From positions 2,834,032 to 2,898,031 of the forward strand of contig NZ_CM002139.1 in assembly GCF_000454545.1 (NCBI RefSeq): DNA of 64,000 nt, in the 5' to 3' direction. Below are positions 1 to 64,000 of this stretch, piece by piece (positions within the stretch are counted from its first letter, which is position 1; each line of letters begins with the position of its first letter). Under the pieces are notes generated by a model. That model was not told the origin of the DNA, did no database searches, and saw only the letters and a list, made by a program, of their open reading frames with translations. The stretch comes from Xanthomonas cassavae CFBP 4642 (GTDB lineage Bacteria > Pseudomonadota > Gammaproteobacteria > Xanthomonadales > Xanthomonadaceae). Made by a program: the position numbers and the translations under genes.

Positions 1-1242
1 GTGCCGTATCTGGCCCTGGCCACGCACCACGAAGCGCTCCACGGTTAGCGCTTCAAGGCCCATCGGGCCGTAGGAATGCAGGCGCGTGGTGGAGATGCCG
101 ATCTCTGCACCCAGGCCGAGCTCGCCGCCGTCGGAGAAACGCGAGGAGGCGTTGACCATCACCACCGCCGAGCGCAGCGACTGCACGAACTGCTCCGCGT
201 TGGCGGCGTCCTGCGTGGCGATCACCTCGGTGTGGTCCGAGCCGTACTGGCGGATATGCGCCAGCGCGGTGTCCAGATCCGGCACCACCCGGATCGCCAG
301 GATCAGGTCGAGGAATTCGGCGGCATAGTCGTCGTCGCTGGCAGCTGCGACGTCGGGCAACACGGTGCGCGTTGCCGCATCGCCACGCAGCTCCACGTTA
401 CGTTCGCGCAGGGCTTGCGCGGCCAGCGGCAGGAAGCGCGCGGCGATATCGGCATGCACCAGTAAGGTCTCCAGCGCATTGCAGGCCGACGGCCGGCTGG
501 CCTTGCCATCGACCAATAGACGCACGGCCAGATCCATGTCCGCCAATGCATCCACGAACAGATGGCACACGCCCTTGTAATGCTTGATCACCGGCACTCG
601 CGCGTGTTCGGCCACGAAGCGGATCAGCCCCTCGCCACCGCGCGGAATCGCCAGATCGACGATATCGCTGAGTTGCAACAGCTCCAGCATGGTCTCGCGG
701 CGCAGATCCTCGACCAGGGTCAACGCCGCTTCCGGCACGCCGGCCTCGCGCAAGGCGCGCTGCAGGGTGCGCGCGATCGCGGTGTTGGAATGGATCGCTT
801 CCGAGCCGCCACGCAGGATCACGCCATTGCCGGCCTTGATGCACAGCGCTGCCGCATCGGCGGTCACATTCGGGCGCGCCTCGTAGATCATCGCGATCAC
901 CCCCAGCGGCACCCGCACCTTCTGCACGACGATGCCGTTGGGGCGAACGTCCTCGCGCGTGACCTGCCCGACCGGATCGGGCAGTTGCGCCACCTCGCGC
1001 AGCGCGGCGGCGATGCCGGCCAGGCGCCTGTCGTCCAGCGCCAGACGATCCAGCATCGCCGTCCCCACGCTCTTCGCACGCGCCGCCTCCAGATCGCGCG
1101 CATTGGCCGCCAGGATCACCGCCGCATCCTGTTCCAGCGCGGCCGCCATCGCCTCCAGCAAGGCCTGCTTGGCAGACGCGGACAGTTGCGACAACACTTG
1201 CGCGGCATCACGGCATTGCAGGGCTAGGGTTTTGATGGTCAT
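1..1242 (-). CDS. proA: gamma-glutamyl phosphate reductase (3' end at window edge)
   Basis: NADPH-dependent reduction of gamma-glutamyl phosphate to glutamate semialdehyde, second step of proline synthesis, cytoplasmic. All 414 codons to the window edge are open, starting [14 protein letters not shown]. The catalytic cysteine lies in SACNALETL at about residue 254. The last residues visible, [10 protein letters not shown], look like a natural ProA C-terminus, so the stop is probably the next codon outside the window. It lies 165 bp after proB; the gap is filled by a palindromic 7-bp-unit repeat. It is very probably co-transcribed with proB and the arginine genes upstream. Confidence 0.95.
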
Positions 1243-1253
1243 TGGAGGGCCGG

Positions 1254-1409
1254 GATTGGGGAGTCGGGAGTCGGGATTGGGGATTGGCAAAAGCGGCAAC
1301 ACCGTTTTATCACCACAGGGAATCAGTCGTCGGGACACGGAGGCAACGTTAGGGAAACGCGGTGCACATGCGTTTGCAAATCCCCAATCCCGACTCCCTA
1401 ATCCCCGCT
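1254..1409. repeat. palindromic heptamer-type element between proB and proA
   Basis: The left arm (1254-1285) is made of GGGATTG/GGGAGTC-like 7-bp units; the right arm (about 1378-1409) is its inverted copy, with about 90 bp between. The same family recurs at 10152-10294 and 41285-41374, with a single arm at 27897-27930. The right arm abuts the proB stop codon. RNA from this strand could fold into a long hairpin inside the proB-proA message. Confidence 0.75.
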
Positions 1410-2565
1410 ACAAAAGCACCAAATCATCGCGATGCACCACATTCTCGCCGTAGCTGTAACCGAGCACGGGCTCGATCTCGCGGGAGTGGCGGCGGGCGAT
1501 GCGGCGGATATCCACGGCCGAGTACTGGCTGACGCCGCGTGCCAGGCAGCGCTCGCCGGCGGCGTCGCGCAGGTGGATCTCCACCATATCGCCGCGACGG
1601 AAATCGCCCTGCGCACCGGCCACGCCGCCCGGCAGCAGCGAGGCGCCCTTGTCGGTGAGCGCGGCGGCGGCACCGGCATCGATCAGGATCGCGCCCGCTT
1701 CCACCGGCGCGTGCCGCAGCCAGTACTTGCGGGCGGCAATGCGCGTGCGTGCGGGATGGATACGCGTGCCGTGCAGGCGATCCTGCGCCAGGGCGCGCAC
1801 CACATCGCCATTGCGACCGTTGAACAGATAGGTCTCGATGCCGGCCGCGCCGGCCTTTGCGGCGGCTTCCAGCTTGGTGCGCATGCCGCCGGTGCCCACG
1901 CGGCTGCCGCTGCCGCCGGCCATCGCCAGCACCTCGGCGTTGAGTTCGGCCACCTCGTCGAGCGGCCGCGCCAGCGGACTACTGCGCGGGTCGGCGCTGT
2001 ACAACCCGTCGATATCGGTGGCGATGAACAAGGCATCGGCATCGACCAGCGCGGCGACGATCGCGGCCAGGTTGTCGTTGTCGCCCAGCTTGAGCTCGTC
2101 CACCGACACGGTGTCGTTTTCGTTGATCACCGGCAACGCGCCCAGCCGCAGCAACTCGCCCAGCGTAGCGCGTGCGTTGAGATAGCGGCGGCGGTTACGC
2201 AGGTCGTCGTGGGTGAGCAATACCTGCGCCACCGGGCGCTCGAAGAAGCGCTGCCAGAGCGCGATCAACTGTGCCTGCCCGAGCGCGGCCAGCGCCTGGC
2301 GCGCGGCGATCGGCGCACCGGCCTCGGCGACCTTGGGCAGGATCGCGCGGCCGGCGGCAACCGCGCCGGACGACACGATCACCAGCTCGCGCCCGGCTGC
2401 CAGGTTGGCCGACACGAACTGCGCCAGCCCCAGCGCAAAGCGCGGCGACAGGCCGCCGCCATCGGCGGCGAGCAGGCTGCTGCCGACCTTGAGCACCGCG
2501 CGCCGCCATGGCGGCAGTATCTGTTCGACGAACGGAGAGTGAGCCTCAGCAGTCGGCAGGGTCAT
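1408..2565 (-). CDS. proB: glutamate 5-kinase
   Basis: ATP-dependent phosphorylation of glutamate, first and normally feedback-inhibited step of proline synthesis. It has 385 residues: an amino-acid-kinase domain from about residue 22 to 275 (VLKVGSSLL near the start, SSGAVAAGR, INENDTVS, GTGGMRTKL) and a C-terminal PUA domain from about 290. The length agrees with the two-domain bacterial enzyme. It lies 9 bp after the YciI-like gene, so it probably belongs to the arg operon transcript. Start MTLPTAEAHS leaves a short extra N-terminus before the kinase core; no better start is visible. Confidence 0.95.
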   Translation of the reverse strand: MTLPTAEAHSPFVEQILPPWRRAVLKVGSSLLAADGGGLSPRFALGLAQFVSANLAAGRELVIVSSGAVAAGRAILPKVAEAGAPIAARQALAALGQAQLIALWQRFFERPVAQVLLTHDDLRNRRRYLNARATLGELLRLGALPVINENDTVSVDELKLGDNDNLAAIVAALVDADALFIATDIDGLYSADPRSSPLARPLDEVAELNAEVLAMAGGSGSRVGTGGMRTKLEAAAKAGAAGIETYLFNGRNGDVVRALAQDRLHGTRIHPARTRIAARKYWLRHAPVEAGAILIDAGAAAALTDKGASLLPGGVAGAQGDFRRGDMVEIHLRDAAGERCLARGVSQYSAVDIRRIARRHSREIEPVLGYSYGENVVHRDDLVLL

Positions 2566-2574
2566 GATCGGCCT

Positions 2575-2835
2575 TTAGCGGATGGTCCATTCGTGCACGG
2601 TCAGCTCGGAGGCCTGCAGGGTCGCCAATGGATCGGTGGCAACGATGGCCTGCGCCTGTGCCAGGGTGTCCACGTTGCACAGCACATAGGCACCGCCGCT
2701 GCCGTCGGTGAACCCGCCGGTGAGATGCAGCCTGCCCTGCGCGCGCAGCGCATCGAGGAAGTTGCGATGCGGTTGGATAGCGGCATCGTCGAAGCTGGGC
2801 AGGCGCATGGCCAGGACCAGATAGAGCGTGGTCAT
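2575..2835 (-). CDS. YciI-like small protein
   Basis: An 86-residue protein of the YCII-related fold (dimeric ferredoxin-like alpha/beta barrel). Visible family features are the N-terminal LVLAMRLPS strand, the H-R-x-F-L-D helix start, GGFTDGSGGAYVL, and the C-terminal DPLATLQASELTVHEW. The function of this family is mostly unknown. It sits between argH and proB with gaps of 37 and 9 bp on the same strand, which suggests co-transcription but does not identify a substrate. Confidence 0.8.
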   Translation of the reverse strand: MTTLYLVLAMRLPSFDDAAIQPHRNFLDALRAQGRLHLTGGFTDGSGGAYVLCNVDTLAQAQAIVATDPLATLQASELTVHEWTIR

Positions 2836-2872
2836 TGCACGAATTCCTCAGCGACAGCAGCGGCCGACGCGC

Positions 2873-4168
2873 TCATCGCAGCGCCTGCCAGCGGGCCCGC
2901 AGCACATCCAGCTGCAGGTCCGCCGCCGCACCGGGCGATACCCGCGCAGCCAGGCTGCCTTCCGGCGTGCGCCCCTGCCCTGCGCTGTCCGATGCTTCGG
3001 CTGCAGCCTTGTAGGCATCGCGAAATGGCACGCCGGCCACGGCCGCTTCCACCGCCACATCGGTGGCGTACATGCCCGAATCGATCGCCGCCTGCAGCCT
3101 GTCCGGGCGCCATTCCAGGTTTGCCAGCAGGGCCGGCAGCAATTCCAGCGCGGCCAGGCCGCGGCCGAAACCGTGCACGATGGCGCCCTTGCTGCTCTGC
3201 AGATCGCGGTGGTAACCGGACGGCAGCGACAACAGTTGTTCGATCTCGGTACGTGAGGCCGCCACGCTGGCGTGGGTGGCGCGCATCAATTCGATGACAT
3301 CGGGGTTACGCTTGTTGGGCATGATCGAGCTGCCGGTGGTGTACTGCGCCGGCAACGCGACGAAGGCGAATTCGCCGCTGGTGAACAGCGACAGGTCCCA
3401 GGCGATGCGGCGCAGATCCAGGGTGGCGCTGCCCAGCGCTTCGAGCGCGGCCAGCTCGTACTTGCCGCGCGAGAGCTGGGCGTAGATCGGCGAGACCTGC
3501 AACCGCGCAAAACCCAGCGCGGCCGTGGTGTGCGCACGGTCCAGCGGCAGATTGACGCCGTAACCGGCCGCGGTACCGAGCGGATTGCTGTCCACCAGCT
3601 GCAAGGTGTCGTGGGCGCGCACCGCGTTGTCGATGAAGGCCTCGGCCCAGCCGGCCCACCACATGCCTGCCGAGGACACCACCGCCCGTTGGATATGCGT
3701 GTAACCGGGCACCGGCAGCGCCGCTTCAGCCTGCGCGCGGTCCAGCGCCACCTTGGCGATCTCGCCGCTCAGCTCAGCCACGCGCTGCAGCTTGTTCTTC
3801 AACCACAGGCGCGTGGCGACCAGGATCTGGTCGTTACGGCTGCGCCCGGTGTGGATCTTGCGGCCGGCATCGCCCAGGCGCTCGGTCAGGCGCGCCTCGA
3901 TGGCCGAATGGCAATCCTCGTACCGCGCGTCCAGCACGAACGCACCGCTGCGGAAATCATCGGCCAGCAGCGCCAGCTCGCGCTCCAGGCTGGCCAGCTC
4001 GTCGGCGGTGAGGATGCCGATGTGCTGCAGGCCCTGCGCGTGCGCCGTGCTGGCGGCGATGTCGTGCAGGAAGAATTCGCGGTCCAGGATCACGTCGTCG
4101 CCAGCCAGGAAGGCCTGGATCTTGGCGTCTACGGCCACGCCGGGTTTTTGCCACAACAGATTGGTCAT
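2873..4168 (-). CDS. argH: argininosuccinate lyase
   Basis: Cleaves argininosuccinate to arginine and fumarate, the last arginine step. It has 431 residues, starting [16 protein letters not shown]; an open frame continues upstream of this ATG, but it runs into argC and lacks family similarity. Family signature [13 protein letters not shown], with the catalytic serine loop, lies near residue 290; TGRSRNDQ and HIQRA are also present. The C-terminus, unlike the longer enteric enzyme, is compact. It starts 26 bp after argC and is followed by the YciI-like gene. Confidence 0.95.
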
Positions 4169-4194
4169 CGGGGGTCCTTTTTGCGTCCCGGGTA

Positions 4195-5151
4195 TCACAT
4201 CGGAATTGCCAACAATTCGTCCCAGCCAAACGCCAGGTTGAGATTCTGCATCGCCTGCGTCGCCGCGCCCTTGAGCAGGTTGTCCAGCGTCGCCACCACC
4301 ACCACCCGCTTGTTGCCGGGCGCCAGGGTGATGCCGCCGATCTGCACGCCGTGCCGTCCGGCGATGCGGCTGACCCACGGCGCTTCGTCCACCCGCTCGA
4401 TCAGCGGCTCATCGGCGTAGCGCTGCGCATAGCGCGCCTGCAGCTGCTCGCGCGTCAGCGGCTGCTGCAACCAGGCATTGACGGTCATGGTGATACCACG
4501 GAAATGCGGCGCCACATGCGGCATGAATTCCACCGGTACGCCGAGCTGTGCGGAGACTTCGCGCTCGTGCATGTGGTTGGTCAGCGCATACGGCATCAGG
4601 TTGTCGGCGAGCAGCGCGGGATTGTTCTTGTCCGACGGTGTGGTGCCGGCGCCGGAATAACCGGACACGCCGAAGCACTGCGGCGGGCCGGCCAGCTGAT
4701 CCAGCAGCGGTGCGATCACCAGTTGCATGGCAGTGGCATAGCACCCCGGATTGCTGATGCGCCGTTGCCCGGCATAACGCGTACGGGTGAGTTCGGGCAG
4801 GCCGTAATACCAGGCCGGATCGAAGCGATAGTCGGCGGACAGATCGATCACCAGCGTCTGCGGCCTGGCCGCATCGATCGCGGCCACGAACGGTTCGGCC
4901 TTGCCATTGGGCAGTGCCAGAATCACCACGTCCGCGGCCTTGGCGGCCACCGCGTCGGCGTCCAGACTTTCAAACCGCAGATCGCCGCGATAGCCGTCGT
5001 TGTGGTCGGCCACCGCCTGCCCGGCCAGTTCGCGCGAGGACACGAAGACCAGCTGCAGATGCGGATGCGCCGCCACCAGCTTGATCAATTCCGAACCGGT
5101 ATGCCCGCGGGCGCCGACAATGCCGATGGTGGCGGTTGCTTGAACACTCAT
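4195..5151 (-). CDS. argC: N-acetyl-gamma-glutamyl-phosphate reductase
   Basis: Reduces N-acetylglutamyl phosphate to the semialdehyde with NADPH. It has 318 residues from [12 protein letters not shown]. The nucleotide-binding loop GARGHTG is at residues 13-19 and the catalytic cysteine is C137 in SNPGCYAT. A longer open frame exists upstream, but this start forms a 4-bp ATGA overlap with the preceding acetyltransferase stop, typical of coupled translation. The substrate is the product of the kinase domain of ArgB encoded just upstream. Confidence 0.95.
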
Positions 5152-5759
5152 GCGTTTGCTTCCAGGCGGAACTGCAGGTGGCGTTTGACCCCGGCCCATT
5201 CCGTATCGATGATGGAGAACACCACGGTATCGCGCGGCGTGCCGTCGGCGTGGCGGGCGTGATTGCGCAGCACCCCGTCCTGCTTTGCACCGAGCCGCGC
5301 GATGGCCGCGCGCGAGGGATGATTGAACCAGCTGGTCTCGAACACCACGCTCAGGCAATCCAGCGTTTCGAAGGCATGCTGCAGCAGCATCAGCTTGACC
5401 TCGGTATTCACGCCACTGCGCTGCGCATGCAGGGCGTACCAGGTGTAGCCGATCGACAGCCTGGGCACCGTCACGTCCAGCCCATAGTAGCGGGTGCAGC
5501 CGACGATCTCGCCTGCCGCATTGCGCACCACGAAGGGCAGCATCCTGCCTTCGGCCTGCGCCGCCAACGCGGCGGCCAGGTAATCGTCCAACTGCGCCGG
5601 TGCCGGCACGCCGGTGTACCACAGCCGCGACAACGCACCGTCTTCCAGCGCGGCACGCAGGCCGTCGACGTGCGCGGCCTGCAAGGGCTCCAGCGTTGCA
5701 TGCTGCCCGCGCAGCGTAGGCAGCTCGCGCCACAGCAAGGGCAATTGGCTCCAGGTCAT
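5148..5759 (-). CDS. GNAT-family acetyltransferase in the arg operon
   Basis: A 203-residue GNAT protein related to RimJ/RimL-type N-acyltransferases: [11 protein letters not shown] start, [17 protein letters not shown] around residues 105-120, then the hydrophobic strand SVVFETSW followed by [14 protein letters not shown]. It lies 5 bp after argB and overlaps argC by 4 bp, so it is translated as part of the operon. The operon already has an acetylglutamate synthase domain in ArgB, so this gene is not needed for that step. A role in acetylating another metabolite or protein is possible, but the substrate cannot be read from the sequence. Confidence 0.85.
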
Positions 5760-5764
5760 CGCGC

Positions 5765-7108
5765 TCAGCCCAGCAAGGTCGGCTGACGGGTGGCGCAATG
5801 CGCCACGCAGTGCTGGATCTGCTCGAAGTTCTCCAGCCCGTACCAGAACACCTTCCACTTTTCCTGCTTGATGCAGCCGTCGGATTCGGCGTAGTAGAAG
5901 ATGTTGACCTGGTTGTTGTGACGCGAGCGCCAGAACAGTTGCGGGGTTTCCTCGCGCATCACGTTCCACACCGCCCGGCCCAGGCCTTCGCCCTGCGCGT
6001 CGTCGAGCACGGCGAACTTGTCCAGATAGGTCAGCCGGCCTTCGCCGAGCTGGCCTTCGTCGGTGAGGATGACCGCGGCGCGATAGTTCTCGCTGACGTA
6101 GGCGCGCAGCAACGTGGTGTTGGAAAAATAGTCCGGCACCAGGGTGCGACCGAAGCTGGATTCGATCAGCGATCTGAGCCGTGGCAGATCCAGTTCGTCC
6201 CAGGACGTGGCGCGCAGCACGCGCTCGCCCCGCCGGACCAGCGTACCGGAACCCTTGTGGGTGAACAGTTCCTTGGCCAGATCCGCCGGCCGGGTGATCG
6301 ACACCGACGACTCCAGTGGCAGCCGGTCGAGCAGGTCCTTGATCTGTTCGATCTTCACCCGCATGCCGCCGTTGATCCACGGCTGCTGCATCAGGTGGTC
6401 GTACTCGGTGGACAGGTTGATCGAATCGATCAGCTTGCCATCGGCATCCAGCAGGCCGCCGGTGCCGGTGAGGAAGATGATCTTGTACGGTTGCAGCTCC
6501 TGCACCAGCTCGTTGGCGGCAAAGTCGGCGTTGACGTTGAGGATCTGCCCGCTGGGCGTTTCGCCCAGGCTGGTGATCACCGGGATCGAACCGGCCTGCA
6601 GGCTGGCTTCGATCGGTGCCAGATTCACCGCCTTGACCTCACCCACCAGGCCATAGGTCTCGCGATCCAGATACTGGGCTTCGAACACGCCGCCGGTGAT
6701 GGAGGTGGCGCGCGCGCCGTTCTGCTGCAGCGCTTCGACCAGCTTGAGGTTGGAGGCCTGGAACACCTTGCGCACGATCGCCAGCGCTTCGGGCGAGGTC
6801 ACCCGCAAGCCGTTGACGGTCTGCTTTTCGATGCCGGCGGCCGACAGTTCGGCGTCCAGCTGCGGGCCGGCGCCATGCAGCACGATCGGGGTCAGCCCCA
6901 CTTCCTGCAGGAACGACAGCGACGAGGTCAGCGCCTCCAGATCGTCGCGCAACACCGCGCCGCCGACCTTGACCACCGCAAAGCGTTTGGCGTCGAGCTG
7001 CGAAAACCGCTTGAGGTACTGGCTGATTTCCTTCGCGCTGGCCATGCTCGAAAGCAGGCGCACGATGGTCTGGCGGGTCTGTTTGTGGGGCTGTGCTGGG
7101 AGGGACAT
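5765..7108 (-). CDS. argB: bifunctional N-acetylglutamate synthase/kinase
   Basis: A fused enzyme of 447 residues. The N-terminal amino-acid-kinase domain spans about 35-285 (VVKVGGAVL at 45-53, [29 protein letters not shown]). The C-terminal acetyltransferase domain spans about 295-447 ([26 protein letters not shown]). The family (xanthomonad and Maricaulis-type NAGS-K, relatives of vertebrate NAGS) makes acetylglutamate from acetyl-CoA and glutamate and then phosphorylates it. The pathway would therefore need no separate argA or argJ. It is located between argE' and the GNAT gene in the arginine operon. Confidence 0.93.
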
Positions 7109-7153
7109 TGCCGTGATCGAAAGAGGAAGGAAGCGCCAGGCGCAAGGATTGGT

Positions 7154-8284
7154 TTAGCGGGAACCGTTGATGATGCGATGGACCGATTCGGCATAGCGCT
7201 GCAGTTGTTCCAGCGTCACGAACTCATCGGCGGTGTGCGCCTGGGCGATGTCGCCCGGGCCGTAGACCAGCGCGGTATAGCCGCCGGCCGAGAACAGCGA
7301 GGCCTCGGTCCAGAAGTCCACGGCATTGCCGATCGGCAGGTCCAGCGCGTCGGCCACGTCGCGCGCGGCCAGGCGCCGCTCTTCGGCACGCGCAATGTCG
7401 CCCGACGGCAGGCTCGGGCCGCGAAAGGTTTCTTCGAACTGTGCCGCTGCCGGATCGGCAAAACCGGCGAAGGTCGCCAGCAGTCCATCCACATCCATCG
7501 ACGGCAGCGGTCGGAAACCGAAGCGCAACTCGGCCGCCGGCGCGATCATGTTGGCCTTGATGCCGCCATCGACGCGGCCGATGTTGAAGCGCAGGCCGGT
7601 CAGCCCGCCGAAGCGTGCATGTGCCAGCGCCTCGACATGATCCAGCGCCTTGCCGCCCCAGCGCATCGCCTGGTGGAGCGCGCTTGCTGAAGGGTCCTGC
7701 TTGCCCGACGCATGCCCGGCGCGGCCGGCAAAACGCATCAGCACCGAGCTGATGCCGCGATGCGCCAGCACCGCCTCGCTCATGGTCGGCTCGGCCACCA
7801 GCACCGCTTCGAATACCGGGACCCGGGACCCGGGACCCGGGACCGCGGGGTGGGCGGCCAGGAATGCGGCAATACATCGCGGATCGTTGGCTTCCTCATC
7901 GGACGAGAACAGGAACGCTGCATCGCCATCGCCGGCATTGGCGGCGGCAATCAACGCCGCAGCCGCGCCCTTGATGTCGCACACCCCCAACCCGATCACG
8001 CGGTCGGCGGTGCGCCGCATCACATGCGGATTGGCGCTCCAGTGCGGCGAATCCGGCACCGTGTCCAGGTGCACGTTGAACAGGTACCTGGGCGTCCCGC
8101 GCACCGCATACAAGCTCACCGCGCCAGCGCCGTGGTCGATTACCTCGACCTGGAAGCCGGGCAACTGCGCGCGCAGGTAATCGAAGATCCCGCCCTCAGC
8201 AGCGATCGCCCGCGGCGGATTGCGGGTGTCGAAGGACACCAGGGCGCCCAGGTGGGTCAGCGTGTTGTCGAGCAGTGTGGTCAT
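7154..8284 (-). CDS. argE': N-acetyl-L-citrulline deacetylase (M20 family)
   Basis: An M20 zinc hydrolase of 376 residues. Metal/catalytic residues visible: H72-L-D74, D103, the E130-E131 pair, and HTADEF near the C-terminus. In organisms with acetylornithine transcarbamylase this family removes acetate from acetylcitrulline, giving citrulline for ArgG; the gene order here supports that role over acetylornithine deacetylation. Between residues 148 and 157 the coding sequence contains four tandem copies of a 7-bp unit (7816-7843), which makes a PGPGSRVP segment. A 5' fragment of this gene is duplicated upstream at 8413-8703. Confidence 0.92.
   Translation of the reverse strand: MTTLLDNTLTHLGALVSFDTRNPPRAIAAEGGIFDYLRAQLPGFQVEVIDHGAGAVSLYAVRGTPRYLFNVHLDTVPDSPHWSANPHVMRRTADRVIGLGVCDIKGAAAALIAAANAGDGDAAFLFSSDEEANDPRCIAAFLAAHPAVPGPGSRVPVFEAVLVAEPTMSEAVLAHRGISSVLMRFAGRAGHASGKQDPSASALHQAMRWGGKALDHVEALAHARFGGLTGLRFNIGRVDGGIKANMIAPAAELRFGFRPLPSMDVDGLLATFAGFADPAAAQFEETFRGPSLPSGDIARAEERRLAARDVADALDLPIGNAVDFWTEASLFSAGGYTALVYGPGDIAQAHTADEFVTLEQLQRYAESVHRIINGSR
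7816..7843. repeat. four tandem 7-bp units inside argE'
   Basis: CCGGGAC is repeated exactly four times. Seven is not a multiple of three, so gain or loss of one unit would shift the argE' frame. The unit resembles the GGGA(T/G)TC heptamers of the palindromic intergenic elements in this window. Confidence 0.95.
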
Positions 8285-8354
8285 TGATTGCGTCTGGTTG
8301 CGTCGGGCAGCGTGGTGCTGCGTGTCCGAGTGTGCGGGGTAGCACTACGTTCAT

Positions 8355-8456
8355 ACCGCTCTTCCCCCGCCTGCGGGGAAGGGCGGATGGGGGCAATGCG
8401 ACAGCCTGCCCCTCATCCGGCGCTACGCGCCACCTTCTCCCGCAAGCGGGAGAAGG
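8355..8456. repeat. short inverted-repeat element (GGGAGAAGG family)
   Basis: Contains the paired motifs CTTCCCCCGCCTGCGGGGAAG at the left and CTTCTCCCGCAAGCGGGAGAAG at the right. It is a member or hybrid of the family seen at 8797, 13711 and 19511. It lies in the 679-bp space between argE' and argG. Confidence 0.6.
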
Positions 8457-8703
8457 GAATCTGCAAGCGGGAGAAGGGAATCTGCGAGCGAGAGAAGAGA
8501 ATCTGCGAGCGGGAGAAGGACTCTGCGCTCGGCACAACTGCTCCCGCGCTACGGTCGATCACCTCGACCTGGAAGCCGGGCAACTGCGCGCGCAGGTAAT
8601 CGAAGATCCCGCCTTCGGCAGCGATCGCACGCGGCCGATTGCGGGTGTCGAAGGACACCAGCGCTTCCAGGTGCGTGAGGGTGGATGCGAGTAGATCGGT
8701 CAT
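8413..8703 (-). pseudogene. duplicated 5' fragment of argE' running into a 21-bp repeat
   Basis: An open frame of 96 codons starting MTDLLASTLTHLEALVSF. The first 52 or so residues are nearly identical to the N-terminus of the intact argE' next to it (matching FDTRN, AIAAEGGIFDYL, PGFQVEVID). Then the frame enters four 21-bp repeats that encode FSRSQI(L/P)-type heptads and stops. It lacks every zinc ligand, so it cannot be an active deacetylase. It looks like a partial tandem duplication trimmed by recombination. Whether the peptide is made is unknown. Confidence 0.85.
8444..8526. repeat. 21-bp tandem repeat, about four copies
   Basis: The unit is AAGCGGGAGAAGGGAATCTGC (8444-8464), repeated exactly at 8465-8485, then with changes at 8486-8506 and a 20-bp version at 8507-8526. 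It contains the GCGGGAGAAG core of the neighbouring palindromic element, so it probably arose by expansion of one arm. Confidence 0.9.
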
Positions 8704-8796
8704 GTCAGTTGGATCAAGGGTCCGAAGCAGCGGCTGGATGAAAACGTGCAAAGCACCGAGGTGCGCAAACGACTCATAAATCACATCGACGCCAAC

Positions 8797-8935
8797 CCTT
8801 CTCCCTCCGGGAGAAGGTGCCCCGAAGGGGCGGATGAGGGTGCGGGCGAAGCTCTCGCACTAGTGAATCGCACGAGGCTTCGCCCCGTACCCTCACCCCA
8901 ACCCCCGCTCCGCGCCCCGGAGGGAGAGGGGCTTG
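8797..8935. repeat. 139-bp palindromic element (GAGAAGGTGCCCC...ACCCTCACCCC family)
   Basis: Begins with the hairpin CTTCTCCCTCCGGGAGAAG, then GGTGCCCCGAAGGGGCGG and ATGAGGGTGCGGGCGAAGC. It closes with the inverted GCTTCGCCCCGTACCCTCA and a GGAGGGAGAGGGGCTT tail. It is the same architecture as 13711-13868 and 19511-19626. There is no coding capacity; it resembles a MITE or REP-like unit. It sits directly downstream of argG. Confidence 0.8.
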
Positions 8936-8963
8936 CCATCTGCTTGCCAGAGGCCCCAAACCC

Positions 8964-10205
8964 TCAGCGATTCACCTGCGCGTACAGCGTGGAGCTCATG
9001 CCGAACAGCTTGATGAAGCCTTCGGCCTCTTCCACGCCCCAATCCGCCGACTGCGCATAGGTCGCGCCCTTGGTGTTGAGCAGGTGCGGCGAACGCACCG
9101 CCACCGCATCGACGCGGCCACCGCGGGTTTCCAGCACCACTTCGCCATTGACCTTGGACTGCGACGACTTCAGGAATGCCTCGATGTCGGTCTTGAGCGG
9201 GTCGTGGTAGAAACCTTCGTACACCAGCTCCACCCACTTGCGTGCCACGTCCGGCTTGAAGCGGTTCTGCTGCTTGGTCAGCACCGCATCTTCCAGCGCA
9301 CGGTGCGCGGTCAGCAGCGAGATCAGGCCCGGCGCTTCGAACACGATGCGCCCCTTCAGCCCGATCACGGTGTCGCCGGTGTACACGCCACGGCCCACGC
9401 CGTACTGCGCAAACAAACCATTGAGCTTGGCCAGGATCCTGGCGCCCGGCAGCGGCTTGCCGTCCAGTTCCACCGCTTCGCCTTCGACGAACTTCAGCGT
9501 CACCGTCAGCGCTTCGGTCGGCCATGCGCTGCGCGGCGCACACCAGCCATGCGCGCCCTCGCCCGGTGCTTCCCACCGATCGATCTCGCCACCGGACATG
9601 GTCAGGCCCAGCAGGTTCTCGTTGATGGTGTAGGCCTGCTGCTTGGCACGCACGCCGAAACCGCGCTCTTCCAGATACTTCTGCTCGTAGGCGCGGGTCT
9701 GGGTGTGCTCCTTCTGGATTTCGCGGATCGGCGCGACGATCTGGTAGTCGCCCAGCGCCTTCACCGCCAGGTCGAAACGCACCTGGTCGTTGCCCATGCC
9801 GGTGCAGCCGTGCGCAATGATGCGCGTGCCCAGTTCTTCGGCGCGCTTGAGCGCGGCATCGACGATCAGGTAACGGTCGGACACCAGCAACGGGTACTGG
9901 CCCTGATAGCCCTCGCCGGCCCACACGAACGGCTTGACGAAGCCATCCCAGATTGCCGGGCCACCGTCGACGGTGACGTGGCTGGCCGCGCCCAGCTCGG
10001 CGGCACGCTTCTCGATGAAGTCTCGCTCCTGCGCATCCACACCGCCGGTGTCGGCGAACACGGTATGCACCGCATAACCGCGCTCCTGCAGATACGGAAT
10101 GCAGAAGCTGGTGTCCAGACCACCGGAGAACGCCAGGACGATGTCTTTGGTGCCGGGATTTGAGATTGGGGATTCGGGATTGGTGGAAGCGGTCTGTTGC
10201 GACAT
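8964..10205 (-). CDS. argG: argininosuccinate synthase
   Basis: Joins citrulline and aspartate using ATP. It has 413 residues; the PP-motif SGGLDTS is at 27-33, with [13 protein letters not shown] and [11 protein letters not shown] further on. The N-terminus before the core ([12 protein letters not shown], residues 9-20) is encoded by one arm of a palindromic heptamer repeat (10152-10294), so the repeat has been taken into the coding sequence. No ATG closer to the core is in frame. It is preceded by argF' (72 bp) and followed by a 679-bp repeat-rich gap before argE'. Confidence 0.95.
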
Positions 10206-10294
10206 GGGGGGTCTCTTTGGAAGTTGACTAAGTTAGGTCGGGAGCGGAGTTCGCCGTTGCGAATCCCCAATCCCCAATCACGAATCCCGGCTGC
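10152..10294. repeat. palindromic heptamer element spanning the argF'-argG junction
   Basis: One arm (10152-10187; GGGATTTGAGATTGGGGATT...) lies inside the 5' end of argG. The inverted arm (10258-10290; GAATCCCCAATCCCCAATCA...) contains the argF' stop codon and its last residues SRDS. It is the same family as 1254-1409 and 41285-41374. The RNA could form a strong intercistronic hairpin. Confidence 0.8.
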
Positions 10295-11303
10295 CCTGGC
10301 CCACCAGGGCAGCCATGATCGCCTTCTGCACATGCAGGCGATTTTCGGCCTCATCGATGGCGATGCAGTTGGGCGAATCCATCACCGCGTCGGTGGCCTT
10401 GACGTTGCGACGCAGCGGCAGGCAATGCGAAAACACGCCGTTGTTGGTCAGCGCCATCTTGCGTTCGTCGACGATGAAGTGCTGATACTGGTCGCGGATC
10501 GGCTTTTCAGGCTCCCAGTTACCGAAGAACGGCAACGCGCCCCAGCTTTTGGCATAGACGACATCGGCACCGGCGTAGGCGCTGTCGATATCGTGGCTCA
10601 CCTGCAGCGAGCCACCGCTTTCGGCCACGTTCTGTGCCGCCCAGCCCATGTAGCGCTCGTCCAGGATGTAGTCCGGCGTCGGGCATAGCAGGGTCACGTC
10701 CATCCCCAGGCGGGTGGCAATGGTCAGCGCCGAATTGGCCACCGCGGTGTTGAGCGGCTTGGGGTGGTAGGTCCAGGTCAGCACGTACTTCTTGCCGCGC
10801 AGATCCGGCGTGCCGAAGTGTTCCTGCAGCGCCAGCGCGTGCGCCAGCTCCTGGCACGGGTGGGTGATGGTTTCCATGTTGATCACCGGCACCGGCGAGT
10901 ACCTGGCGAAGCTCTTGAGCACCTGGTCCTCGCGATCCCTGGACCAGTCGACGAACTTCGGAAACGCACGCACGCCGATCAGGTCGACATAGCGGCCAAG
11001 CACGCGCGCCACTTCGGCGATGTGCTCTTCGGTGTCGCCATCCATCACCGTGCCCAGGTTGAACTCGATCGGCCATGCATCCTTTCCCGGCTGCAGCACC
11101 ACCGCATGCCCGCCCAGCTGGAAGGCACCCAGTTCGAAGCTGGTGCGGGTCCGCATGGACGGGTTGAAGAACACCAGCGCGATCGACTTGCCCTTCAGCT
11201 CGCTTCCCAGCCTGTTGCGTTTGAACAGCGCGGCCTGGGTCAACAGCGCGTCCAGTTCGGCGCGGCTCCAGTCCTGGGTGTTCAAGAAGTGCTTCAGTGA
11301 CAT
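10278..11303 (-). CDS. argF': N-acetyl-L-ornithine transcarbamylase
   Basis: Transfers carbamoyl phosphate to N-acetylornithine, giving acetylcitrulline. It has 341 residues. The carbamoyl-phosphate motif SMRTRTS is at 49-55, HPCQ at 148-151 and HCLPLRR at 293-299. Two residues known from the X. campestris enzyme are at the expected numbers: E92, which governs acetyl- versus succinylornithine choice, and K302, reported as carboxylated. An ordinary OTCase would have a different 80s loop and an ornithine SMG loop. First structural gene of the arginine operon, behind a leader with attenuator features. Confidence 0.95.
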   Translation of the reverse strand: MSLKHFLNTQDWSRAELDALLTQAALFKRNRLGSELKGKSIALVFFNPSMRTRTSFELGAFQLGGHAVVLQPGKDAWPIEFNLGTVMDGDTEEHIAEVARVLGRYVDLIGVRAFPKFVDWSRDREDQVLKSFARYSPVPVINMETITHPCQELAHALALQEHFGTPDLRGKKYVLTWTYHPKPLNTAVANSALTIATRLGMDVTLLCPTPDYILDERYMGWAAQNVAESGGSLQVSHDIDSAYAGADVVYAKSWGALPFFGNWEPEKPIRDQYQHFIVDERKMALTNNGVFSHCLPLRRNVKATDAVMDSPNCIAIDEAENRLHVQKAIMAALVGQGSRDS

Positions 11304-11412
11304 CGATCGATCCTTTGCTGCGTGCTGCTGCTGCGTGGTCCGTCAGGAGCGACGGGGTGCGCGACATGCGCGTTTCTTGCGGTTGAAACTTTTGTGACGC
11401 CAAAACGAAAAA

Positions 11413-11431
11413 ACCCAGCCTCGGGCTGGGT
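11413..11431 (-). terminator. rho-independent terminator arm of a probable arg attenuator
   Basis: Read on the minus strand: ACCCAGCC, loop CGA, GGCTGGGT, then TTTTTTCGTTTT. It lies about 110 bp before the argF' start and about 30 bp after the leader-peptide stop. The left arm (11424-11431) can alternatively pair with GCTGGGT at 11463-11469, which overlaps the leader stop codon. That makes it a switchable terminator and not a simple end of transcription. It could instead terminate the upstream gene that ends at 11613; the alternative pairing argues against that. Confidence 0.75.
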
Positions 11432-11456
11432 CTTTGAAAACAGGCAGCAAAACGCT

Positions 11457-11487
11457 CCGGTTACCCAGCGAAAATGTGGGATTCCGG
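11457..11487 (-). promoter_or_regulatory. competing hairpin segments 1 and 2 of the arg leader
   Basis: On the minus strand, CCGGAATCCCA (11477-11487) can pair with TGGGTAACCGG (11457-11467), forming an 8-bp hairpin with a 3x3 internal loop. The downstream half of this hairpin also contains GCTGGGT, which can pair with segment 3 of the terminator (11425-11431). The upstream half starts immediately after the last leader Arg codon (11488-11490), so a stalled ribosome would mask it. Confidence 0.65.
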
Positions 11488-11562
11488 TCGGCGGGCACGC
11501 GAGGTCATGCCGGAAGCCATCCGGGCGGCGCTGGTGTCGTGCTGAAAGGCGTTTGCTTGCAT
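11461..11562 (-). CDS. putative arginine leader peptide (33 aa)
   Basis: A 33-codon reading frame beginning MQANAFQHDT and ending RARRPESHIFAG, with a GAGGA about 10 nt before the ATG. Four Arg codons are present, three of them in Arg-Ala-Arg-Arg (CGT GCC CGC CGA), placed just upstream of the competing hairpins. The stop codon TAA lies inside the segment that would form the antiterminator. This layout is that of ribosome-mediated attenuation of amino-acid operons; translation and regulation are inferred, not shown. Confidence 0.65.
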   Translation of the reverse strand: MQANAFQHDTSAARMASGMTSRARRPESHIFAG

Positions 11563-11612
11563 AGGGCGCGAATCCTCGCATGCATGCGGGCACGGCGCAA
11601 CCGCTGCGCCAC

Positions 11613-12125
11613 TCACCGCGGCGGGGCAACGATGGCGTCGGGAATATAGGGGGTCACCGAAACGCGGATCCGCAGCCGGTTACCCGGGTCCTCCGGCAGC
11701 CGCGAGCGGTATTTGGTGCCCTTGTAGACGTAGTCCACGTCGAAGGCGATCGGCCGGCGGAACTCGCGCGGGACCTCCACCACCTTGCAGTTGCGGCGCG
11801 TGCTGGTCGGCGGCACCGCCACCGGCGCGGCCGGCTCGGGGCGACGCGAGAACATTTCCTTGACCGAATCCACCATGCGGTTGATCCGCCCCTCGTCCTC
11901 GGCCGGCGCCACCGCCACCTGGGCGGCCTGCTCGGCCTCGCACTGCTCCTCGATCCGGGTGGCGCGCAAGGTCTGGTAGACCGGCTCCACGTTCAATACC
12001 TGGGCGTAGTCAAGCTTGACGTTTTCGATCACGACGACCCGGTTTTTGACCTCGGGATCTGCCGCATGTGCCGGCATCACCTGCCAGGCCAGCACGCACA
12101 GCATGGAGAACGGGAGAAGTCGCAT
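11613..12125 (-). CDS. exported hypothetical protein (17-kDa surface-antigen-like ends)
   Basis: A 170-residue protein with signal peptide MRLLPFSMLCVLAWQ...AHA, likely cut after residue 21. The mature part starts with strands VVVIENVKLDYAQVLNVEPVYQ and ends with DYVYKGTKYRSRLPEDPG followed by LRIRVSVTPY. These resemble the ends of glycine-zipper outer-membrane proteins, but the glycine zipper itself is replaced by an acidic/basic linker (INRMVDSVKEMF). The start was chosen at the signal peptide; upstream in-frame codons add nothing recognisable. Function unknown; probably periplasmic or outer-membrane associated. Confidence 0.75.
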   Translation of the reverse strand: MRLLPFSMLCVLAWQVMPAHAADPEVKNRVVVIENVKLDYAQVLNVEPVYQTLRATRIEEQCEAEQAAQVAVAPAEDEGRINRMVDSVKEMFSRRPEPAAPVAVPPTSTRRNCKVVEVPREFRRPIAFDVDYVYKGTKYRSRLPEDPGNRLRIRVSVTPYIPDAIVAPPR

Positions 12126-12274
12126 CAGGAGCAAGGTGGCGAAGCCGGGCAATACGTAAGTGTATGGAGCTTGGGTGGTTCCGGGCTGAACGCAGCCCAT
12201 CCGGTTGCCGGGCAGCCCAATCGGTTCGCCGCACTGCTGCGACCGGCTAGAATCGCGAGGTTGCCCTTTTCAAG

Positions 12275-13705
12275 ATGCCGATGAGCCTGCGCCTGCACAA
12301 CAACCTGACGCGGCGGGTCGAACCGTTCGCGCCGCTCGATCCCGCCCGCCCCACCCTGTACGTGTGCGGCCCCACCGTCTACAACTACGCGCATATCGGC
12401 AACGCACGCGGCCCGGTGGTGTTCGATGTGCTGGCCGCGCTGCTGCGGCGCCGCTATGGCGCGCTGCGCTACGCACGCAACATCACCGACGTGGACGACA
12501 AGATCAACGCCGCCGCGCAGGCGCAAGGCGTGCCGATCTCCGTCATCACCGACCGTTTCGCCGCGCTCTATCGCCAGGACATGGCCGCGCTCGGTGTGCA
12601 GCCGCCGGACATCGAACCGGAAGCCACCGCGCACATTCCGCAGATCGTGGCGATGATCGAGCAGCTGATCGAGAGCGGACATGCCTACGCCGCCGAAGGC
12701 CATGTGCTGTTCGCGGTGACCAGCTTCGATGGCTACGGCAAGCTGTCGCGGCGCGATCCGGACGAGATGCTGGCCGGCGCCCGCGTGGACGTGGCGCCGT
12801 ACAAGCGCGACCCCGGCGACTTCGTGCTGTGGAAGCCGTCCAGCGACGAGCTGCCCGGCTGGGAGTCGCCCTGGGGCCGCGGCCGCCCCGGCTGGCATAT
12901 CGAATGCTCGGCGATGGCCGCGGCCCACCTGGGCCCCACCATCGACATCCATGCCGGCGGTGTGGACCTACAGTTTCCGCACCACGAAAACGAAATCGCG
13001 CAGAGCGAGTGCGCCCACGGCGGCGCCACCTTCGCGCGGTTCTGGCTGCACAACGGCATGCTCAACTTCAGCGGCGCCAAGATGAGCAAGTCGCTGGGCA
13101 ACATCGAAACCGTGCACGACCTGATCGCCAGGCATCCTCCGGAGGCATTGCGTTACGCCTTGCTGAGCGCGCACTACCGGCAGCCACTGGACTGGTCGGA
13201 CGGCTTGATCGAACAGGCCAAGAACACGCTGGACCGGTTGTACGGGACGTTGCGGGATGTGGCCGCGCTGGACGCAGGCGACGCACCGGGCGGCAGCGCA
13301 TCAGCGGCGATTCCCGCCGAGGTGGAGGCTGCGCTGGATGACGACCTCAACACGCCGCAGGCCTTGTCGATCATCGCCAGCATCGCTACAGAGGCGCGTG
13401 CGCTGCGTAATCAAGTGGCCCACGGTGCAGACATATCGGCGCGACGTGACGAACTGCGCGATATCAAAACCCGGTTGCTGGGCGCAGGCCTGGCGCTGGG
13501 CCTGCTTCAACAGGACCCGGCCGCCTGGTTCTCACGCGGTACCGATGCCGGCGACGATGCCCGCATCACTGCGCTGGTCGAAGAGCGCAGCGCCGCGAAG
13601 AAGGCCAAGGATTTCGCCCGTGCCGATGCCATTCGCAAGCAGCTCGCCGACGAGGGCATCGTCCTGGAAGACACCCCGCAAGGCGTGCGCTGGAAGCGCG
13701 CCTGA
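12275..13705 (+). CDS. cysS: cysteinyl-tRNA synthetase
   Basis: Class I synthetase of 476 residues. HIGH-type motif HIGN is near residue 40, the first zinc cysteine is C31 in CGPTVY, HIECS and HHENE supply further zinc ligands, and KMSKS is in the C-terminal half. It ends with the basic helical domain [11 protein letters not shown]. ATGs at 12275 and 12281 are both possible. It is divergent from the exported protein upstream and followed by a 158-bp repeat element. Confidence 0.96.
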
Positions 13706-13710
13706 TGCTC

Positions 13711-13868
13711 CCTTCTCCCGCTGGGAGAAGGTGCCCCGCAGGGGCGGATGAGGGTACGGGCGAGCTAGATGCACTGTTTTGAGGTAAGGCGAAGCCACCT
13801 GCATGACGGCAGCCGACGCGTCGCCCGTCCCCTCACCCCACCCCCTCTCCCGGCGGGAGCGGGGCTTT
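13711..13868. repeat. 158-bp palindromic element between cysS and sufE
   Basis: Starts CCTTCTCCCGCTGGGAGAAG, then GTGCCCCGCAGGGGCGGATG and AGGGTACGGGCG; ends with the inverted CGCCCGTCCCCTCACCCC and CTCTCCCGGCGGGAGCGGGG. It is the same family as 8797-8935 and 19511-19626. The element starts 6 bp after the cysS stop. Confidence 0.8.
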
Positions 13869-13913
13869 GACCGAATGCCCCTAGATTTTTTTGCGAATGA
13901 TTCTGGAACTTTG

Positions 13914-14351
13914 ATGACCGACTCCCCCTTCCCGCTCGAACCCACTGCCACAAAGGCGCAGGCCGCCATTGCCGAGGAGTTTTCCTTCTTCGGCGATTGG
14001 TCCGAGCGCTACCAGTACCTGATCGACCTGGGCCGCAAGCTGCCCGCCTTCCCGGAGCAATGGAAGACCGAAGAGCATCGCCTGCACGGCTGCCAGTCGA
14101 TGGTGTGGATCGTGCCCGAGGGCAGCGCCGAGCGGCTGGATTTCCACGCCGTCAGCGATTCGGCGATCGTGTCTGGCCTGATCTATCTGGCGCTGCGGGT
14201 GTATTCCGGGCGTAGCGCGCAGGACATCCTGGCGACCGAGCCGGACTACATCGCCGGCATCGGCCTGGCCAAGCACCTGTCGCCGACCCGCAGCAACGGC
14301 GTGGCCGCGATGCTGGACTTCATCCGCGACACCGCACGCGCGCAACAGTGA
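13914..14351 (+). CDS. sufE: SufE-family sulfur acceptor protein
   Basis: Accepts persulfide sulfur from a cysteine desulfurase and passes it to the SUF Fe-S scaffold. It has 145 residues with the active cysteine C60 in HRLHGCQSMVW, and the RYQYLIDLG and LSPTRSNG family motifs. The frame is open upstream through the repeat element, but MTDSPFPLEP is chosen because the extra residues are repeat-encoded. The MFS gene downstream overlaps by 4 bp. No other suf gene is in the window. Confidence 0.92.
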   Translation: MTDSPFPLEPTATKAQAAIAEEFSFFGDWSERYQYLIDLGRKLPAFPEQWKTEEHRLHGCQSMVWIVPEGSAERLDFHAVSDSAIVSGLIYLALRVYSGRSAQDILATEPDYIAGIGLAKHLSPTRSNGVAAMLDFIRDTARAQQ

Positions 14352-15598
14352 GCGCGCCCGCACCCTCGCCCGCCGATTCGCTGCGCACGCTGTTTGCGCA
14401 TCCCGGCTTCGGCCTGGTGCTGCTGTATCGCGTCGCGGCGATGCTGTCGTACCAGATCGTGGCGGTCACGGTCGGCTGGCATATCTATGAGATCACCCGC
14501 AACCCGCTGTCGCTGGGCTTGATCGGGCTGGCGGAAATCCTGCCGTTCTTCTGCATCGCGCCGTTTGCCGGCTACCTGGTCGATCACCTGCCACGGCGGC
14601 GGCTCGGCATGGTTGCGGTGCTGGGCCTGGTCGCCACCGCACTGCTGCTGCTGGCCATCACCCATGGCTGGCTGCCGGTGCAGGGCGTGTGGCCGATCTA
14701 TGCGGCCGTTGCGCTGACCGGGGCGGCACGCTCGTTCCTGTCGCCGGTCTATAACGCCCTGTTCGCGCGTGCGCTGCCGCGCGAGGCCTACGCACGCGGC
14801 GCCAGCATCGGCAGCGTCACCTTCCAGGCCGGCATGGTGATCGGCCCGGCGCTGGGCGGCGTGCTGGTCGGCTGGGGCGGCAAGGGCCTGGCCTATGGCG
14901 TGGCCGCCAGCGTGGCGCTGTTGGCGATCCTGGCGCTGGCGCTGTTGCGCGTGGAAGAACCGATCAACGACGGCCCACGTGCGCCGATCTTCCGCAGCAT
15001 CGCCGAAGGCGCACAGTTCGTGCTGTCCAACCAGATCATGCTCGGCGCGATGGCGCTGGACATGTTTTCGGTGCTACTGGGCGGCGCGGTGTCGATGCTA
15101 CCGGCCTTCATCCACGACATCCTGCACTACGGACCGGAAGGCCTGGGCATCCTGCGCGGCGCGCCGGCGCTGGGCTCGATCGTGGTGGGCGTGTGGCTGG
15201 CAAGACACCCGCTGCAGCGCAATGCCGGGCGCATCCTGATGCTGTCGGTGGCCGGCTTCGGGCTGTGCACGATCGCGTTCGGCCTGTCGCGGCACTTCTG
15301 GCTGTCGGCGGCGATCCTGCTGGTCTACGGCATGTGCGATGGCGTCTCGGTGGTGGTGCGCCAGACCATCCTGCAGCTGGCCACGCCCGATGCGATGCGC
15401 GGCCGGGTGTCGTCGATCAACGGCATCTTCATCGGCTCGTCCAACGAGCTGGGTGCGTTCTACGACGGGGTGATGGCGCGCCTGGTCGGCCTGGTGCCGG
15501 CGGTGGTGATCGGCGGCTGCGTGACCCTGGGCGTGGTCGCCACCACCGCGTGGAAGGCGCCCAAGCTGCGCAAGCTGGATCTGCGCGACCTGCAGTGA
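14348..15598 (+). CDS. MFS transporter, EntS-like
   Basis: A membrane protein of 416 residues with about 12 hydrophobic helices. The loop after helix 2 has DHLPRRRLG, like the family's GX3DRXGRR motif. A second LPREAYARGAS loop and TPDAMRGRVSSI in the C-terminal half are typical of the EntS/TetA-like exporter branch. It begins with GTG overlapping the sufE stop (GTGA), so it is translationally coupled. The substrate is unknown; enterobactin-type siderophore export is only a family-level suggestion. Confidence 0.85.
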   Translation: MSAPAPSPADSLRTLFAHPGFGLVLLYRVAAMLSYQIVAVTVGWHIYEITRNPLSLGLIGLAEILPFFCIAPFAGYLVDHLPRRRLGMVAVLGLVATALLLLAITHGWLPVQGVWPIYAAVALTGAARSFLSPVYNALFARALPREAYARGASIGSVTFQAGMVIGPALGGVLVGWGGKGLAYGVAASVALLAILALALLRVEEPINDGPRAPIFRSIAEGAQFVLSNQIMLGAMALDMFSVLLGGAVSMLPAFIHDILHYGPEGLGILRGAPALGSIVVGVWLARHPLQRNAGRILMLSVAGFGLCTIAFGLSRHFWLSAAILLVYGMCDGVSVVVRQTILQLATPDAMRGRVSSINGIFIGSSNELGAFYDGVMARLVGLVPAVVIGGCVTLGVVATTAWKAPKLRKLDLRDLQ

Positions 15599-15717
15599 GG
15601 TCTGCGACGGTGCCCGCAGGTCTGATCGATATCACCTAATCGATGCCTGCCTGGCCGCATGACACGCGCCAGGCGTGTCGACGACTGCAACGTCCGTCGC
15701 GCTTGCACGATGCGCAT

Positions 15718-15743
15718 AAAAAACCCCGCACATGGCGGGGTCT
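15718..15743 (-). terminator. terminator of the DksA-like gene
   Basis: CCCCGC / GCGGGG stem (15724-15729 with 15735-15740), 5-nt loop, followed on the minus strand by six T. It lies 38 bp past the stop of the gene at 15781. Confidence 0.85.
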
Positions 15744-15780
15744 TTCAGTCGACGGACACGGCCTGGACCTTGTCGAACGA

Positions 15781-16800
15781 TCAGTCGCCCTGCTGCTTCT
15801 GCAGATGCTCCCAACGCTCCTGGGCATCGATGGTGCGTTCTGCGGTCAGGCGCGCTTCCAGGCGGTCCAGGCCGATTTCTTCGCCAGTGTCGACACAGAA
15901 GCCGTAATCGCCGGCCTCCAGACGCTTGAGCGTGCTGTCGATCTTGCCGATCAGCTTGCGATACCGGTCACGGGTACGCAGTTCCAGCGAGTTCTCGGTT
16001 TCGCGGGTGGCACGCTCGGCTTCGTCGCCGATATCGCGCACTTCTTCGCGCAGGTTTTCGATGGTCTGCTTGGATTCTTCGACCAGATCGTTGCGCCAGC
16101 TCTGCAGACGCTGACGGAAGTATTCCTGCTGCAGCGTAGTCATGTACTCCTCGTCCGCCGCAGGCTTGTAGCCCTTGGGCAGGATCGGGCGACCGGTGGC
16201 CTCGTCGGTCTTGTAGTCGACCACCTTGTACTTGGTCTTGGCCGCCGGGCTGGCCGGCTTGGAGGTCACGGCCACGGCCACCTTGCCGACCGGACGGGTC
16301 GCGGCGGGCTTGGCGGGGGATTCGGTTTTGGTTGGCGTTTTTGCGGAGGATTTCGAAACGGGCACGGGATTCTTAGGTGACGGGGTCGCAGGCTTCGCAG
16401 GGACGGCCTTGGGGGCCGGTGCGGGCGCGGGCTTTTCAGCCTTGACCGGGAGTGACTTGGCCGGAGCCGGCTTGGCGGCCGGCTTCGGTACGGACTTGGA
16501 CGCCACCGGCTTGGCGGCCGGCTTGGCGGCAGCAGGCGCTGCCTTGGTCGCCGCCGGCTTGGCAGCGGTCGTCTTGGGGACAGGTTTCACGGGCTTGGTG
16601 ACTGCCGGCTTGGCGGCCGGCGCCTGCTTGGCAACGGCCTTGGCCGCAGGTGCCTTCTTGGCGGCAGGCTGCTTGGTGACCGGCGCGGCCTTCTTGGCGG
16701 CCGGTTTTGCAGCAGCGGGCGCCGCTGCCTTCTTCGCAACGGGTTTGGCGGACTTCTTGGCGGCCTGGACGGCCTTTTTTGCAGGTTTTTTAGCAGCCAC
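15781..16800 (-). CDS. dksA: DksA-like protein with long Ala/Lys/Pro N-terminal tail
   Basis: DksA-family proteins bind RNA polymerase through the secondary channel and act with ppGpp. The C-terminal 140 residues carry the coiled coil with its tip motif D-I-G-D-E-A and the globular end GDYGFCVDTGEEIGLDRLEA. Only one of the four zinc cysteines is kept (C302); the other positions are Thr, Thr and Ala, so this is a zinc-independent form like P. aeruginosa DksA2. About 170 N-terminal residues are AK/AAP repeats like histone H1 tails. Total 339 residues, about twice the normal length. It has its own terminator. Confidence 0.88.
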   Translation of the reverse strand: MAAKKPAKKAVQAAKKSAKPVAKKAAAPAAAKPAAKKAAPVTKQPAAKKAPAAKAVAKQAPAAKPAVTKPVKPVPKTTAAKPAATKAAPAAAKPAAKPVASKSVPKPAAKPAPAKSLPVKAEKPAPAPAPKAVPAKPATPSPKNPVPVSKSSAKTPTKTESPAKPAATRPVGKVAVAVTSKPASPAAKTKYKVVDYKTDEATGRPILPKGYKPAADEEYMTTLQQEYFRQRLQSWRNDLVEESKQTIENLREEVRDIGDEAERATRETENSLELRTRDRYRKLIGKIDSTLKRLEAGDYGFCVDTGEEIGLDRLEARLTAERTIDAQERWEHLQKQQGD

Positions 16801-16884
16801 GAAACGCTCATCCTTGGTTCCCCCGGGGCCCGGGAAAGCGGGCCTTTATAACGCACCCCGCGGACCCCCGGCAACCACCTATTA

Positions 16885-17184
16885 ATGCAACTGGCATATC
16901 ATTGGCAAGTGATCTCACGCCTGCTCATTGCGCTGTTGCGCTTCTACAAGCTGTTCATCAGCCCGCTGCTCGGGCCGCGCTGCCGCTTTGCGCCCAGTTG
17001 CTCGGAGTATGCAATGACCGCCATCGGCCGCTTCGGCCCGCTGCGCGGATGCTGGCTGGCCGCACGCCGGATCGGCCGCTGCCATCCGTTCCATCCCGGT
17101 GGTTTCGATCCGGTGCCCGACGCGCCCAGGCCTTCTTCTTCACCCTCGCCCTCTTCCTGCAGCTGCAAAGGACCTCATCCATGA
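16885..17184 (+). CDS. yidD: membrane protein insertion efficiency factor
   Basis: A 99-residue YidD protein: hydrophobic/amphipathic start [21 protein letters not shown], then [12 protein letters not shown] and GGFDPVP, all family signatures. It helps YidC insert inner-membrane proteins. The C-terminal tail ([11 protein letters not shown]) is longer than usual. The stop overlaps the dihydroorotase start (ATGA), so it is coupled to that gene and not to rnpA/yidC as in many genomes. A start at GTG 16909 is an alternative. Confidence 0.9.
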
Positions 17185-18530
17185 GCCGAACCCTCATCAT
17201 CAACGCCCGTCTGGTCAATGAAGGCAAGGAGTTCGACGCAGATCTCCTGATCGAGAGCGGCCGCATCGCCAAGATCGACAGCAAGATCTCCCCCGCTCCC
17301 GGCGACACCGTCGTTGACGCAGCCGGGCGCTGGGTATTGCCGGGCATGATCGACGATCAGGTGCACTTCCGTGAGCCGGGCCTGACCCACAAGGGCGACA
17401 TCGCCACCGAATCCGGCGCCGCCGTGGCCGGTGGCCTGACCAGCTTCATGGACATGCCCAATACCAACCCGCCGACCCTGGACGCGGCCGCGCTGCAGTC
17501 CAAGTACGACGCGGCCGCCGGACGCGCCTGGGCCAACTACGGCTTCTACATGGGCGCCAGCAACGACAACCTGGCCCACATCCAATCGCTGGACCCCAAC
17601 ACCGCGCCGGGCATCAAGGTGTTCATGGGTGCCTCCACCGGCAACATGCTGGTCGACAACCCCGAGACGCTGGACGCGATCTTCCGCGACGCGCCAACAC
17701 CGATCATCACCCACTGCGAAGACACCCCGACCATCGACGCGACGATGGCGCAGTACAAAGACAAATACGGTGATGCGCTGACGCCGGACATGCACCCGGA
17801 CATCCGCTCGCGGCAGGCCTGCCTGAAGTCCTCGCAGCTGGCGGTGTCGCTGGCACGCAAGCACAACACCCGCCTGCACGTGCTGCACATCTCCACCGCC
17901 GACGAGCTGGGGTTGTTCGAGGCCGGCCCGCTGGTCGATGCCGACGGCAAGCTGCGCAAGCGCATCACCGCCGAGACCTGCATCCACTTCCTGCGCTTCG
18001 ATCGCAGCGACTACGCGCGGCTGGGCAACCTGATCAAGTGCAATCCCGCGATCAAGGATCCCGAAGACCGCCTGGCGCTGATCCAGGCGCTGGCCGACGA
18101 CGTGATCGACGTGCTCGCCACCGACCACGCCCCGCACACCTGGGAAGAAAAGCAGAAGCCCTACGCACAGGCACCCTCGGGCCTGCCGCTGGTGCAGTAC
18201 GCGCTGGTGGCCGCACTGGAGCTGGTGCACGAAGGCAAGCTGCCGATCACCCGCATCGTGCAGAAGTTCGCGCACGCGCCAGCGCAGCTGTTCGACGTGG
18301 AACAGCGCGGCTTCCTGCGCGAGGGCTACTTCGCCGATCTGGTGATGATCGACAACACGCCATTCACCGTGAAGCGCGAGCAGGTGTTGTCCAAGTGCGG
18401 CTGGTCGCCGTTCGAGGGCACCACCTTCCGTTCGCGCATCGCCGCAACCTGGGTCAACGGGCAACTGGTGTGGGACGGCGAGCAGTTGGTCGGCAGCGCC
18501 GCCGGCCAGCGCCTGACCTTCGACCGCTGA
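17181..18530 (+). CDS. pyrC: dihydroorotase, DDQ-variant
   Basis: Amidohydrolase of 449 residues; closes carbamoyl-aspartate to dihydroorotate in pyrimidine synthesis. Start [12 protein letters not shown] is placed by the overlap with yidD. Metal-site region [17 protein letters not shown]: the usual first histidine of D-x-H-x-H is Q60, while H62 and R64 remain. HCED, HVLHIST and ATDHAPH complete the active site. This variant motif is known in other class I dihydroorotases, for example from Bacteroidetes. Allantoinase is an alternative but no purine-degradation gene is near. Confidence 0.88.
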
Positions 18531-19369
18531 TGCGTGCAGTCGTGCTGGGTGCATGGCTGGCGCTGGCGCCGGCCGTGCTGGGCGCAGCCACCGCGCAAGC
18601 GCAGGCTGCCGACGACGCCGGTGTGGCGTTCCCGGCCAGCGCGTCGCAGGGCGCCATGGTGATCGGCAAGGTGCCGGCCGGCAGCAAGGTGCAGTACGCC
18701 GGCCGCCACCTGCGGGTCAGCGGCTATGGCAGTGTGGTGTTTGGTATCGGACGCGATGCCACTGGCCCGTTGCAGGTGCAGGTCACCCTGCCCGACGGCA
18801 GCCAGCGCACGGCCAGTGTGGCAGTGACGCCGCGCGATTGGCCCACCGAGCGCGTCAACGGCGTGCCGCCCAAGACAGTCAACCCACCAGCGGCGATCGC
18901 CGAGCGCATCAAGCGCGAGCAGGCGCAGGTGACCGCGGCCCGCGATCGCGACGATGCACGCCCGGATTTCGCGCAGCCGTTCATCTGGCCCGTGCAGGGC
19001 CGGATCAGCGGCCGCTTCGGCAACGCGCGGGTCTACAACGGCCAGCCTGGCGCCGGCCATTCGGGCATGGACATTGCCGTGCCGACCGGCACGCCGGTCA
19101 AGGCGCCGGCTGCCGGCGTGGTGACCTTTGCTGCACCGGATCTCTATCTGACCGGCGGCACGGTGCTGCTCGATCACGGTTTCGGCATCAGCTCCAACTT
19201 CCTGCATCTGTCGCGGATCGACGTCAAGGTCGGCGACCGCGTGGAACAAGGCCAGGTGATTGCCGCGGTGGGAGCAACCGGGCGTGCGACCGGGCCGCAT
19301 CTGCATTGGGGGATGAATTGGTTCGATGTGCGCATCGATCCGCTGCTGGTGCTAGAACGCGGCAAGTAG
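18530..19369 (+). CDS. M23 family metallopeptidase
   Basis: An exported endopeptidase of 279 residues. Signal peptide of about 25 residues ([18 protein letters not shown]...AQA), an N-terminal beta domain to about 130, and a LytM/M23 domain with zinc ligands H-S-G-M-D and the catalytic H-L-H in GPHLHWGMNWFDVRIDPL. Members cut peptidoglycan cross-bridges or activate amidases. Start ATG overlaps the dihydroorotase stop by 1 bp. A degenerate copy of its 3' end lies downstream at 19443-19495. Confidence 0.9.
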   Translation: MRAVVLGAWLALAPAVLGAATAQAQAADDAGVAFPASASQGAMVIGKVPAGSKVQYAGRHLRVSGYGSVVFGIGRDATGPLQVQVTLPDGSQRTASVAVTPRDWPTERVNGVPPKTVNPPAAIAERIKREQAQVTAARDRDDARPDFAQPFIWPVQGRISGRFGNARVYNGQPGAGHSGMDIAVPTGTPVKAPAAGVVTFAAPDLYLTGGTVLLDHGFGISSNFLHLSRIDVKVGDRVEQGQVIAAVGATGRATGPHLHWGMNWFDVRIDPLLVLERGK

Positions 19370-19442
19370 TTCCGCTGACTCAGGGAGCACCGGCGCGCAG
19401 CGGCGCGGGAGCATGTGGGCAGCCAGATCTTTCTGCGGCGCG

Positions 19443-19495
19443 GTTCGATGTGCGTATCGATCCCCGATTGGTGCGTGTGCGCGGCAAGTATTTGC
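19443..19495 (+). pseudogene. degenerate copy of the M23 peptidase 3' end
   Basis: GGTTCGATGTGCGTATCGAT followed by a CGCGGCAAGTA end closely matches the last 17 codons of the peptidase (WFDVRIDPLLVLERGK, stop). The copy reads FDVRIDPRLVRVRGK, with the stop codon changed to TAT. It is only about 50 bp long and sits directly before a palindromic element. Confidence 0.75.
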
Positions 19496-19510
19496 AGATC
19501 TGCGGCTTTT

Positions 19511-19626
19511 GCCTCTCCGATCGGAGAAGGTGGCGCGCAGCGCCGGATGAGGATGCGTCGGCGGCTGGTTGACTGTGCAACCGTACCCTCACCCCAACCT
19601 CTCTCCCGGGGGGGCAGAGGGGCTTC
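19511..19626. repeat. 116-bp palindromic element
   Basis: CCTCTCCGATCGGAGAAGG, GCGCGCAGCGCCGGATGAGG, then ACCGTACCCTCACCCCAACC and CTCTCCCGGGGGGGCAGAGG. Same family as 8797-8935 and 13711-13868. Confidence 0.75.
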
Positions 19627-20054
19627 CACTTCGCGACAGCCAGGAGGCCCTCGACGATCCGCCCACGTGTTGATCGATCGGGTGGGCTTGTTGCGCGCGC
19701 AGCTATGCGGCATCAGGAGCGTGGGTCGATTACGCACCATTCCTGTTGGGTTAGCGCAGATCAGACATGCTGAACCTGCAGACCAGCACTGACCCACTGC
19801 AGTCAAGATCTGAAACCTCTGAGACCCGAGCGCAAGCAACGGGAAAAATCAATACAGCGCAGAATCGTCACGTTCCGCCACACCTACCCGCTGCGCTTGT
19901 GTCCATCGCCGGGCTTTGGGGTACAACCGGGAGGGCGTGGATCATTGCCGGTAACAGCGGCCGATCAGTCAGCGACGGCCAGTCCGTGTCGCAGCCCAGT
20001 CCTGGCAACCGACGTGCTTCGTCTCCCCTCCCCCGACTGCAGGAGATGTGCGAC

Positions 20055-20217
20055 ATGCGCAACGAGCAACTCAAGCCCACACGCGGCACCTGGCAGCTGT
20101 GGGAAATCGCAGTGGGCTTGGTGATCTCCGGCGAATACTTCGGCTGGAGCTATGGCTGGGGCACCGTCGGCACACCTGGCTTTCTTGGTCACCACCCTGC
20201 TGGTGGCAGTGATGTAG
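20055..20217 (+). pseudogene. ethanolamine permease, N-terminal remnant
   Basis: MRNEQLKPTRGTWQLWEIAV and GLVISGEYFGWSYGWGTVGT match the beginning of the ethanolamine permease (Eat/APC family). A +1 frame change near 20170 restores AFLVTTLLVAVM, then a stop (TAG, 20215-20217) follows. Only the first 50 or so residues of a roughly 450-residue transporter remain, so it is inactive. The sequence continues without a gap into the eutB tail, which indicates one deletion joining the two genes. Confidence 0.8.
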
Positions 20218-20700
20218 GTGCGCGCCTATGCGGTGGCGCGGCAGTTCAAACCGCTGCTGGTCAATACGGTGGTTGGTTTCATCGGCCCGGAATTTCTCTA
20301 CGACGGCAAGCAGATCATTCGTGCGGGGCTGGAGGATCATTTCTGCGGCAAATTGCTCGGTGTGCCAATGGATTGCGATATCTGCTACACCAACCATGCC
20401 GCAGCCGACCAGGACGATATGGATGTCTTGCTGACCCTGCCCGGCACTGCCGGCATCAACTTCATCATGGGCATCCCCGGCTCGGACGACGTGATGCTCA
20501 ACTACCAGACCACGTCATTTCACGATGCGCTGTATGCGCGCCAGGCGCTGGGCCTGCGGGCGGCCCCCGAATTCGAGCAATGGCTGGAACAGCAAGGCAT
20601 CCTGCGACTGCAGCGGGACGGGCGATTTGCACTCGGCGATGAGATGCCTGCAGCGTTTCACCGTGCGCTGTCGCACTTTCCCAGCGGATCACCGCAATGA
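20218..20700 (+). pseudogene. eutB: ethanolamine ammonia-lyase large subunit, C-terminal remnant
   Basis: 160 codons matching the last third of EutB: FIGPEFLYDGKQIIRAGLED, CDICYTNHAAADQDDMD, FIMGIPGSDDVMLNYQTTSF, HDALYARQ. The full subunit is about 455 residues; the first 290, including most of the barrel and substrate site, are absent. The reading frame is still clean with its normal stop, which suggests recent loss. It is followed by eutC with a 4-bp overlap, as in functional loci. Cobalamin-dependent ethanolamine cleavage cannot occur from this copy. Confidence 0.88.
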
Positions 20701-21135
20701 GCAGCCCCACGACATTTCCGCGCGATGCGTGGGCGCAACTGCGTCGGCTCACCCCTGCGCGCATCGCGCTCGGACGGGTCGGTACCAGCCTGCCCACCGC
20801 AGCCCACCTGGATTTTCATCTGGCGCATGCGCAGGCGCGCGATGCGGTGCACCTGGCCTTCGACCCCGTTCCCCTGCAGGCCGTGCTGGACCAACGCGGG
20901 CGCACCAGCATTCTGCTGCACAGCGCTGCGATGGACCGGCACGCCTATCTGCAACGCCCGGAGCTGGGCCGCCGCCTGGCCGACGATGCTGCCACGCACC
21001 TGCGCGGGCTCACCGCCGTCCATGGCGGCGGGCAGGATGTCGTGGTGGTGGTCGCTGACGGGCTGTCTGCGCTTGCCGTGCATCCGCATGCGGCGCACAT
21101 GCTCGAACAGATCGATGCCCTGGCTGCGCATGAGG
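20697..21135 (+). pseudogene. eutC: ethanolamine ammonia-lyase small subunit, truncated
   Basis: The first 146 or so residues are EutC-like: [74 protein letters not shown]. After IDALAAHE (about 21135) the similarity ends and the frame continues through unrelated residues to a stop at 21357-21359. The cobalamin-binding C-terminal part of this roughly 270-residue subunit is missing. Together with the permease/eutB fusion this is a dead eut locus. Confidence 0.82.
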
Positions 21136-21475
21136 ATACGCCGACGCCACACACAAACTTGCGTTTCTGTTGCGCGAATCGTCCCGTCGCAAGCTATCCG
21201 GCGTACAGCTCAAGGATGAAGCAGAGCGACCGGCGTTGCCATCGGACGGGCCTGCCGCTGCGGTGTCACGTACGTTTCTGCTGCCAGACGCGTGATGACC
21301 TGACCGGTGGGCTTGGGAGCGATCTTCAGCAAAGCCGCTCGCAGCCATGCCATGTGTAACATCCGCGCCCAGCCGATCAAGGCACAACACAAGGCGCATT
21401 GCGCACACCTTTGCCACCGGCCTTCATGGACACCCCTAGCGCGCACCCGGGCGTGATGATGCCCGCGCATGGCCG
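21136..21475. other. 340-bp stretch without a recognisable gene
   Basis: It lies beyond the eutC break point. Short open frames on both strands carry no motif that I recognise. It may be the remains of whatever replaced the eutC 3' end. Confidence 0.5.
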
Positions 21476-21766
21476 TTACCGCAGTGCGCCGTCCTGCGGG
21501 TTGCTTGCGGCATACGTGCTGGTCCGCAGCTCGCTGTCATGCACATGACGCAATGCATTGCGCACGTCCTCAGGCAGCCGATCGACATCCAACAACACCT
21601 TGCCGGAATGCACGTCGCGCACCGCCGACACCGGCAGAACGAAATCGCCACCGTTTTCGATATTGATCACCAACTCGGCACCGTCGTCGCGAAGATCGCG
21701 CACCGCGCCAACGCCAATTTCGCCATCGCGTAAAAAGACCATCTGGCCGATTTCAATCTGCTGCAT
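21476..21766 (-). CDS. PRC-barrel-like small protein
   Basis: A 96-residue protein starting MQQIEIGQMVFLRDGEIGV, preceded by a clear GAGGAGACGGAC ribosome site. The repeated beta pattern (DGEIGVGAVRDLRDDGAELV, GGDFVLPVSAVRDVHSGKVL) is typical of PRC-barrel/DUF2171-like proteins; the C-terminal tail is polar. An upstream extension of the frame lacks such a start signal. Function unknown; possibly stress-related, given the neighbouring general stress protein on the same strand. Confidence 0.7.
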   Translation of the reverse strand: MQQIEIGQMVFLRDGEIGVGAVRDLRDDGAELVINIENGGDFVLPVSAVRDVHSGKVLLDVDRLPEDVRNALRHVHDSELRTSTYAASNPQDGALR

Positions 21767-22039
21767 GTCCGTCTCCTCGTTGAGCACTGCGACACAAGCG
21801 CGCCGTGCATTGGCGAACGATGATCGCGCCGCCCGGTGTTCTGAGCTGGTGAAGCAAGAATCAGTGCCGCGTGGGAGCGCGCAACTCGGCGGCCACTGAC
21901 CTGCGGACAGCCAAACCAAGCGCTCATGCACTGGCATGCGATGCAAGCGGCACCCATACTCCCTGCGCGTGCCCATGACAGGTGCAGCGACCTCATTGCG
22001 CCCACGCGGCTATTTCAACCGCGTGCGCGTCTGTGGACA

Positions 22040-22528
22040 TCAGCGCAGTGGAACGTCCGCCACCTTGTCCTGATAGTCCTTCTTGGGGTCGACACCGAGC
22101 AGCACCTTGATACCGGCCAGCAGGCTGGACCCGTTGAGCCAGATCTGCGCATGATCGGGATCCAGGCGCAGCAGCGCCAGCTTGGGATCATCCTTGCCGC
22201 CTTCGTACCAGGCAGCCACATACGGATTCCAAAGGCGATCGATCACCGCCCGGTCGGTGTCTTCGCGCAACGAACCACTGATGCTGGCGAACAGATCATG
22301 TCCCTTGCTGCTGAAAGCGCCGATTACCCGCCGCCCCTGCCCCAGCATTGCAATCAATGCATTGTCCTTGGAAGTGAAAAACCAGATCGGGCCGCCGCTG
22401 TCGCCTTCGATTTGCGCGGTCATCGGGCGTGCATGACCGTCTTCCACACCATCCAGGCCAAGCATCACGGTGCGATCGGATTTCAGGGCTTTCCAGAATT
22501 TATCCTGCAGCTCTTTTGGGTCGGTCAT
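22040..22528 (-). CDS. general stress protein of the pyridoxamine-phosphate-oxidase fold
   Basis: A 162-residue flavin-binding split-barrel protein: LQDKFWKALKSDRTVMLGLD, ARPMTAQIEGDSGGPIWFFT, DLFASISGSL, LWNPYVAAWYEGGKDDPKL, RLDPDHAQIWLNG. Closely similar Xanthomonas general stress proteins have been reported to bind FMN; an enzymatic reaction is not established. The start at 22526-22528 is chosen because AGGA lies 6 nt upstream; ATGs 6 and 15 nt farther upstream are alternatives. Confidence 0.85.
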   Translation of the reverse strand: MTDPKELQDKFWKALKSDRTVMLGLDGVEDGHARPMTAQIEGDSGGPIWFFTSKDNALIAMLGQGRRVIGAFSSKGHDLFASISGSLREDTDRAVIDRLWNPYVAAWYEGGKDDPKLALLRLDPDHAQIWLNGSSLLAGIKVLLGVDPKKDYQDKVADVPLR

Positions 22529-22894
22529 TTGCATTCCTGACATGCGCGTCTTGCGCGGGTGATTGAGTCTGGAAGGCCGCGTGCCCACGGCATGTGATGA
22601 CCAGCGCGTTGTATCGCCGCATCGATGCACGTGAGTAGGCATGCGCTGGTATACGCGTTGCGACCTGGTCCGGATTCAAAGCGTGACCACCCAGCAAATC
22701 CTGCACATCGCTTCGCCCAGCCGGGCACCGACAAGCGATCCCAGCAGTACCATCGCCCTGCCCCGCAGGTGGCGATGTGTTCCCCCCGTCCAGCAACGGA
22801 CTGGCAACACATCCCATCCGACCGGTGGCTCACGCAGTGGCCAGCAACCGCCGGCAACCAACATGCATGCATCCCTTTCCAAGAGCACCACACC
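22529..22894. other. 366-bp divergent intergenic region
   Basis: Separates the stress protein (minus) from the pectinesterase (plus). No gene, and no TTCGB-N15-TTCGB PIP box was found. It must contain the promoters of both neighbours, but none stands out. Confidence 0.5.
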
Positions 22895-24076
22895 ATGTCC
22901 GCCTCGCACTTTCGTACGACCTGCATTGCCGCTGCACTGTTGACGCTGGTCAGCGTCGATGCGGCAGCACTTACCGGCACCGCCACGCGGCCGCAGCTCA
23001 CCAGCAGCGAAGCAAGCACCTATACGATCGCCAAAGCGCTGGCCAAGGCCGGCCCGATCAACGCCCTGGTCACCGATAACTGGAATCCCACCGCAGGCGT
23101 TGCCCTGCTCAGTGCGGACTATGCCGTGGCAGCGGATGGCTCAACGCGTTACCGCAGCCTGCAGTCGGCCATCGATGCGGCAGTGACGGCAGGTGGCAGT
23201 ACCCGTCGCTACATCAGCATCAAGGCGGGCACCTATACCGAACTGGTGTGCGTCCCTGCCACCGCTCCGCCATTGACGGTGTTCGGGCTTGGCGCATCTG
23301 CCGGCGATACCGTCATTCGTTTCAACAACGCCAACCCCACGCCCAAGCCGGCCGGCACGGCGAGCCATGCCTGTGCCAGCAATGCGTCGGCCACCACCGT
23401 GGGCACCTCCAACAGCGCGACGGTAACGGTGCGCGCCGCCGATTTCCAGGCACGCCATTTGCGCATCGACAACAACTATGTCGAAGGGACTTACACCGAC
23501 AACAACCAGTCGGCAGTCGCACTGGCGGTACGTGGCGACAAGGCCAGTTTCGAGGACGTGGTGATCACCGGCAACCAGGACACCTTGTTGATCAGCGCGA
23601 CCAACGCGGCCAACGTGAATCGTGCGTATTTCAAGAACAGCACGATCGATGGCGATGTGGACTTCATCTTCGGCTCGGGTATCGGCGTGTTCGACACCGC
23701 CACCATCCGCTCCATCGGTGCGCGCCTGGGCAGCAGCCGTGGCGGCTACATCTTTGCGCCCAGCACGCGGCCAGGCAGTACTTACGGCTTCCTGGCCATC
23801 AACAGCAGTTTTGTCGCCGTCTCCGGCTCACCCGACAACCAGACCTACCTGGGTCGTGCCTGGGATGAAGGCGTCAGCAGCCTGAGCGCGTACGTCAACG
23901 GTACATCGCCCAATGGCCAGGTCACCGTGCGCGACTCCACCCTGGGCAGTCACATCCGCAAGGCCGCACCCTGGAACGCTTCCACTGCAAGCCGGCCGTT
24001 CTGCGTCAGCAGTTGCAGCAACTCGCCCAACCGCTTCTACGAGTACAGCAACAGCGGAGCCGGCGCCGCCAACTAG
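22895..24076 (+). CDS. secreted pectinesterase
   Basis: Carbohydrate esterase family 8; removes methyl groups from pectin so that polygalacturonase can cut it. It has 393 residues with signal peptide MSASHFRTTCIAAALLTLVSVDAAA. The right-handed beta-helix carries the family active site: GNQDTLL, the catalytic Asp in GDVDFIFGSG and the Arg in YLGRAWDE. Start placed at the signal peptide; the frame is open 90 codons upstream without similarity. Probably exported by the type II system, as is usual in plant pathogens. The polygalacturonase is the next gene. Confidence 0.92.
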   Translation: MSASHFRTTCIAAALLTLVSVDAAALTGTATRPQLTSSEASTYTIAKALAKAGPINALVTDNWNPTAGVALLSADYAVAADGSTRYRSLQSAIDAAVTAGGSTRRYISIKAGTYTELVCVPATAPPLTVFGLGASAGDTVIRFNNANPTPKPAGTASHACASNASATTVGTSNSATVTVRAADFQARHLRIDNNYVEGTYTDNNQSAVALAVRGDKASFEDVVITGNQDTLLISATNAANVNRAYFKNSTIDGDVDFIFGSGIGVFDTATIRSIGARLGSSRGGYIFAPSTRPGSTYGFLAINSSFVAVSGSPDNQTYLGRAWDEGVSSLSAYVNGTSPNGQVTVRDSTLGSHIRKAAPWNASTASRPFCVSSCSNSPNRFYEYSNSGAGAAN

Positions 24077-24578
24077 CAGTGGCGAACAACACCCAGCAAG
24101 CGGTGTCAGGCGGGTGTGGATGGCGCGCTCAGAACCACAGTGTTCAAGGGGCACACACCGATACCGAGTAGCAGTCACGCCCGCCTGGCAACTGCGTAAG
24201 GCAAGTGACAGACAGTCTGCCGGCGTGCCGGTACGAGCAACGCAGTTTGAGGACCTGGACATAGCGCCTGTTGGCACCCGCGTGATGCGGTGTGCAAGCA
24301 GGCGCTTTCTTACAGACATCGCCTGGCGCCCGCACGTAAACGGCTAGCGATGAGACAACCGTTTCCTTCGGGCGCGCGGCGCTGGATTCGCTCCACCGCC
24401 ATCGACGAACGCGCTCAGGCGCCACGCTGGCGCCTCCTTGTGGCCGCTCACGCGACACCATCGACACCAATATTGCATGTAGCGCGGCTACCGGCCGATG
24501 GTCACGCCACTGTCATGCATCGGGTTGATGCCGTGTAGAGATCGGGCACCACCGTTCGTCCCGTTGGAGCACTCCCCC
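24077..24578. other. 502-bp intergenic region upstream of the polygalacturonase
   Basis: No gene seen. It contains the PIP box and -10 element described separately at 24367-24428; the message from there would have a leader of about 150 nt. Confidence 0.6.
24367..24428 (+). promoter_or_regulatory. PIP box (HrpX site) with correctly spaced -10
   Basis: TTCGG (24367-24371), 15 bp, TTCGC (24387-24391): the TTCGB-N15-TTCGB form of the plant-inducible-promoter box. A YANNNT -10 element, CACGCT (24423-24428), follows after 31 bp, inside the 30-32 bp spacing known for HrpX promoters. The polygalacturonase starts about 150 bp further on. Confidence 0.7.
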
Positions 24579-26249
24579 ATGCACCCACCATCCACCATCC
24601 CCGCCTTGGCCCCACTGTCCCTGGCGCTGTTCGGCCTTGCAAGTTTTCAGGCCTCCGCCAAGGGACCCTCACCACAGGATCTGCCGGAGACCGCACACAG
24701 CATCGCGACCCGCTGGGGCGTTGTGCAGCAACCCACGCTGCCCAGACAGGTCTGCGCCACGCTCAAGGCGGCCCTGGTACCGGTCGCTGGCTCGCTCGAT
24801 GCGCTGGATGAGGATCCCAGCCAATCCAGACGCGATACGGCGCGCCTGCAGGCGGCCATCGACGATTGCCCCGCCGGCAGTGCGGTGCGCCTGGTTCCCG
24901 GCGATGCCGGGCAGTCCGGCGTGTTGAGCGGCCCGCTCACCCTCAAAAGCGGCGTGACGCTGTGGCTCGACCGTAATGTCACCTTGTTCGCGTCACGCAA
25001 TCCGCAGGACTACGACAACGGCCTGGGTACCTGCGGCACCGCCACCAGCGACAAGGCCAAATCGTGCAATCCGCTGATCCACGTGACCGGCGCAGCCGGC
25101 AGCGGCATCGTCGGCGCAGGCAAGATCGACGGCCGCGGTGGCAGCACGCTCACCGCCGGTCCCAATGCAGGAAAAGCCAGTTGGTGGGACCTGGCCTATC
25201 TCAATGTCAGCAAGGGCCTCAGCCAGCATGTGCCCCGGCTGCTGCAGATCGACAACAGCACCAACGTCACCTTGTACGACATCACCCTGGAGAATTCGCC
25301 GAACTTCCACGTCGTCAGCGACAACGTGGTGGGCCTGACCGCCTGGGGCATCAAGATTCTGGCGCCCAGCCTGGTGTATTCGCGACCGGGCTACCGCTGC
25401 CCGGCGGGCAGCACGCCCGACGTCAATCCGCATGCGACCTGCTTCACCCCGGAAACTGCCAAGAACACCGATGGATTCGACCCGGGGCAATCGAAGAACG
25501 TACTGCTGGCGTACTCGTATATCGGCACCGGCGACGACGGCGTGGCGATCAAGGCGACCGCCAAGGCCAGCCGTGTCATCGCGTCGGAGAACATGCTCTT
25601 TGCGCACAACCAGTTTTACTACACGCACGGGTTCTCGCTAGGCAGCGAAACCGACGCAGGCATGCGCCACATTGCGGTGCGTGACTTGAGCATCGATGGC
25701 TTCAATGCCAACGACGTCCTGCACGACCCTTATGCGGCCAATGGCCTGCGCATCAAGTCCGATGCCTCACGCGGCGGCCACGTGGAGGACATCAGCTTCG
25801 AAAACATCTGCATGCGCGGCGTTGCCCGTCCGCTGGTGTTCGATGCCAATTACGCCAATCCGGCCACGCGCACCAAGCTCCCGCAGTTCACCGGCATTTC
25901 GCTCAGCAACGTGCACTCGCTGGGGTCGACGACGCTGGGGGGCGGCGAACTGAGCTTCTACGGATACCGCGACGCCAGCACCACCTTGCCGATCACCATC
26001 AGCCTGGACAACGTGGTGCTGGAAGGCGGCAAAATCACCTTTGCGCAACCGCATTTCGGTGGGCCGGCCAGCAATCCCGGGGCAACGCACTTCACCTTCA
26101 ACGGTGGCCCGGTGAGTTTCTACGATCGTTTGACGCCATCGGTTCCCAATGATGTGCAACTGCAGGGCACGCCCGGGCCAGGCGCGCCACTGCAATGCAA
26201 TGGCGCCTTCATTACCCTGCATTCGGTGCTGCCGGATTCGCCGATCTAA
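24579..26249 (+). CDS. secreted polygalacturonase (GH28)
   Basis: A pectate-degrading glycosidase of 556 residues. Signal peptide MHPPSTIPALAPLSLALFG...ASA. GH28 catalytic motifs: NTDGFD, GTGDDG (paired aspartates), HGFSLGSETD (in place of the more common G-H-G) and RIKS. Length and the SLGSE loop resemble the longer exo-acting or PehX-like bacterial group more than short endo-enzymes; the mode of action is not certain. Likely controlled by HrpX through the PIP box 150 bp upstream and exported together with the pectinesterase. Confidence 0.92.
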   Translation: MHPPSTIPALAPLSLALFGLASFQASAKGPSPQDLPETAHSIATRWGVVQQPTLPRQVCATLKAALVPVAGSLDALDEDPSQSRRDTARLQAAIDDCPAGSAVRLVPGDAGQSGVLSGPLTLKSGVTLWLDRNVTLFASRNPQDYDNGLGTCGTATSDKAKSCNPLIHVTGAAGSGIVGAGKIDGRGGSTLTAGPNAGKASWWDLAYLNVSKGLSQHVPRLLQIDNSTNVTLYDITLENSPNFHVVSDNVVGLTAWGIKILAPSLVYSRPGYRCPAGSTPDVNPHATCFTPETAKNTDGFDPGQSKNVLLAYSYIGTGDDGVAIKATAKASRVIASENMLFAHNQFYYTHGFSLGSETDAGMRHIAVRDLSIDGFNANDVLHDPYAANGLRIKSDASRGGHVEDISFENICMRGVARPLVFDANYANPATRTKLPQFTGISLSNVHSLGSTTLGGGELSFYGYRDASTTLPITISLDNVVLEGGKITFAQPHFGGPASNPGATHFTFNGGPVSFYDRLTPSVPNDVQLQGTPGPGAPLQCNGAFITLHSVLPDSPI

Positions 26250-26294
26250 TGGCGTGTTCTGCGTATCGATGACCGCGTCTGCAGGTGATACGTG

Positions 26295-26322
26295 CTTGCT
26301 GCGGCCTGTCGGCCGCAGCAAG
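26295..26322 (+). terminator. terminator-like hairpin after the polygalacturonase
   Basis: A perfect 12-bp stem, CTTGCTGCGGCC / GGCCGCAGCAAG, with a TGTC loop, 45 bp past the stop. There is no U-tract, so termination is likely but not of the classical type. Confidence 0.6.
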
Positions 26323-26430
26323 AAGTCTGCCATGGTCTAAGCCTGCGAACTCTGGCCTTGCCCGCGGGCAGCACACGCTTACCCACTTGCACGATCACCT
26401 CAGGAGACGCGCCCCCGGCCCCGCTCGCGC

Positions 26431-27120
26431 TCAGTCCGTGCCGCTGGCAGCGCGCCAGCTATGCCACAACTGCTGGACCGGCGGCGGATAGGCCGGCTTG
26501 CCGGCCAGCTCGCGCAGCAGGCGCACGCGTGCCAGCCGCGACCACACCCGATGCGGGCGAGCCAGCGCCGGCTTGCGCGGCCAGGCCCGCAACAACTGCG
26601 TGCGCCAGGCCACGGCACTGACGCCGCCGGGTGCTGCGCTATCGCCAGCCACGCGCTGGCGCGCGTCCAGCCACTGCACTGCCACGGCTGTGGCATCGCC
26701 AGGCTGCGCACGCGCAAACAGCACCGCTTCGGCGGCCACTACCGCCTCGGCGAAGCCACGCAATTGCTCCAGCGCCTGCGCAAGCGATGCGGGCTGCACG
26801 CGTGCGGCCTGCATCGCCGGCAAGGTATCGGCCAACTGCGCCCATGGCGCACGCACCGGTTCCAGCACGCGTCCCAACGGATGCCGCGACCGTTGCTCGG
26901 ACCAATCGCGCAGTTCCTGTTGCCACCACGCCAGCTTGGCATCGGCCGGCAAGGGATCGCCGGCGATGTTCATGATGTCTTCCCATTCCTGCAGCAAGGC
27001 GAACCAGGCGGCAGTCACGCGCCGCTGCGGTTCGGGAATGAAGAGTTCGGCAACCGACCATTCCGGCCAGCGGGTTCGCCACTTGTCGAGAAAACTGTCG
27101 AGGGCGCTGGATTGGCTCAT
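26431..27120 (-). CDS. squalene/phytoene synthase-like protein
   Basis: A 229-residue helical protein. The segment FALLQEWEDIMNIAG, then DAKLAWWQQELRDWS and RHPLGRVL, resembles helices of the squalene/phytoene synthase family (A-x-x-F...WW-x-x-E-L...HP). The two aspartate-rich DxxxD metal motifs are not recognisable, so catalysis is doubtful. Start MSQSSALDSFLDKW at 27118-27120, 28 bp after the phosphatase; a longer open frame overlaps that gene. Function unknown; possibly isoprenoid-related, given ubiG in the same run. Confidence 0.6.
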   Translation of the reverse strand: MSQSSALDSFLDKWRTRWPEWSVAELFIPEPQRRVTAAWFALLQEWEDIMNIAGDPLPADAKLAWWQQELRDWSEQRSRHPLGRVLEPVRAPWAQLADTLPAMQAARVQPASLAQALEQLRGFAEAVVAAEAVLFARAQPGDATAVAVQWLDARQRVAGDSAAPGGVSAVAWRTQLLRAWPRKPALARPHRVWSRLARVRLLRELAGKPAYPPPVQQLWHSWRAASGTD

Positions 27121-27148
27121 GGCGGGTCCGGACAAAAACAAAAAATGA

Positions 27149-27814
27149 TCAGGTCTGCGGCCACGTCGCCGGGTTCCACAGCAACTGCGGCGCATCGACC
27201 AGCACATCGGCCTGCCACCGCGCCGGTACATCGTCGTGCAGCCGGTAGCCCCACAACACGGCAACCGACGGCATGGCGGCCGCGCGTGCGGCGAGGATGT
27301 CGCGCTCGTCGTCGCCCACATACACGCACTGCGCCGGCGCAACGCCGATGTGCTGTGCCGCAGTCAGCAGCGGCAACGGATGCGGCTTGCGCTCGGCCAG
27401 CGTATCGCCGCCGATCAACACGGCGCAGCGCTGCTGCCACCCCAGTTGCGGCAGGATCAAGCGGGCCAGGGATTCAGGTTTGTTGGTGACAATGCCCCAG
27501 ACGCAGCCGGCGCTTTCCAGTCGCGCCAGCAGGTCTTGGACACCATCGAACAGTTGCGATCGCGTGCCGATCAAGACTTCATAGCGACTCAGGAATTCCG
27601 GCACCAGGGCTGCACGTGCCTGCTCATCGAGCTCGGCAAAGGCCACACCCAGCATCGCACGCGCGCCCTTGGACACCACCGGCCGCAGCTGCTCCAACGC
27701 CACCGGCGCACGCTCGCGCGCCGCCAGCATTGCGTTGACAGTCGCCAGCATGTCCGGCGCACTGTCCAGCAGGGTGCCATCCAGGTCGAACAACACCGCC
27801 CGCGGAAATCTCAC
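27149..27814 (-). CDS. HAD phosphatase, MupP or Gph
   Basis: A 221-residue HAD hydrolase: nucleophile motif FDLDGTLLDS at residues 9-18, GIVTNKPE, K in AERKPHPLP, and VYVGDDERDILAA. Automatic naming would be phosphoglycolate phosphatase. The gene order mtaD-ubiG-phosphatase is the same as in Pseudomonas, where this gene is MupP, the N-acetylmuramate 6-phosphate phosphatase of the peptidoglycan recycling route through UDP-MurNAc. I favour that function by context; the sequence alone does not decide. Confidence 0.82.
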   Translation of the reverse strand: MRFPRAVLFDLDGTLLDSAPDMLATVNAMLAARERAPVALEQLRPVVSKGARAMLGVAFAELDEQARAALVPEFLSRYEVLIGTRSQLFDGVQDLLARLESAGCVWGIVTNKPESLARLILPQLGWQQRCAVLIGGDTLAERKPHPLPLLTAAQHIGVAPAQCVYVGDDERDILAARAAAMPSVAVLWGYRLHDDVPARWQADVLVDAPQLLWNPATWPQT

Positions 27815-27896
27815 AGCACCACCGCCATGCCATCGCGACCAGCAAGCAGGCCAGAACCAGGAAATTTCAAAACCCCGGCCAACCGCCGTTGCGATT

Positions 27897-27930
27897 GCGA
27901 TTCCCGACTCCCGATTCCCGACTCCCCGCC
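27897..27930. repeat. single arm of heptamer-type repeat
   Basis: GATTCCCGACTCCCGATTCC and CGACTCCCC: tandem GATTCCC/GACTCCC units between the phosphatase and ubiG, directly next to the ubiG stop codon. No inverted partner was seen nearby. Confidence 0.75.
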
Positions 27931-27932
27931 CG

Positions 27933-28652
27933 TCACGTCCTCACCGCATACGCCAGATAATTGACCTCGGTACGCGAAGACAACCGCGCCCGATTGCGCC
28001 ACGGCTCGTACAGCATGCCGCTGACGTCCTCCAGCTGCAGCTCGGCGGTGCGCAACCACGCCGCCAGCTCGGACGGCTTGATGAAGTCCTTGTAGTGATG
28101 CGTGCCCTTGGGCAATAGCCGCGCGATGTACTCGGCACCGACCACCGCCAGCGCAAACGCGGCCGGGGTGCGATTGAGCGTGGACAGGAACAGCTTGCCG
28201 CCCGGCTTGAGCAGGCTGGCGCAGGCGCGAATGATCGCAGTGGGGTCCGGCACGTGTTCGAGCATCTCCATGCAGGTCACCGCATCGAAACTGCCCGGCT
28301 GTTCGGCGGCCAGGTCTTCCACCGACTGCACGCGATAATCCACCTGCACGCCCGATTCAAGGCTGTGCAGGCGCGCCACCTTGACCAGCTCCGGCGCCAG
28401 ATCGATCGCCGTGACCTGGGCGCCCAGACGCGCCATCGACTCGCTGAGCAGGCCGCCACCGCAGCCCACGTCGAGCACGCGCGCGCCGGCCAGCTCCTGG
28501 CGCGCGGACACGTACTGCAGGCGCACCGGATTGAGCGCATGCAGCGGCTTCTGCGGGCCGTCGGCGTCCCACCAGCGGTTGGCCAGCGCGGCGAACTTGT
28601 CCAGTTCGGTCTGACGGAAGTTGCCGGAGGTGGTGGAGGTATCGGGATTCAT
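27933..28652 (-). CDS. ubiG: ubiquinone biosynthesis O-methyltransferase
   Basis: SAM-dependent enzyme that does both O-methylations of ubiquinone synthesis. It has 239 residues from [20 protein letters not shown]. Motifs: [20 protein letters not shown], the SAM-binding [23 protein letters not shown], and [14 protein letters not shown] long open frame upstream overlaps mtaD and is not coding. It lies 29 bp after mtaD. Confidence 0.95.
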
Positions 28653-28681
28653 AGGGAACTCCGTGAGTCGATGACGCGCGC

Positions 28682-30019
28682 TCAGGCGCGGACGGTGCGG
28701 ATGCGCTCGCGCCACTGGCGCGCATTGGCGACCAGGGCCGCGGTATCCATGTCGATGAGCTCGCGCTGCACCAGCTTGGGCCTGCCGGCGATCCACACAT
28801 CGGTGACCTGGTGGCGGCCGGCGGCGTAGATCAGCTGCGACAGCACATGATGCAGCGGTTGGGTTTCCAGTGCAGACAGGTCCACGCAGACCAGGTCGGC
28901 CTGCTTGCCGACCTCGATCGAGCCGATCCTGTCGCCGAAGCCCAGGGCACGCGCGCCGCCTAGCGTGGCCGCACGCAAGGTGGTGGCCGCATCCAGCGCG
29001 GTCGCATCGTTGGCCACTGCCTTGGCCAGGATGGCGGCGGTGCGGTTTTCGCTGAACATGTCCAGGTCGTTGTTGCTGGCGCAGCCGTCGGTGCCGATGG
29101 CCAGGTTCACGCCTGCACGCTGCAACGCACAGGCCGGGCAAAAGCCCGAGGCCAGCTTGAGATTGGATTCGGGACAATGCACCACGCTCACGCCGCGCTC
29201 GGCGCACAGGTGGATTTCCGCATCGGTGAGCTGGGTCATGTGCACCGCGATCAGGCGGTCGTTGACCAGGCCCAGGCGGTCCAGCCGCGCCAGCGGACGC
29301 TGGCCGTATTGCTTGACCGAATCGGCCACTTCCTGCTCGGTTTCGTGCGTATGCAGATGCACCGGCAGATCCAGCTGGTCGGCCAGCATGCGCACACGTT
29401 CGAAGTTGGCATCGTTGACCGTGTACGGCGCATGCGGCGCGAACGCGGTGCTGATCAGCGGATCATCGCGCCACTGGTCGTGCAACTCGCCGGCGCGGGC
29501 GAAATACTCATCGTCCGACGACGCCCAGGCGGTGGGGAAATCGATGATCACCGCGCCCACCAGCGCACGGAAGCCGTGCTGCTTGTACACGGCGGCCTGC
29601 ACATCGGCGAAGAAGTAGTTTTCATTGACGCAGGTGGTGCCGCCGCGCAGCATTTCGGCGATGGCCAGCGCGGTGCCGTCGGCGACGAACTCCGGCCCGA
29701 TCACCGCCGCTTCCACCGGCCAGATGTGCTGCTGCAGCCACACCATCAACGGCAGGTCGTCGGCCACGCCGCGCAGCAGCGTCATCGGGTTGTGCGTATG
29801 CGCATTGACCAGGCCCGGGATCAGGGCCGCGCCCGGGCGCGAGACGGTCTGGGCCGGCGCAAACCGCAGCCGCGCCTCGGCAATCGGAAGGATCGCCACG
29901 ATGACGCCGTTGCTGACCGCCACGGCGTGGTCTTCCAGCACCACCGCATGCGGCTCGATCGGCACCACGTACCCGGCTTCGATCAGCAGGTCGCAGATTT
30001 CTGGAGAAGCGTTGGTCAT
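28682..30019 (-). CDS. mtaD: 5-methylthioadenosine / S-adenosylhomocysteine deaminase
   Basis: Amidohydrolase of 445 residues related to TrzA/AtzA and SsnA. Metal ligands and family motifs: [36 protein letters not shown] and [12 protein letters not shown]. In Pseudomonas the homologue deaminates methylthioadenosine and sits next to ubiG, as here; SAH produced by UbiG may be a linked substrate. [17 protein letters not shown] is taken as the start; ATGs 12 and 42 nt farther upstream are possible. Confidence 0.88.
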
Positions 30020-30057
30020 GAGCGAATCCATAGGAGATGTGGGGCAAACGACGTCGG

Positions 30058-30435
30058 TCATTCGGAGCCTGCGACAGGCAGGTGGCGTCGACCGTTGTAA
30101 CGCATCAGCTGTCGCTCACGGCGTGTCTGTTCGGTGGTGCGTTCGGTAGCTACGTCACTGCGGGTCGTCACGGCCCTGGCGCTCAGGACGATGTCGGCGT
30201 AGCCGGCATGCACGTGGTCGGACAGCAACAGGCTCCGGTTGGCCTGTTCGCTGATCATCTCGCCCGCGGCAGGGCTGCACACCTCGCCTTTCAGCAACGA
30301 CCACTGGCTGAGGTCGTGCTCGAGCACAGGGCGCAAGAGTATGCTGTCGCGTATCAGCAGGGTCAGCGCATCGTTTGTGCGCGTCGCAAGCTGCAGCAGC
30401 CGATTGCGCGAGCGCAGGGCACGCAAGCAACGCAC
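30058..30435 (-). CDS. hypothetical protein, possibly frame-shifted at its 5' end
   Basis: 125 codons from GTG, not recognised. The middle part (TNDALTLLIRDSILLRPVLE, SQWSLLKGEVCSPAAGEMIS) has natural protein composition. The first ten residues (RCLRALRSRN) do not, while the overlapping frame reads VVVGLWGALLACPALAQ, a good signal-peptide sequence. A single frame change near 30400 would join the two into an exported protein of about 145 residues. It lies between efp and mtaD on the same strand. Confidence 0.45.
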   Translation of the reverse strand: MRCLRALRSRNRLLQLATRTNDALTLLIRDSILLRPVLEHDLSQWSLLKGEVCSPAAGEMISEQANRSLLLSDHVHAGYADIVLSARAVTTRSDVATERTTEQTRRERQLMRYNGRRHLPVAGSE

Positions 30436-30503
30436 CCCACAGCCCTACCACGACACTGGCACCGCGCCCCGCTCGATCAGGCCAGTGTCCCGGACGCATC
30501 GTC

Positions 30504-31070
30504 TTACTTGACGCGCGCCGAGTATTCGCCCGAGCGGGTGTCGACCTTGATGATTTCGTCCTGGTTGACGAACAGCGGCACGCGCACCACCGCGCCGGTT
30601 TCCAGCGTCGCCGGCTTGCCGCCGCCGCCGGAGGTATCGCCGCGCACGCCCGGGTCGGTCTCGGTGATCTTCAGCTCGACGAAGTTCGGCGGCTGCACCC
30701 AGATCGGCGTGCCGTTCCACAGCGTCACGATGCAGTCTTCCTCGCCCTTGAGCCACTTGTCGGCGCCGCCCATGCCGGCCTTGTCGGTCTGCACCTGCTC
30801 GAAGGTTTCCGGGTCCATGAAGTGCCAGTACTCGCCATCGCTGTACAGGTAACGCATGTCGGTATCGACCACGTCGGCCACTTCCACGTCGTCGGTGGCC
30901 TTCATGGTCATTTCGACCACGCGCCCGGACTTGATGAAGCGGTACTTCATGCGGGTGAAGGCCTGGCCCTTGCCCGGCTTGACGTATTCGGTCTCGGTGA
31001 TGACCGCCGGCTCGTTGTTGACCAGGATCTTCATGCCGTTCTTGACGTCGTTCATGCCAACAGTGGCCAT
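30504..31070 (-). CDS. efp: elongation factor P
   Basis: Relieves ribosome stalling at polyproline. It has 188 residues from [16 protein letters not shown]. The loop lysine K34 in [10 protein letters not shown] is the residue beta-lysylated by EpmA after EpmB makes (R)-beta-lysine; epmB is divergently transcribed 101 bp away. Later domains include [12 protein letters not shown] and C-terminal [13 protein letters not shown]. The upstream frame extension lies in the shared promoter region and is not used. Confidence 0.96.
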
Positions 31071-31171
31071 GGTGCAGCTCCTCGATAGACCACGACCCGC
31101 CACAGTGGGGGCGGGCCGGATTAGAATGGGGCGCCCGCCGCAACCGGCGGGCATTGGTTTTGTGACCGCAC

Positions 31172-32200
31172 ATGATAACCGCAGCCCCCCTCGCCTTACA
31201 GCCATCGCCCGCCACCACCCTGCCGCCAACGCGCTGGCAGCAGCAGTGGCGCGACGCCGTGCGCGACCCGCGCGCGTTGCTGGCGCTGCTGGGCCTGGAT
31301 GCGCAGGCCGCCGGGATCAGCGATGCGGCCGCCGCGCAGTTCCCGTTGCGGGTGCCGCACGCCTTCGTGACGCGGATGCGGCATGGCGACCTCGACGATC
31401 CGCTGCTGCGCCAGGTACTGCCACTGGATGCGGAAATGCGGCCGGTACCGGGCTTCGGCCTGGACGCGGTGGGCGATGCCGCGGCCAGGACTGCCGCCGG
31501 CGTGATCCAGAAATACCGCGGCCGCGCGCTGCTGATCGCCACCGGCAGCTGCGCGGTGCACTGCCGTTACTGCTTCCGCCGCCACTTTCCCTACGCCGAA
31601 GAAACCGCCGCGCGCGACAGCTGGCGCGAGGCCGTGGCCGCGATCGCCGCCGATGCGGACATTGACGAAGTGCTGCTGTCCGGCGGCGACCCGCTGTCGC
31701 TGGCCACGCCCAAGCTGGTCGAACTCACCGACGCGCTGGCCGCCATTGGGCATCTCAAGCGGCTGCGCATCCACAGCCGCCTGCCCGTGGTGCTGCCGGC
31801 GCGCGTGGATGCGCCTTTGCTGGCCTGGCTGCGCAGCCTGCCATGGCCGGTGGCGTTCGTGATCCATGCCAACCACGCCAACGAATTCGATGCCGAGGTG
31901 GACGCGGCGATGCAGGCACTGCGTGGCGCTGGCGCGCAGATGCTCAATCAGGCCGTGTTGCTGCGCGGCGTCAACGACAGCGTGGACGCGCTGGCCGCGC
32001 TGAGCGAACGCAGCTTCGCTGCCGGCGTGCTGCCCTATTACCTGCACCAGCTCGATCGTGTGGCCGGCGTGGCGCACTTCGAGGTGGACGACGCCCACGC
32101 GCGCGCCCTGCATGCGCAACTGGCCACGCGCCTGTCCGGGTATCTGGTGCCACGATTGGTGCGCGAAATTCCCGGCGATACCGGCAAGCGTCCGCTGTAA
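31172..32200 (+). CDS. epmB: EF-P beta-lysylation protein (lysine 2,3-aminomutase)
   Basis: Radical-SAM enzyme that converts lysine to beta-lysine for EF-P modification. It has 342 residues with the cluster cysteines C127, C131 and C134 in [15 protein letters not shown], then [17 protein letters not shown] and LPYYLHQLD. It lacks the C-terminal extension of clostridial KamA, as expected for EpmB. Divergent from efp, which supports this specific role. EpmA is not in the window. Confidence 0.93.
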
Positions 32201-32224
32201 CCGCCCTTACCTCAGCCCACTCCG

Positions 32225-32297
32225 TCGCAGGAGCGCACCCGGGCGCGACGAAGCTTTACCGGTAACGCCCCATCGCGCCCAGGTGCGCTCCTACGCA
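32225..32297. repeat. REP-like inverted repeat, copy 1
   Basis: CGCAGGAGCGCACCCGGGCG ... CGCGCCCAGGTGCGCTCCTA: two inverted arms separated by about 22 bp, of the GTAGGAGCG family. It lies downstream of epmB. Confidence 0.8.
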
Positions 32298-32356
32298 GTT
32301 ATCGGGCACTGCGCCAAGTCCCCGGTGATGACCGCTGCAACGACCCAAACACGCTC

Positions 32357-32426
32357 TTCGCAGGAGCGCACCCGGGCGCGATGGAGCCACCAGTAAAGCC
32401 CGTTGCGCTCGGGCGCGCTCCTACGC
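32357..32426. repeat. REP-like inverted repeat, copy 2
   Basis: CGCAGGAGCGCACCCGGGCG ... GCGCTCGGGCGCGCTCCTAC. It is almost the same as copy 1, 130 bp away in the same orientation, forming a two-unit cluster between convergent genes. Confidence 0.8.
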
Positions 32427-32429
32427 TGC

Positions 32430-34547
32430 TCAGCCTGCAGCGATCAGCTTGACCATATCGGCCGGGCTCAACGGCCTGCTGAACCAGTAGCCCTGGCCCA
32501 GATCGCAGCCGCGCTCGCGCAGCAGATTGAACTGCGCCTCCTGCTCGATGCCCTCGGCCACCACCGTGATGCCCAGCGAATGCGCCATGTTGATGATGGC
32601 CGTGGTCAGGGCCAGATCGTCGGGGTCGCGCTGCAGGTCGGCAATGAAGCTCTTGTCGATCTTGACCCCGTCCACCGGCACCTGACGCAGATGGCTCAGG
32701 CCCGAGAAGCCGGTGCCGAAGTCGTCCAGCCACACCTTCACCCCGGTGCGATGCAGCTGGTCGAGCAGACTGGCCGCCATCATCTCGTCGCCGATCACCG
32801 CCGTTTCGGTCAGTTCCAGGTGCAGGCGCGCGGCCGGCAGCCCGGATTCGGCCAGGCATTCGGCCACGGTGTCGATCAACGCCCCGCTGCGGAGCTGGCG
32901 TGGCGAGACGTTGACCGAAATGAACAGCCCCTCGCCCACCATCGGCCATTGCGCCGCTTCCAGGCAGGCCGCGCGCAGCACCTTGGGGCCGATCACCTCG
33001 ATCAGCCCGCTCTGCTCGGCGATGTCGATGAAGGTGGACGGCGCGATCGTGCCCAGCGCCGGGTGTTGCCAGCGCAGCAACACCTCCACGCCCACCAGCA
33101 CACGGTCGCTGGTGCGGTAGATCGGCTGGTACACCAATCGCAATTCGTCGCGCTCCCAGGCGCCACGCAACTCATGTTCCATATGCACGCGACGCTCCAC
33201 CGCATGATCGGCGGCGCGACTGTAGAACCGGTGGCAGTTCTTGCCTGCCACCTTGGCCTGGTACATCGCGATGTCGCCGTTCTTCAGTAGCGCGGTGGCG
33301 TCGTTGGCATCGTCGGGGAACAGGGTGATGCCGATCGAGGTTCCCAGGAACACCTCGCGCCCCTGCACGTTCAATGGCCGGCTCAGTTCGTGCACCAGGC
33401 GTTCCGCCAGCTGCGCGGCCAGCAGGGCGACGTCGCCGCTTTGCAGCAGGATCACGAACTCGTCGCCACCGAAGCGCGCCAGGATCGCGTCTTCCCCACC
33501 CAGCGCGGAGACCGCGCGGCTGATGCGGCTGGCGAACTGCAACAAGGCCTCGTCGCCGGCTTCGTGACCGAGGGTGTCGTTGACCCGCTTGAAATCGTCG
33601 ATATCGGCGAACAGCAATGCCAGCTTGCTGTCGGTGCTGCGCGCGGTGTTGAGCAGGTAATTCAGCCCTTCGCGGAAGCCCAGCCGGTTGGTCAGCCCGG
33701 TCAGCGCATCGGTGTAGGCCATATGGCGCACTTCGCGGTCGTGCCGGGCGATGCTCTCGCTCATGCGGCCGAAGGCGGAGATCAGCTCACCGATCTCGTC
33801 GTTGCGCGGATGCGGCGGCAGCTGCACCGCATAGTCGCCACGCTCGATCTGCCGCGCCGCTGCCGCCAGCAAGCGCACCGGCGCCACCAGCGTGCGTTGC
33901 ACGTAGATCGCCAGCAACACTCCCAGCCCGACCAGCGCCGCCAGCAGCACCAGCAGCCAGCCCAGGTCGCGCTTGCCGATCGCATTGAGGTTTTCGACCA
34001 GGGTCAAATTGGCGCCGGACTCGATCTTGCGCACGCGCTCGCGCGACATGCCCACGCGCACGCCGCCGATGCGCTGGTCGCCGATCGTGATCGGCACCGT
34101 CACGTCCAGCACCTCGGGCGAGGATTGCAGCAGCATGGTCTGCGCCGTGGCCGCCGTGGCCGCCAGCGGGTCGTTCATCTGCTGGCCGTAGCGCTGCAGG
34201 TTGGGCGTGCCGTCGTGTACCAGCCGCCCACGCCGATCGAACACCAGCACGTAGCTCACCACCTGCTGGCGCGAGGCATTGCGCACCAGCGCGCCCACCG
34301 CGCCCAGGTCCGAGTAATACAGGGGATTGGCCAGGCCGGAGGCCAACTCGGTGGCCAGCGTCTCGCCGCGGGTGCGCAGGCTGCGGTCGAACAGCTCGTG
34401 CAGGATCTGCGCGCTCAAGCCGCGGACTTCGCGCTGCATGGCGCTCTGGCGCTGCAGCAGCGAGGCCAGGATCGCGCCGACCAGCAGCAGGGTCAGCGCC
34501 ATGACCAACAGGAAACGTGCCTGCAACCCGAAGCGCACCTGACTCAT
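32430..34547 (-). CDS. membrane GGDEF-EAL protein
   Basis: Cyclic-di-GMP enzyme of 705 residues. TM helix at about 12-32, a periplasmic domain to about 195, TM helix at 196-216, then a HAMP-like segment. The GGDEF domain has an intact catalytic GGDEF at 360-364. The EAL domain has EVLLRW (488-493) in place of EAL, with ETAVIGDE, DDFGTGFSGL, KIDKSF and EGIE present, so phosphodiesterase activity is plausible. The start overlaps the stop of a periplasmic binding protein gene (ATGA). I infer that the pair senses a periplasmic ligand and changes c-di-GMP. Confidence 0.92.
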   Translation of the reverse strand: MSQVRFGLQARFLLVMALTLLLVGAILASLLQRQSAMQREVRGLSAQILHELFDRSLRTRGETLATELASGLANPLYYSDLGAVGALVRNASRQQVVSYVLVFDRRGRLVHDGTPNLQRYGQQMNDPLAATAATAQTMLLQSSPEVLDVTVPITIGDQRIGGVRVGMSRERVRKIESGANLTLVENLNAIGKRDLGWLLVLLAALVGLGVLLAIYVQRTLVAPVRLLAAAARQIERGDYAVQLPPHPRNDEIGELISAFGRMSESIARHDREVRHMAYTDALTGLTNRLGFREGLNYLLNTARSTDSKLALLFADIDDFKRVNDTLGHEAGDEALLQFASRISRAVSALGGEDAILARFGGDEFVILLQSGDVALLAAQLAERLVHELSRPLNVQGREVFLGTSIGITLFPDDANDATALLKNGDIAMYQAKVAGKNCHRFYSRAADHAVERRVHMEHELRGAWERDELRLVYQPIYRTSDRVLVGVEVLLRWQHPALGTIAPSTFIDIAEQSGLIEVIGPKVLRAACLEAAQWPMVGEGLFISVNVSPRQLRSGALIDTVAECLAESGLPAARLHLELTETAVIGDEMMAASLLDQLHRTGVKVWLDDFGTGFSGLSHLRQVPVDGVKIDKSFIADLQRDPDDLALTTAIINMAHSLGITVVAEGIEQEAQFNLLRERGCDLGQGYWFSRPLSPADMVKLIAAG

Positions 34548-35473
34548 TCCATTTCATCCTTGACGTGCTGCAAGCCGGCGCTAAATGCATCCAGGCGCCT
34601 GCGGCTCCCCTCATCCACAGGATGAAACGCGGTGGTGCCGAAGAAACGCTTCAGTGCCGGGCCAGCCTTCGGGTCGGAAGCAGCCTGTAATAGCACGATG
34701 CGCAGGCGGCGTTCCACCGCCGGTTCCATCCCCGTGCGCACCATCTCCACCGCACGCGGCACCGGCGCACTGCGGTGCACGATACGGAAATCGCGCTTGA
34801 ACGCTGGCGGCAGATGCCGCTCGTCGTCCCAATCGAGATTGCTGAAGGCGCCGGCATCGATCAGGCGTTTGTGCACGAACGCGGCGATGTTCAATTTCGA
34901 TCCGACCATCAGGTAACCGACCGAACCCATCACCTGGGTGTCATCTGGCGAGAGCAGCACGTCGCAGGCGATGCCACTGCGCATCAACTCCAGCATCGGC
35001 ACAAGGTAACCGCTGGTGGACGAGGCGTTCTGCAATGCCAGGGTATGCCCGCGCAGCTGCCCGAGCGACTGGATCGGGCTGTCGCGGCGCACGAAGAACA
35101 CGGTATGGAAGTCGCGCACGCCGCCACGCTCGGTCATCAGCAACGGGTGTGCGCTGCCGCGCTGCTCCAGCAACATGGCCGCACCGGTGGTTTCGCTGAC
35201 CCAGTCGACCCGGCCACGCCGCAGGTAGCTGGACATCTGTCGCGCATCCGGCGCCATCAGGATCTCGCCGCGACGGATGCCCACCTCGCGCATGCGCGGC
35301 ACCACGTAGTCCAGCAGCGGCTTGAGTTGATCGTAATGCGTTGCCGGATCATCGCTGATCCGCCCTAGCACCAATACCGAGGAAGGCGCTGCCGCAGCCG
35401 TCACGGCCAAGCCTGCCCCGGCGATCAGCCAGCAGGCAATCAGACACCATCGTAGACCGCGCAAAACCGACAC
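34544..35473 (-). CDS. periplasmic PhnD-like substrate-binding protein
   Basis: A 309-residue type-II periplasmic binding protein with an N-terminal signal (CLIACWLIAGAGLAVTAAAA). Family features: LGRISDDPATHYDQLKPLLD, RGRVDWVSETTGAAMLL, FFVRRDSPIQSLGQLRGHTL, SSTSGYLVPM. Related proteins bind phosphate, phosphite or phosphonate for ABC transporters, but no permease or ATPase is adjacent. The 3' end overlaps the GGDEF-EAL gene, so a sensory role is more likely than uptake. Ligand unknown. Confidence 0.82.
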   Translation of the reverse strand: MSVLRGLRWCLIACWLIAGAGLAVTAAAAPSSVLVLGRISDDPATHYDQLKPLLDYVVPRMREVGIRRGEILMAPDARQMSSYLRRGRVDWVSETTGAAMLLEQRGSAHPLLMTERGGVRDFHTVFFVRRDSPIQSLGQLRGHTLALQNASSTSGYLVPMLELMRSGIACDVLLSPDDTQVMGSVGYLMVGSKLNIAAFVHKRLIDAGAFSNLDWDDERHLPPAFKRDFRIVHRSAPVPRAVEMVRTGMEPAVERRLRIVLLQAASDPKAGPALKRFFGTTAFHPVDEGSRRRLDAFSAGLQHVKDEME

Positions 35474-35524
35474 TCCCCTAGAGCCGCCGACAGCCTAGCC
35501 GAATCTTTGAAGATGTGACAGACG

Positions 35525-36289
35525 TCAGTTTCCGGCCCGCTTGGCCAGCATGGCCATGCGCTGCGCATCGGACAGGATGCCGCGGATCAGGCGCACCTCC
35601 TGCTCGGTCATCTCGGCGCGCAGCAGCAGCCGGCGCAGCTTGCGCATCGCCGACTCCGGCGCGCGCCCCTTGTGGAAGTCGATCTCGTCCAGGGTGTCGC
35701 CCAACTGGCCGAACATGCCTTCCATCTGTGCGTGACTGGCCGGCCCGTCACGCAGGCCGGTGGCCGCCGCGGGCGCCGGCTCGGCCTCGCCGGCGGCCAG
35801 CTGCGCCAGCCGCACTTCGTACGCCAGCACCTGCACCGCCGCCGCCAGGTTGAGCGAGCTGAACTGCGGGTCGGAGGGGATATGCACTGCGGCATGGCAG
35901 AGCTGCAATTCGTCGTTGGTCAGGCCGGTGCGCTCGCGGCCGAACACGAACGCCACCTCGGCCGGCTCACCGGCCTTGGCCAGGGCACGCTGCGCGCCCT
36001 GGTCCGGCAGCAACTCCTCCAGGGCCACCCGACGCGCGCGCGCCGTACAGCCGATCACCAGGGTGCAATCGGCCACCGCTTCGCCCAGGGTGTCGAACAC
36101 CGGCGCATCGCCAAGCACCTCTTCAGCGCCGGCCGAGCGCCGGTAGGCGTCATCGTCGAGCGCACGTTCCGGCGCCACCAGCACCAGCCGCGAGATGCCC
36201 ATCGTCTTCATCGCACGCGCCGCGGCGCCGATGTTGCCTGGATGCTGGGTACCGACAAGGACGAAACGGATGCGCTGGGTGACAGACAT
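35525..36289 (-). CDS. trmJ: tRNA (cytidine/uridine-2'-O-)-methyltransferase TrmJ
   Basis: SPOUT-fold methyltransferase of 254 residues that modifies position 32 of tRNAs. Motifs: FVLVGTQHPGNIGAAARAMK (motif 1), VFGRERTGLTNDEL (motif 2) and PSDPQFSSLNLAAAVQVLAYE (motif 3). The C-terminal helical extension is as in E. coli TrmJ. It is divergent from suhB, as in many gammaproteobacteria. Confidence 0.93.
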   Translation of the reverse strand: MSVTQRIRFVLVGTQHPGNIGAAARAMKTMGISRLVLVAPERALDDDAYRRSAGAEEVLGDAPVFDTLGEAVADCTLVIGCTARARRVALEELLPDQGAQRALAKAGEPAEVAFVFGRERTGLTNDELQLCHAAVHIPSDPQFSSLNLAAAVQVLAYEVRLAQLAAGEAEPAPAAATGLRDGPASHAQMEGMFGQLGDTLDEIDFHKGRAPESAMRKLRRLLLRAEMTEQEVRLIRGILSDAQRMAMLAKRAGN

Positions 36290-36405
36290 GAACGGAGATT
36301 GGGGAGCGATTCGGTCGTAGATGGTAAACTGCGCGGCCGGCTTTGGCGCCGGACCGCTCTTTTACCTTCGTCATTGTCCATTCTGCCTTCACGGGAGCTT
36401 TAACC

Positions 36406-37239
36406 ATGCAGAAACCCGCCGTCACCGTCATGGTCAAAGCTGCCCGCCTCGCCGGCAATGTGCTGTTGCGCGGTATCAACAAGCTCGATGCGCTCAATGT
36501 GGTGCAAAAAGGCCGCATGGACTACGCCAGCGAAGTCGATGCCGATGCGGAGAAGGTCATCATCAAGGAACTCAAGCGCGGCTACCCCGAGTACGCCGTG
36601 TTCGGCGAAGAAGGCGGCGTGCAAGGTGGCAAGAGTGGGCGCTACACCTGGGTCATCGATCCGCTCGACGGCACCAGCAACTATCTGCGTGGCTTTCCGC
36701 ATTACTGCGTGTCGATCGCGCTGGTGGAAAACGGCGAACCCACCGATGCGGTGATCTTCGACCCGCTGCGCAACGAGCTGTTCACCGCCAGCCGCGGCGC
36801 CGGCGCGGTGCTCAACGACCGTCGCATCCGCATCGCCGAACGCAAGGACCTGGAGGGCGCGATGGTCCACACCGGCTTCCCGCCGCGTGAACGCATCCGC
36901 GCCAGCGCCCAGCTCAAGTGCGTGGACGCGCTGCTGGTGCAGGCCGAAGACGTGCGCCGTACCGGCTCGGCGGCACTGGACCTGGCCTACGTGGCCTGCG
37001 GCCGCGCCGATGCCTACTTCGAGGCCGGCGTCAAAGCCTGGGACATTGCGGCCGGCGTGCTGCTGGTGCGCGAAGCCGGTGGCCGAGTCTGCGATTACAA
37101 GGGCGCCACCCCGCCGCGCATGGACAACATGGGGCCGGAAACGCAGCAGATCGTGGCCGGCAACATCAAGATCAGCGACGCGCTGCAGAAGGTCATCGTC
37201 AACACCGGCTACGCCCGCGAGTTCGACGCCAAGCTCTGA
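36406..37239 (+). CDS. suhB: inositol monophosphatase family protein SuhB
   Basis: A 277-residue Mg-dependent phosphatase; in enteric bacteria it also takes part in rRNA antitermination. Metal-site motifs: GEEGG, the D-P-L-D-G-T sequence in [12 protein letters not shown], and the C-terminal [18 protein letters not shown]. Start [17 protein letters not shown] follows a GGGAG at 8-12 nt; 21 further codons upstream are open but unlikely. Confidence 0.93.
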
Positions 37240-37254
37240 TCGCTCCCCGCACAA

Positions 37255-37321
37255 CGTAGGAGCGCGCCCGAGCGCGACGGGCCTTCCCTGCAAAGCCCTC
37301 GCGACCAGGGTCGCTCCTACG
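37255..37321. repeat. REP-like inverted repeat, copy 3
   Basis: GTAGGAGCGCGCCCGAGCGC ... CGCGACCAGGGTCGCTCCTA between suhB and the superoxide dismutase gene, which are convergent. Same family as 32225 and 32357. Confidence 0.8.
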
Positions 37322-37339
37322 ACAGCCCGCAGCACACAA

Positions 37340-37367
37340 ACAAGGCCGGGATCGCTCCCGGCCTTGT
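37340..37367. terminator. bidirectional terminator-like hairpin
   Basis: ACAAGGCCGGGA / TCCCGGCCTTGT, perfect 12-bp stem with a TCGC loop, between the convergent suhB and sod genes. There are no long U-tracts. Confidence 0.65.
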
Positions 37368-37421
37368 GCGTTGGGTGCCGCTGTCACAGCGCTACGTGGA
37401 ACCTAGCGCTGATGCAGGGCT

Positions 37422-38033
37422 TCAGGCGATGGCAGCGTGGTAGCGGCGCTCGACTTCGTCCCAGTTGACGGCGTTATAGAACGCGCCGATGTATTCCGGA
37501 CGGCGGTTCTGGTACTTCAGGTAGTACGCGTGTTCCCACACGTCCAGACCCAGGATCGGGGTATTGCCTTCGAACAGCGGGCTGTCCTGGTTGGCGGTGC
37601 TTTCCACCACCAGCTTCTTATCCGGGGTCACGCTCAGCCACGCCCACCCGGAGCCGAAGCGGCTGACGGCAGCCTTGGTGAACGCTTCCTTGAACTTCTC
37701 GAAACCGCCGATGTCCTTGTCGATCGCCTTGGCGACCTCGCCCTTGGGCTCGCCGCCGCCGTTAGGCGCCAGCACGGTCCAGAACAGCGAATGGTTGGCG
37801 TGGCCACCACCGTTGTTGCGCACCGAGCCCTGCAGGTTTTCCGGCAGGCTCTTCAGCTTGGACACCAGCTCGTCGATCGGCAGGTCCGCGTACTCGGTCC
37901 CTTCCAGCGCCGCGTTGACGTTGTTGATATAGGTCTGGTGATGCTTGGTGTGATGGATTTCCATCGTCTGCGCATCGATGTTCGGTTCCAGCGCGTCGTA
38001 AGCGTAAGGCAACTGCGGAAGGGTGTAAGCCAT
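37422..38033 (-). CDS. sodM: superoxide dismutase, manganese type
   Basis: Converts superoxide to peroxide; 203 residues, cytoplasmic (no signal). Metal ligands: H27 in [11 protein letters not shown], the His of [10 protein letters not shown], and Asp and His of [14 protein letters not shown]. The Gln in [10 protein letters not shown] together with GGHANHS marks the Mn-preferring rather than the Fe-preferring group. Single-gene unit, convergent with suhB. Confidence 0.93.
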
Positions 38034-38292
38034 GAAGGTCTCCTGGACTTGCCGCCCGGCGAAGACCGGGCGTTGCGGGGTAGATGGTAAGGACGGCAGC
38101 AGCGCTTACCAAGGGTGCAGGCAGGGAAACTTCATCCCATCGCAGGCCGCGCGCTGTTCGCTGCACACCTTGCACCATGCCCCGGTTACTTGCGCGTGAA
38201 CCGCGCCGGCGCGGCGATGCATTCAAAGTCGACACAGTTGCGCAACGGCATACTTGCTCTGCCGCACATATCGTCGCTTCCGGATCGTCTTC

Positions 38293-38733
38293 ATGCGCAA
38301 GCCCGCTTTGCTGATCGTCGCCATCGTGCTGCTCGTGGCCGGGCTGTGGGGCATGCGTGCGCTGCAGACGCCCAAGCCGCAGTTCGCGCCATCGCTCAAC
38401 GCGCCGATGGCCGCGCCTGTGACCGCACGGCAGGTGCCGCGCCTGCCCGCGTTTCTGCCGATCGAAGCAATGGCCACCATCGTGCTGATCCAGCGCGGCG
38501 GTCCATTCCCGTATCCACAGGACGGCAGCGTGTTCGGCAATCGCGAACATCGCCTGCCCGAACGCCCGCGCGGCTATTACCACGAATACACGGTGGACAC
38601 GCCGGGCAGCGCAGACCGCGGCGCGCGCCGTATCGTCACCGGCGGCACGCCACCGCAGACCTGGTACTACAGCAACGACCACTACCAGACCTTCAAATCC
38701 TTCCAGGGCCCGGCCCCGGAGCAGGCCCCATGA
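38293..38733 (+). CDS. secreted barnase-type ribonuclease
   Basis: A guanyl-preferring microbial RNase (N1/T1/barnase group) of 146 residues. N-terminal hydrophobic segment (LLIVAIVLLVAGLWGM) acts as signal or anchor; the catalytic core is at about 65-140: FGNREHRLPERPRGYYHEYT (general-base Glu), the Arg of GARRIVTGG, and the catalytic His in SNDHYQTF. The stop overlaps the start of a barstar gene, so the cell makes the inhibitor together with the enzyme. It may act on foreign RNA outside the cell or as a weapon; this is inference. Confidence 0.88.
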   Translation: MRKPALLIVAIVLLVAGLWGMRALQTPKPQFAPSLNAPMAAPVTARQVPRLPAFLPIEAMATIVLIQRGGPFPYPQDGSVFGNREHRLPERPRGYYHEYTVDTPGSADRGARRIVTGGTPPQTWYYSNDHYQTFKSFQGPAPEQAP

Positions 38734-39155
38734 GCGCTGGCGACTTCGCACTGGATCTGTCGGACCCGCAGCAATCGGGCGTGTACCAGGCCGATATCGA
38801 CGACCTGGACACCATGGCAGCGCTGGCCCGCGATGCCGGCCTGCGCATCCTGCGCGTGGATCTGGCCACCTGCAGCGAAAAGCGCATGCTGCTGATGCGG
38901 CTGGCCACCCAGCTGGATTTTCCGCTCAGTTTCGGCCGCAACTGGGATGCGTTGAGCGATGCACTACGCGACCTGGCGTGGCTACCCTCCCCGCGCGGCT
39001 ACGCGCTATTGATCGACGGCGCCGAGGCATTGGCGCAGGCAGCGCCAAACGAGCGCGATACCTTGCTGGATATTCTCGACGAAGCCGCCACCAGCTGGGC
39101 CGCGCGCGGACTGACGTTTGCAGCGTTCGTGGCGCCGGCCAGCGCTTGCGATTGA
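38730..39155 (+). CDS. barstar-family RNase inhibitor
   Basis: A 141-residue protein whose C-terminal 90 residues have the barstar fold: LRILRVDLATCSEKRMLLMR, then FPLSFGRNWDALSDALRDL, containing the conserved N-W-D-A-L helix that blocks the RNase active site, and a central YALLIDGAE strand. It has no signal peptide, fitting a cytoplasmic immunity role. It is coupled to the RNase by a 4-bp overlap. Confidence 0.88.
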   Translation: MSAGDFALDLSDPQQSGVYQADIDDLDTMAALARDAGLRILRVDLATCSEKRMLLMRLATQLDFPLSFGRNWDALSDALRDLAWLPSPRGYALLIDGAEALAQAAPNERDTLLDILDEAATSWAARGLTFAAFVAPASACD

Positions 39156-39373
39156 GTGAGTCGGCTCACGATTGCTGCCTGAAGATGACAGATGCGTTAC
39201 CGGCATGCGCGGCGGCGCTCGCTTGTCGCTGAGCACACCTTGCAAATGACCGCGTAAGGTGCGGCCTGCGATGCATAGTCATCGCCCGCAGCCACGCATC
39301 GACGCCTGCGCGAACAAACAGCGCAGCGCGGCACCCAAGGCCGGCACGCAGCAGCGCGCCGGCGCAGCACCGG

Positions 39374-41275
39374 CTATTCCAGCTCGCCCCAGCGCGCGTA
39401 GGCCGCATCCAGCTGCGCCTGCGCATCGCTCAGTGCGGCGGTATGCGCCGCCATGGCCACGGTGTCGCGCTGGTAGAAGCCCGGGTCGTTCATCGCCTCG
39501 GTCAGTGCGGCCACCTGCTGTTCCAGCGTCTCGATCAGGCCGGGCAACTGCTCCAGCTCGCGTGCGTCCCTGTAGCTCAGTTTGCGCTTGGGCGCAGCCT
39601 CCACTGGCGCCGCAGCGGCCGCCGGCGCAGTCGCCACTGCGGTGGCGGTGGCGGTGGCCGAGGCCTTGGCCACCGCCATCGCGCTGGTCGCAGGGCTACG
39701 CCGCTGGCGCAGCGAATCGCTGTAGCCGCCGACGTAATCGCCAACCAGGCCATCGCCTTCCATCACCAGCGTGGAGGTCACTACGTTGTCGAGGAAGTCG
39801 CGGTCATGGCTGACCAGCAGCAGCGTGCCGCTGTAGTCGCCCAGCAATTCTTCCAGCAGCTCCAGCGTTTCCACGTCCAGATCGTTTGTGGGTTCGTCCA
39901 TCACCAGCAGATTGGACGGCTGCGCGAACAGGCGTGCCAGCAACAGGCGATTGCGCTCGCCGCCGGACAGCCGGGTGATCGGCGCACGCGCGCGTTCGGG
40001 GGTGAACAAAAAGTCCTGCAGGTAGGCATGCACATGCTTGCGCTTGCCGTTGATTTCCAGGAAATCGCGGCCTTCGGCGACGTTCTCGATCGCGCTCCAG
40101 TCTTCGCGCAGGGTCGAGCGATACTGATCGAAGTAGGCAATCTGCAGATTGGTGCCGATGCGGATTTCGCCCTGCTGCGGCTGCAAGTCGCCCAGCAACA
40201 GCTTGAGCAAGGTGGTCTTGCCGCTGCCGTTCGGGCCGATCAGGCCGATGCGGTCGCCGCGCTGGATGATGGTGGAAAACTCCTTGACCATCGTGCGCGC
40301 ACCGAACGCGAAGCCGACCTCCTTGGCCTCGATCACCTTTTTGCCGGACGACTCGCCCTGCGAGACTTCCATGCGCACGTTGCCGGTGAGCTCGCGCCGC
40401 TGCACGCGCTCGTTGCGCATCGATTCCAGGCGCCGTACGCGGCCTTCGTCGCGGGTGCGCCGCGCCTTGATGCCCTGCCGGATCCAGATTTCTTCCTGCG
40501 CCAGCAACTTGTCGAAGCGCGCATTCTCCTGCGCCTGCGCATTGAGCCGCTCTTCGCGACGACGCTCGTAATTGGCCCAGTCGCCCGGCCAGCTGGTGAC
40601 CTGGCCACGATCGATCTCGACGATGCGGGTGGCCAGCGCACGCAGGAAGCGGCGGTCATGGGTGACGAACAGAACACTGCCGTTCCAGCCCTTCAGGAAG
40701 GTCTCGAGCCAGTCGATGGCTTCGATGTCCAGGTGGTTGGTCGGCTCGTCCAGCAGCAGCACATCCGGTGACGACACCAGCGAACGCGCCAGCAGCACGC
40801 GCCGCTTCATGCCGCCGGACAGTCGCGCGAACTGGGCATCGCCGTCCAGCTCCAGCTTTGTCAACGTCTCGCTGACGCGCTGGTCCAGCGCCCAGCCGTC
40901 GGCCGCATCGATCTTGGCCTGCACCTTGCCGAACGCGTCGGCGTCGAACACCTCGGCATGGCTGAGCTGGTGGAATTCGGCCAGCCAATGGCCCAACTCG
41001 CCCAGGCCATCGGCCACCACGTCGAACACGCTGCCGCCGGTGCCCTGCGGCACCTCCTGCTCCAGCCGCGCGATACGCACGCCCTGTTGCACGCGCACCT
41101 CGCCTTCATCGGGCCTGAGCTCGCCGGCGATCAGTTTCATCAAGGTCGATTTGCCGGCGCCGTTGCGACCGATCAGGGCGATACGCTCGCCCGGCTCGAT
41201 CGTGAGGTCGGTTTTTTCCAGCAACAAGGGGCCGCCGACGCTGTAGTCGACGCTTTGCAGAGTGATTAAAGGCAT
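39374..41275 (-). CDS. uup: ABC-F ATPase Uup
   Basis: Soluble tandem-ATPase of 633 residues acting on ribosomes, and in E. coli also affecting transposon excision. Walker A sites GRNGAGKST and GPNGSGKTT, signatures LSGGMKRR and LSGGERNR, and Walker B LLLDEPTNHLD and VMDEPTNDLD. A linker rich in Ala/Thr (about 535-565) precedes the C-terminal coiled-coil domain characteristic of Uup. Start MPLITLQSVDYS; the upstream open frame is made from the palindromic repeat at 41285-41374 and is excluded. Confidence 0.93.
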   Translation of the reverse strand: MPLITLQSVDYSVGGPLLLEKTDLTIEPGERIALIGRNGAGKSTLMKLIAGELRPDEGEVRVQQGVRIARLEQEVPQGTGGSVFDVVADGLGELGHWLAEFHQLSHAEVFDADAFGKVQAKIDAADGWALDQRVSETLTKLELDGDAQFARLSGGMKRRVLLARSLVSSPDVLLLDEPTNHLDIEAIDWLETFLKGWNGSVLFVTHDRRFLRALATRIVEIDRGQVTSWPGDWANYERRREERLNAQAQENARFDKLLAQEEIWIRQGIKARRTRDEGRVRRLESMRNERVQRRELTGNVRMEVSQGESSGKKVIEAKEVGFAFGARTMVKEFSTIIQRGDRIGLIGPNGSGKTTLLKLLLGDLQPQQGEIRIGTNLQIAYFDQYRSTLREDWSAIENVAEGRDFLEINGKRKHVHAYLQDFLFTPERARAPITRLSGGERNRLLLARLFAQPSNLLVMDEPTNDLDVETLELLEELLGDYSGTLLLVSHDRDFLDNVVTSTLVMEGDGLVGDYVGGYSDSLRQRRSPATSAMAVAKASATATATAVATAPAAAAAPVEAAPKRKLSYRDARELEQLPGLIETLEQQVAALTEAMNDPGFYQRDTVAMAAHTAALSDAQAQLDAAYARWGELE

Positions 41276-41284
41276 GGGCCAATT

Positions 41285-41374
41285 GTACGGGATTGGTGAT
41301 TGGGGATTCGGGATTGGCACAAGCGCACGCTGTCGCGGTGACGAATCCCGAATCCCTACTCCCCAATCCCGGCT
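41285..41374. repeat. palindromic heptamer element between uup and dbpA
   Basis: Left arm GGGATTGGTGATTGGGGATT (41290 onward) with CGGGATTGG; right arm ACGAATCCCGAATCCCTACT with CCCCAATCCCGG. About 25 bp separate the arms. It fills the space between two divergent genes, so both promoters must lie in or beside it. Confidence 0.8.
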
Positions 41375-41384
41375 AAAATGCGCC

Positions 41385-42761
41385 ATGAACGAATTCTCCG
41401 CGCTGCCGCTGTCGCCGGCCCTGGCCCCCGGCATCGACGCCCTTGGCTACACCGTCCTCACTCCCATCCAGGCGCAGAGCCTGCCGCCGATCCTGCAGGG
41501 GCTCGATGTCATCGCGCAGGCGCCGACCGGCAGCGGCAAGACTGCCGCGTTCGGGCTTGGCCTGCTGCAAAAACTCGACCCCGCACTGACCCGCGCGCAG
41601 GCGCTGGTGCTGTGCCCCACCCGCGAGCTTGCCGACCAGGTCGGCAAGCAGCTGCGCAGGCTGGCCACCGGCATCCCCAACATGAAACTGGTGGTGCTGA
41701 CTGGCGGCATGCCGCTCGGTCCGCAACTGGCCTCGCTGGAAGCGCACGACCCGCAGGTGGTGGTGGGCACACCCGGCCGCATCCAGGAGCTGGCGCGCAA
41801 GCGCGCCCTGCATCTGGGCGGCGTGCGCACCCTGGTGCTGGACGAGGCCGACCGTATGCTCGACATGGGCTTCGAAGAACCCATCCGCGAGATCGCCAGC
41901 CGCTGCGACAAACACCGCCAGAGCCTGCTGTTCTCGGCCACGTTCCCCGAGATCATCCGCACCCTGGCGCGCGAGATTCTGAAAGACCCGGTCGAAATCA
42001 CCGTCGAAGGTGCCGACAATGCGCCGGAAATCGACCAGCAGTTCTTCGAAGTCGACCCGACCTATCGGCAGAAGGCGGTCGCCGGGCTATTGTTGCGCTT
42101 CAACCCCGAATCCAGCGTGGTGTTCTGCAACACGCGCAAGGAAGTGGATGAAGTGGCCGGCTCGCTGCAGGAGTTCGGCTTCTCCGCACTCGCGCTGCAT
42201 GGCGACATGGAACAGCGCGACCGCGACGAAGTGCTGGTGCGTTTCGTCAACCGCAGCTGCAATGTGCTGGTGGCCAGCGATGTGGCGGCACGCGGGCTGG
42301 ACGTGGAAGACCTCGCGGCCGTGGTCAACTACGAGCTGCCCACCGATACCGAAACCTACCGCCATCGCATCGGCCGTACCGCGCGTGCCGGCAAGCACGG
42401 ATTGGCGCTCAGCCTGGTGGCCTCGCGCGAGAGCGGCCGCGCGCAGGCGCTGGAAGCCGAACAGGGCCTGCCACTGAAGTGGTCGCGCGCGCCCCTGGCC
42501 ACCTCCCGCCCGGCGCAGCTGCCGCAGGCGGCGATGACCACCCTGCGCATCGACGGCGGCAAGACCGACAAACTGCGTGCCGGCGATATCCTCGGCGCAC
42601 TGACCGGTGAAGCCGGGTTATCGGGCGCGGCGATCGGCAAGATCGCGATCTACCCCACCCGCTCCTATGTCGCCATCGCCCGCGCGCAGGTCGCCAAGGC
42701 GCTGGCGCATCTGCATGCGGGCAAGATCAAGGGACGCCGGTTCCGGGTCAGCAAGCTCTGA
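41385..42761 (+). CDS. dbpA: ATP-dependent RNA helicase DbpA
   Basis: DEAD-box helicase of 458 residues, specific for 23S rRNA helix 92 in E. coli. Helicase motifs in order: TPIQ, APTGSGKT, PTRELADQ, DEADRML, SAT, VASDVAARGLD and HRIGRTARAG. The C-terminal DbpA RNA-binding domain begins near 385 and contains RAGDILGALTGEAGL and IAIYPTRSYVAI. Start MNEFSALPLS gives the normal family length. Confidence 0.94.
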   Translation: MNEFSALPLSPALAPGIDALGYTVLTPIQAQSLPPILQGLDVIAQAPTGSGKTAAFGLGLLQKLDPALTRAQALVLCPTRELADQVGKQLRRLATGIPNMKLVVLTGGMPLGPQLASLEAHDPQVVVGTPGRIQELARKRALHLGGVRTLVLDEADRMLDMGFEEPIREIASRCDKHRQSLLFSATFPEIIRTLAREILKDPVEITVEGADNAPEIDQQFFEVDPTYRQKAVAGLLLRFNPESSVVFCNTRKEVDEVAGSLQEFGFSALALHGDMEQRDRDEVLVRFVNRSCNVLVASDVAARGLDVEDLAAVVNYELPTDTETYRHRIGRTARAGKHGLALSLVASRESGRAQALEAEQGLPLKWSRAPLATSRPAQLPQAAMTTLRIDGGKTDKLRAGDILGALTGEAGLSGAAIGKIAIYPTRSYVAIARAQVAKALAHLHAGKIKGRRFRVSKL

Positions 42762-42866
42762 AGCCCCTGCGGCCGGCGCGTCGGCCAGCCGCAGCTTAGA
42801 TCGGCTGACAGCGCGACTGCACCGCCGCTGCCCGACTCCTGGACAGCTACGCGGCGCTGTGCAGAC

Positions 42867-43427
42867 TCAGTAGCACAGCGTTGCCAGCAACGGCACGTCA
42901 TTTGCCCACTTCTCACGGCCCTGCAGCACCAATAGCTCGACCAGCACCGCCGCGCCGACCACTTCCAGCTCCAACTGTGCGGCCAGACTCAGGGCCGCGC
43001 GCAGCGTACCGCCGGTGGCAAGCACATCGTCGACGATCAACACGCGCGCGCCGCGTGGCAATGCATCCTCGTGCATTTCGATGCGGTCGGTAGCGTATTC
43101 CAGCGCATATTCCTGGACCAGCGTACGCCCGGGCAGTTTGCCGGGCTTGCGCACCGGCACAAAGCCGGTGCGCAGTTCGCGCGCCAGCGCCGCACCCAGA
43201 ATGAAGCCGCGCGCCTCGATACCGAGCACGGCGTCCAGCGGCGTGGTCCGCCAGGGCTGCGCCATCTCGTCCAGCGCCGAGGCGAAGTCCGGGCCATCGG
43301 ACAGCAGCGGGGTGATGTCCTTGAAGACGATGCCCGGCTTGGGAAAATCGGCGATGTCGCGGATTCGGCCTGCCCAGTGGTTGGGGCCGGAAGGGTGAGT
43401 GCCGGCGCAGCGGCTGCAATCAGTCAT
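42867..43427 (-). CDS. apt: adenine phosphoribosyltransferase
   Basis: Salvage of adenine to AMP with PRPP; 186 residues. PRPP-binding loop [13 protein letters not shown] near residue 128; [20 protein letters not shown] and [11 protein letters not shown] are family motifs. The first 20 residues ([20 protein letters not shown]) are an extra N-terminus compared with E. coli. Monocistronic between dbpA and selO. Confidence 0.94.
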
Positions 43428-43521
43428 GGTGGTGATGGCATCATGGCCAGTGGGGACGCCCCCATTCTAGTTGGTGCACGCCGTTGACGCCGCCTTTACG
43501 GCATACCTGAATCTAAGCGCG

Positions 43522-45078
43522 TCAGGAACTGCACGAGAGCATCGAACACCCGGCGCGATCGCGTGCCCAGTCCGGGCGCCGTGCAGCGAATGCCTCGCGG
43601 CCTGGCTGATCGTCATAGGGCCGGCGCATGACTTCCAGCAGCTCCTGCACGCCCGCCGGCTCGCCCTGCTCGGCCCGGTCGATGGCCTGCTGCGCAAGAT
43701 AATTGCGCAGGACATAGCGCGGATTGGCCTGGCGCATGCGCGCCCGCCGCTGCTCCGGGGCCTGCGGATCCTGGCGCAGCCGCGCGGCGTAACGCTGCAG
43801 CCATTCCTGCAACGGCACCAGCGCCGCCTGCCGCTGGTCCGGGTCGTAGAACGCGTCGCGCAGCAGTTCGGGATCGGGGTGCTCTGCAGACACGTCGATC
43901 AGGCCGCGGAAGGTCAGCGTCATGTCCATCTGGCCCTGCCGCATCAGCGCACGCAACGCATCGATCAGCGCCAGATCCTCGTCGCGGCACTCGGCGAGTC
44001 CGAGCTTGGCAGCGGTGTCACGTCGATCGCAGGCCAGATAGGTGTCGCGGAATCGGTCCAGCCCCTGCTGCAACGGTGCGGTATCGGCAAACAGCGGCGC
44101 CAGTGCCTGCGCCAGCCGCCCCAGATTCCAGTACGCCACCTGCGGCTGAGTGCCGAAGCGATAGCGCCGGCCTTGCGCATCGGTGGTATTGGGCGTCCAG
44201 TCCGGGTCGTAATCGTCGATCCAGCCGTAGGGGCCATAATCGATGGTCAGGCCCAGGATCGACATGTTGTCGGTGTTCATCACCCCATGCACGAAGCCCA
44301 CCCGCATCCAGTGCGCCACCATCACCGCGGTGAGCTCGCAGATCTGCGCGAACCAATCGGCATGCAGCGTCTCGCCGGCCCCGGTCAGGGCGGGAAAATC
44401 GCGCGCAATGGCGAACTCCACCCATTGCCGCAACAGGGCCAGATCCCCACGCGCACTCGGCAGCTCGAAGTTGCCGAAGCGGATGAACGAGGGCGCCACC
44501 CGACACACGATCGCACCCGGCTCGCGTTGCGGGCGGCCGTCGTAAAACATGTCGCGCATCACGGCATCGCCGGTGGCGACCAGGCTCAATGCACGCGTGG
44601 TGGGCACACCCAGGTGATGCATCGCTTCGCTGCACAGGAATTCGCGGATCGACGAGCGCAACATCGCGCGGCCATCGGCACCACGCGAATACGGCGTGGG
44701 GCCGGCGCCCTTGAGCTGCAACTCGTAGCGCCCGCCATCGACACCGATCGCTTCGCCCAGCGAAATCGCCCGGCCGTCGCCCAGTTGCCCGGCCCAGTGC
44801 CCGAACTGATGGCCGCCATAGTTGACCGCCCATGGCTGCATGCCGGGGTACAGCGCGTTACCGCCGAACACCTTGGAAAACTGCGCGCTGCCGATCTCGG
44901 CCGCATCCAGCCCCAGCGCCTGCGCCATTTCGGACGAATGCGCGATCACCCGCGGAGCAGCAACCGGCGTCGGCAGTACCGACGACCAGGCTGCGGCCAC
45001 CTCGCGGCGGCGCGGCCCTTGCTCCGGATCGCCGGGCAAGTCCCGGCGCAGACGATTATCGAACTGCAACTGTGTCAT
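43522..45078 (-). CDS. selO: protein adenylyltransferase SelO
   Basis: Pseudokinase-fold enzyme that transfers AMP to protein hydroxyl groups, linked to the oxidative stress response in other organisms; 518 residues. Motifs: [60 protein letters not shown] (Mg site, D-Y-G-P) and [14 protein letters not shown]. The C-terminus CSMLSCSS keeps the conserved end cysteines proposed for redox control. Confidence 0.93.
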
Positions 45079-45346
45079 GCGGGAAGCCTAGGCCACTCAG
45101 GGTGAATGCGACACTGCCCACGCAGACCGGGGAGCTGCACTGCCTTGCATCGCGAAAGCGAGCGAGCTCGTCCTGCACATGTCGGCGACAACCGATCGTC
45201 ACTAATGGGCGAGTTCGCTGCAGTAGCTCACCAGACAACAGGGCCGCCAGCGAATCGCTTGGCCTTGCGGCCGCCGCGCCGGTGCACCCTGCCCCATCCC
45301 CCAACCCGCACGGCCATCCCTGCGCCGTTTCCTGACGACATCGCCC

Positions 45347-46222
45347 ATGCCCTCTCGCGCCTTCCGTTGGTTTCGCCCCGCCATCCTGCTGCTAGGCTCA
45401 TTGGCCCTGACGGCTTGCAGCAGCGTGTTCTTCGGCGGCATCAACGCCGCCTCCAGCCGCGCCGGCATCATCGCGCACCCGAACCAGGTCTTCGACACCA
45501 CACATGGCCTGGCGCTGGACGTCTACCAACCGCAGGGCGTGGTCAATGCACCGGTGGTGGTGTTCTTCTACGGCGGCACCTGGAAGCGCGGCTCGCGCGC
45601 CGACTACCGTTGGGTAGGGCGCGCCCTGGCCCGCCAGGGTGTGGTGGCGATGGTCGCCGACTACCGTAAATATCCGCAGGTCGGCTTGCAGGGCTTCATG
45701 ACCGATGCCGCCGGCGCAACCGCCTGGGGCTATCGGCATGCGCAGGCGTATGGCGGCGATCCCAAGCGGCTGGCCGTGATGGGCCACTCGGCCGGGGCGC
45801 ACATGGCCGTGTTGTTGGGCACCGATGCCCGCTGGCTGCATGCGCAGGATCTCAAACCGCGGCAGTTGTGCGGCGTCGTCGGATTGGCCGGCCCGTACGA
45901 CTTCCTGCCGATGACCGATCCGGAGCTGGTCGAGATCTTTGGCGATGCCCCGGCCGCGCAACGGCAATCGCAGCCGGTGGAATATGTCGGCGGCGACGAA
46001 CCGCCGATGCTGCTGCTCCATGGTGACGCCGACCGCGTGGTCGAGCTGGAAAACAGCAGCTCGCTGCAGAAGGCGCTGCACCGCAAGGGCGGCGTTGCCG
46101 AGATGAAGGTCTACCCAGGCATGGGCCATATGGGCATCGTGCTGGCACTGCGCAAACCGCCGCAACGCTCGGCGGTGCTGCGCGCCACCCTGGAATTCCT
46201 GCGCATCTGCAAGGCGCCGTGA
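45347..46222 (+). CDS. alpha/beta hydrolase lipoprotein (carboxylesterase-like)
   Basis: A 291-residue protein with lipoprotein signal ending LTACSS (Cys24 lipid anchor). Hydrolase motifs: oxyanion-hole region FFYGGTWKRGSRADY, nucleophile elbow GHSAGAH, the Asp in LLLHGDADRVV and the His in GMGHMGI. It belongs to the BD-FAE/kynurenine formamidase-like esterases. Substrate unknown; surface or periplasmic location is inferred from the lipobox. Confidence 0.85.
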   Translation: MPSRAFRWFRPAILLLGSLALTACSSVFFGGINAASSRAGIIAHPNQVFDTTHGLALDVYQPQGVVNAPVVVFFYGGTWKRGSRADYRWVGRALARQGVVAMVADYRKYPQVGLQGFMTDAAGATAWGYRHAQAYGGDPKRLAVMGHSAGAHMAVLLGTDARWLHAQDLKPRQLCGVVGLAGPYDFLPMTDPELVEIFGDAPAAQRQSQPVEYVGGDEPPMLLLHGDADRVVELENSSSLQKALHRKGGVAEMKVYPGMGHMGIVLALRKPPQRSAVLRATLEFLRICKAP

Positions 46223-46373
46223 CGGCCGTGGCGAGCGCATCGACGCTCGTCGCAAACTGCGCTACTCATCAACGATTGGCCACCGACCAACGCCCAATCC
46301 AGGAAGAGACGCCGCTTACTCGTTCGCCGTCCGGTTCGCCGTCACGGCGTAATCCGGGGGCACCAGTGCTGCA

Positions 46374-47072
46374 TCAATCGGCCGATTTGCCGCCCATCAG
46401 TTCGTACGGGCCGCCCCTCTTTAATGCAGCCTGATAGGCCGGCCGCGCCTCGACCCGTTCCAGAAAGGCACGCAGCTTCGGGTACGGCTCCAGTCCACCA
46501 CCGCGTGCGGCTGCGGCCTGCACCGGAAAACTCATCTGGATGTCGGCGGCGGTAAAGCGCTCACCGGCAAACCATTGGTGGGCCTGCAGCGATTGCTCCA
46601 TCCAGCCCAGATGCAACTTGACTTGCGGGCCGACAAAACCCGACATCGCCTTGTCCACGATCGCACGCGCAACGGGTTTGGCGAAAAACGGCATCGGCGC
46701 GCTGCGAATACGGCCGAAGATCAACGTCATCAGCAACGGCGGCATCGCCGAGCCTTCTGCGTAATGCATCCAGTAGCGGAACTGCTGGCGCTCGGGGGAA
46801 TCGATCGGTCGCGCGGGGGGCGACAACGCGCATTCGGTGTCGTAGCGCTCGGTCAGATAGTCGAGGATTGCGCCGGACTCGGCGATGGTCAGCCCCCCAT
46901 CCACGATCACCGGTGATTTACCAAGTGGATGGATCGCACGCAGCGCCGCCGATGCCAGCATGGTCTTGGGGTCGCGCTCGTGGCGCACGATCTGGTAAGG
47001 CAGCGCCAGCTCTTCAAGCAGCCACAGGACGCGCTGCGAACGGGAGTTATTGAGATGGTGAACAGTGATCAT
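46374..47072 (-). CDS. glutathione S-transferase
   Basis: A 232-residue GST. The N-terminal thioredoxin-like domain starts MITVHHLNNSRSQRVLWLLE, with the glutathione contacts GKSPVIVDGGLTIAESGAI (cis-Pro and ES). The all-helical domain follows from about 95, with WFAGERFTAADIQMSFP. The closest type is the gtt/YfcF-like group with Asn-Ser-Arg-Ser at the active site. The upstream open frame is excluded. Probably monocistronic. Confidence 0.9.
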   Translation of the reverse strand: MITVHHLNNSRSQRVLWLLEELALPYQIVRHERDPKTMLASAALRAIHPLGKSPVIVDGGLTIAESGAILDYLTERYDTECALSPPARPIDSPERQQFRYWMHYAEGSAMPPLLMTLIFGRIRSAPMPFFAKPVARAIVDKAMSGFVGPQVKLHLGWMEQSLQAHQWFAGERFTAADIQMSFPVQAAAARGGGLEPYPKLRAFLERVEARPAYQAALKRGGPYELMGGKSAD

Positions 47073-47423
47073 GGCAGCAGCCGCACACGGAAAGCACCAT
47101 CCTAACCAGCCTCGCGTCGTCACTGCGCACACACCGACCACGCACGCCTTGAACGCGTTGCCAGAAGATGCCCAGACGCGGCGGCAACCCATCACCCGCC
47201 GCTTGTGGCCGGACGCATTGCTGCGGCACCACGCACCACGCGCTGAATTGAAGGCAGCGCCCCGCCGAAAGACGGCCCATCACCGTCTCAGCACCTTGGG
47301 CAGCACCTGCAGTGACAAGGCGACACGTGGACGCCACACCCACCGATGCAGATCGACGGGCAATAAAAAACGCCGGGCGCTTGCGCGACCGGCGTTTTTG
47401 GCAACCTTACGGTTGCAGACGGA
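47073..47423. other. 351-bp intergenic region
   Basis: Between the GST start and the cold-shock gene stop. Apart from the terminator at 47365-47399, I see no gene or repeat. Confidence 0.5.
47365..47399 (-). terminator. terminator of the cold-shock gene
   Basis: CGCCGG / CCGGCG stem (47371-47376 with 47389-47394) with GC-rich inner pairs; six T follow on the minus strand. The stop of the csp gene is 25 bp upstream. Confidence 0.85.
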
Positions 47424-47633
47424 TTAGACCGCCTGCACCTGGTCAGCCTGCATGCCCTTCTGGCCCTGCACGGCGACGAAGGAAACCTTCTGGCCTTCCT
47501 GCAGCGACTTGAAGCCGGTGCCCTGGATGGCACGGAAGTGCACGAACAGGTCCGGGCCGCTTTCCGGGGTGATGAAGCCGAAGCCCTTGGCATCATTGAA
47601 CCACTTCACGACACCGTTCTGACGATCTGACAT
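47424..47633 (-). CDS. cold-shock protein, CspA family
   Basis: A 69-residue OB-fold RNA chaperone: [19 protein letters not shown] (RNP1), DLFVHFRAI (RNP2), EGQKVSF. Followed by a strong terminator. The upstream untranslated region (47634-47760) is A/T-richer than average, as for cold-regulated leaders, but I see no defined cold-box. Confidence 0.95.
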
Positions 47634-47901
47634 TTTACTAACTCCTGAACTTTTGGATGGATAAATCGCAGCAACCGAAAAACCGGCGCTGAGACTGAGT
47701 TGCAGGCGTTGGTAAAGCGGAACGATGAAGCGGGATCGAATGAGATCTAGCTACACCAGGCCACGATTCACGGTGACCCTTGCAAACACAGTGGGTGCAC
47801 AGTACTCGTGTTTTATGTAAAAAGCGACACCTTCAGACGAAAGTTTTGCTGTCGGGCATGTTCCGACCGCCTGTCGGGCCATTTCCCTCCCGATTTCACA
47901 G

Positions 47902-48369
47902 ATGAATACGCCCAACCTGGCACGCCCGGCGCAGATCCGGGGGGACGCCGACGCCTGCCCTGCAGTCATCCGCGACATCCTGTTCCGCGCCGCCCGGCGC
48001 ACCGGCATCCCGGCGACCCTGGTAGCCAACCACTACTTGCACCCCGACCCTGGCGCATGTGCGGGCCCTGCAGGTTCCCGGCGGACCCGATGCGGCCGAC
48101 GACGCCTTTGCAGACCGGGTACAGCCAGGCCACCCGGTGGTGACTCAGGACATTGCGCTGGCGGCACGTGCGCTGGAGCGCGGTGCGGCAGCAGTCAGTC
48201 CGCGTGGCGAGCCCTTTTTTCCGGACACTCGCCGAACGCCTGTCGGTGCGTGGCTTTCTGGAAGAACTGCGCGGAGCCGGCGTGACCACGGGCGCTGCAT
48301 GCACGCGACCGCCAGGCCTTTGCCGCACAGCTGGACCGCTGGCTGGCGCGGCAGCCCGCCCAACGCTAG
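47902..48369 (+). pseudogene. YaiI/YqxD (UPF0178) family, broken by three frameshifts
   Basis: The family sequence can be followed across frames: [20 protein letters not shown] and [10 protein letters not shown] (frame 1), [20 protein letters not shown] with FADRV and [17 protein letters not shown] (frame 2), [19 protein letters not shown] (frame 3), ALHARDRQAFAAQLDRWLAR with stop at 48367-48369 (fourth segment). Breaks lie near 48050, 48225 and 48290. The intact protein would be about 155 residues. True decay or sequencing error cannot be told apart here, but three breaks favour decay. Confidence 0.8.
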
Positions 48370-48425
48370 CGTCCGCGCACCAACCCGCGGGCGTATCATG
48401 GCCGCCCTTTGCATCTGGTTTCCTG

Positions 48426-48974
48426 ATGGCTCTCACCGCCACCGTCCGCAGGGCGGAACTGCAGATCAGCGACATGGATCGCGGCTATTACGCCAACCAT
48501 TCGCTGACCCTGGCCCAGCACCCCTCCGAAACCGATGAACGGCTGATGGTGCGGTTGCTGGCATTCGCGTTGTTCGCCGACGACCGGCTGGAATTCGGCC
48601 GCGGCCTCAGCAACGACGACGAGCCGGACCTGTGGCGGCGCGACTACACCGGCGACCCCGACCTGTGGATCGACCTCGGCCAGCCCGACGAAAGCCGCGT
48701 GCGCAAGGCCTGCAATCGCTCGCGCGAGGTGGTGGTCATCGGCTACGGCGGCCAGGCCACCGAAACCTGGCGGAAAAAGCATGCCAATGCCATGGGCAGG
48801 CACCGCAACCTGCGCGTGATCGAACTCGAATCGCAGGCCACCGAGGCGCTGGGCGCATTGATCCAGCGCGGTATGCGCTTTGACGTGATCATCCAGGACG
48901 GCGAAGTGCAGATGCTGGCCGACCATGGCAGCGTCACCCTGACCCCGATGGTGCGGCAAGCGCCGGCCGAATGA
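48426..48974 (+). CDS. yaeQ: YaeQ family protein
   Basis: A 182-residue protein of the YaeQ family (PD-(D/E)XK-like fold, role unclear; E. coli YaeQ was linked to suppression of an rfaH phenotype). Motifs: RRAELQISDMDRGYYANHSL, QHPSETDERLMVRLLAFAL, ELWIDLGQPDE-type DLWIDLGQPDESRVRKAC, and FDVIIQDGEVQM. Start MALTATVRR. The next gene overlaps by 4 bp. Confidence 0.9.
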   Translation: MALTATVRRAELQISDMDRGYYANHSLTLAQHPSETDERLMVRLLAFALFADDRLEFGRGLSNDDEPDLWRRDYTGDPDLWIDLGQPDESRVRKACNRSREVVVIGYGGQATETWRKKHANAMGRHRNLRVIELESQATEALGALIQRGMRFDVIIQDGEVQMLADHGSVTLTPMVRQAPAE

Positions 48975-50152
48975 ACATGCGGTGCGACGTGCTGGTCATC
49001 GGCGCCGGGGCCGCCGGCCTGATGAGCGCCTTCACCGCCGGCCGCCGCGGCCGCCAGGTGCTGGTGATCGACCATGCCAACAAGGTGGGCAAGAAGATCC
49101 TGATGTCCGGCGGCGGGCGCTGCAACTTCACCAATACCGGCACCACGCCGGGCAACTTCATCTCCGCCAACCGGCATTTCTGCAAATCCGCCCTGGCGCG
49201 CTACAGCTCTGGCGATTTCGTGGAGCTGGTCGAACGCCATGGCATTGCGTACCACGAGAAGGAGCTGGGCCAGCTGTTCTGCGACATCTCGTCAAAGCAG
49301 ATCGTGCGCCTGCTGCTGGACGAGTGCGAGGCGGCCGGGGTGCAGATCCGCACCCAGTGCGAGGTGCAATCTGTGCAGCGCGACAGCGACGGGTTCAGCG
49401 TGCAGACCAGCACCGGCCGCGTGCAGACGCAATCGCTGATCGTCGCCACCGGCGGGCTGTCGATTCCCAGCATGGGCGCCAGCGGCTTCGGCTATGCGCT
49501 GGCCCGACAGTTCGGTCACACGCTGCTGCCGACACGCGCCGGGCTGGTACCGCTCACCTTGAGCGGCAAGCACCAGGAGCGCCTGCAGGACCTGTCCGGG
49601 CTGGCCTTGCCGGTGGAAGCGCACTGCAACGGCGTCAGTTTCCGCAATTTCATGCTGCTGACCCATCGCGGCGTCAGCGGGCCGGCGATCCTGCAGATCT
49701 CTTCCTATTGGCAACCGGGCGAGGACCTGCGCCTGGACCTGCTGCCCGGCCACGATGCGGCAGCCTGGCTGCGCGAGCAGAAGCAGCAGCGTGGCGCCAC
49801 CGAACTGCGCAACGTGCTGGGCGATGTGCTGCCGCGGCGCTTCGCGCAGCGGCTGTGCGAGGTCTGGCTGCCGGACCAGCCGGTGCGGCAGCTGGACCCG
49901 CCGCAGGTGCAGAGCGCGGCCGATCTGCTCGGTGCGTTTCCACTGATCGCCAGCGGAACCGAGGGCTACCGCACCGCGGAAGTCACCCTGGGCGGCGTCG
50001 ATACCCACCAGGTCTCCAGTGCCACCATGGAGTCGCGGCTGACCGCCGGCCTGTACTTCGTCGGCGAGGTGCTGGATGTTACCGGCTGGCTGGGCGGGTA
50101 CAACTTTCAGTGGGCGTGGGCATCCGGGCATGCCGCCGGAAGCGTGGCATAA
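48971..50152 (+). CDS. FAD-dependent oxidoreductase, HI0933/YhiN family
   Basis: A 393-residue flavoprotein: N-terminal Rossmann motif VLVIGAGAAGLMSAF, HANKVGKKILMSGGGRCNFT, FCDISSKQIVRLL, and the C-terminal FVGEVLDVTGWLGGYNFQWA that completes the FAD site. The physiological reaction of this family is unknown. ATG overlaps the yaeQ stop, so the two are coupled. Confidence 0.88.
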   Translation: MNMRCDVLVIGAGAAGLMSAFTAGRRGRQVLVIDHANKVGKKILMSGGGRCNFTNTGTTPGNFISANRHFCKSALARYSSGDFVELVERHGIAYHEKELGQLFCDISSKQIVRLLLDECEAAGVQIRTQCEVQSVQRDSDGFSVQTSTGRVQTQSLIVATGGLSIPSMGASGFGYALARQFGHTLLPTRAGLVPLTLSGKHQERLQDLSGLALPVEAHCNGVSFRNFMLLTHRGVSGPAILQISSYWQPGEDLRLDLLPGHDAAAWLREQKQQRGATELRNVLGDVLPRRFAQRLCEVWLPDQPVRQLDPPQVQSAADLLGAFPLIASGTEGYRTAEVTLGGVDTHQVSSATMESRLTAGLYFVGEVLDVTGWLGGYNFQWAWASGHAAGSVA

Positions 50153-50383
50153 GCGCACGGCTAGAAAAGCGCAGCGGCATCGGCGACCGAGTACGACATC
50201 GGCGCGCCTGGGACGACGACAGACACGGCAATCGTCCACGCATCGAAGGCCGATCACCCTGCTTGGCGTGGTCACCGGCGGCCTAATCCTTGCGCCACGT
50301 CTCACACTGGATGCGGCATGATCCACACACATGGACGTGTCAAACCCCTTCGTGTATTAAAGCCCGTCTCTAGGGAGCCGCGC

Positions 50384-52453
50384 ATGCAAAAAGGCAAAGA
50401 TCTCACCCTCCGCCTGATGATCGTCGACGACAGCGTGGAGAGTGCCGAGACCATCGTCACCGCGCTGCGCAACGGCGGCATTGCGGTGCGTCCATCGCGG
50501 CCGCAGAACCAGGAGGAGCTGGCCGGCATGCTCTCGGGTCAGATCGATCTGGCCATCCAGGGTCAGGCCCAGCAGGTGCCGATGAGCGCCCTGCAGGCGC
50601 AGATTGCAGGCAGCGGCAAGGACATTCCGGTCATCCTGCTGGCCGAGCGGATCGAAGAGAGCGCCATTGTCGAGGCAGCTTCCCATGGCGTGCGTGCCAT
50701 CGCCTTGCGTCATCGTCCCGAGCATCTGCTGGCGCTGGTGCGCTCGGAGTGGGCCGACCTGCAGGCACGCCGTGGCCTGCGCCGCATCGAAGCGCAGATG
50801 CGCGAGACCGAGCGCCGCTGCGATGCGTTGATCGCTTCCTCGCGCGACCCCATCGCCTACGTGCACGAAGGCATGCATATCCGCGCCAATGAGGCGTATC
50901 TGGAAATGTTCGGCTTCGAGTCGTTCGACGATGTCGAGGGCGTCTCGCTGCTGGACATGATCGCCGCGCAATACGTCGACGATTTCAAGCAGCTGCTGAA
51001 GGCGATGGCCAAGGGCGAGCCGCCGCCGGCGCAGTACAAGGTCGACGCACGCCGGCTGGAAGGCGACACCTTCCCGGCAACGATGGAATTTGCCACCGCC
51101 ACCTACGAAGGCGAGCCCTGCATCCAGGTGGTGTTCCGCCGCCGCGAGGAATTCGACCCGGAACTGGCACGCGAGGTCGAAGACCTGCGCCAGCGCGACC
51201 AGGTCACCGGCCTGCTCAACCGCCCCACCTTCATGGTGGCGCTGGAACAGGCGGTGGCACAGGCCGGCCGCAGCGAGGGCCAGTCCGGCTTCCTGCTGAT
51301 CGAGCCCGACCACTACACGCGCATCCTCCCCGAGATTGGACTGGATTCGGCCGATGCCCTGATCGCCGCGATGGCCGCACATGTGGCCGGCGTGGTGGAT
51401 GAGAGCGTGGTGGCCGCGCGCTTCGGCGAGCACAGTTTCGCGCTGCTGATGGACGGCAACTACGCGCGTACCCATGCCACGGCCGAAGCCGTGCGCGATG
51501 CGTTTGCGCAACATGTCTTCAGTGTCGGCGCGCGCTCGGCCACGGTGACCGTGAGCATCGGCGGGGTGCAGATCGGCGAAAAGATCGCCAGCATCGGCCA
51601 GGTGCTCAATCGCGGCACCGAGGCGGTGCGCACCACCGCCGAGCTGGGCGGCAATGCGGTCAGCATCTACGACCCGGCAGCCTCGGACCGGGCCGAGGAA
51701 GAACGCATCGCGCGCTGGGTCGAACACCTGCGCGAAGCGCTGGTGGGCGACGGCTTCCTGCTGCACTACCAGCCGGTGCTCAACCTGCAGGGCGAACCGC
51801 TGGAGCTGTACCAGGCCTTCCTGCGGCTGGAGCGCAACGGCGAGATGATGTCGCCGAACGCCTTCATGGCGATTGCCGAAGAACACGATCTGATCACCGA
51901 GATCGACCGCTGGGTGGTGGCGCGCGCGATCCGCCAGCTCGGCGAGCGGCAGCGTGCGGGGCACAAGACGCACCTGCTGGTCCGTATCGGGCCCAACTCG
52001 TTCTCCGACCCGCAGATGATCGACACCATCCGCGAGCAGTTGGCGGTCTACGGCGTACCGGGCGAACGGCTATGGCTGCAGACCCCGGAATCGAAGGTGT
52101 TCACGCATCTGCGCAATGCGCAGCAGTTTCTGGCGGCGGTATCGGCGATGGGCTGCAAGGTCGGGCTGGAACAATTCGGCTCGGGGCTGGACTCGTTCCA
52201 GCTGCTCGCACACTTCCAGCCGGCCTTCCTCAAGCTGGACCGCGGCATCACCGGCGACGTCGCCTCGGCCCGCGAAAGCCAGGAGAAGATTCGCGAAATC
52301 ACCTCGCGCGCGCAGCCGGCCGGCATCTTGACCGTGGCCGAATTTGTTGCCGATGCGCAGTCGATGAGTAGTTTCTTCAGTGCAGGCGTGGACTATGTGC
52401 AAGGCGATTTCGTTGCGCCCACCGGGCCGCTGATGAACTACGAGTTCGGCTGA
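50384..52453 (+). CDS. fimX: FimX-like c-di-GMP receptor (degenerate GGDEF-EAL)
   Basis: A 689-residue cytoplasmic protein: response-regulator-like domain (10-125) with DD near residue 15 but no clear phospho-acceptor, PAS domain (about 145-255), GGDEF domain with FGEHSF (347-352) in place of GGDEF, and EAL domain with QAF (477-479) in place of EAL. Both enzymatic sites are lost. In Xanthomonas and Pseudomonas FimX binds c-di-GMP and, with PilZ, controls type IV pilus extension. Start chosen for AGGGAG 6 nt upstream. Confidence 0.87.
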   Translation: MQKGKDLTLRLMIVDDSVESAETIVTALRNGGIAVRPSRPQNQEELAGMLSGQIDLAIQGQAQQVPMSALQAQIAGSGKDIPVILLAERIEESAIVEAASHGVRAIALRHRPEHLLALVRSEWADLQARRGLRRIEAQMRETERRCDALIASSRDPIAYVHEGMHIRANEAYLEMFGFESFDDVEGVSLLDMIAAQYVDDFKQLLKAMAKGEPPPAQYKVDARRLEGDTFPATMEFATATYEGEPCIQVVFRRREEFDPELAREVEDLRQRDQVTGLLNRPTFMVALEQAVAQAGRSEGQSGFLLIEPDHYTRILPEIGLDSADALIAAMAAHVAGVVDESVVAARFGEHSFALLMDGNYARTHATAEAVRDAFAQHVFSVGARSATVTVSIGGVQIGEKIASIGQVLNRGTEAVRTTAELGGNAVSIYDPAASDRAEEERIARWVEHLREALVGDGFLLHYQPVLNLQGEPLELYQAFLRLERNGEMMSPNAFMAIAEEHDLITEIDRWVVARAIRQLGERQRAGHKTHLLVRIGPNSFSDPQMIDTIREQLAVYGVPGERLWLQTPESKVFTHLRNAQQFLAAVSAMGCKVGLEQFGSGLDSFQLLAHFQPAFLKLDRGITGDVASARESQEKIREITSRAQPAGILTVAEFVADAQSMSSFFSAGVDYVQGDFVAPTGPLMNYEFG

Positions 52454-52483
52454 GGCAACCGAAAGCCGGTAACGCAGGAAAAC

Positions 52484-52512
52484 AAAAAACCCGCAAGGCG
52501 CGGGTTTTTTTG
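52484..52512 (+). terminator. terminator of fimX
   Basis: CCCGC / GCGGG stem (52490-52494 with 52500-52504) flanked by A and T runs, with seven T after the stem, 31 bp past the stop codon. Confidence 0.88.
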
Positions 52513-52680
52513 TGTCCTTGAAGCCGATACGCTGTCGATGGGCTTGCGACTGGACGATGCAGCGGGCGACTGTAGCGTTGAGTGTGGGTGGCGCGCTCAA
52601 GTGGCCCTTGCACCGATGATCGGTACCGACTGGGGAGGCGGCTCCCGCATCACGCGGAGCCGCCGCGATCTCGGAGCCAT

Positions 52681-53559
52681 TTATAGTGCCGTGCCATTGG
52701 CCGCACGCAGCGCGGCAATACGCTCGCTCAACGGCGGGTGGCTCAGGAACAGACGACGCAACCCATCGCCGACCGCGCCGGAGATACCGAAGGCCTGCAC
52801 CTGCGAGGGCAAGCTGCTCTGCCCGTGATTGAGCGACAGGCGTTCCAGGGCGGAGATCATCTTGCCGCGGCCGGCCAGCTGTGCGCCACCGGCATCGGCG
52901 CGGAACTCGCGACCACGCGAGAACCACATCGCGATCATGGTAGCGAACATCCCCAGCACCATCTCCAGCGCGAACACGATGATGTAGTAAGCGAAACCAC
53001 GGCCACCCTCACGGTTGCCCGACAAGGTGCTGTCGATAACACCGCCAACCACGCGCGCCAGCACGATCACGAAGGTGTTCAGCACACCCTGCAGCAGGGC
53101 CATGGTCACCATGTCGCCATTGGCCACGTGGGCGATCTCGTGGCCGAGCACGGCCTCGGCCTCGTCCTGGCTCATGTTCTGCAGCAGGCCGGTCGAAACG
53201 GCGACCAGCGCGTTGTTGCGATTGGCCCCGGTGGCAAAGGCATTGATGTCCGGTGCGTCGTAGATCGCCACTTCCGGCATGCCGATGCCGGCAGCCTGGG
53301 CCTGGCGCTGGACCGTCTCGACCAGCCAGCGCTCGGTCGGCGTGCGCGGCGCGGTGATCACCTGGGCGCCGGTGCTGCGCTTGGCCATGAACTTGGACAG
53401 CAGCAGCGAGATGAAGGAACCGCCGAAGCCGAAGATGGCGCCCATCACCAGCAGGCCGCCCATCTGTGCGGAATTGACGCCCAACACCGACATGACGACG
53501 CTGGCGAGCAGCAACACCGCCAGATTGGTCGCAAGGAACAGGAAAATGCGGTTGAACAT
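52681..53559 (-). CDS. htpX: membrane zinc protease HtpX
   Basis: Inner-membrane M48 protease for quality control of membrane proteins; 292 residues from [20 protein letters not shown]. Two N-terminal TM helices, the zinc motif [11 protein letters not shown], two further TM segments, and the third ligand Glu in [11 protein letters not shown]. The length equals E. coli HtpX (293), so the 18 extra upstream codons are excluded. Divergent from gluQ. Confidence 0.95.
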
Positions 53560-53656
53560 GACGCGCGGGCTCCGCTCGAAGGGGATGAACTGCTGGGGAT
53601 CTGCGGACATCACCGCTTGAAATCAAGCGCATACCTGACCGACGATTCAGCCGTCC

Positions 53657-54556
53657 ATGCCCTCACCTTCCTACCGCGGCCGCTTCGCGCCCTCCCCGAC
53701 CGGACCGCTGCACTTCGGCTCGCTGCTGGCCGCCTTCGGCAGCTGGCTGCTCGCCCGCCATGCCGACGGGCAGTGGTGCGTGCGCATCGAAGACATCGAT
53801 CCACCACGCGCCGAAGCCGGTGCGTCCGAGCGCCAACTGCGCACCCTGGCTGCCTTTGGCCTGGTGTCGGACCTGCCGGTGATCCGGCAATCCGATCGCG
53901 ACGTGCATTACACCACCGCACTCACCACCCTGATGGAGGCCGGGCTGGCGTTCGAATGCAGCTGCAGCCGTGCCGATCTGGCGGACATGGGCGGTATCCA
54001 CCATGCCTGTGTCGCGCCCCTGGGCGCACGCCGCGCGGTACGCCTGCGGGTGCCGCCGCAGCCGCCGGTCGGCTTCGACGATGCGTTGCAGGGTCACGTG
54101 GTGCAGGACGTCCATGCGGACGTGGGCGATGTGGTGCTGCGTCGTGCGGACGCCTACTGGGCCTACCAGCTTGCCGTGGTCGTGGACGATGCGGCGCAGG
54201 CCATCACCGACGTGGTGCGCGGCGCCGACCTGCTCGATTCCACCCCGCGCCAGCTGGTGCTGCAGCGCGCACTGGGCCTGCCGCAGCCGCGCTACCTGCA
54301 CCTGCCGCTGATCCTGGACGCCGAGGGCCGCAAGCTGTCCAAGTCGCATGCCGCCCCGGCGTTGGACGATGCCGACCCGCTGCCGGCGCTACGCGCCGCC
54401 TGGCAGGCACTGGGCCAGCCGCCTGCTGCACTGCCGCGCCACGGCGGCGTGGACACGCTGCTGCAGCATGCCGTGCAGCATTTTTCGCCGGAGTTGCTGC
54501 GGGCAACGCCCACGCCCGGCCTGGCCATGCGCGCATCGCCCCCGCTGCGTGACTAG
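53657..54556 (+). CDS. gluQ: glutamyl-Q tRNA(Asp) synthetase
   Basis: Attaches glutamate to queuosine in the tRNA-Asp anticodon; 299 residues. A GluRS-like catalytic core without the anticodon-binding domain: FAPSPTGPLHFGSL (HIGH region), VRIEDIDPPR, the zinc-site remnant CSCSR, and KLSKS. Queuosine synthesis is supported by queG at the right end of the window. Confidence 0.93.
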   Translation: MPSPSYRGRFAPSPTGPLHFGSLLAAFGSWLLARHADGQWCVRIEDIDPPRAEAGASERQLRTLAAFGLVSDLPVIRQSDRDVHYTTALTTLMEAGLAFECSCSRADLADMGGIHHACVAPLGARRAVRLRVPPQPPVGFDDALQGHVVQDVHADVGDVVLRRADAYWAYQLAVVVDDAAQAITDVVRGADLLDSTPRQLVLQRALGLPQPRYLHLPLILDAEGRKLSKSHAAPALDDADPLPALRAAWQALGQPPAALPRHGGVDTLLQHAVQHFSPELLRATPTPGLAMRASPPLRD

Positions 54557-54642
54557 AATTGCGCCCCAGCACCGGCATCCGGGCGCGGCGCCTGCGCCAC
54601 GGCCCTGATCGCCTCCAGTCTTACCTGCTCATTGGAGTCGTC

Positions 54643-55383
54643 ATGACATCTCGCGTCGCATTGGTCACCGGCGGCACCGGCGGTATCGGTACCGCCATCT
54701 GCAAGCGCCTGGCCGACCAGGGCCATCGGGTCGCCAGCAATTTTCGCAACGAGGAAAAGGCCCGCGACTGGCAACAACGCATGCAGGCGCAGGGCTACGA
54801 GGTGGCCTTGTTCCGTGGCGATGTGGCCTCGTCCGAACATGCGCGCGCCTTGGTGGAAGATGTCGAAGCGGCGCTGGGGCCGATCGAGGTCTTGGTCAAC
54901 AACGCCGGCATCACCCGCGACACCACCTTCCACCGCATGACCGCCGAACAGTGGCACGACGTCATCAACACCAACCTCAACTCGGTGTTCAACGTCACCC
55001 GCCCGGTGATCGAGGGCATGCGCAAGCGCGGTTGGGGCCGGGTGATCCAGATCAGCTCCATCAACGGGCTCAAGGGCCAGTACGGCCAGGCCAATTACGC
55101 CGCGGCCAAGGCCGGCATGCACGGCTTCACCATTTCGCTGGCGCGCGAGAACGCCGCCTTCGGCGTCACCGTCAACACGGTCTCGCCCGGTTACGTGGCC
55201 ACCGACATGGTCATGGCGGTGCCGGAGGAAGTGCGCGCCAAGATCGTGGCCGACATCCCCACCGGCCGCCTGGGCCGCCCGGAAGAGATCGCCTACGCGG
55301 TGGCGTTCCTGGTGGCGGAAGAGGCCGCCTGGATCACCGGCGCCAACATGGACATCAACGGCGGCCACCACATGGGCTGGTGA
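54643..55383 (+). CDS. phaB: acetoacetyl-CoA reductase
   Basis: NADPH-dependent short-chain dehydrogenase of 246 residues that makes (R)-3-hydroxybutyryl-CoA for polyhydroxybutyrate. Coenzyme motif TGGTGGIGTAI, NNAGITRD, catalytic Ser in QISSINGLKGQYGQANYAAAK with Tyr and Lys, and C-terminal NGGHHMGW typical of PhaB. Start MTSRVALVTG follows GGAG at 8 nt. A phaR gene follows; no phaC is in the window. Confidence 0.9.
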   Translation: MTSRVALVTGGTGGIGTAICKRLADQGHRVASNFRNEEKARDWQQRMQAQGYEVALFRGDVASSEHARALVEDVEAALGPIEVLVNNAGITRDTTFHRMTAEQWHDVINTNLNSVFNVTRPVIEGMRKRGWGRVIQISSINGLKGQYGQANYAAAKAGMHGFTISLARENAAFGVTVNTVSPGYVATDMVMAVPEEVRAKIVADIPTGRLGRPEEIAYAVAFLVAEEAAWITGANMDINGGHHMGW

Positions 55384-55542
55384 CCCTTGCTGCAACTTTG
55401 CGGTGCAGCATGGATTTGCCCCGAAAACCATGCTGCGCAACATTTTCAATGTGTCCGTTTAAGCAAATAAGGCGGTTTGGCTGTTGCAACCGCTGCTGCG
55501 CTGCGCCATCCTGCGCGCACTATCAGTGCGAGTGAACGTTCC

Positions 55543-56118
55543 ATGGCCGGACTTCGCATCATCAAGAAGTATCCCAATCGCCGTCTCTACGACACCGAGA
55601 TTTCCAGTTACATCACGATCGAAGACGTACGCCAGCTGATCATCGATGGCGAAGAGTTCGAAGTCCGCGACGCCAAGAGTGGCGAAGATTTGAGCCGCGC
55701 GGTCCTGTTGCAGATCATCGCCGACCAGGAACAGGACGGCGAACCGATGCTGTCCACCCAGCTGCTCAGCCAGATCATCCGCTTCTACGGGGATTCGCTG
55801 CAGGGCTTTATGGGCAATTACCTGGAGCGCAGCATGCAGGTGTTCCTGGACCAGCAACAGCAGTTCCGCCAACAGATGGGCAACCTGCTCGGGCAGACTC
55901 CGTGGGCGATGATGAACCAGCTGACCGAGCGCAACCTGGAGCTGTGGCAGGAATTCCAGCGCAACTTCGGCGCCGGTTTCGGCCGTCCGGGCGGCCCCGG
56001 CACGCCGCCGACTCCGCCCGGCGCCGGCAGCATGGGCAGCGGTCCGATGGGCACCGGCACGCATGGCGCATCGGGCAACCACTCCGGCACCGCCGGCAAG
56101 GCCCGCAACCGCGGGTGA
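55543..56118 (+). CDS. phaR: polyhydroxyalkanoate synthesis repressor PhaR
   Basis: A 191-residue DNA- and granule-binding regulator. The N-terminal domain starts LRIIKKYPNRRLYDTEISSY, then a PHB-accumulation regulatory domain with repeated LLSQIIRFYGDSLQGFMGNY and QQQQFRQQMGN. The tail from about 145 is Gly/Pro/Ser-rich (GRPGGPGTPPTPPGAG). It lies 159 bp after phaB, which is its likely target. Confidence 0.92.
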   Translation: MAGLRIIKKYPNRRLYDTEISSYITIEDVRQLIIDGEEFEVRDAKSGEDLSRAVLLQIIADQEQDGEPMLSTQLLSQIIRFYGDSLQGFMGNYLERSMQVFLDQQQQFRQQMGNLLGQTPWAMMNQLTERNLELWQEFQRNFGAGFGRPGGPGTPPTPPGAGSMGSGPMGTGTHGASGNHSGTAGKARNRG

Positions 56119-56161
56119 TCGATCGTCGCGCGTGGGGCCGAACGGCTCTACGCGCAAACCG

Positions 56162-57124
56162 TCAGCGGCCGGCCTGCGCAGCGCAGACCGAGCAGATCCG
56201 CTCCACGTGGTAGCCGCGGCCGCGCAAGCGCTCCACCACGCCATCGTTGCCCAGCAGGTGCAAGGCACCGACCACCACCAGCGTGGTTCCGCTGCCCTTG
56301 CCCAATTGCGTTTCCAATCGCGGTACCCAACGCGCGTTGCGCTCGACGTTGATGTCCTGATACAGCGCCGGATACTGTCTGCGCATGTCCTCGCCCATCT
56401 GCGTGGTCAGCGTCTGCACGTCGCCGTTGCGCCAGGCTGCATGCAGCTGGCGCAGCTGGTCGGTGGTATCGGCTTCGTCCAGCGCTTCTTCGAGCAACTG
56501 GTGCTGCTCGGTGGGGGTCATGCCGTCGAGCAGGGTGAGCTGTTCCTCGGCGCGTTCCAGCCCGTCGGCCGGCCTGCCGCGGGACTGCGCCTGCTGCATC
56601 AGGTAATGGTCCAGGCCCGCGTTCGGGTCCATGCCCTGGAGCGCCATCTCGGCCAGGCTGATCGACAGCGCCACGAACCACGGCTTGAGCGACTGCAGCG
56701 CCTCGAGCGACATGCCGTGCTTGCGCGCATAGGCACTGAGTGCCTGCCAGGTCCTGGCATCCAGCGCGTCCTGCAGGGTGCGCCCGTCGGTGCGCCGTGC
56801 CACCTGCAGCATGCGCGCGGCCAGCTCCGGCGATTGCGCATCGGCCGGCGGCAGCTCGAACAACAGGCGGTCGGCCTTGGCGAATGCCTGCATCACGTCC
56901 GGCGACAGCGGGTAGTCGCTGGGCTTGAGCACATGGAACGAGCCCAGCAAGTAGAGCGTGCCGCCCTTGCCGTCGACCTTCCACAGCAATGGTACCGGCG
57001 GGCCGGCAGGCGCATCGGCAGTACCGCGCGCCCAGCTCGAGGCAACCGCCCCGCTCCATAGCGCCAGCACCAACAGTGCCCCGCCCCACCAGCCAGCGAA
57101 CCGCGCACGTCCACGCATGGTCAT
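56162..57124 (-). CDS. TraB/GumN family protein
   Basis: A 320-residue exported protein (N-terminal hydrophobic segment FAGWWGGALLVLALWSGAVA). Family motifs: LYLLGSFHVLKPSDYPL near the start with the G-x-x-H signature, FELPPAD, and near the end TLVVVGALHLLGNDGVVERL. This Tiki/TraB/GumN fold is metalloprotease-like; its function in bacteria is not settled. GumN is a gum-cluster gene in Xanthomonas, but no gum genes are here. Start chosen for GGAG 5 nt upstream. Confidence 0.85.
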   Translation of the reverse strand: MTMRGRARFAGWWGGALLVLALWSGAVASSWARGTADAPAGPPVPLLWKVDGKGGTLYLLGSFHVLKPSDYPLSPDVMQAFAKADRLLFELPPADAQSPELAARMLQVARRTDGRTLQDALDARTWQALSAYARKHGMSLEALQSLKPWFVALSISLAEMALQGMDPNAGLDHYLMQQAQSRGRPADGLERAEEQLTLLDGMTPTEQHQLLEEALDEADTTDQLRQLHAAWRNGDVQTLTTQMGEDMRRQYPALYQDINVERNARWVPRLETQLGKGSGTTLVVVGALHLLGNDGVVERLRGRGYHVERICSVCAAQAGR

Positions 57125-57157
57125 CGAAACTCCTGTCACCGCGCCCCCTTCGCCACG

Positions 57158-58093
57158 TCAGTGCGGCACCTTGTAGGTCTTCTCGCCCGCCGCGACCGCC
57201 AGGTCGATGCGGTTTTCCGGGGGCGGCAATGGGCAGGTGGCAAATGGCGTGAACGCGCATGGCGGGTTGTAGGCGCGATTGAAATCCACCACCACGTGCC
57301 CGGAGACGTCGGGCACCTCCAGGTCCAGGAAGCGCCCGGCCGGATAGCTGCCGTGCCCGCTGGTGCGATCGGCGAACACCACCAAGCCCGGGCGGCCAGG
57401 TTCGCCGATCGTTTCCAGGCGATAGGTCTTGCCATCGCGTTCGAACTCGATCGCGCCGGCATTGGCCTGCGCGCTGGTGATGCCGACGATGTCCACGATC
57501 GGCAGGGTCTTGCCGACATCGTTGGGCACGTAACGCGCGGTAATGCGCCAGGACGGATCCACCGGCCAATGATCCAATCCGGTGAATGCGGTGCGCGATG
57601 GCGCATCGGCATGCTTGACCCGCAGCGCGTAACGGTCGCCGCGATGGATCAGGCTGAGCACGCCCTTGCCGTCGTCGAACCGGATCAGGGTGGGCTGCAA
57701 ATCGCGATCGGACTGGAAGCGGATCCTGCCGGTCAGCGGCTTGCCATCGACGGTGAGCGCGGCGCCGCGCTCGGGCACGAACCACACCGTCGAGCCCTCG
57801 GTCGACACCATGCCCATCTTCGGCGGCCCGACCGCGAGCCTGATGCCGCTGTCGGCACTGCGGCCGATGTAATGCGCCTTCAGCGTCAGCCAGTGCAGGC
57901 CGACCAGGCTGGTCCAGCCATCGGGTGCACGCAACTCTTCCAGGCGGCTTTCGCGCCAGGCTGCGGTGTCGGCCAGAAAGGCCTTGTCCAGCACCACCGG
58001 CGCAGCCGCCGGCGGCGCATCGCGGCCGCAACCGGCCAGCGTTGCCACCACCAGCATGACCATCCACCAGCGTCTCCCCCTGTGCACTGCCAT
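57158..58093 (-). CDS. DUF1684 lipoprotein
   Basis: A 311-residue protein with lipobox VATLAGCGRD (lipidated Cys22). The mature DUF1684 domain includes LRAPDGWTSLVGLHWLTLK, YPAGRFLDLEVPDVSGHVVV, and the family-typical DFNRAYNPPCAFTPFATCPL with PPPENRIDLAVAAGEK. Function unknown. The start ATG overlaps the mutL stop (TAATG), so it is translated after mutL. Confidence 0.85.
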   Translation of the reverse strand: MAVHRGRRWWMVMLVVATLAGCGRDAPPAAAPVVLDKAFLADTAAWRESRLEELRAPDGWTSLVGLHWLTLKAHYIGRSADSGIRLAVGPPKMGMVSTEGSTVWFVPERGAALTVDGKPLTGRIRFQSDRDLQPTLIRFDDGKGVLSLIHRGDRYALRVKHADAPSRTAFTGLDHWPVDPSWRITARYVPNDVGKTLPIVDIVGITSAQANAGAIEFERDGKTYRLETIGEPGRPGLVVFADRTSGHGSYPAGRFLDLEVPDVSGHVVVDFNRAYNPPCAFTPFATCPLPPPENRIDLAVAAGEKTYKVPH

Positions 58094-59967
58094 TACCGCC
58101 CCCTGAGAAACCAACGATCGATTTCGCCCAGCGTAAACCGAGCCCAGGTGGGACGGCCATGGTTGCATTGGCCCGAGCGCTCGGTGGCTTCCATGTCGCG
58201 CAGCAAGGCATTCATTTCCGGCACGGTGAGGCGGCGGTTCGCACGCACCGCGCCGTGGCAGGCCATGGTCGACAGCAGCTCGTCGCGGGCACTGGCGATG
58301 CGGCGGCTCTGGCCATGCTCGCGCAGATCGCCCAGCACGTCGCGCAGCAAGGCCTCCGGCTCGGCATTGGCCAGCAGCGCGGGAATGCTGCGCACGTGCA
58401 ACGATTGCGGGCCGGCACGGGTGATGTCGAAGCCCAGGCTGGCCAGGGTGTCGGCTTCGCGCTCGGCGGTATCGGATTCGCGCTCGCCCACGGCCAGCGT
58501 CATCGGCACCAGCAGCGGCTGCGCATGCAGGCCGATACTGTCGTGGGCGTTCTTCAGGCGTTCGTAGCCGATGCGTTCGTGCGCGGCGTGCATGTCCACC
58601 ACGATCAGGCCTTCGGCGTTCTCGGCCAGGATATAGATGCCGTGCAGCTGCGCCACGGCATAGCCGAGCGGCGGCACACCACTGTCTGCAGCGGTGGGCG
58701 GCAGACCGGTGCCGGAGACCACCGGCACGACGCTCGACGCCTGTGCGGCGCTGTCGGGCGGTGCGTACAGCGCGCTGTAGGCCGCGCGAGCCTCGTCCAC
58801 GCGCAGGCCGAGCGGCGTCTGCGACGGGCGCCAGCTGGCATAGCCTGTCGAGCCACCGCCACTCCCCGCAGCAGGCCCATAACTGGCACCACCACCACCG
58901 AAGTTACCAGGCGCACCCGGCGCAGCCAGGGTGTCACCCGCGGCATCGCTGCCGATGCTGCCGGGCATGGCACCGGCGCGGGTCTGTGCCAGCGCGTCCT
59001 GCAGGGTGCGATAGACGAAATCGTGGATCAGCCGCGCCTCGCGGAAGCGCACCTCGTGCTTGGCCGGATGCACATTGACGTCCACCCGCGCCGGATCCAG
59101 TTCCAGGAACAAGACGTAGGCCGGCTGGCGCCCATGGAACAGCACATCGCCATAGGCCATCTTGACCGCATGCGCCACGCTACGGTCGCGCACCGAGCGG
59201 CCGTTGACGTAGAGATACTGCTGGTCGGTGCTGGCACGCGAGTAATGCGGCTGCGCCACCCAGCCGTGCAGGCGCAGGCCGGCGCCGCTGTGATCCACCC
59301 GCAAGGCCTGGCGCGCGAAATCCTCGCCCAGCGTTTCGCCCAGGCGCGCATCCGAATACAGATCGCCCGGTTTGTACCGGCGCGAAGGCTTGCCGTTGTG
59401 CGAGATGCGCAATTCCACGTCCGGCCGCGCCAGCGCCAACGAGCGCAGCCATTCTTCGATGTGCCCGAGCTCGGTGCGTTCGGCGCGCAGGAACTTGCGT
59501 CGCGCCGGCACGTTGAAGAACAGCTCGCGTACTTCCACCGTGGTGCCGGGCGCGTGCGCATGCGGTGTCACCTCGCCCAGGCGCCCGCCTTCGATCTGCA
59601 GCACCGAGCCATGGTCGGCATCGTGACGGCGCGAGATCAGGGTGAAACGGCTGACCGAGGCGATCGACGGCAGCGCTTCGCCGCGGAATCCCAGCGTGGC
59701 GACGGTTTCCAGATCATCCAGCGAGGCGATCTTGCTGGTGGCATGCCGCGACACCGCCAGCGGCAGCTCGTCCGCGGTGATGCCGCCGCCATTGTCGCGG
59801 ATGCGGATCAGCCGTACGCCGCCCTCTTCCAGATCGATGTCCACGCGGCTGGCGCCGGCATCGAGCGCGTTCTCGACCAGTTCCTTGACCACCGAGGCAG
59901 GCCGCTCGACGACCTCGCCGGCAGCGATCTGGTTGATCAGGATCTCGGGCAGCTGACGGATCGCCAT
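58093..59967 (-). CDS. mutL: DNA mismatch repair protein MutL
   Basis: GHKL ATPase that couples MutS recognition to strand processing; 624 residues. ATPase motifs: [36 protein letters not shown] and [14 protein letters not shown] Gly/Ser/Pro-rich linker (about 350-420) precedes the dimerisation domain with [13 protein letters not shown]. The endonuclease motif is [12 protein letters not shown], not the DQHAX2EX4E of nicking MutLs in full, so nicking activity is uncertain; no mutH is in view. Confidence 0.95.
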
Positions 59968-60105
59968 CAGCGCGCACTCCGGCGCAGGACGCGCGGCATG
60001 CAGGACATCGGGGGTGACACGGACAAGACAGACCTCGGCACGGCAACCCGGCGGCGCACAGGCGCCGACATCTCGGGAATCAGTGCCGAATGATAGCCGA
60101 GCGTG

Positions 60106-61791
60106 TCAGCGGCTGCCGCCGGCCACGGTGCCCACGGCGGCCTCGGCCTCGGCCTGCGCGCGTGCTGCAAACAAGGTGCCCGGTGGCGGCTGGCGGGTGA
60201 AGAAGGTATCGATGCCGTCCAGCACTGCTGCGGCGATCTTGCGCTGGTAGGCCGGGTCGATCAGGCGACGCTCTTCGTCCGGATTGGAAATGAAGGCCGT
60301 TTCCACCAGCATGGCCGGCATGTCCGAGGTGCGCAGCACCGCGAAGTTGGCGCGCTCCAGTTGCGGCTTGTGGTTATTGCCGATGCGCTTGAGGCCACCC
60401 AGCACATGGCTGGCCGCGTCTTCGGAAGCCTTCATGTGGCCGCTTTGCGCAAGATCCAGCAACACGTTGGCCAGGGTGCTTTCGGTCTGCTGCAGGCGCA
60501 CGCCGCCGACCAGATCGGCGGCATTTTCCTTGTCGGCCAGCCAGCGCGCGCGTTGCGAAGAGGCGCCCTTGGTCGAAAGCACATATACGGACGAGCCGGT
60601 GGCGCTGCGGTTTTCCGCAGCGTCGGCATGGATCGAGATAAAGATGTCGGCCTTGGCGGCGCGCGCCTTTTGCGCGCGCATCGGCAACGGAATGAACACG
60701 TCGGTATCGCGCGTCAGATAGGCCTTCATGCCGGGCGTGGCGTTGATCTGGCGCGCCAGCTCACGGCCCACGGCCAGGGTGACGTCCTTTTCGCGCTTGC
60801 CGGTGGGGCCCATTGCGCCCGGATCCTGGCCGCCGTGACCGGGATCGATGGCGACGATCAACGGCCGCATGCCAGGCGCCATCTTGACCCGCGACGCTTC
60901 GCTGGGCAGGACCGGACGCGGGGGCGCATCGTCATCCGCACTGGCAACGGCTGCGCCCGGCGTGGACACGCCCGCGGCCGCAGCTCCCGTCGGTGCGCTT
61001 GCGCCATTGAGAATGGCGGCGGCAGTCGCGCCGCCCGTCTGACCGCCGGTGCCTGTGCCACGCGCAGGGCCGGCGGCAGATGCCACCGCAGCAGCAGTGC
61101 CTGGACGCGGCGTCGGCACACCGGTAGCAACCGTGGTGGGCACCGCAGCCGGAGTGACGGTCGGCATGGCCGATGCAGGAACGGCAACAGCAACCCGAGT
61201 AGCAGCAGGCGGTGGAACAGGTGTGGGCGCTGGCGGCGGCGCGGAGAGCGCGCGTTGCGCCGACGCCGCCAGTGCCGCGGTGGCGCGCGCGGCTTCGGCC
61301 TGTGCGTTGAGCGGGCGTGGCGGCGGCGCGCTCGCAGTGCCGGTCGCAGCAACCGCAGTTGCGGCTGCCGGAGTCGGATCGCCCGGCCACTCGATCACCA
61401 GCGTCGAAGCGCTGCCCAGGGTCTGCATCTGCGGCTTCAACGCGGTGACCGGGCTCGCAAGTTCGAACACCACGCGGAACGTGCCCGGCACCGGCTGACC
61501 CGTGCGCACCGACGTCACCAGGCCAGTGGCGGCCGGTAGTGTGAGACCACGCGCTGCCGCCGAATCCGGGAAGTCCACCACCAGGCGGTTCGGGTTGACC
61601 AGCGACAAGGTCTTGAAGCCACCGCTACCGGCGAGCTGGATCTCGGCCCGCGTGCCGGTGGCGCCGGTGGTCACGCCAACGCCCTTGATTTCGCCGGCCC
61701 AGGCAGCAAAAACCGCCAGGCTGAGGCTGGCGGTCAGGACGGAAAGACAAACTTGGCGGATCCCCGGTGTCATGGCGCTGGATTCAATCAT
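60106..61791 (-). CDS. amiC: N-acetylmuramoyl-L-alanine amidase, AmiC-type
   Basis: Exported zinc amidase of 561 residues that splits septal peptidoglycan. Signal sequence (about 1-32), AMIN domain (about 35-135), a long Ala/Pro/Thr linker (about 140-300) and the Amidase_3 domain with zinc ligands in IDPGHGGQDPGA, the Glu of GKREKDV, SIHADA, and catalytic VETAFISN. The linker is longer than in enteric AmiC. A second ATG at residue 7 is possible. It follows tsaE. Confidence 0.92.
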   Translation of the reverse strand: MIESSAMTPGIRQVCLSVLTASLSLAVFAAWAGEIKGVGVTTGATGTRAEIQLAGSGGFKTLSLVNPNRLVVDFPDSAAARGLTLPAATGLVTSVRTGQPVPGTFRVVFELASPVTALKPQMQTLGSASTLVIEWPGDPTPAAATAVAATGTASAPPPRPLNAQAEAARATAALAASAQRALSAPPPAPTPVPPPAATRVAVAVPASAMPTVTPAAVPTTVATGVPTPRPGTAAAVASAAGPARGTGTGGQTGGATAAAILNGASAPTGAAAAGVSTPGAAVASADDDAPPRPVLPSEASRVKMAPGMRPLIVAIDPGHGGQDPGAMGPTGKREKDVTLAVGRELARQINATPGMKAYLTRDTDVFIPLPMRAQKARAAKADIFISIHADAAENRSATGSSVYVLSTKGASSQRARWLADKENAADLVGGVRLQQTESTLANVLLDLAQSGHMKASEDAASHVLGGLKRIGNNHKPQLERANFAVLRTSDMPAMLVETAFISNPDEERRLIDPAYQRKIAAAVLDGIDTFFTRQPPPGTLFAARAQAEAEAAVGTVAGGSR

Positions 61792-61843
61792 CCACGCCTG
61801 TGAATTGCAAGGTGATTTCCCTTAATAATCCGTAACCTGGCGT

Positions 61844-62344
61844 TCATTCTTCCTGTTCGCCGGCAAAAAGGGGCTGCAACTCGACCTGATCGACCAACGC
61901 CCGCAGCCAGTCGCGCCCGGTTGTGCTGCGACCGAGCAGGTGCACACGGCGGCCGTCGCCGTCTACCGCCAGTTCCACATCCAGATCCACCGGTGGCAGC
62001 GCGCCTGCACCGCGCTCGGGCCATTCGATCAACCACAGGCTGGCACTGCCCTCGTCCAGGCCGAGGAAATCCAGTTCGCCCGCGTTGCCGATGCGGTACA
62101 GATCCAGATGCCAGGCTTCGTCGCCGGTCGCCAGCCGATAGCGCTCGATCAGCGTGTAGGTGGGGCTGCGGATCGGGCCGGTGACGCCGAGTGCGCGCAG
62201 CAGGGCGCGCGCCAGGGTGGATTTGCCGGCGCCCAGATCGCCCTGCAGCTGTACCACCGCAGTGGCGGGCCGCACCGCCGCCAGTGCACGGCCCAGGGTT
62301 TCGGTGGCGTCGGCATCGATCAGATGGGCGTCGAGCTGGGTCAT
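61844..62344 (-). CDS. tsaE: tRNA threonylcarbamoyladenosine ATPase TsaE
   Basis: P-loop ATPase needed, with TsaB and TsaD, for the t6A37 modification of tRNA; 166 residues. Walker A GDLGAGKSTLAR, then IRSPTYTLIERYR, WHLDLYRI and IEWPERG. The start overlaps the nnrDE stop by 4 bp. nnrDE-tsaE-amiC-mutL is the common gammaproteobacterial order, here on one strand. Confidence 0.94.
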   Translation of the reverse strand: MTQLDAHLIDADATETLGRALAAVRPATAVVQLQGDLGAGKSTLARALLRALGVTGPIRSPTYTLIERYRLATGDEAWHLDLYRIGNAGELDFLGLDEGSASLWLIEWPERGAGALPPVDLDVELAVDGDGRRVHLLGRSTTGRDWLRALVDQVELQPLFAGEQEE

Positions 62345-63828
62345 GGACGGGTTCCGGAGTTGGCAAGGCGGCGCAGCGGCGGCAGCAGGTCGGTCGGCAG
62401 CAGCCCGCGCTCGCCCTCGCAGGCGGCCGCATCGCCGGCGCAGCCATGCAGCAAGGCGCCCAGGCTGGCCGCATCGAGCGGCGACCACCCCTGCCCCAGC
62501 AGGGCGGCGATCACACCGGTCAGCAGATCGCCCATGCCGCCGACCGCCATGCCGGGGTTGCCGGCGTCGATGATGCGCGGCACTGCGTGCGGCGCGGCGA
62601 CCACGCTGCCGGCGCCTTTGAGCACCACCACCGCGTCGTAGCGCTGCGCCAGCGCGGCGGAGGCCGCCAGGCGGTCGTGCTGGATGTCTGCGGTCGACAC
62701 CCCGAGCAGGCGTCCGGCCTCGCCAGGATGCGGGGTGAGCACGCGCGGGCCACGCGCAGGCAGCGGATTGCCGGCCAGCAGGTTCAGCGCATCGGCATCG
62801 ATGACCAGCGCTGTGTCGGTCGCCAGCGCGGCCTGCCACAACGCCTGCGCCCAGGCGTCCTGGCCCAGCCCGGGCCCCAGCGCGATCACATCGGCGGCCT
62901 CGGCGAGGGCGGCGATTTCGTCGCCGGCCTGCACCGCGCGTGCCATCGCCTCGGGGCAGCGCGCCAGCAGCGGCGCGACATGCTCGGCGCGCGTGGCCAC
63001 CTGCCCCAATCCGGCACCGCTGCGCAGCGCCGCCTCGGCGGTCAGCAGGATGGCGCCGCCGCTGCCGAGATTGCCGCCAATGCACAGCACACGCCCGGAC
63101 TCGCCCTTGTGGGTATTGCGCCGCCGTGGGCGCAACTGCGCAGCCAGTGCATCGCTCTCCCAGCCGTGCGCGGCAGGCGCCAGCCCGTCGAATGCGGAGG
63201 GCGGCACGTCCAGCGCTGCGATGCCGCGCTCGCCGGAATACTCCAGCGCATCGCCGGTATGCAGGCCGACGTGCGGCACGATGAATTGCAGGGTGGCCTC
63301 CGCACGCACGGCGGTTCCGAAGGCCACGCCGTGATCGGCATCGATGCCGCTGGGCACATCCAGCGCCAGGACCGGTCGACCGGCCGCATTGATGGCCTCG
63401 ATCAGCGCGGCGGTCGGCGCATCCGGCGCGCGGTTCAGGCCGATCCCGAACAGCGCATCGACGATCACATCGGCCTGCGCCAGTGGATACGGAAACAGTT
63501 CGATGGCGCCGCCCACCGCCAGATAGTCGGTACAGGCGCGCTGTGCCAGGACCGAGCCAGGCCCGTGTCCGGGTAGATGCACCACCCGCACCTGGCGTCC
63601 GGCCCGCTGCGCCAGCCGCGCCAGCACATAGCCATCGCCACCGTTGTTGCCGGTGCCGCATACCACCACGATGCGGCGCGCCTGCGGCCAGCGTTCCAGC
63701 AGCCACTGCCAGGCGGCCTGGCCGGCGCGTTGCATCAGCGTGTAGCCATCGCCACCGAGCAGCGTGGTGGCCCGCGCATCGAGCGTGCGCGCGGCAGCGG
63801 TATCGTAAAGAGCAGGCGGTGCGTACAT
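62341..63828 (-). CDS. nnrDE: bifunctional NAD(P)H-hydrate epimerase/dehydratase
   Basis: Repairs hydrated NAD(P)H; 495 residues. The N-terminal epimerase domain (about 1-215) has VVVCGTGNNGGDGYVLAR and LDVPSGIDAD. The C-terminal ADP-dependent dehydratase (about 230-495) has GRVLCIGGNLGSGGAILLTA, VLTPHPGEAGRLL and GGMGDLLTGVIAALLGQG. Start MYAPPALYDT; the upstream extension overlaps the divergent queG. Confidence 0.93.
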   Translation of the reverse strand: MYAPPALYDTAAARTLDARATTLLGGDGYTLMQRAGQAAWQWLLERWPQARRIVVVCGTGNNGGDGYVLARLAQRAGRQVRVVHLPGHGPGSVLAQRACTDYLAVGGAIELFPYPLAQADVIVDALFGIGLNRAPDAPTAALIEAINAAGRPVLALDVPSGIDADHGVAFGTAVRAEATLQFIVPHVGLHTGDALEYSGERGIAALDVPPSAFDGLAPAAHGWESDALAAQLRPRRRNTHKGESGRVLCIGGNLGSGGAILLTAEAALRSGAGLGQVATRAEHVAPLLARCPEAMARAVQAGDEIAALAEAADVIALGPGLGQDAWAQALWQAALATDTALVIDADALNLLAGNPLPARGPRVLTPHPGEAGRLLGVSTADIQHDRLAASAALAQRYDAVVVLKGAGSVVAAPHAVPRIIDAGNPGMAVGGMGDLLTGVIAALLGQGWSPLDAASLGALLHGCAGDAAACEGERGLLPTDLLPPLRRLANSGTRP

Positions 63829-63852
63829 GCCGGGAATTCTATACTTGTCGCC

Positions 63853-64000
63853 ATGTCCGCCGTCCTCGCCCGCCCCGACCCCGCCGATGCTGCCGCGCGC
63901 ATCCGCGTGCTTGCGCGCGAAGCGGGCTTTCAACGCTGCGGCATCACCGGTATCGAACTGGGCGAAGACGAAGCGCATCTGCGCAGCTGGCTGGCAGAAG
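63853..64000 (+). CDS. queG: epoxyqueuosine reductase, N-terminal part
   Basis: The window ends after 49 codons. MSAVLARPDPADAAARIRVL, then AREAGFQRCGITGIELGEDE and HLRSWLAE match the start of QueG, the last enzyme of queuosine synthesis. It is divergent from nnrDE with a 24-bp gap, the usual order in this group. Confidence 0.85.
   Translation, partial: MSAVLARPDPADAAARIRVLAREAGFQRCGITGIELGEDEAHLRSWLAE

Follow-up and report, generated by a model that had tools for sequence, protein, structure and literature searches.

Here we describe the leader region in front of argF', the gene for N-acetylornithine carbamoyltransferase, in a 64,000-nt stretch of Xanthomonas cassavae DNA (the window), which comparison across related genomes indicates is very probably a ribosome-mediated transcription attenuator for arginine, similar to those of the trp, his and leu operons. 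In those attenuators the leader stop codon is placed so that a ribosome that has finished translation blocks segment 2 of the RNA. The argF' leader shares with them an ORF with control codons, a mutually exclusive antiterminator and terminator, and the placement of the stop codon: we found a leader ORF under reading-frame selection, Arg control codons, a terminator and an antiterminator that share segment 3 and, given the size of the ribosome footprint, a spacing in which the stall codon leaves segment 2 free and the stop codon blocks it. It differs from them in its amino acid, in an R-A-R-R stretch whose last codon, in the core group of leaders, is almost always the rare CGA, in the conservation of residues other than the control residues, and in a near-leaderless start in the window's own family.

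The leader ORF and terminator lie in the minus-strand interval between the end of a gene at 11613 and the argF' start at 11303. The ORF (11461..11562, minus strand; 33 codons plus TAA, MQANAFQHDTSAARMASGMTSRARRPESHIFAG), whose frame and core residues are conserved through synonymous changes, carries the control region CGT GCC CGC CGA (Arg-Ala-Arg-Arg; 11488..11499, minus strand), assigned from the frequency of CGA in leaders versus argF'; a first-pass annotation, made from the sequence alone, had placed a 33-codon frame with this stretch at the same position. The last Arg codon of the control region, CGA at 11490-11488 (minus strand), is the likely stall codon. Segment 1 (CCGGAATCCCA; 11477..11487, minus strand) can pair with 11467-11457 of segment 2, as had been proposed, through its CCGG and CCCA, which match TGGG and CCGG in two paired blocks separated by three unpaired bases on each side. 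The annotation's second proposal, that GCTGGGT of segment 2 pairs instead with segment 3, also holds, but this antiterminator strand occupies 11469-11463 and so starts 2 nt upstream of the segment 2 given there; we therefore take segment 2 as 11457..11469 (minus strand). Segment 3 (ACCCAGC; 11425..11431, minus strand) has either segment 2 or segment 4 as its partner, and segment 4 (GGCTGGGT; 11420-11413, minus strand) belongs to the stem of an intrinsic terminator, whose T-run extends the element to 11408 (11408..11420, minus strand), again as claimed. The leader stop codon, TAA at 11463-11461 (minus strand), overlaps the end of the antiterminator strand, inside segment 2 as the annotation had it, and the annotation's coordinates overall are accurate to within two bases.

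The first gene past the attenuator is argF' (10278..11303, minus strand; NCBIfam NF003384, 648.5 bits against a cut-off of 288), and the rest of the arginine cluster (argG, argE', argB, an ORF, argC and argH; 2873..10205, minus strand) was assigned by NCBIfam matches, that of argH (278.0 bits) being slightly below its cut-off of 279.5. The gene layout suggests that the cluster from argF' to argH is co-transcribed. The ORF between argB and argC (5148-5765, minus strand) looks acetyltransferase-like by eye and had no NCBIfam match at E up to 1e-10.

The leader RNA is Xoo5. The Rfam Xoo5 model (RF02242) matches 11441..11564 (minus strand) over its full length with 144.7 bits (gathering threshold 50), with model position 1 at 11564. 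Work in X. oryzae cloned Xoo5 and mapped its 5' end by 5' RACE; Northern blots showed two bands, of about 130 and 100 nt, in early growth and only the shorter one later on. The gene directly downstream, PXO_00353, is named N-acetylornithine carbamoyltransferase in the same paper, which treats Xoo5 as a small non-coding RNA without a role (PMC3039613); Rfam files it as gene/sRNA. The main text of that paper contains neither 'leader' nor 'argF', and uses 'attenuation' once, of virulence. By homology to the Xoo5 5' end, transcription probably starts at 11564 (minus strand), 2 nt before the leader ATG. The cloned 3' end is equivalent to 11441, and the Northern sizes of about 130 and 100 nt fall short of the roughly 155 nt expected for termination near 11408, a difference that we assume to reflect trimming or size error.

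An extended -10 promoter-like element (TGCGAGGAT; 11572..11580, minus strand) of the form TGnnAnnnT lies upstream of the leader ATG at a distance that fits the RACE 5' end; a strict sigma-70 promoter scan found nothing. Families of related genomes are given here by anonymous labels (f1 to f12, f1 being the window's own and f12, at a guess, Rhodanobacteraceae). Of 97 distinct f1 leaders, 87 have this motif 5-12 nt ahead of an in-frame ATG, as do 2 of 73 f12 and none of eight f2/f3 leaders, against 1.2% of shuffled upstream 25-mers. Since the element is common in f1 and rare in f12, the near-leaderless start looks like a trait of f1.

We propose that, when charged Arg-tRNA is ample, the ribosome would reach the stop codon that overlaps segment 2; with segment 2 blocked, segment 3 would pair with segment 4 and transcription would stop, leaving the short RNA Xoo5. 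When charged tRNA-Arg(ICG) is short, the ribosome would stall when an Arg codon, most likely CGA, enters the A site, and would cover segment 1; segment 2, which starts 20-21 nt further on, would stay free to pair with segment 3, and RNA polymerase would read into argF' and the arginine genes. By this geometry a stall at CGA is an 'on' signal, so that a shortage of charged tRNA has the right sign and arginine as a stalling ligand has the wrong one.

The leader is widely conserved in f1 and f12. Selection by argF' similarity gave 80 loci, and in every one of them the leader before argF' carries the core T-S-R-A-R-R in its frame; a terminator lies 64-181 nt before argF' in 78 (by one filter). Of 397 genomes of the order, 247 contain the pattern ATGACNTCNCGNGCNCGNCGNCC, with third bases free, almost all of them in a single copy, and a backward control pattern was almost silent in the same set; exact matches fell in 119 of 128 f1, 123 of 124 f12 (f1 and f12 totals counted by hand), two of three f2 and three of ten f3 genomes, with none in the other 132. 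In a sample of 274 genomes of the class it occurred in three, all of them f1. A search allowing two mismatches located a leader upstream of argF' in each of the ten f1/f12 genomes that had been missed, with one or two changed pattern positions; in one of these misses (G237) the leader is about 400 nt upstream. All 33 pattern loci that were compared with argF' lie upstream of it, within about 430 nt.

For the finer comparisons, 187 of 191 candidate rows were used, giving 178 distinct leaders; the four rows removed (L073, L082, L083 and L155) had no terminator that passed the filter, and some genomes seem to be counted twice (L044/L111, L071/L237). The search behind this set demanded S-R-A-R-R with CGN Arg codons, and M-T as well for rows fetched by the pattern, leaving third bases free; how invariant these residues are can thus be read without bias only from the 80 argF'-selected loci and the whole-genome counts. 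In two of the removed rows, L082 and L083 (both f3), the leader stop comes one Gly codon past RRP and segment 2 seems shifted.

The spacing on which the mechanism depends is regular across these leaders: of the 178, 163 have 20-21 nt from the beginning of the CGA position to segment 2, and in 151 the stop codon starts 6-7 nt inside segment 2. An uninterrupted helix of at least seven pairs between segments 2 and 3 is possible in 159 leaders, one of six pairs in 15, and only shorter ones in four. Pairing was assessed in an alignment of 92 of 129 selected rows, which describes f1 and f12 only, 37 rows having been omitted by hand (among them all five f3, both f2, L118, L138 and L143). The terminator helix is paired in 100% of cells with 59 two-sided cell changes, and the antiterminator helix in 97.8% (14 of 644 cells unpaired) with 36; both beat all 500 shuffles and every slid version on pairing and two-sided changes, though neither does better than its shuffles when changed pairs or pair types are counted, and the controls do not fully remove relatedness. 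Two-sided change in the antiterminator is limited to one column pair, U-A to C-G, whose segment 3 column also co-varies with segment 4, so that segments 2, 3 and 4 change together; this three-strand change separates mainly f1 from f12 and was seen again in two Luteimonas leaders (L054 and L067, read by hand). When segments 2 and 3 were swapped between leaders, the own partner was clearly favoured only in the GG class (21.05 vs 13.69), the difference in the AG class (18.72 vs 18.0) being small because G-U pairs rescue it, and we regard the swap as weak evidence for the pairing.

The 1:2 helix is weaker than the others and weakly supported: 76.4% of its cells are paired and five pairs show two-sided change, a level reached by 31 of 500 shuffles. 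It appears to be the one exception among the defining features of an amino-acid attenuator that were tested, the rest being recognizable in the leaders compared. Folded in isolation, the antiterminator, terminator and 1:2 hairpin have energies of -17.7, -17.6 and -10.8 kcal/mol, with z values against shuffles of -2.5, -5.1 and -1.9, respectively. For the entire 160-nt leader the gain in folding over shuffles is mild (z -1.93), and it is conservation across families that mainly places the leader beyond chance. A candidate pause hairpin spanning the codons ahead of SRARR (CCGGA/UCCGG in Xanthomonas) was striking in a few genera only and was dropped, as its register shifts between families, several columns are unpaired and its fold is no better than shuffles (z +0.77).

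Conserved Arg codons and alternative pairings, both kept across Xanthomonas relatives, together with the X. oryzae homologue of the RNA, whose 5' end as mapped by RACE lies upstream of the leader and not downstream of the terminator, thus support the arginine attenuator that the first-pass annotation had suggested. To that proposal we add that the leader RNA is Xoo5, that residues other than Arg are conserved and that the 1:2 hairpin is the weakest part; CGA appears to be the key codon, with tRNA-Arg(ICG) as the likely sensor.

The argF' upstream regions of six sister families (f4, f5, f6, f7, f9 and f10; set B) keep the switch with other peptides. A terminator was found by the filter in 43 of 54 of these loci, mostly with an ACCCAGC- or ACCCGGC-type stem as in f1 and f12. 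The 11 loci without one comprise ten from f9 and one from f5; an imperfect terminator missed by the filter was seen at least at L179, together with an RRRR leader, and argF' loci with no terminator found upstream include L147 (f5) and f9 loci such as L149, L256 and L260, in genomes without an ArgR match. In a single f8 genome that was tested (G008), the argF' match scored just 27.5 bits and there was no ArgR, perhaps reflecting a different arginine pathway. The set B leader ORFs lack the MTSRARR core and carry Arg clusters such as LRRRRR, RRRPRPR, IRRLRRP and RRRRRR, with 4.05 Arg per 8 codons vs 1.64 in shuffles (z 13.7; the next best amino acids reach z 5.3).

Ten of the 43 leaders have no Arg cluster or no clear (six-pair) segment 2. 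Among the remaining 33, of which 22 are from f7 and many are relatives of each other, an Arg codon falls 20-21 nt before segment 2 in 29, and equally 23-24 nt before it in 29; 27 leaders have an Arg codon at 20-21 nt when the best 8-codon window alone is considered, and any pair of offsets beyond the 14-33 nt range is occupied in at most five leaders. The summed Arg profile peaks at 21, 24, 30 and 33 nt with a dip at 27, and in the R-A-R-R of the core group Arg stands at 30, 24 and 21 nt and Ala at 27. That fixed-register Arg codons, and not one peptide, are what the families have in common is the strongest argument that Arg codons are the sensor. The terminator stem is separated from argF' by only 9-13 nt in 12 of the 43 loci, and by at most 35 nt in 21 (argF' starts inferred by alignment); such a gap hardly leaves room for a separate promoter, so that read-through is needed.

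The choice of Arg codon is strongly biased. Of the 178 distinct leaders, 175 have CGA as the last core Arg codon, whereas in argF' of the 80 named loci CGA accounts for ten of 1287 Arg codons. CGG is absent from the three core Arg positions (0 of 561 in 187 rows) vs 90 of 1246 CGN codons in argF'. Set B shows a similar preference: in the 41 leaders with at least three Arg in 8 codons, CGA makes up 66 of 174 leader Arg codons vs 55 of 808 in argF', and CGG plus AGR eight of 174 vs 287 of 808. The Arg anticodons among the 49 tRNA matches of the window's genome are ACG (two), CCG, CCT and TCT. As no tRNA-Arg(UCG), with anticodon TCG, is among the 49, a set that may be incomplete since tRNA-Ile is missing too, CGU, CGC and CGA are presumably all read by the one tRNA-Arg(ICG). 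CGA is read by inosine through a poor I-A pair. We consider it likely that CGA is the key codon and tRNA-Arg(ICG) the sensor. In a Salmonella his-leader assay CGA gave high de-attenuation and, according to the accessible text, was judged the worst read of CGU, CGC and CGA (PMC4046918). Elsewhere leader codon bias has been tied to selective charging, rarity alone being too simple an account (PMC1183508, in the part available), and in the speF leader rare and common Arg codons are described as equally effective (PMC6386406), an indifference that cautions against over-reading the choice of CGA.

Beyond its Arg codons, the f1/f12 peptide is itself conserved: relative to Ser, Ala at -8 and -5 is present in all 178 distinct leaders, Met and Thr precede Ser in 177 of 178, Gly stands at -3 in 178 of 187 rows, and Pro follows CGA in 173 of 187 rows, later residues being variable. 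Codons vary at Ala(-5), Thr(-1) and Ala(+2), and Ala(-8) is GCC in 171 of 178. The varied third positions at the first three sites point to an amino-acid constraint, and some twelve conserved residues ending at or just past CGA would be the pattern expected of a nascent chain that acts in the ribosomal tunnel. We are less sure that the nascent peptide A-x-x-A-x-G-M-T-S-R-A-R may assist the stall. The 33-residue peptide matched no Pfam and no NCBIfam family at E up to 1, in a search by HMMER, for which such short queries are hard.

How much the peptide matters divides the possible readings. That the attenuator senses arginine through its codons only, with the conserved peptide as a side effect of constraints on RNA or DNA, has in our judgement about an even chance: the f4, f6, f7 and f10 leaders, with their different peptides, seem to manage with codons alone, yet a side effect sits poorly with the variable third positions at conserved Ala(-5), Thr(-1) and Ala(+2) (the mostly GCC Ala(-8) says less) and with the failure of the hairpin over the conserved codons to better shuffles. 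More tentatively, the f1 and f12 leaders may be a hybrid condensed from an ancestral Arg-cluster attenuator, in which the peptide primes the ribosome and one slow, inosine-read CGA senses arginine. If so, codon-based attenuation and nascent-chain arrest would be combined in one device, or the peptide would have a second role in trans.

It is improbable that the leader instead encodes an arrest peptide, stalled when arginine, ornithine or an acetylated precursor binds to the nascent chain as a ligand, in place of charged-tRNA sensing. The speF leader peptide senses ornithine directly. That leader, with its ornithine and arginine effects, is a precedent (PMC6386406, as far as its accessible text goes), and the conservation of non-Arg residues over two families, with Ala(-8) and Ala(-5) invariant and a fade right after the CGA codon, is what such a peptide might leave; but a stall at CGA turns the operon on, which gives an arginine ligand the wrong sign, and the other families keep Arg clusters and not the f1/f12 peptide. 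Less probable still is the reading of Xoo5 as a small RNA that acts in trans, independently and with a terminator of its own, argF' having another promoter. The Northern bands of 100-130 nt and the cloning of Xoo5 in X. oryzae (PMC3039613, main text) would suit this account, as would its Rfam class, gene/sRNA, but what is conserved is a reading frame with synonymous changes, every one of the 33 pattern loci compared precedes argF', other families retain the Arg codons and switch with different peptides, and a gap of at most 13 nt between terminator stem and argF' in 12 of 43 set B loci argues against it; a trans role of Xoo5 alongside its cis role is possible. A chance terminator and ORF in a GC-rich intergenic region, which the modest fold z of the whole leader might suggest, is hardly credible given the comparative conservation and a backward control pattern that hits almost nowhere.

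Attenuation at argF' would give a control of arginine synthesis to an order in which ArgR is nearly absent from the sampled genomes. The ArgR C-terminal domain (PF02863) was found in eight of 397 genomes of the order, some of them incomplete, and all eight are f11 (eight of nine f11 genomes, by hand count); it was detected in eight of 14 control genomes and had no match in the window's own genome. One f11 argF homologue (41% identical) has no such leader upstream. In its genome (G011, contig C17), the ArgR match and this homologue lie about 1.4 kb apart (19494-19640 and 21061-22044). A regulon survey of 196 proteobacterial genomes reports ArgR in 62 genomes from six groups (PMC5343134), and the word xanthomonad is absent from its main text. 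The attenuator would also assign a role to a catalogued RNA, Xoo5, and would add arginine to the amino acids under classical attenuators, as far as our searches show.

Several known systems resemble the argF' leader in part. Mycobacteria have leaderless cysteine attenuator ORFs that start at the mRNA 5' end; the same kind of start is probable here, for another amino acid and in another phylum. T-boxes bind uncharged tRNA directly, without a leader ORF. Arginine control by T-boxes in other bacteria shares the RNA-level response to tRNA charging (PMC1262725, as available). In the orf34-speF leader of Salmonella, consecutive Arg codons in a short ORF likewise sense arginine through alternative folds, but the accessible text describes Rho-dependent termination, RNase G decay and translation of ornithine decarboxylase (PMC6386406); the speF peptide family (DUF2618/PF10940) does not match our leader peptide. 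The carAB leader of Pseudomonas aeruginosa is also a leader peptide with suspected attenuation on an arginine/pyrimidine gene, but pyrimidines are named as its signal in the text available (PMC4997734), and no second arginine leader or terminator was seen in the 500 nt before carA of the window's genome.

The literature searched, with supplements and most subscription papers outside its scope, yielded no description of the argF' attenuator: in its main text a 2010 terminator survey (PMC2965389) mentions Xanthomonas once, for rpsL, and neither argF nor arginine, and the main text of a proteomics paper on X. euvesicatoria (PMC5559785) has no Xoo5, argF or leader peptide. As far as we found, then, the amino acid with its operon, CGA as key codon and the conserved peptide are new. 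From simple Arg clusters to a fixed peptide with one conserved CGA, the leaders would form a natural series, and with it a test bed for control-codon choice (selective tRNA charging, I-A wobble) and peptide-assisted stalling.

Two further observations were made. A record titled Bacillus subtilis SK7B5 (L047) holds an argF' 91% identical to that of the window, with the same leader, which is likely contamination or mislabelling. Elsewhere in the window, the Rfam family RF02228 (Xanthomonas sRNA sX9) matches 24081-24156 (minus strand) with 49.4 bits, above its gathering threshold of 44.
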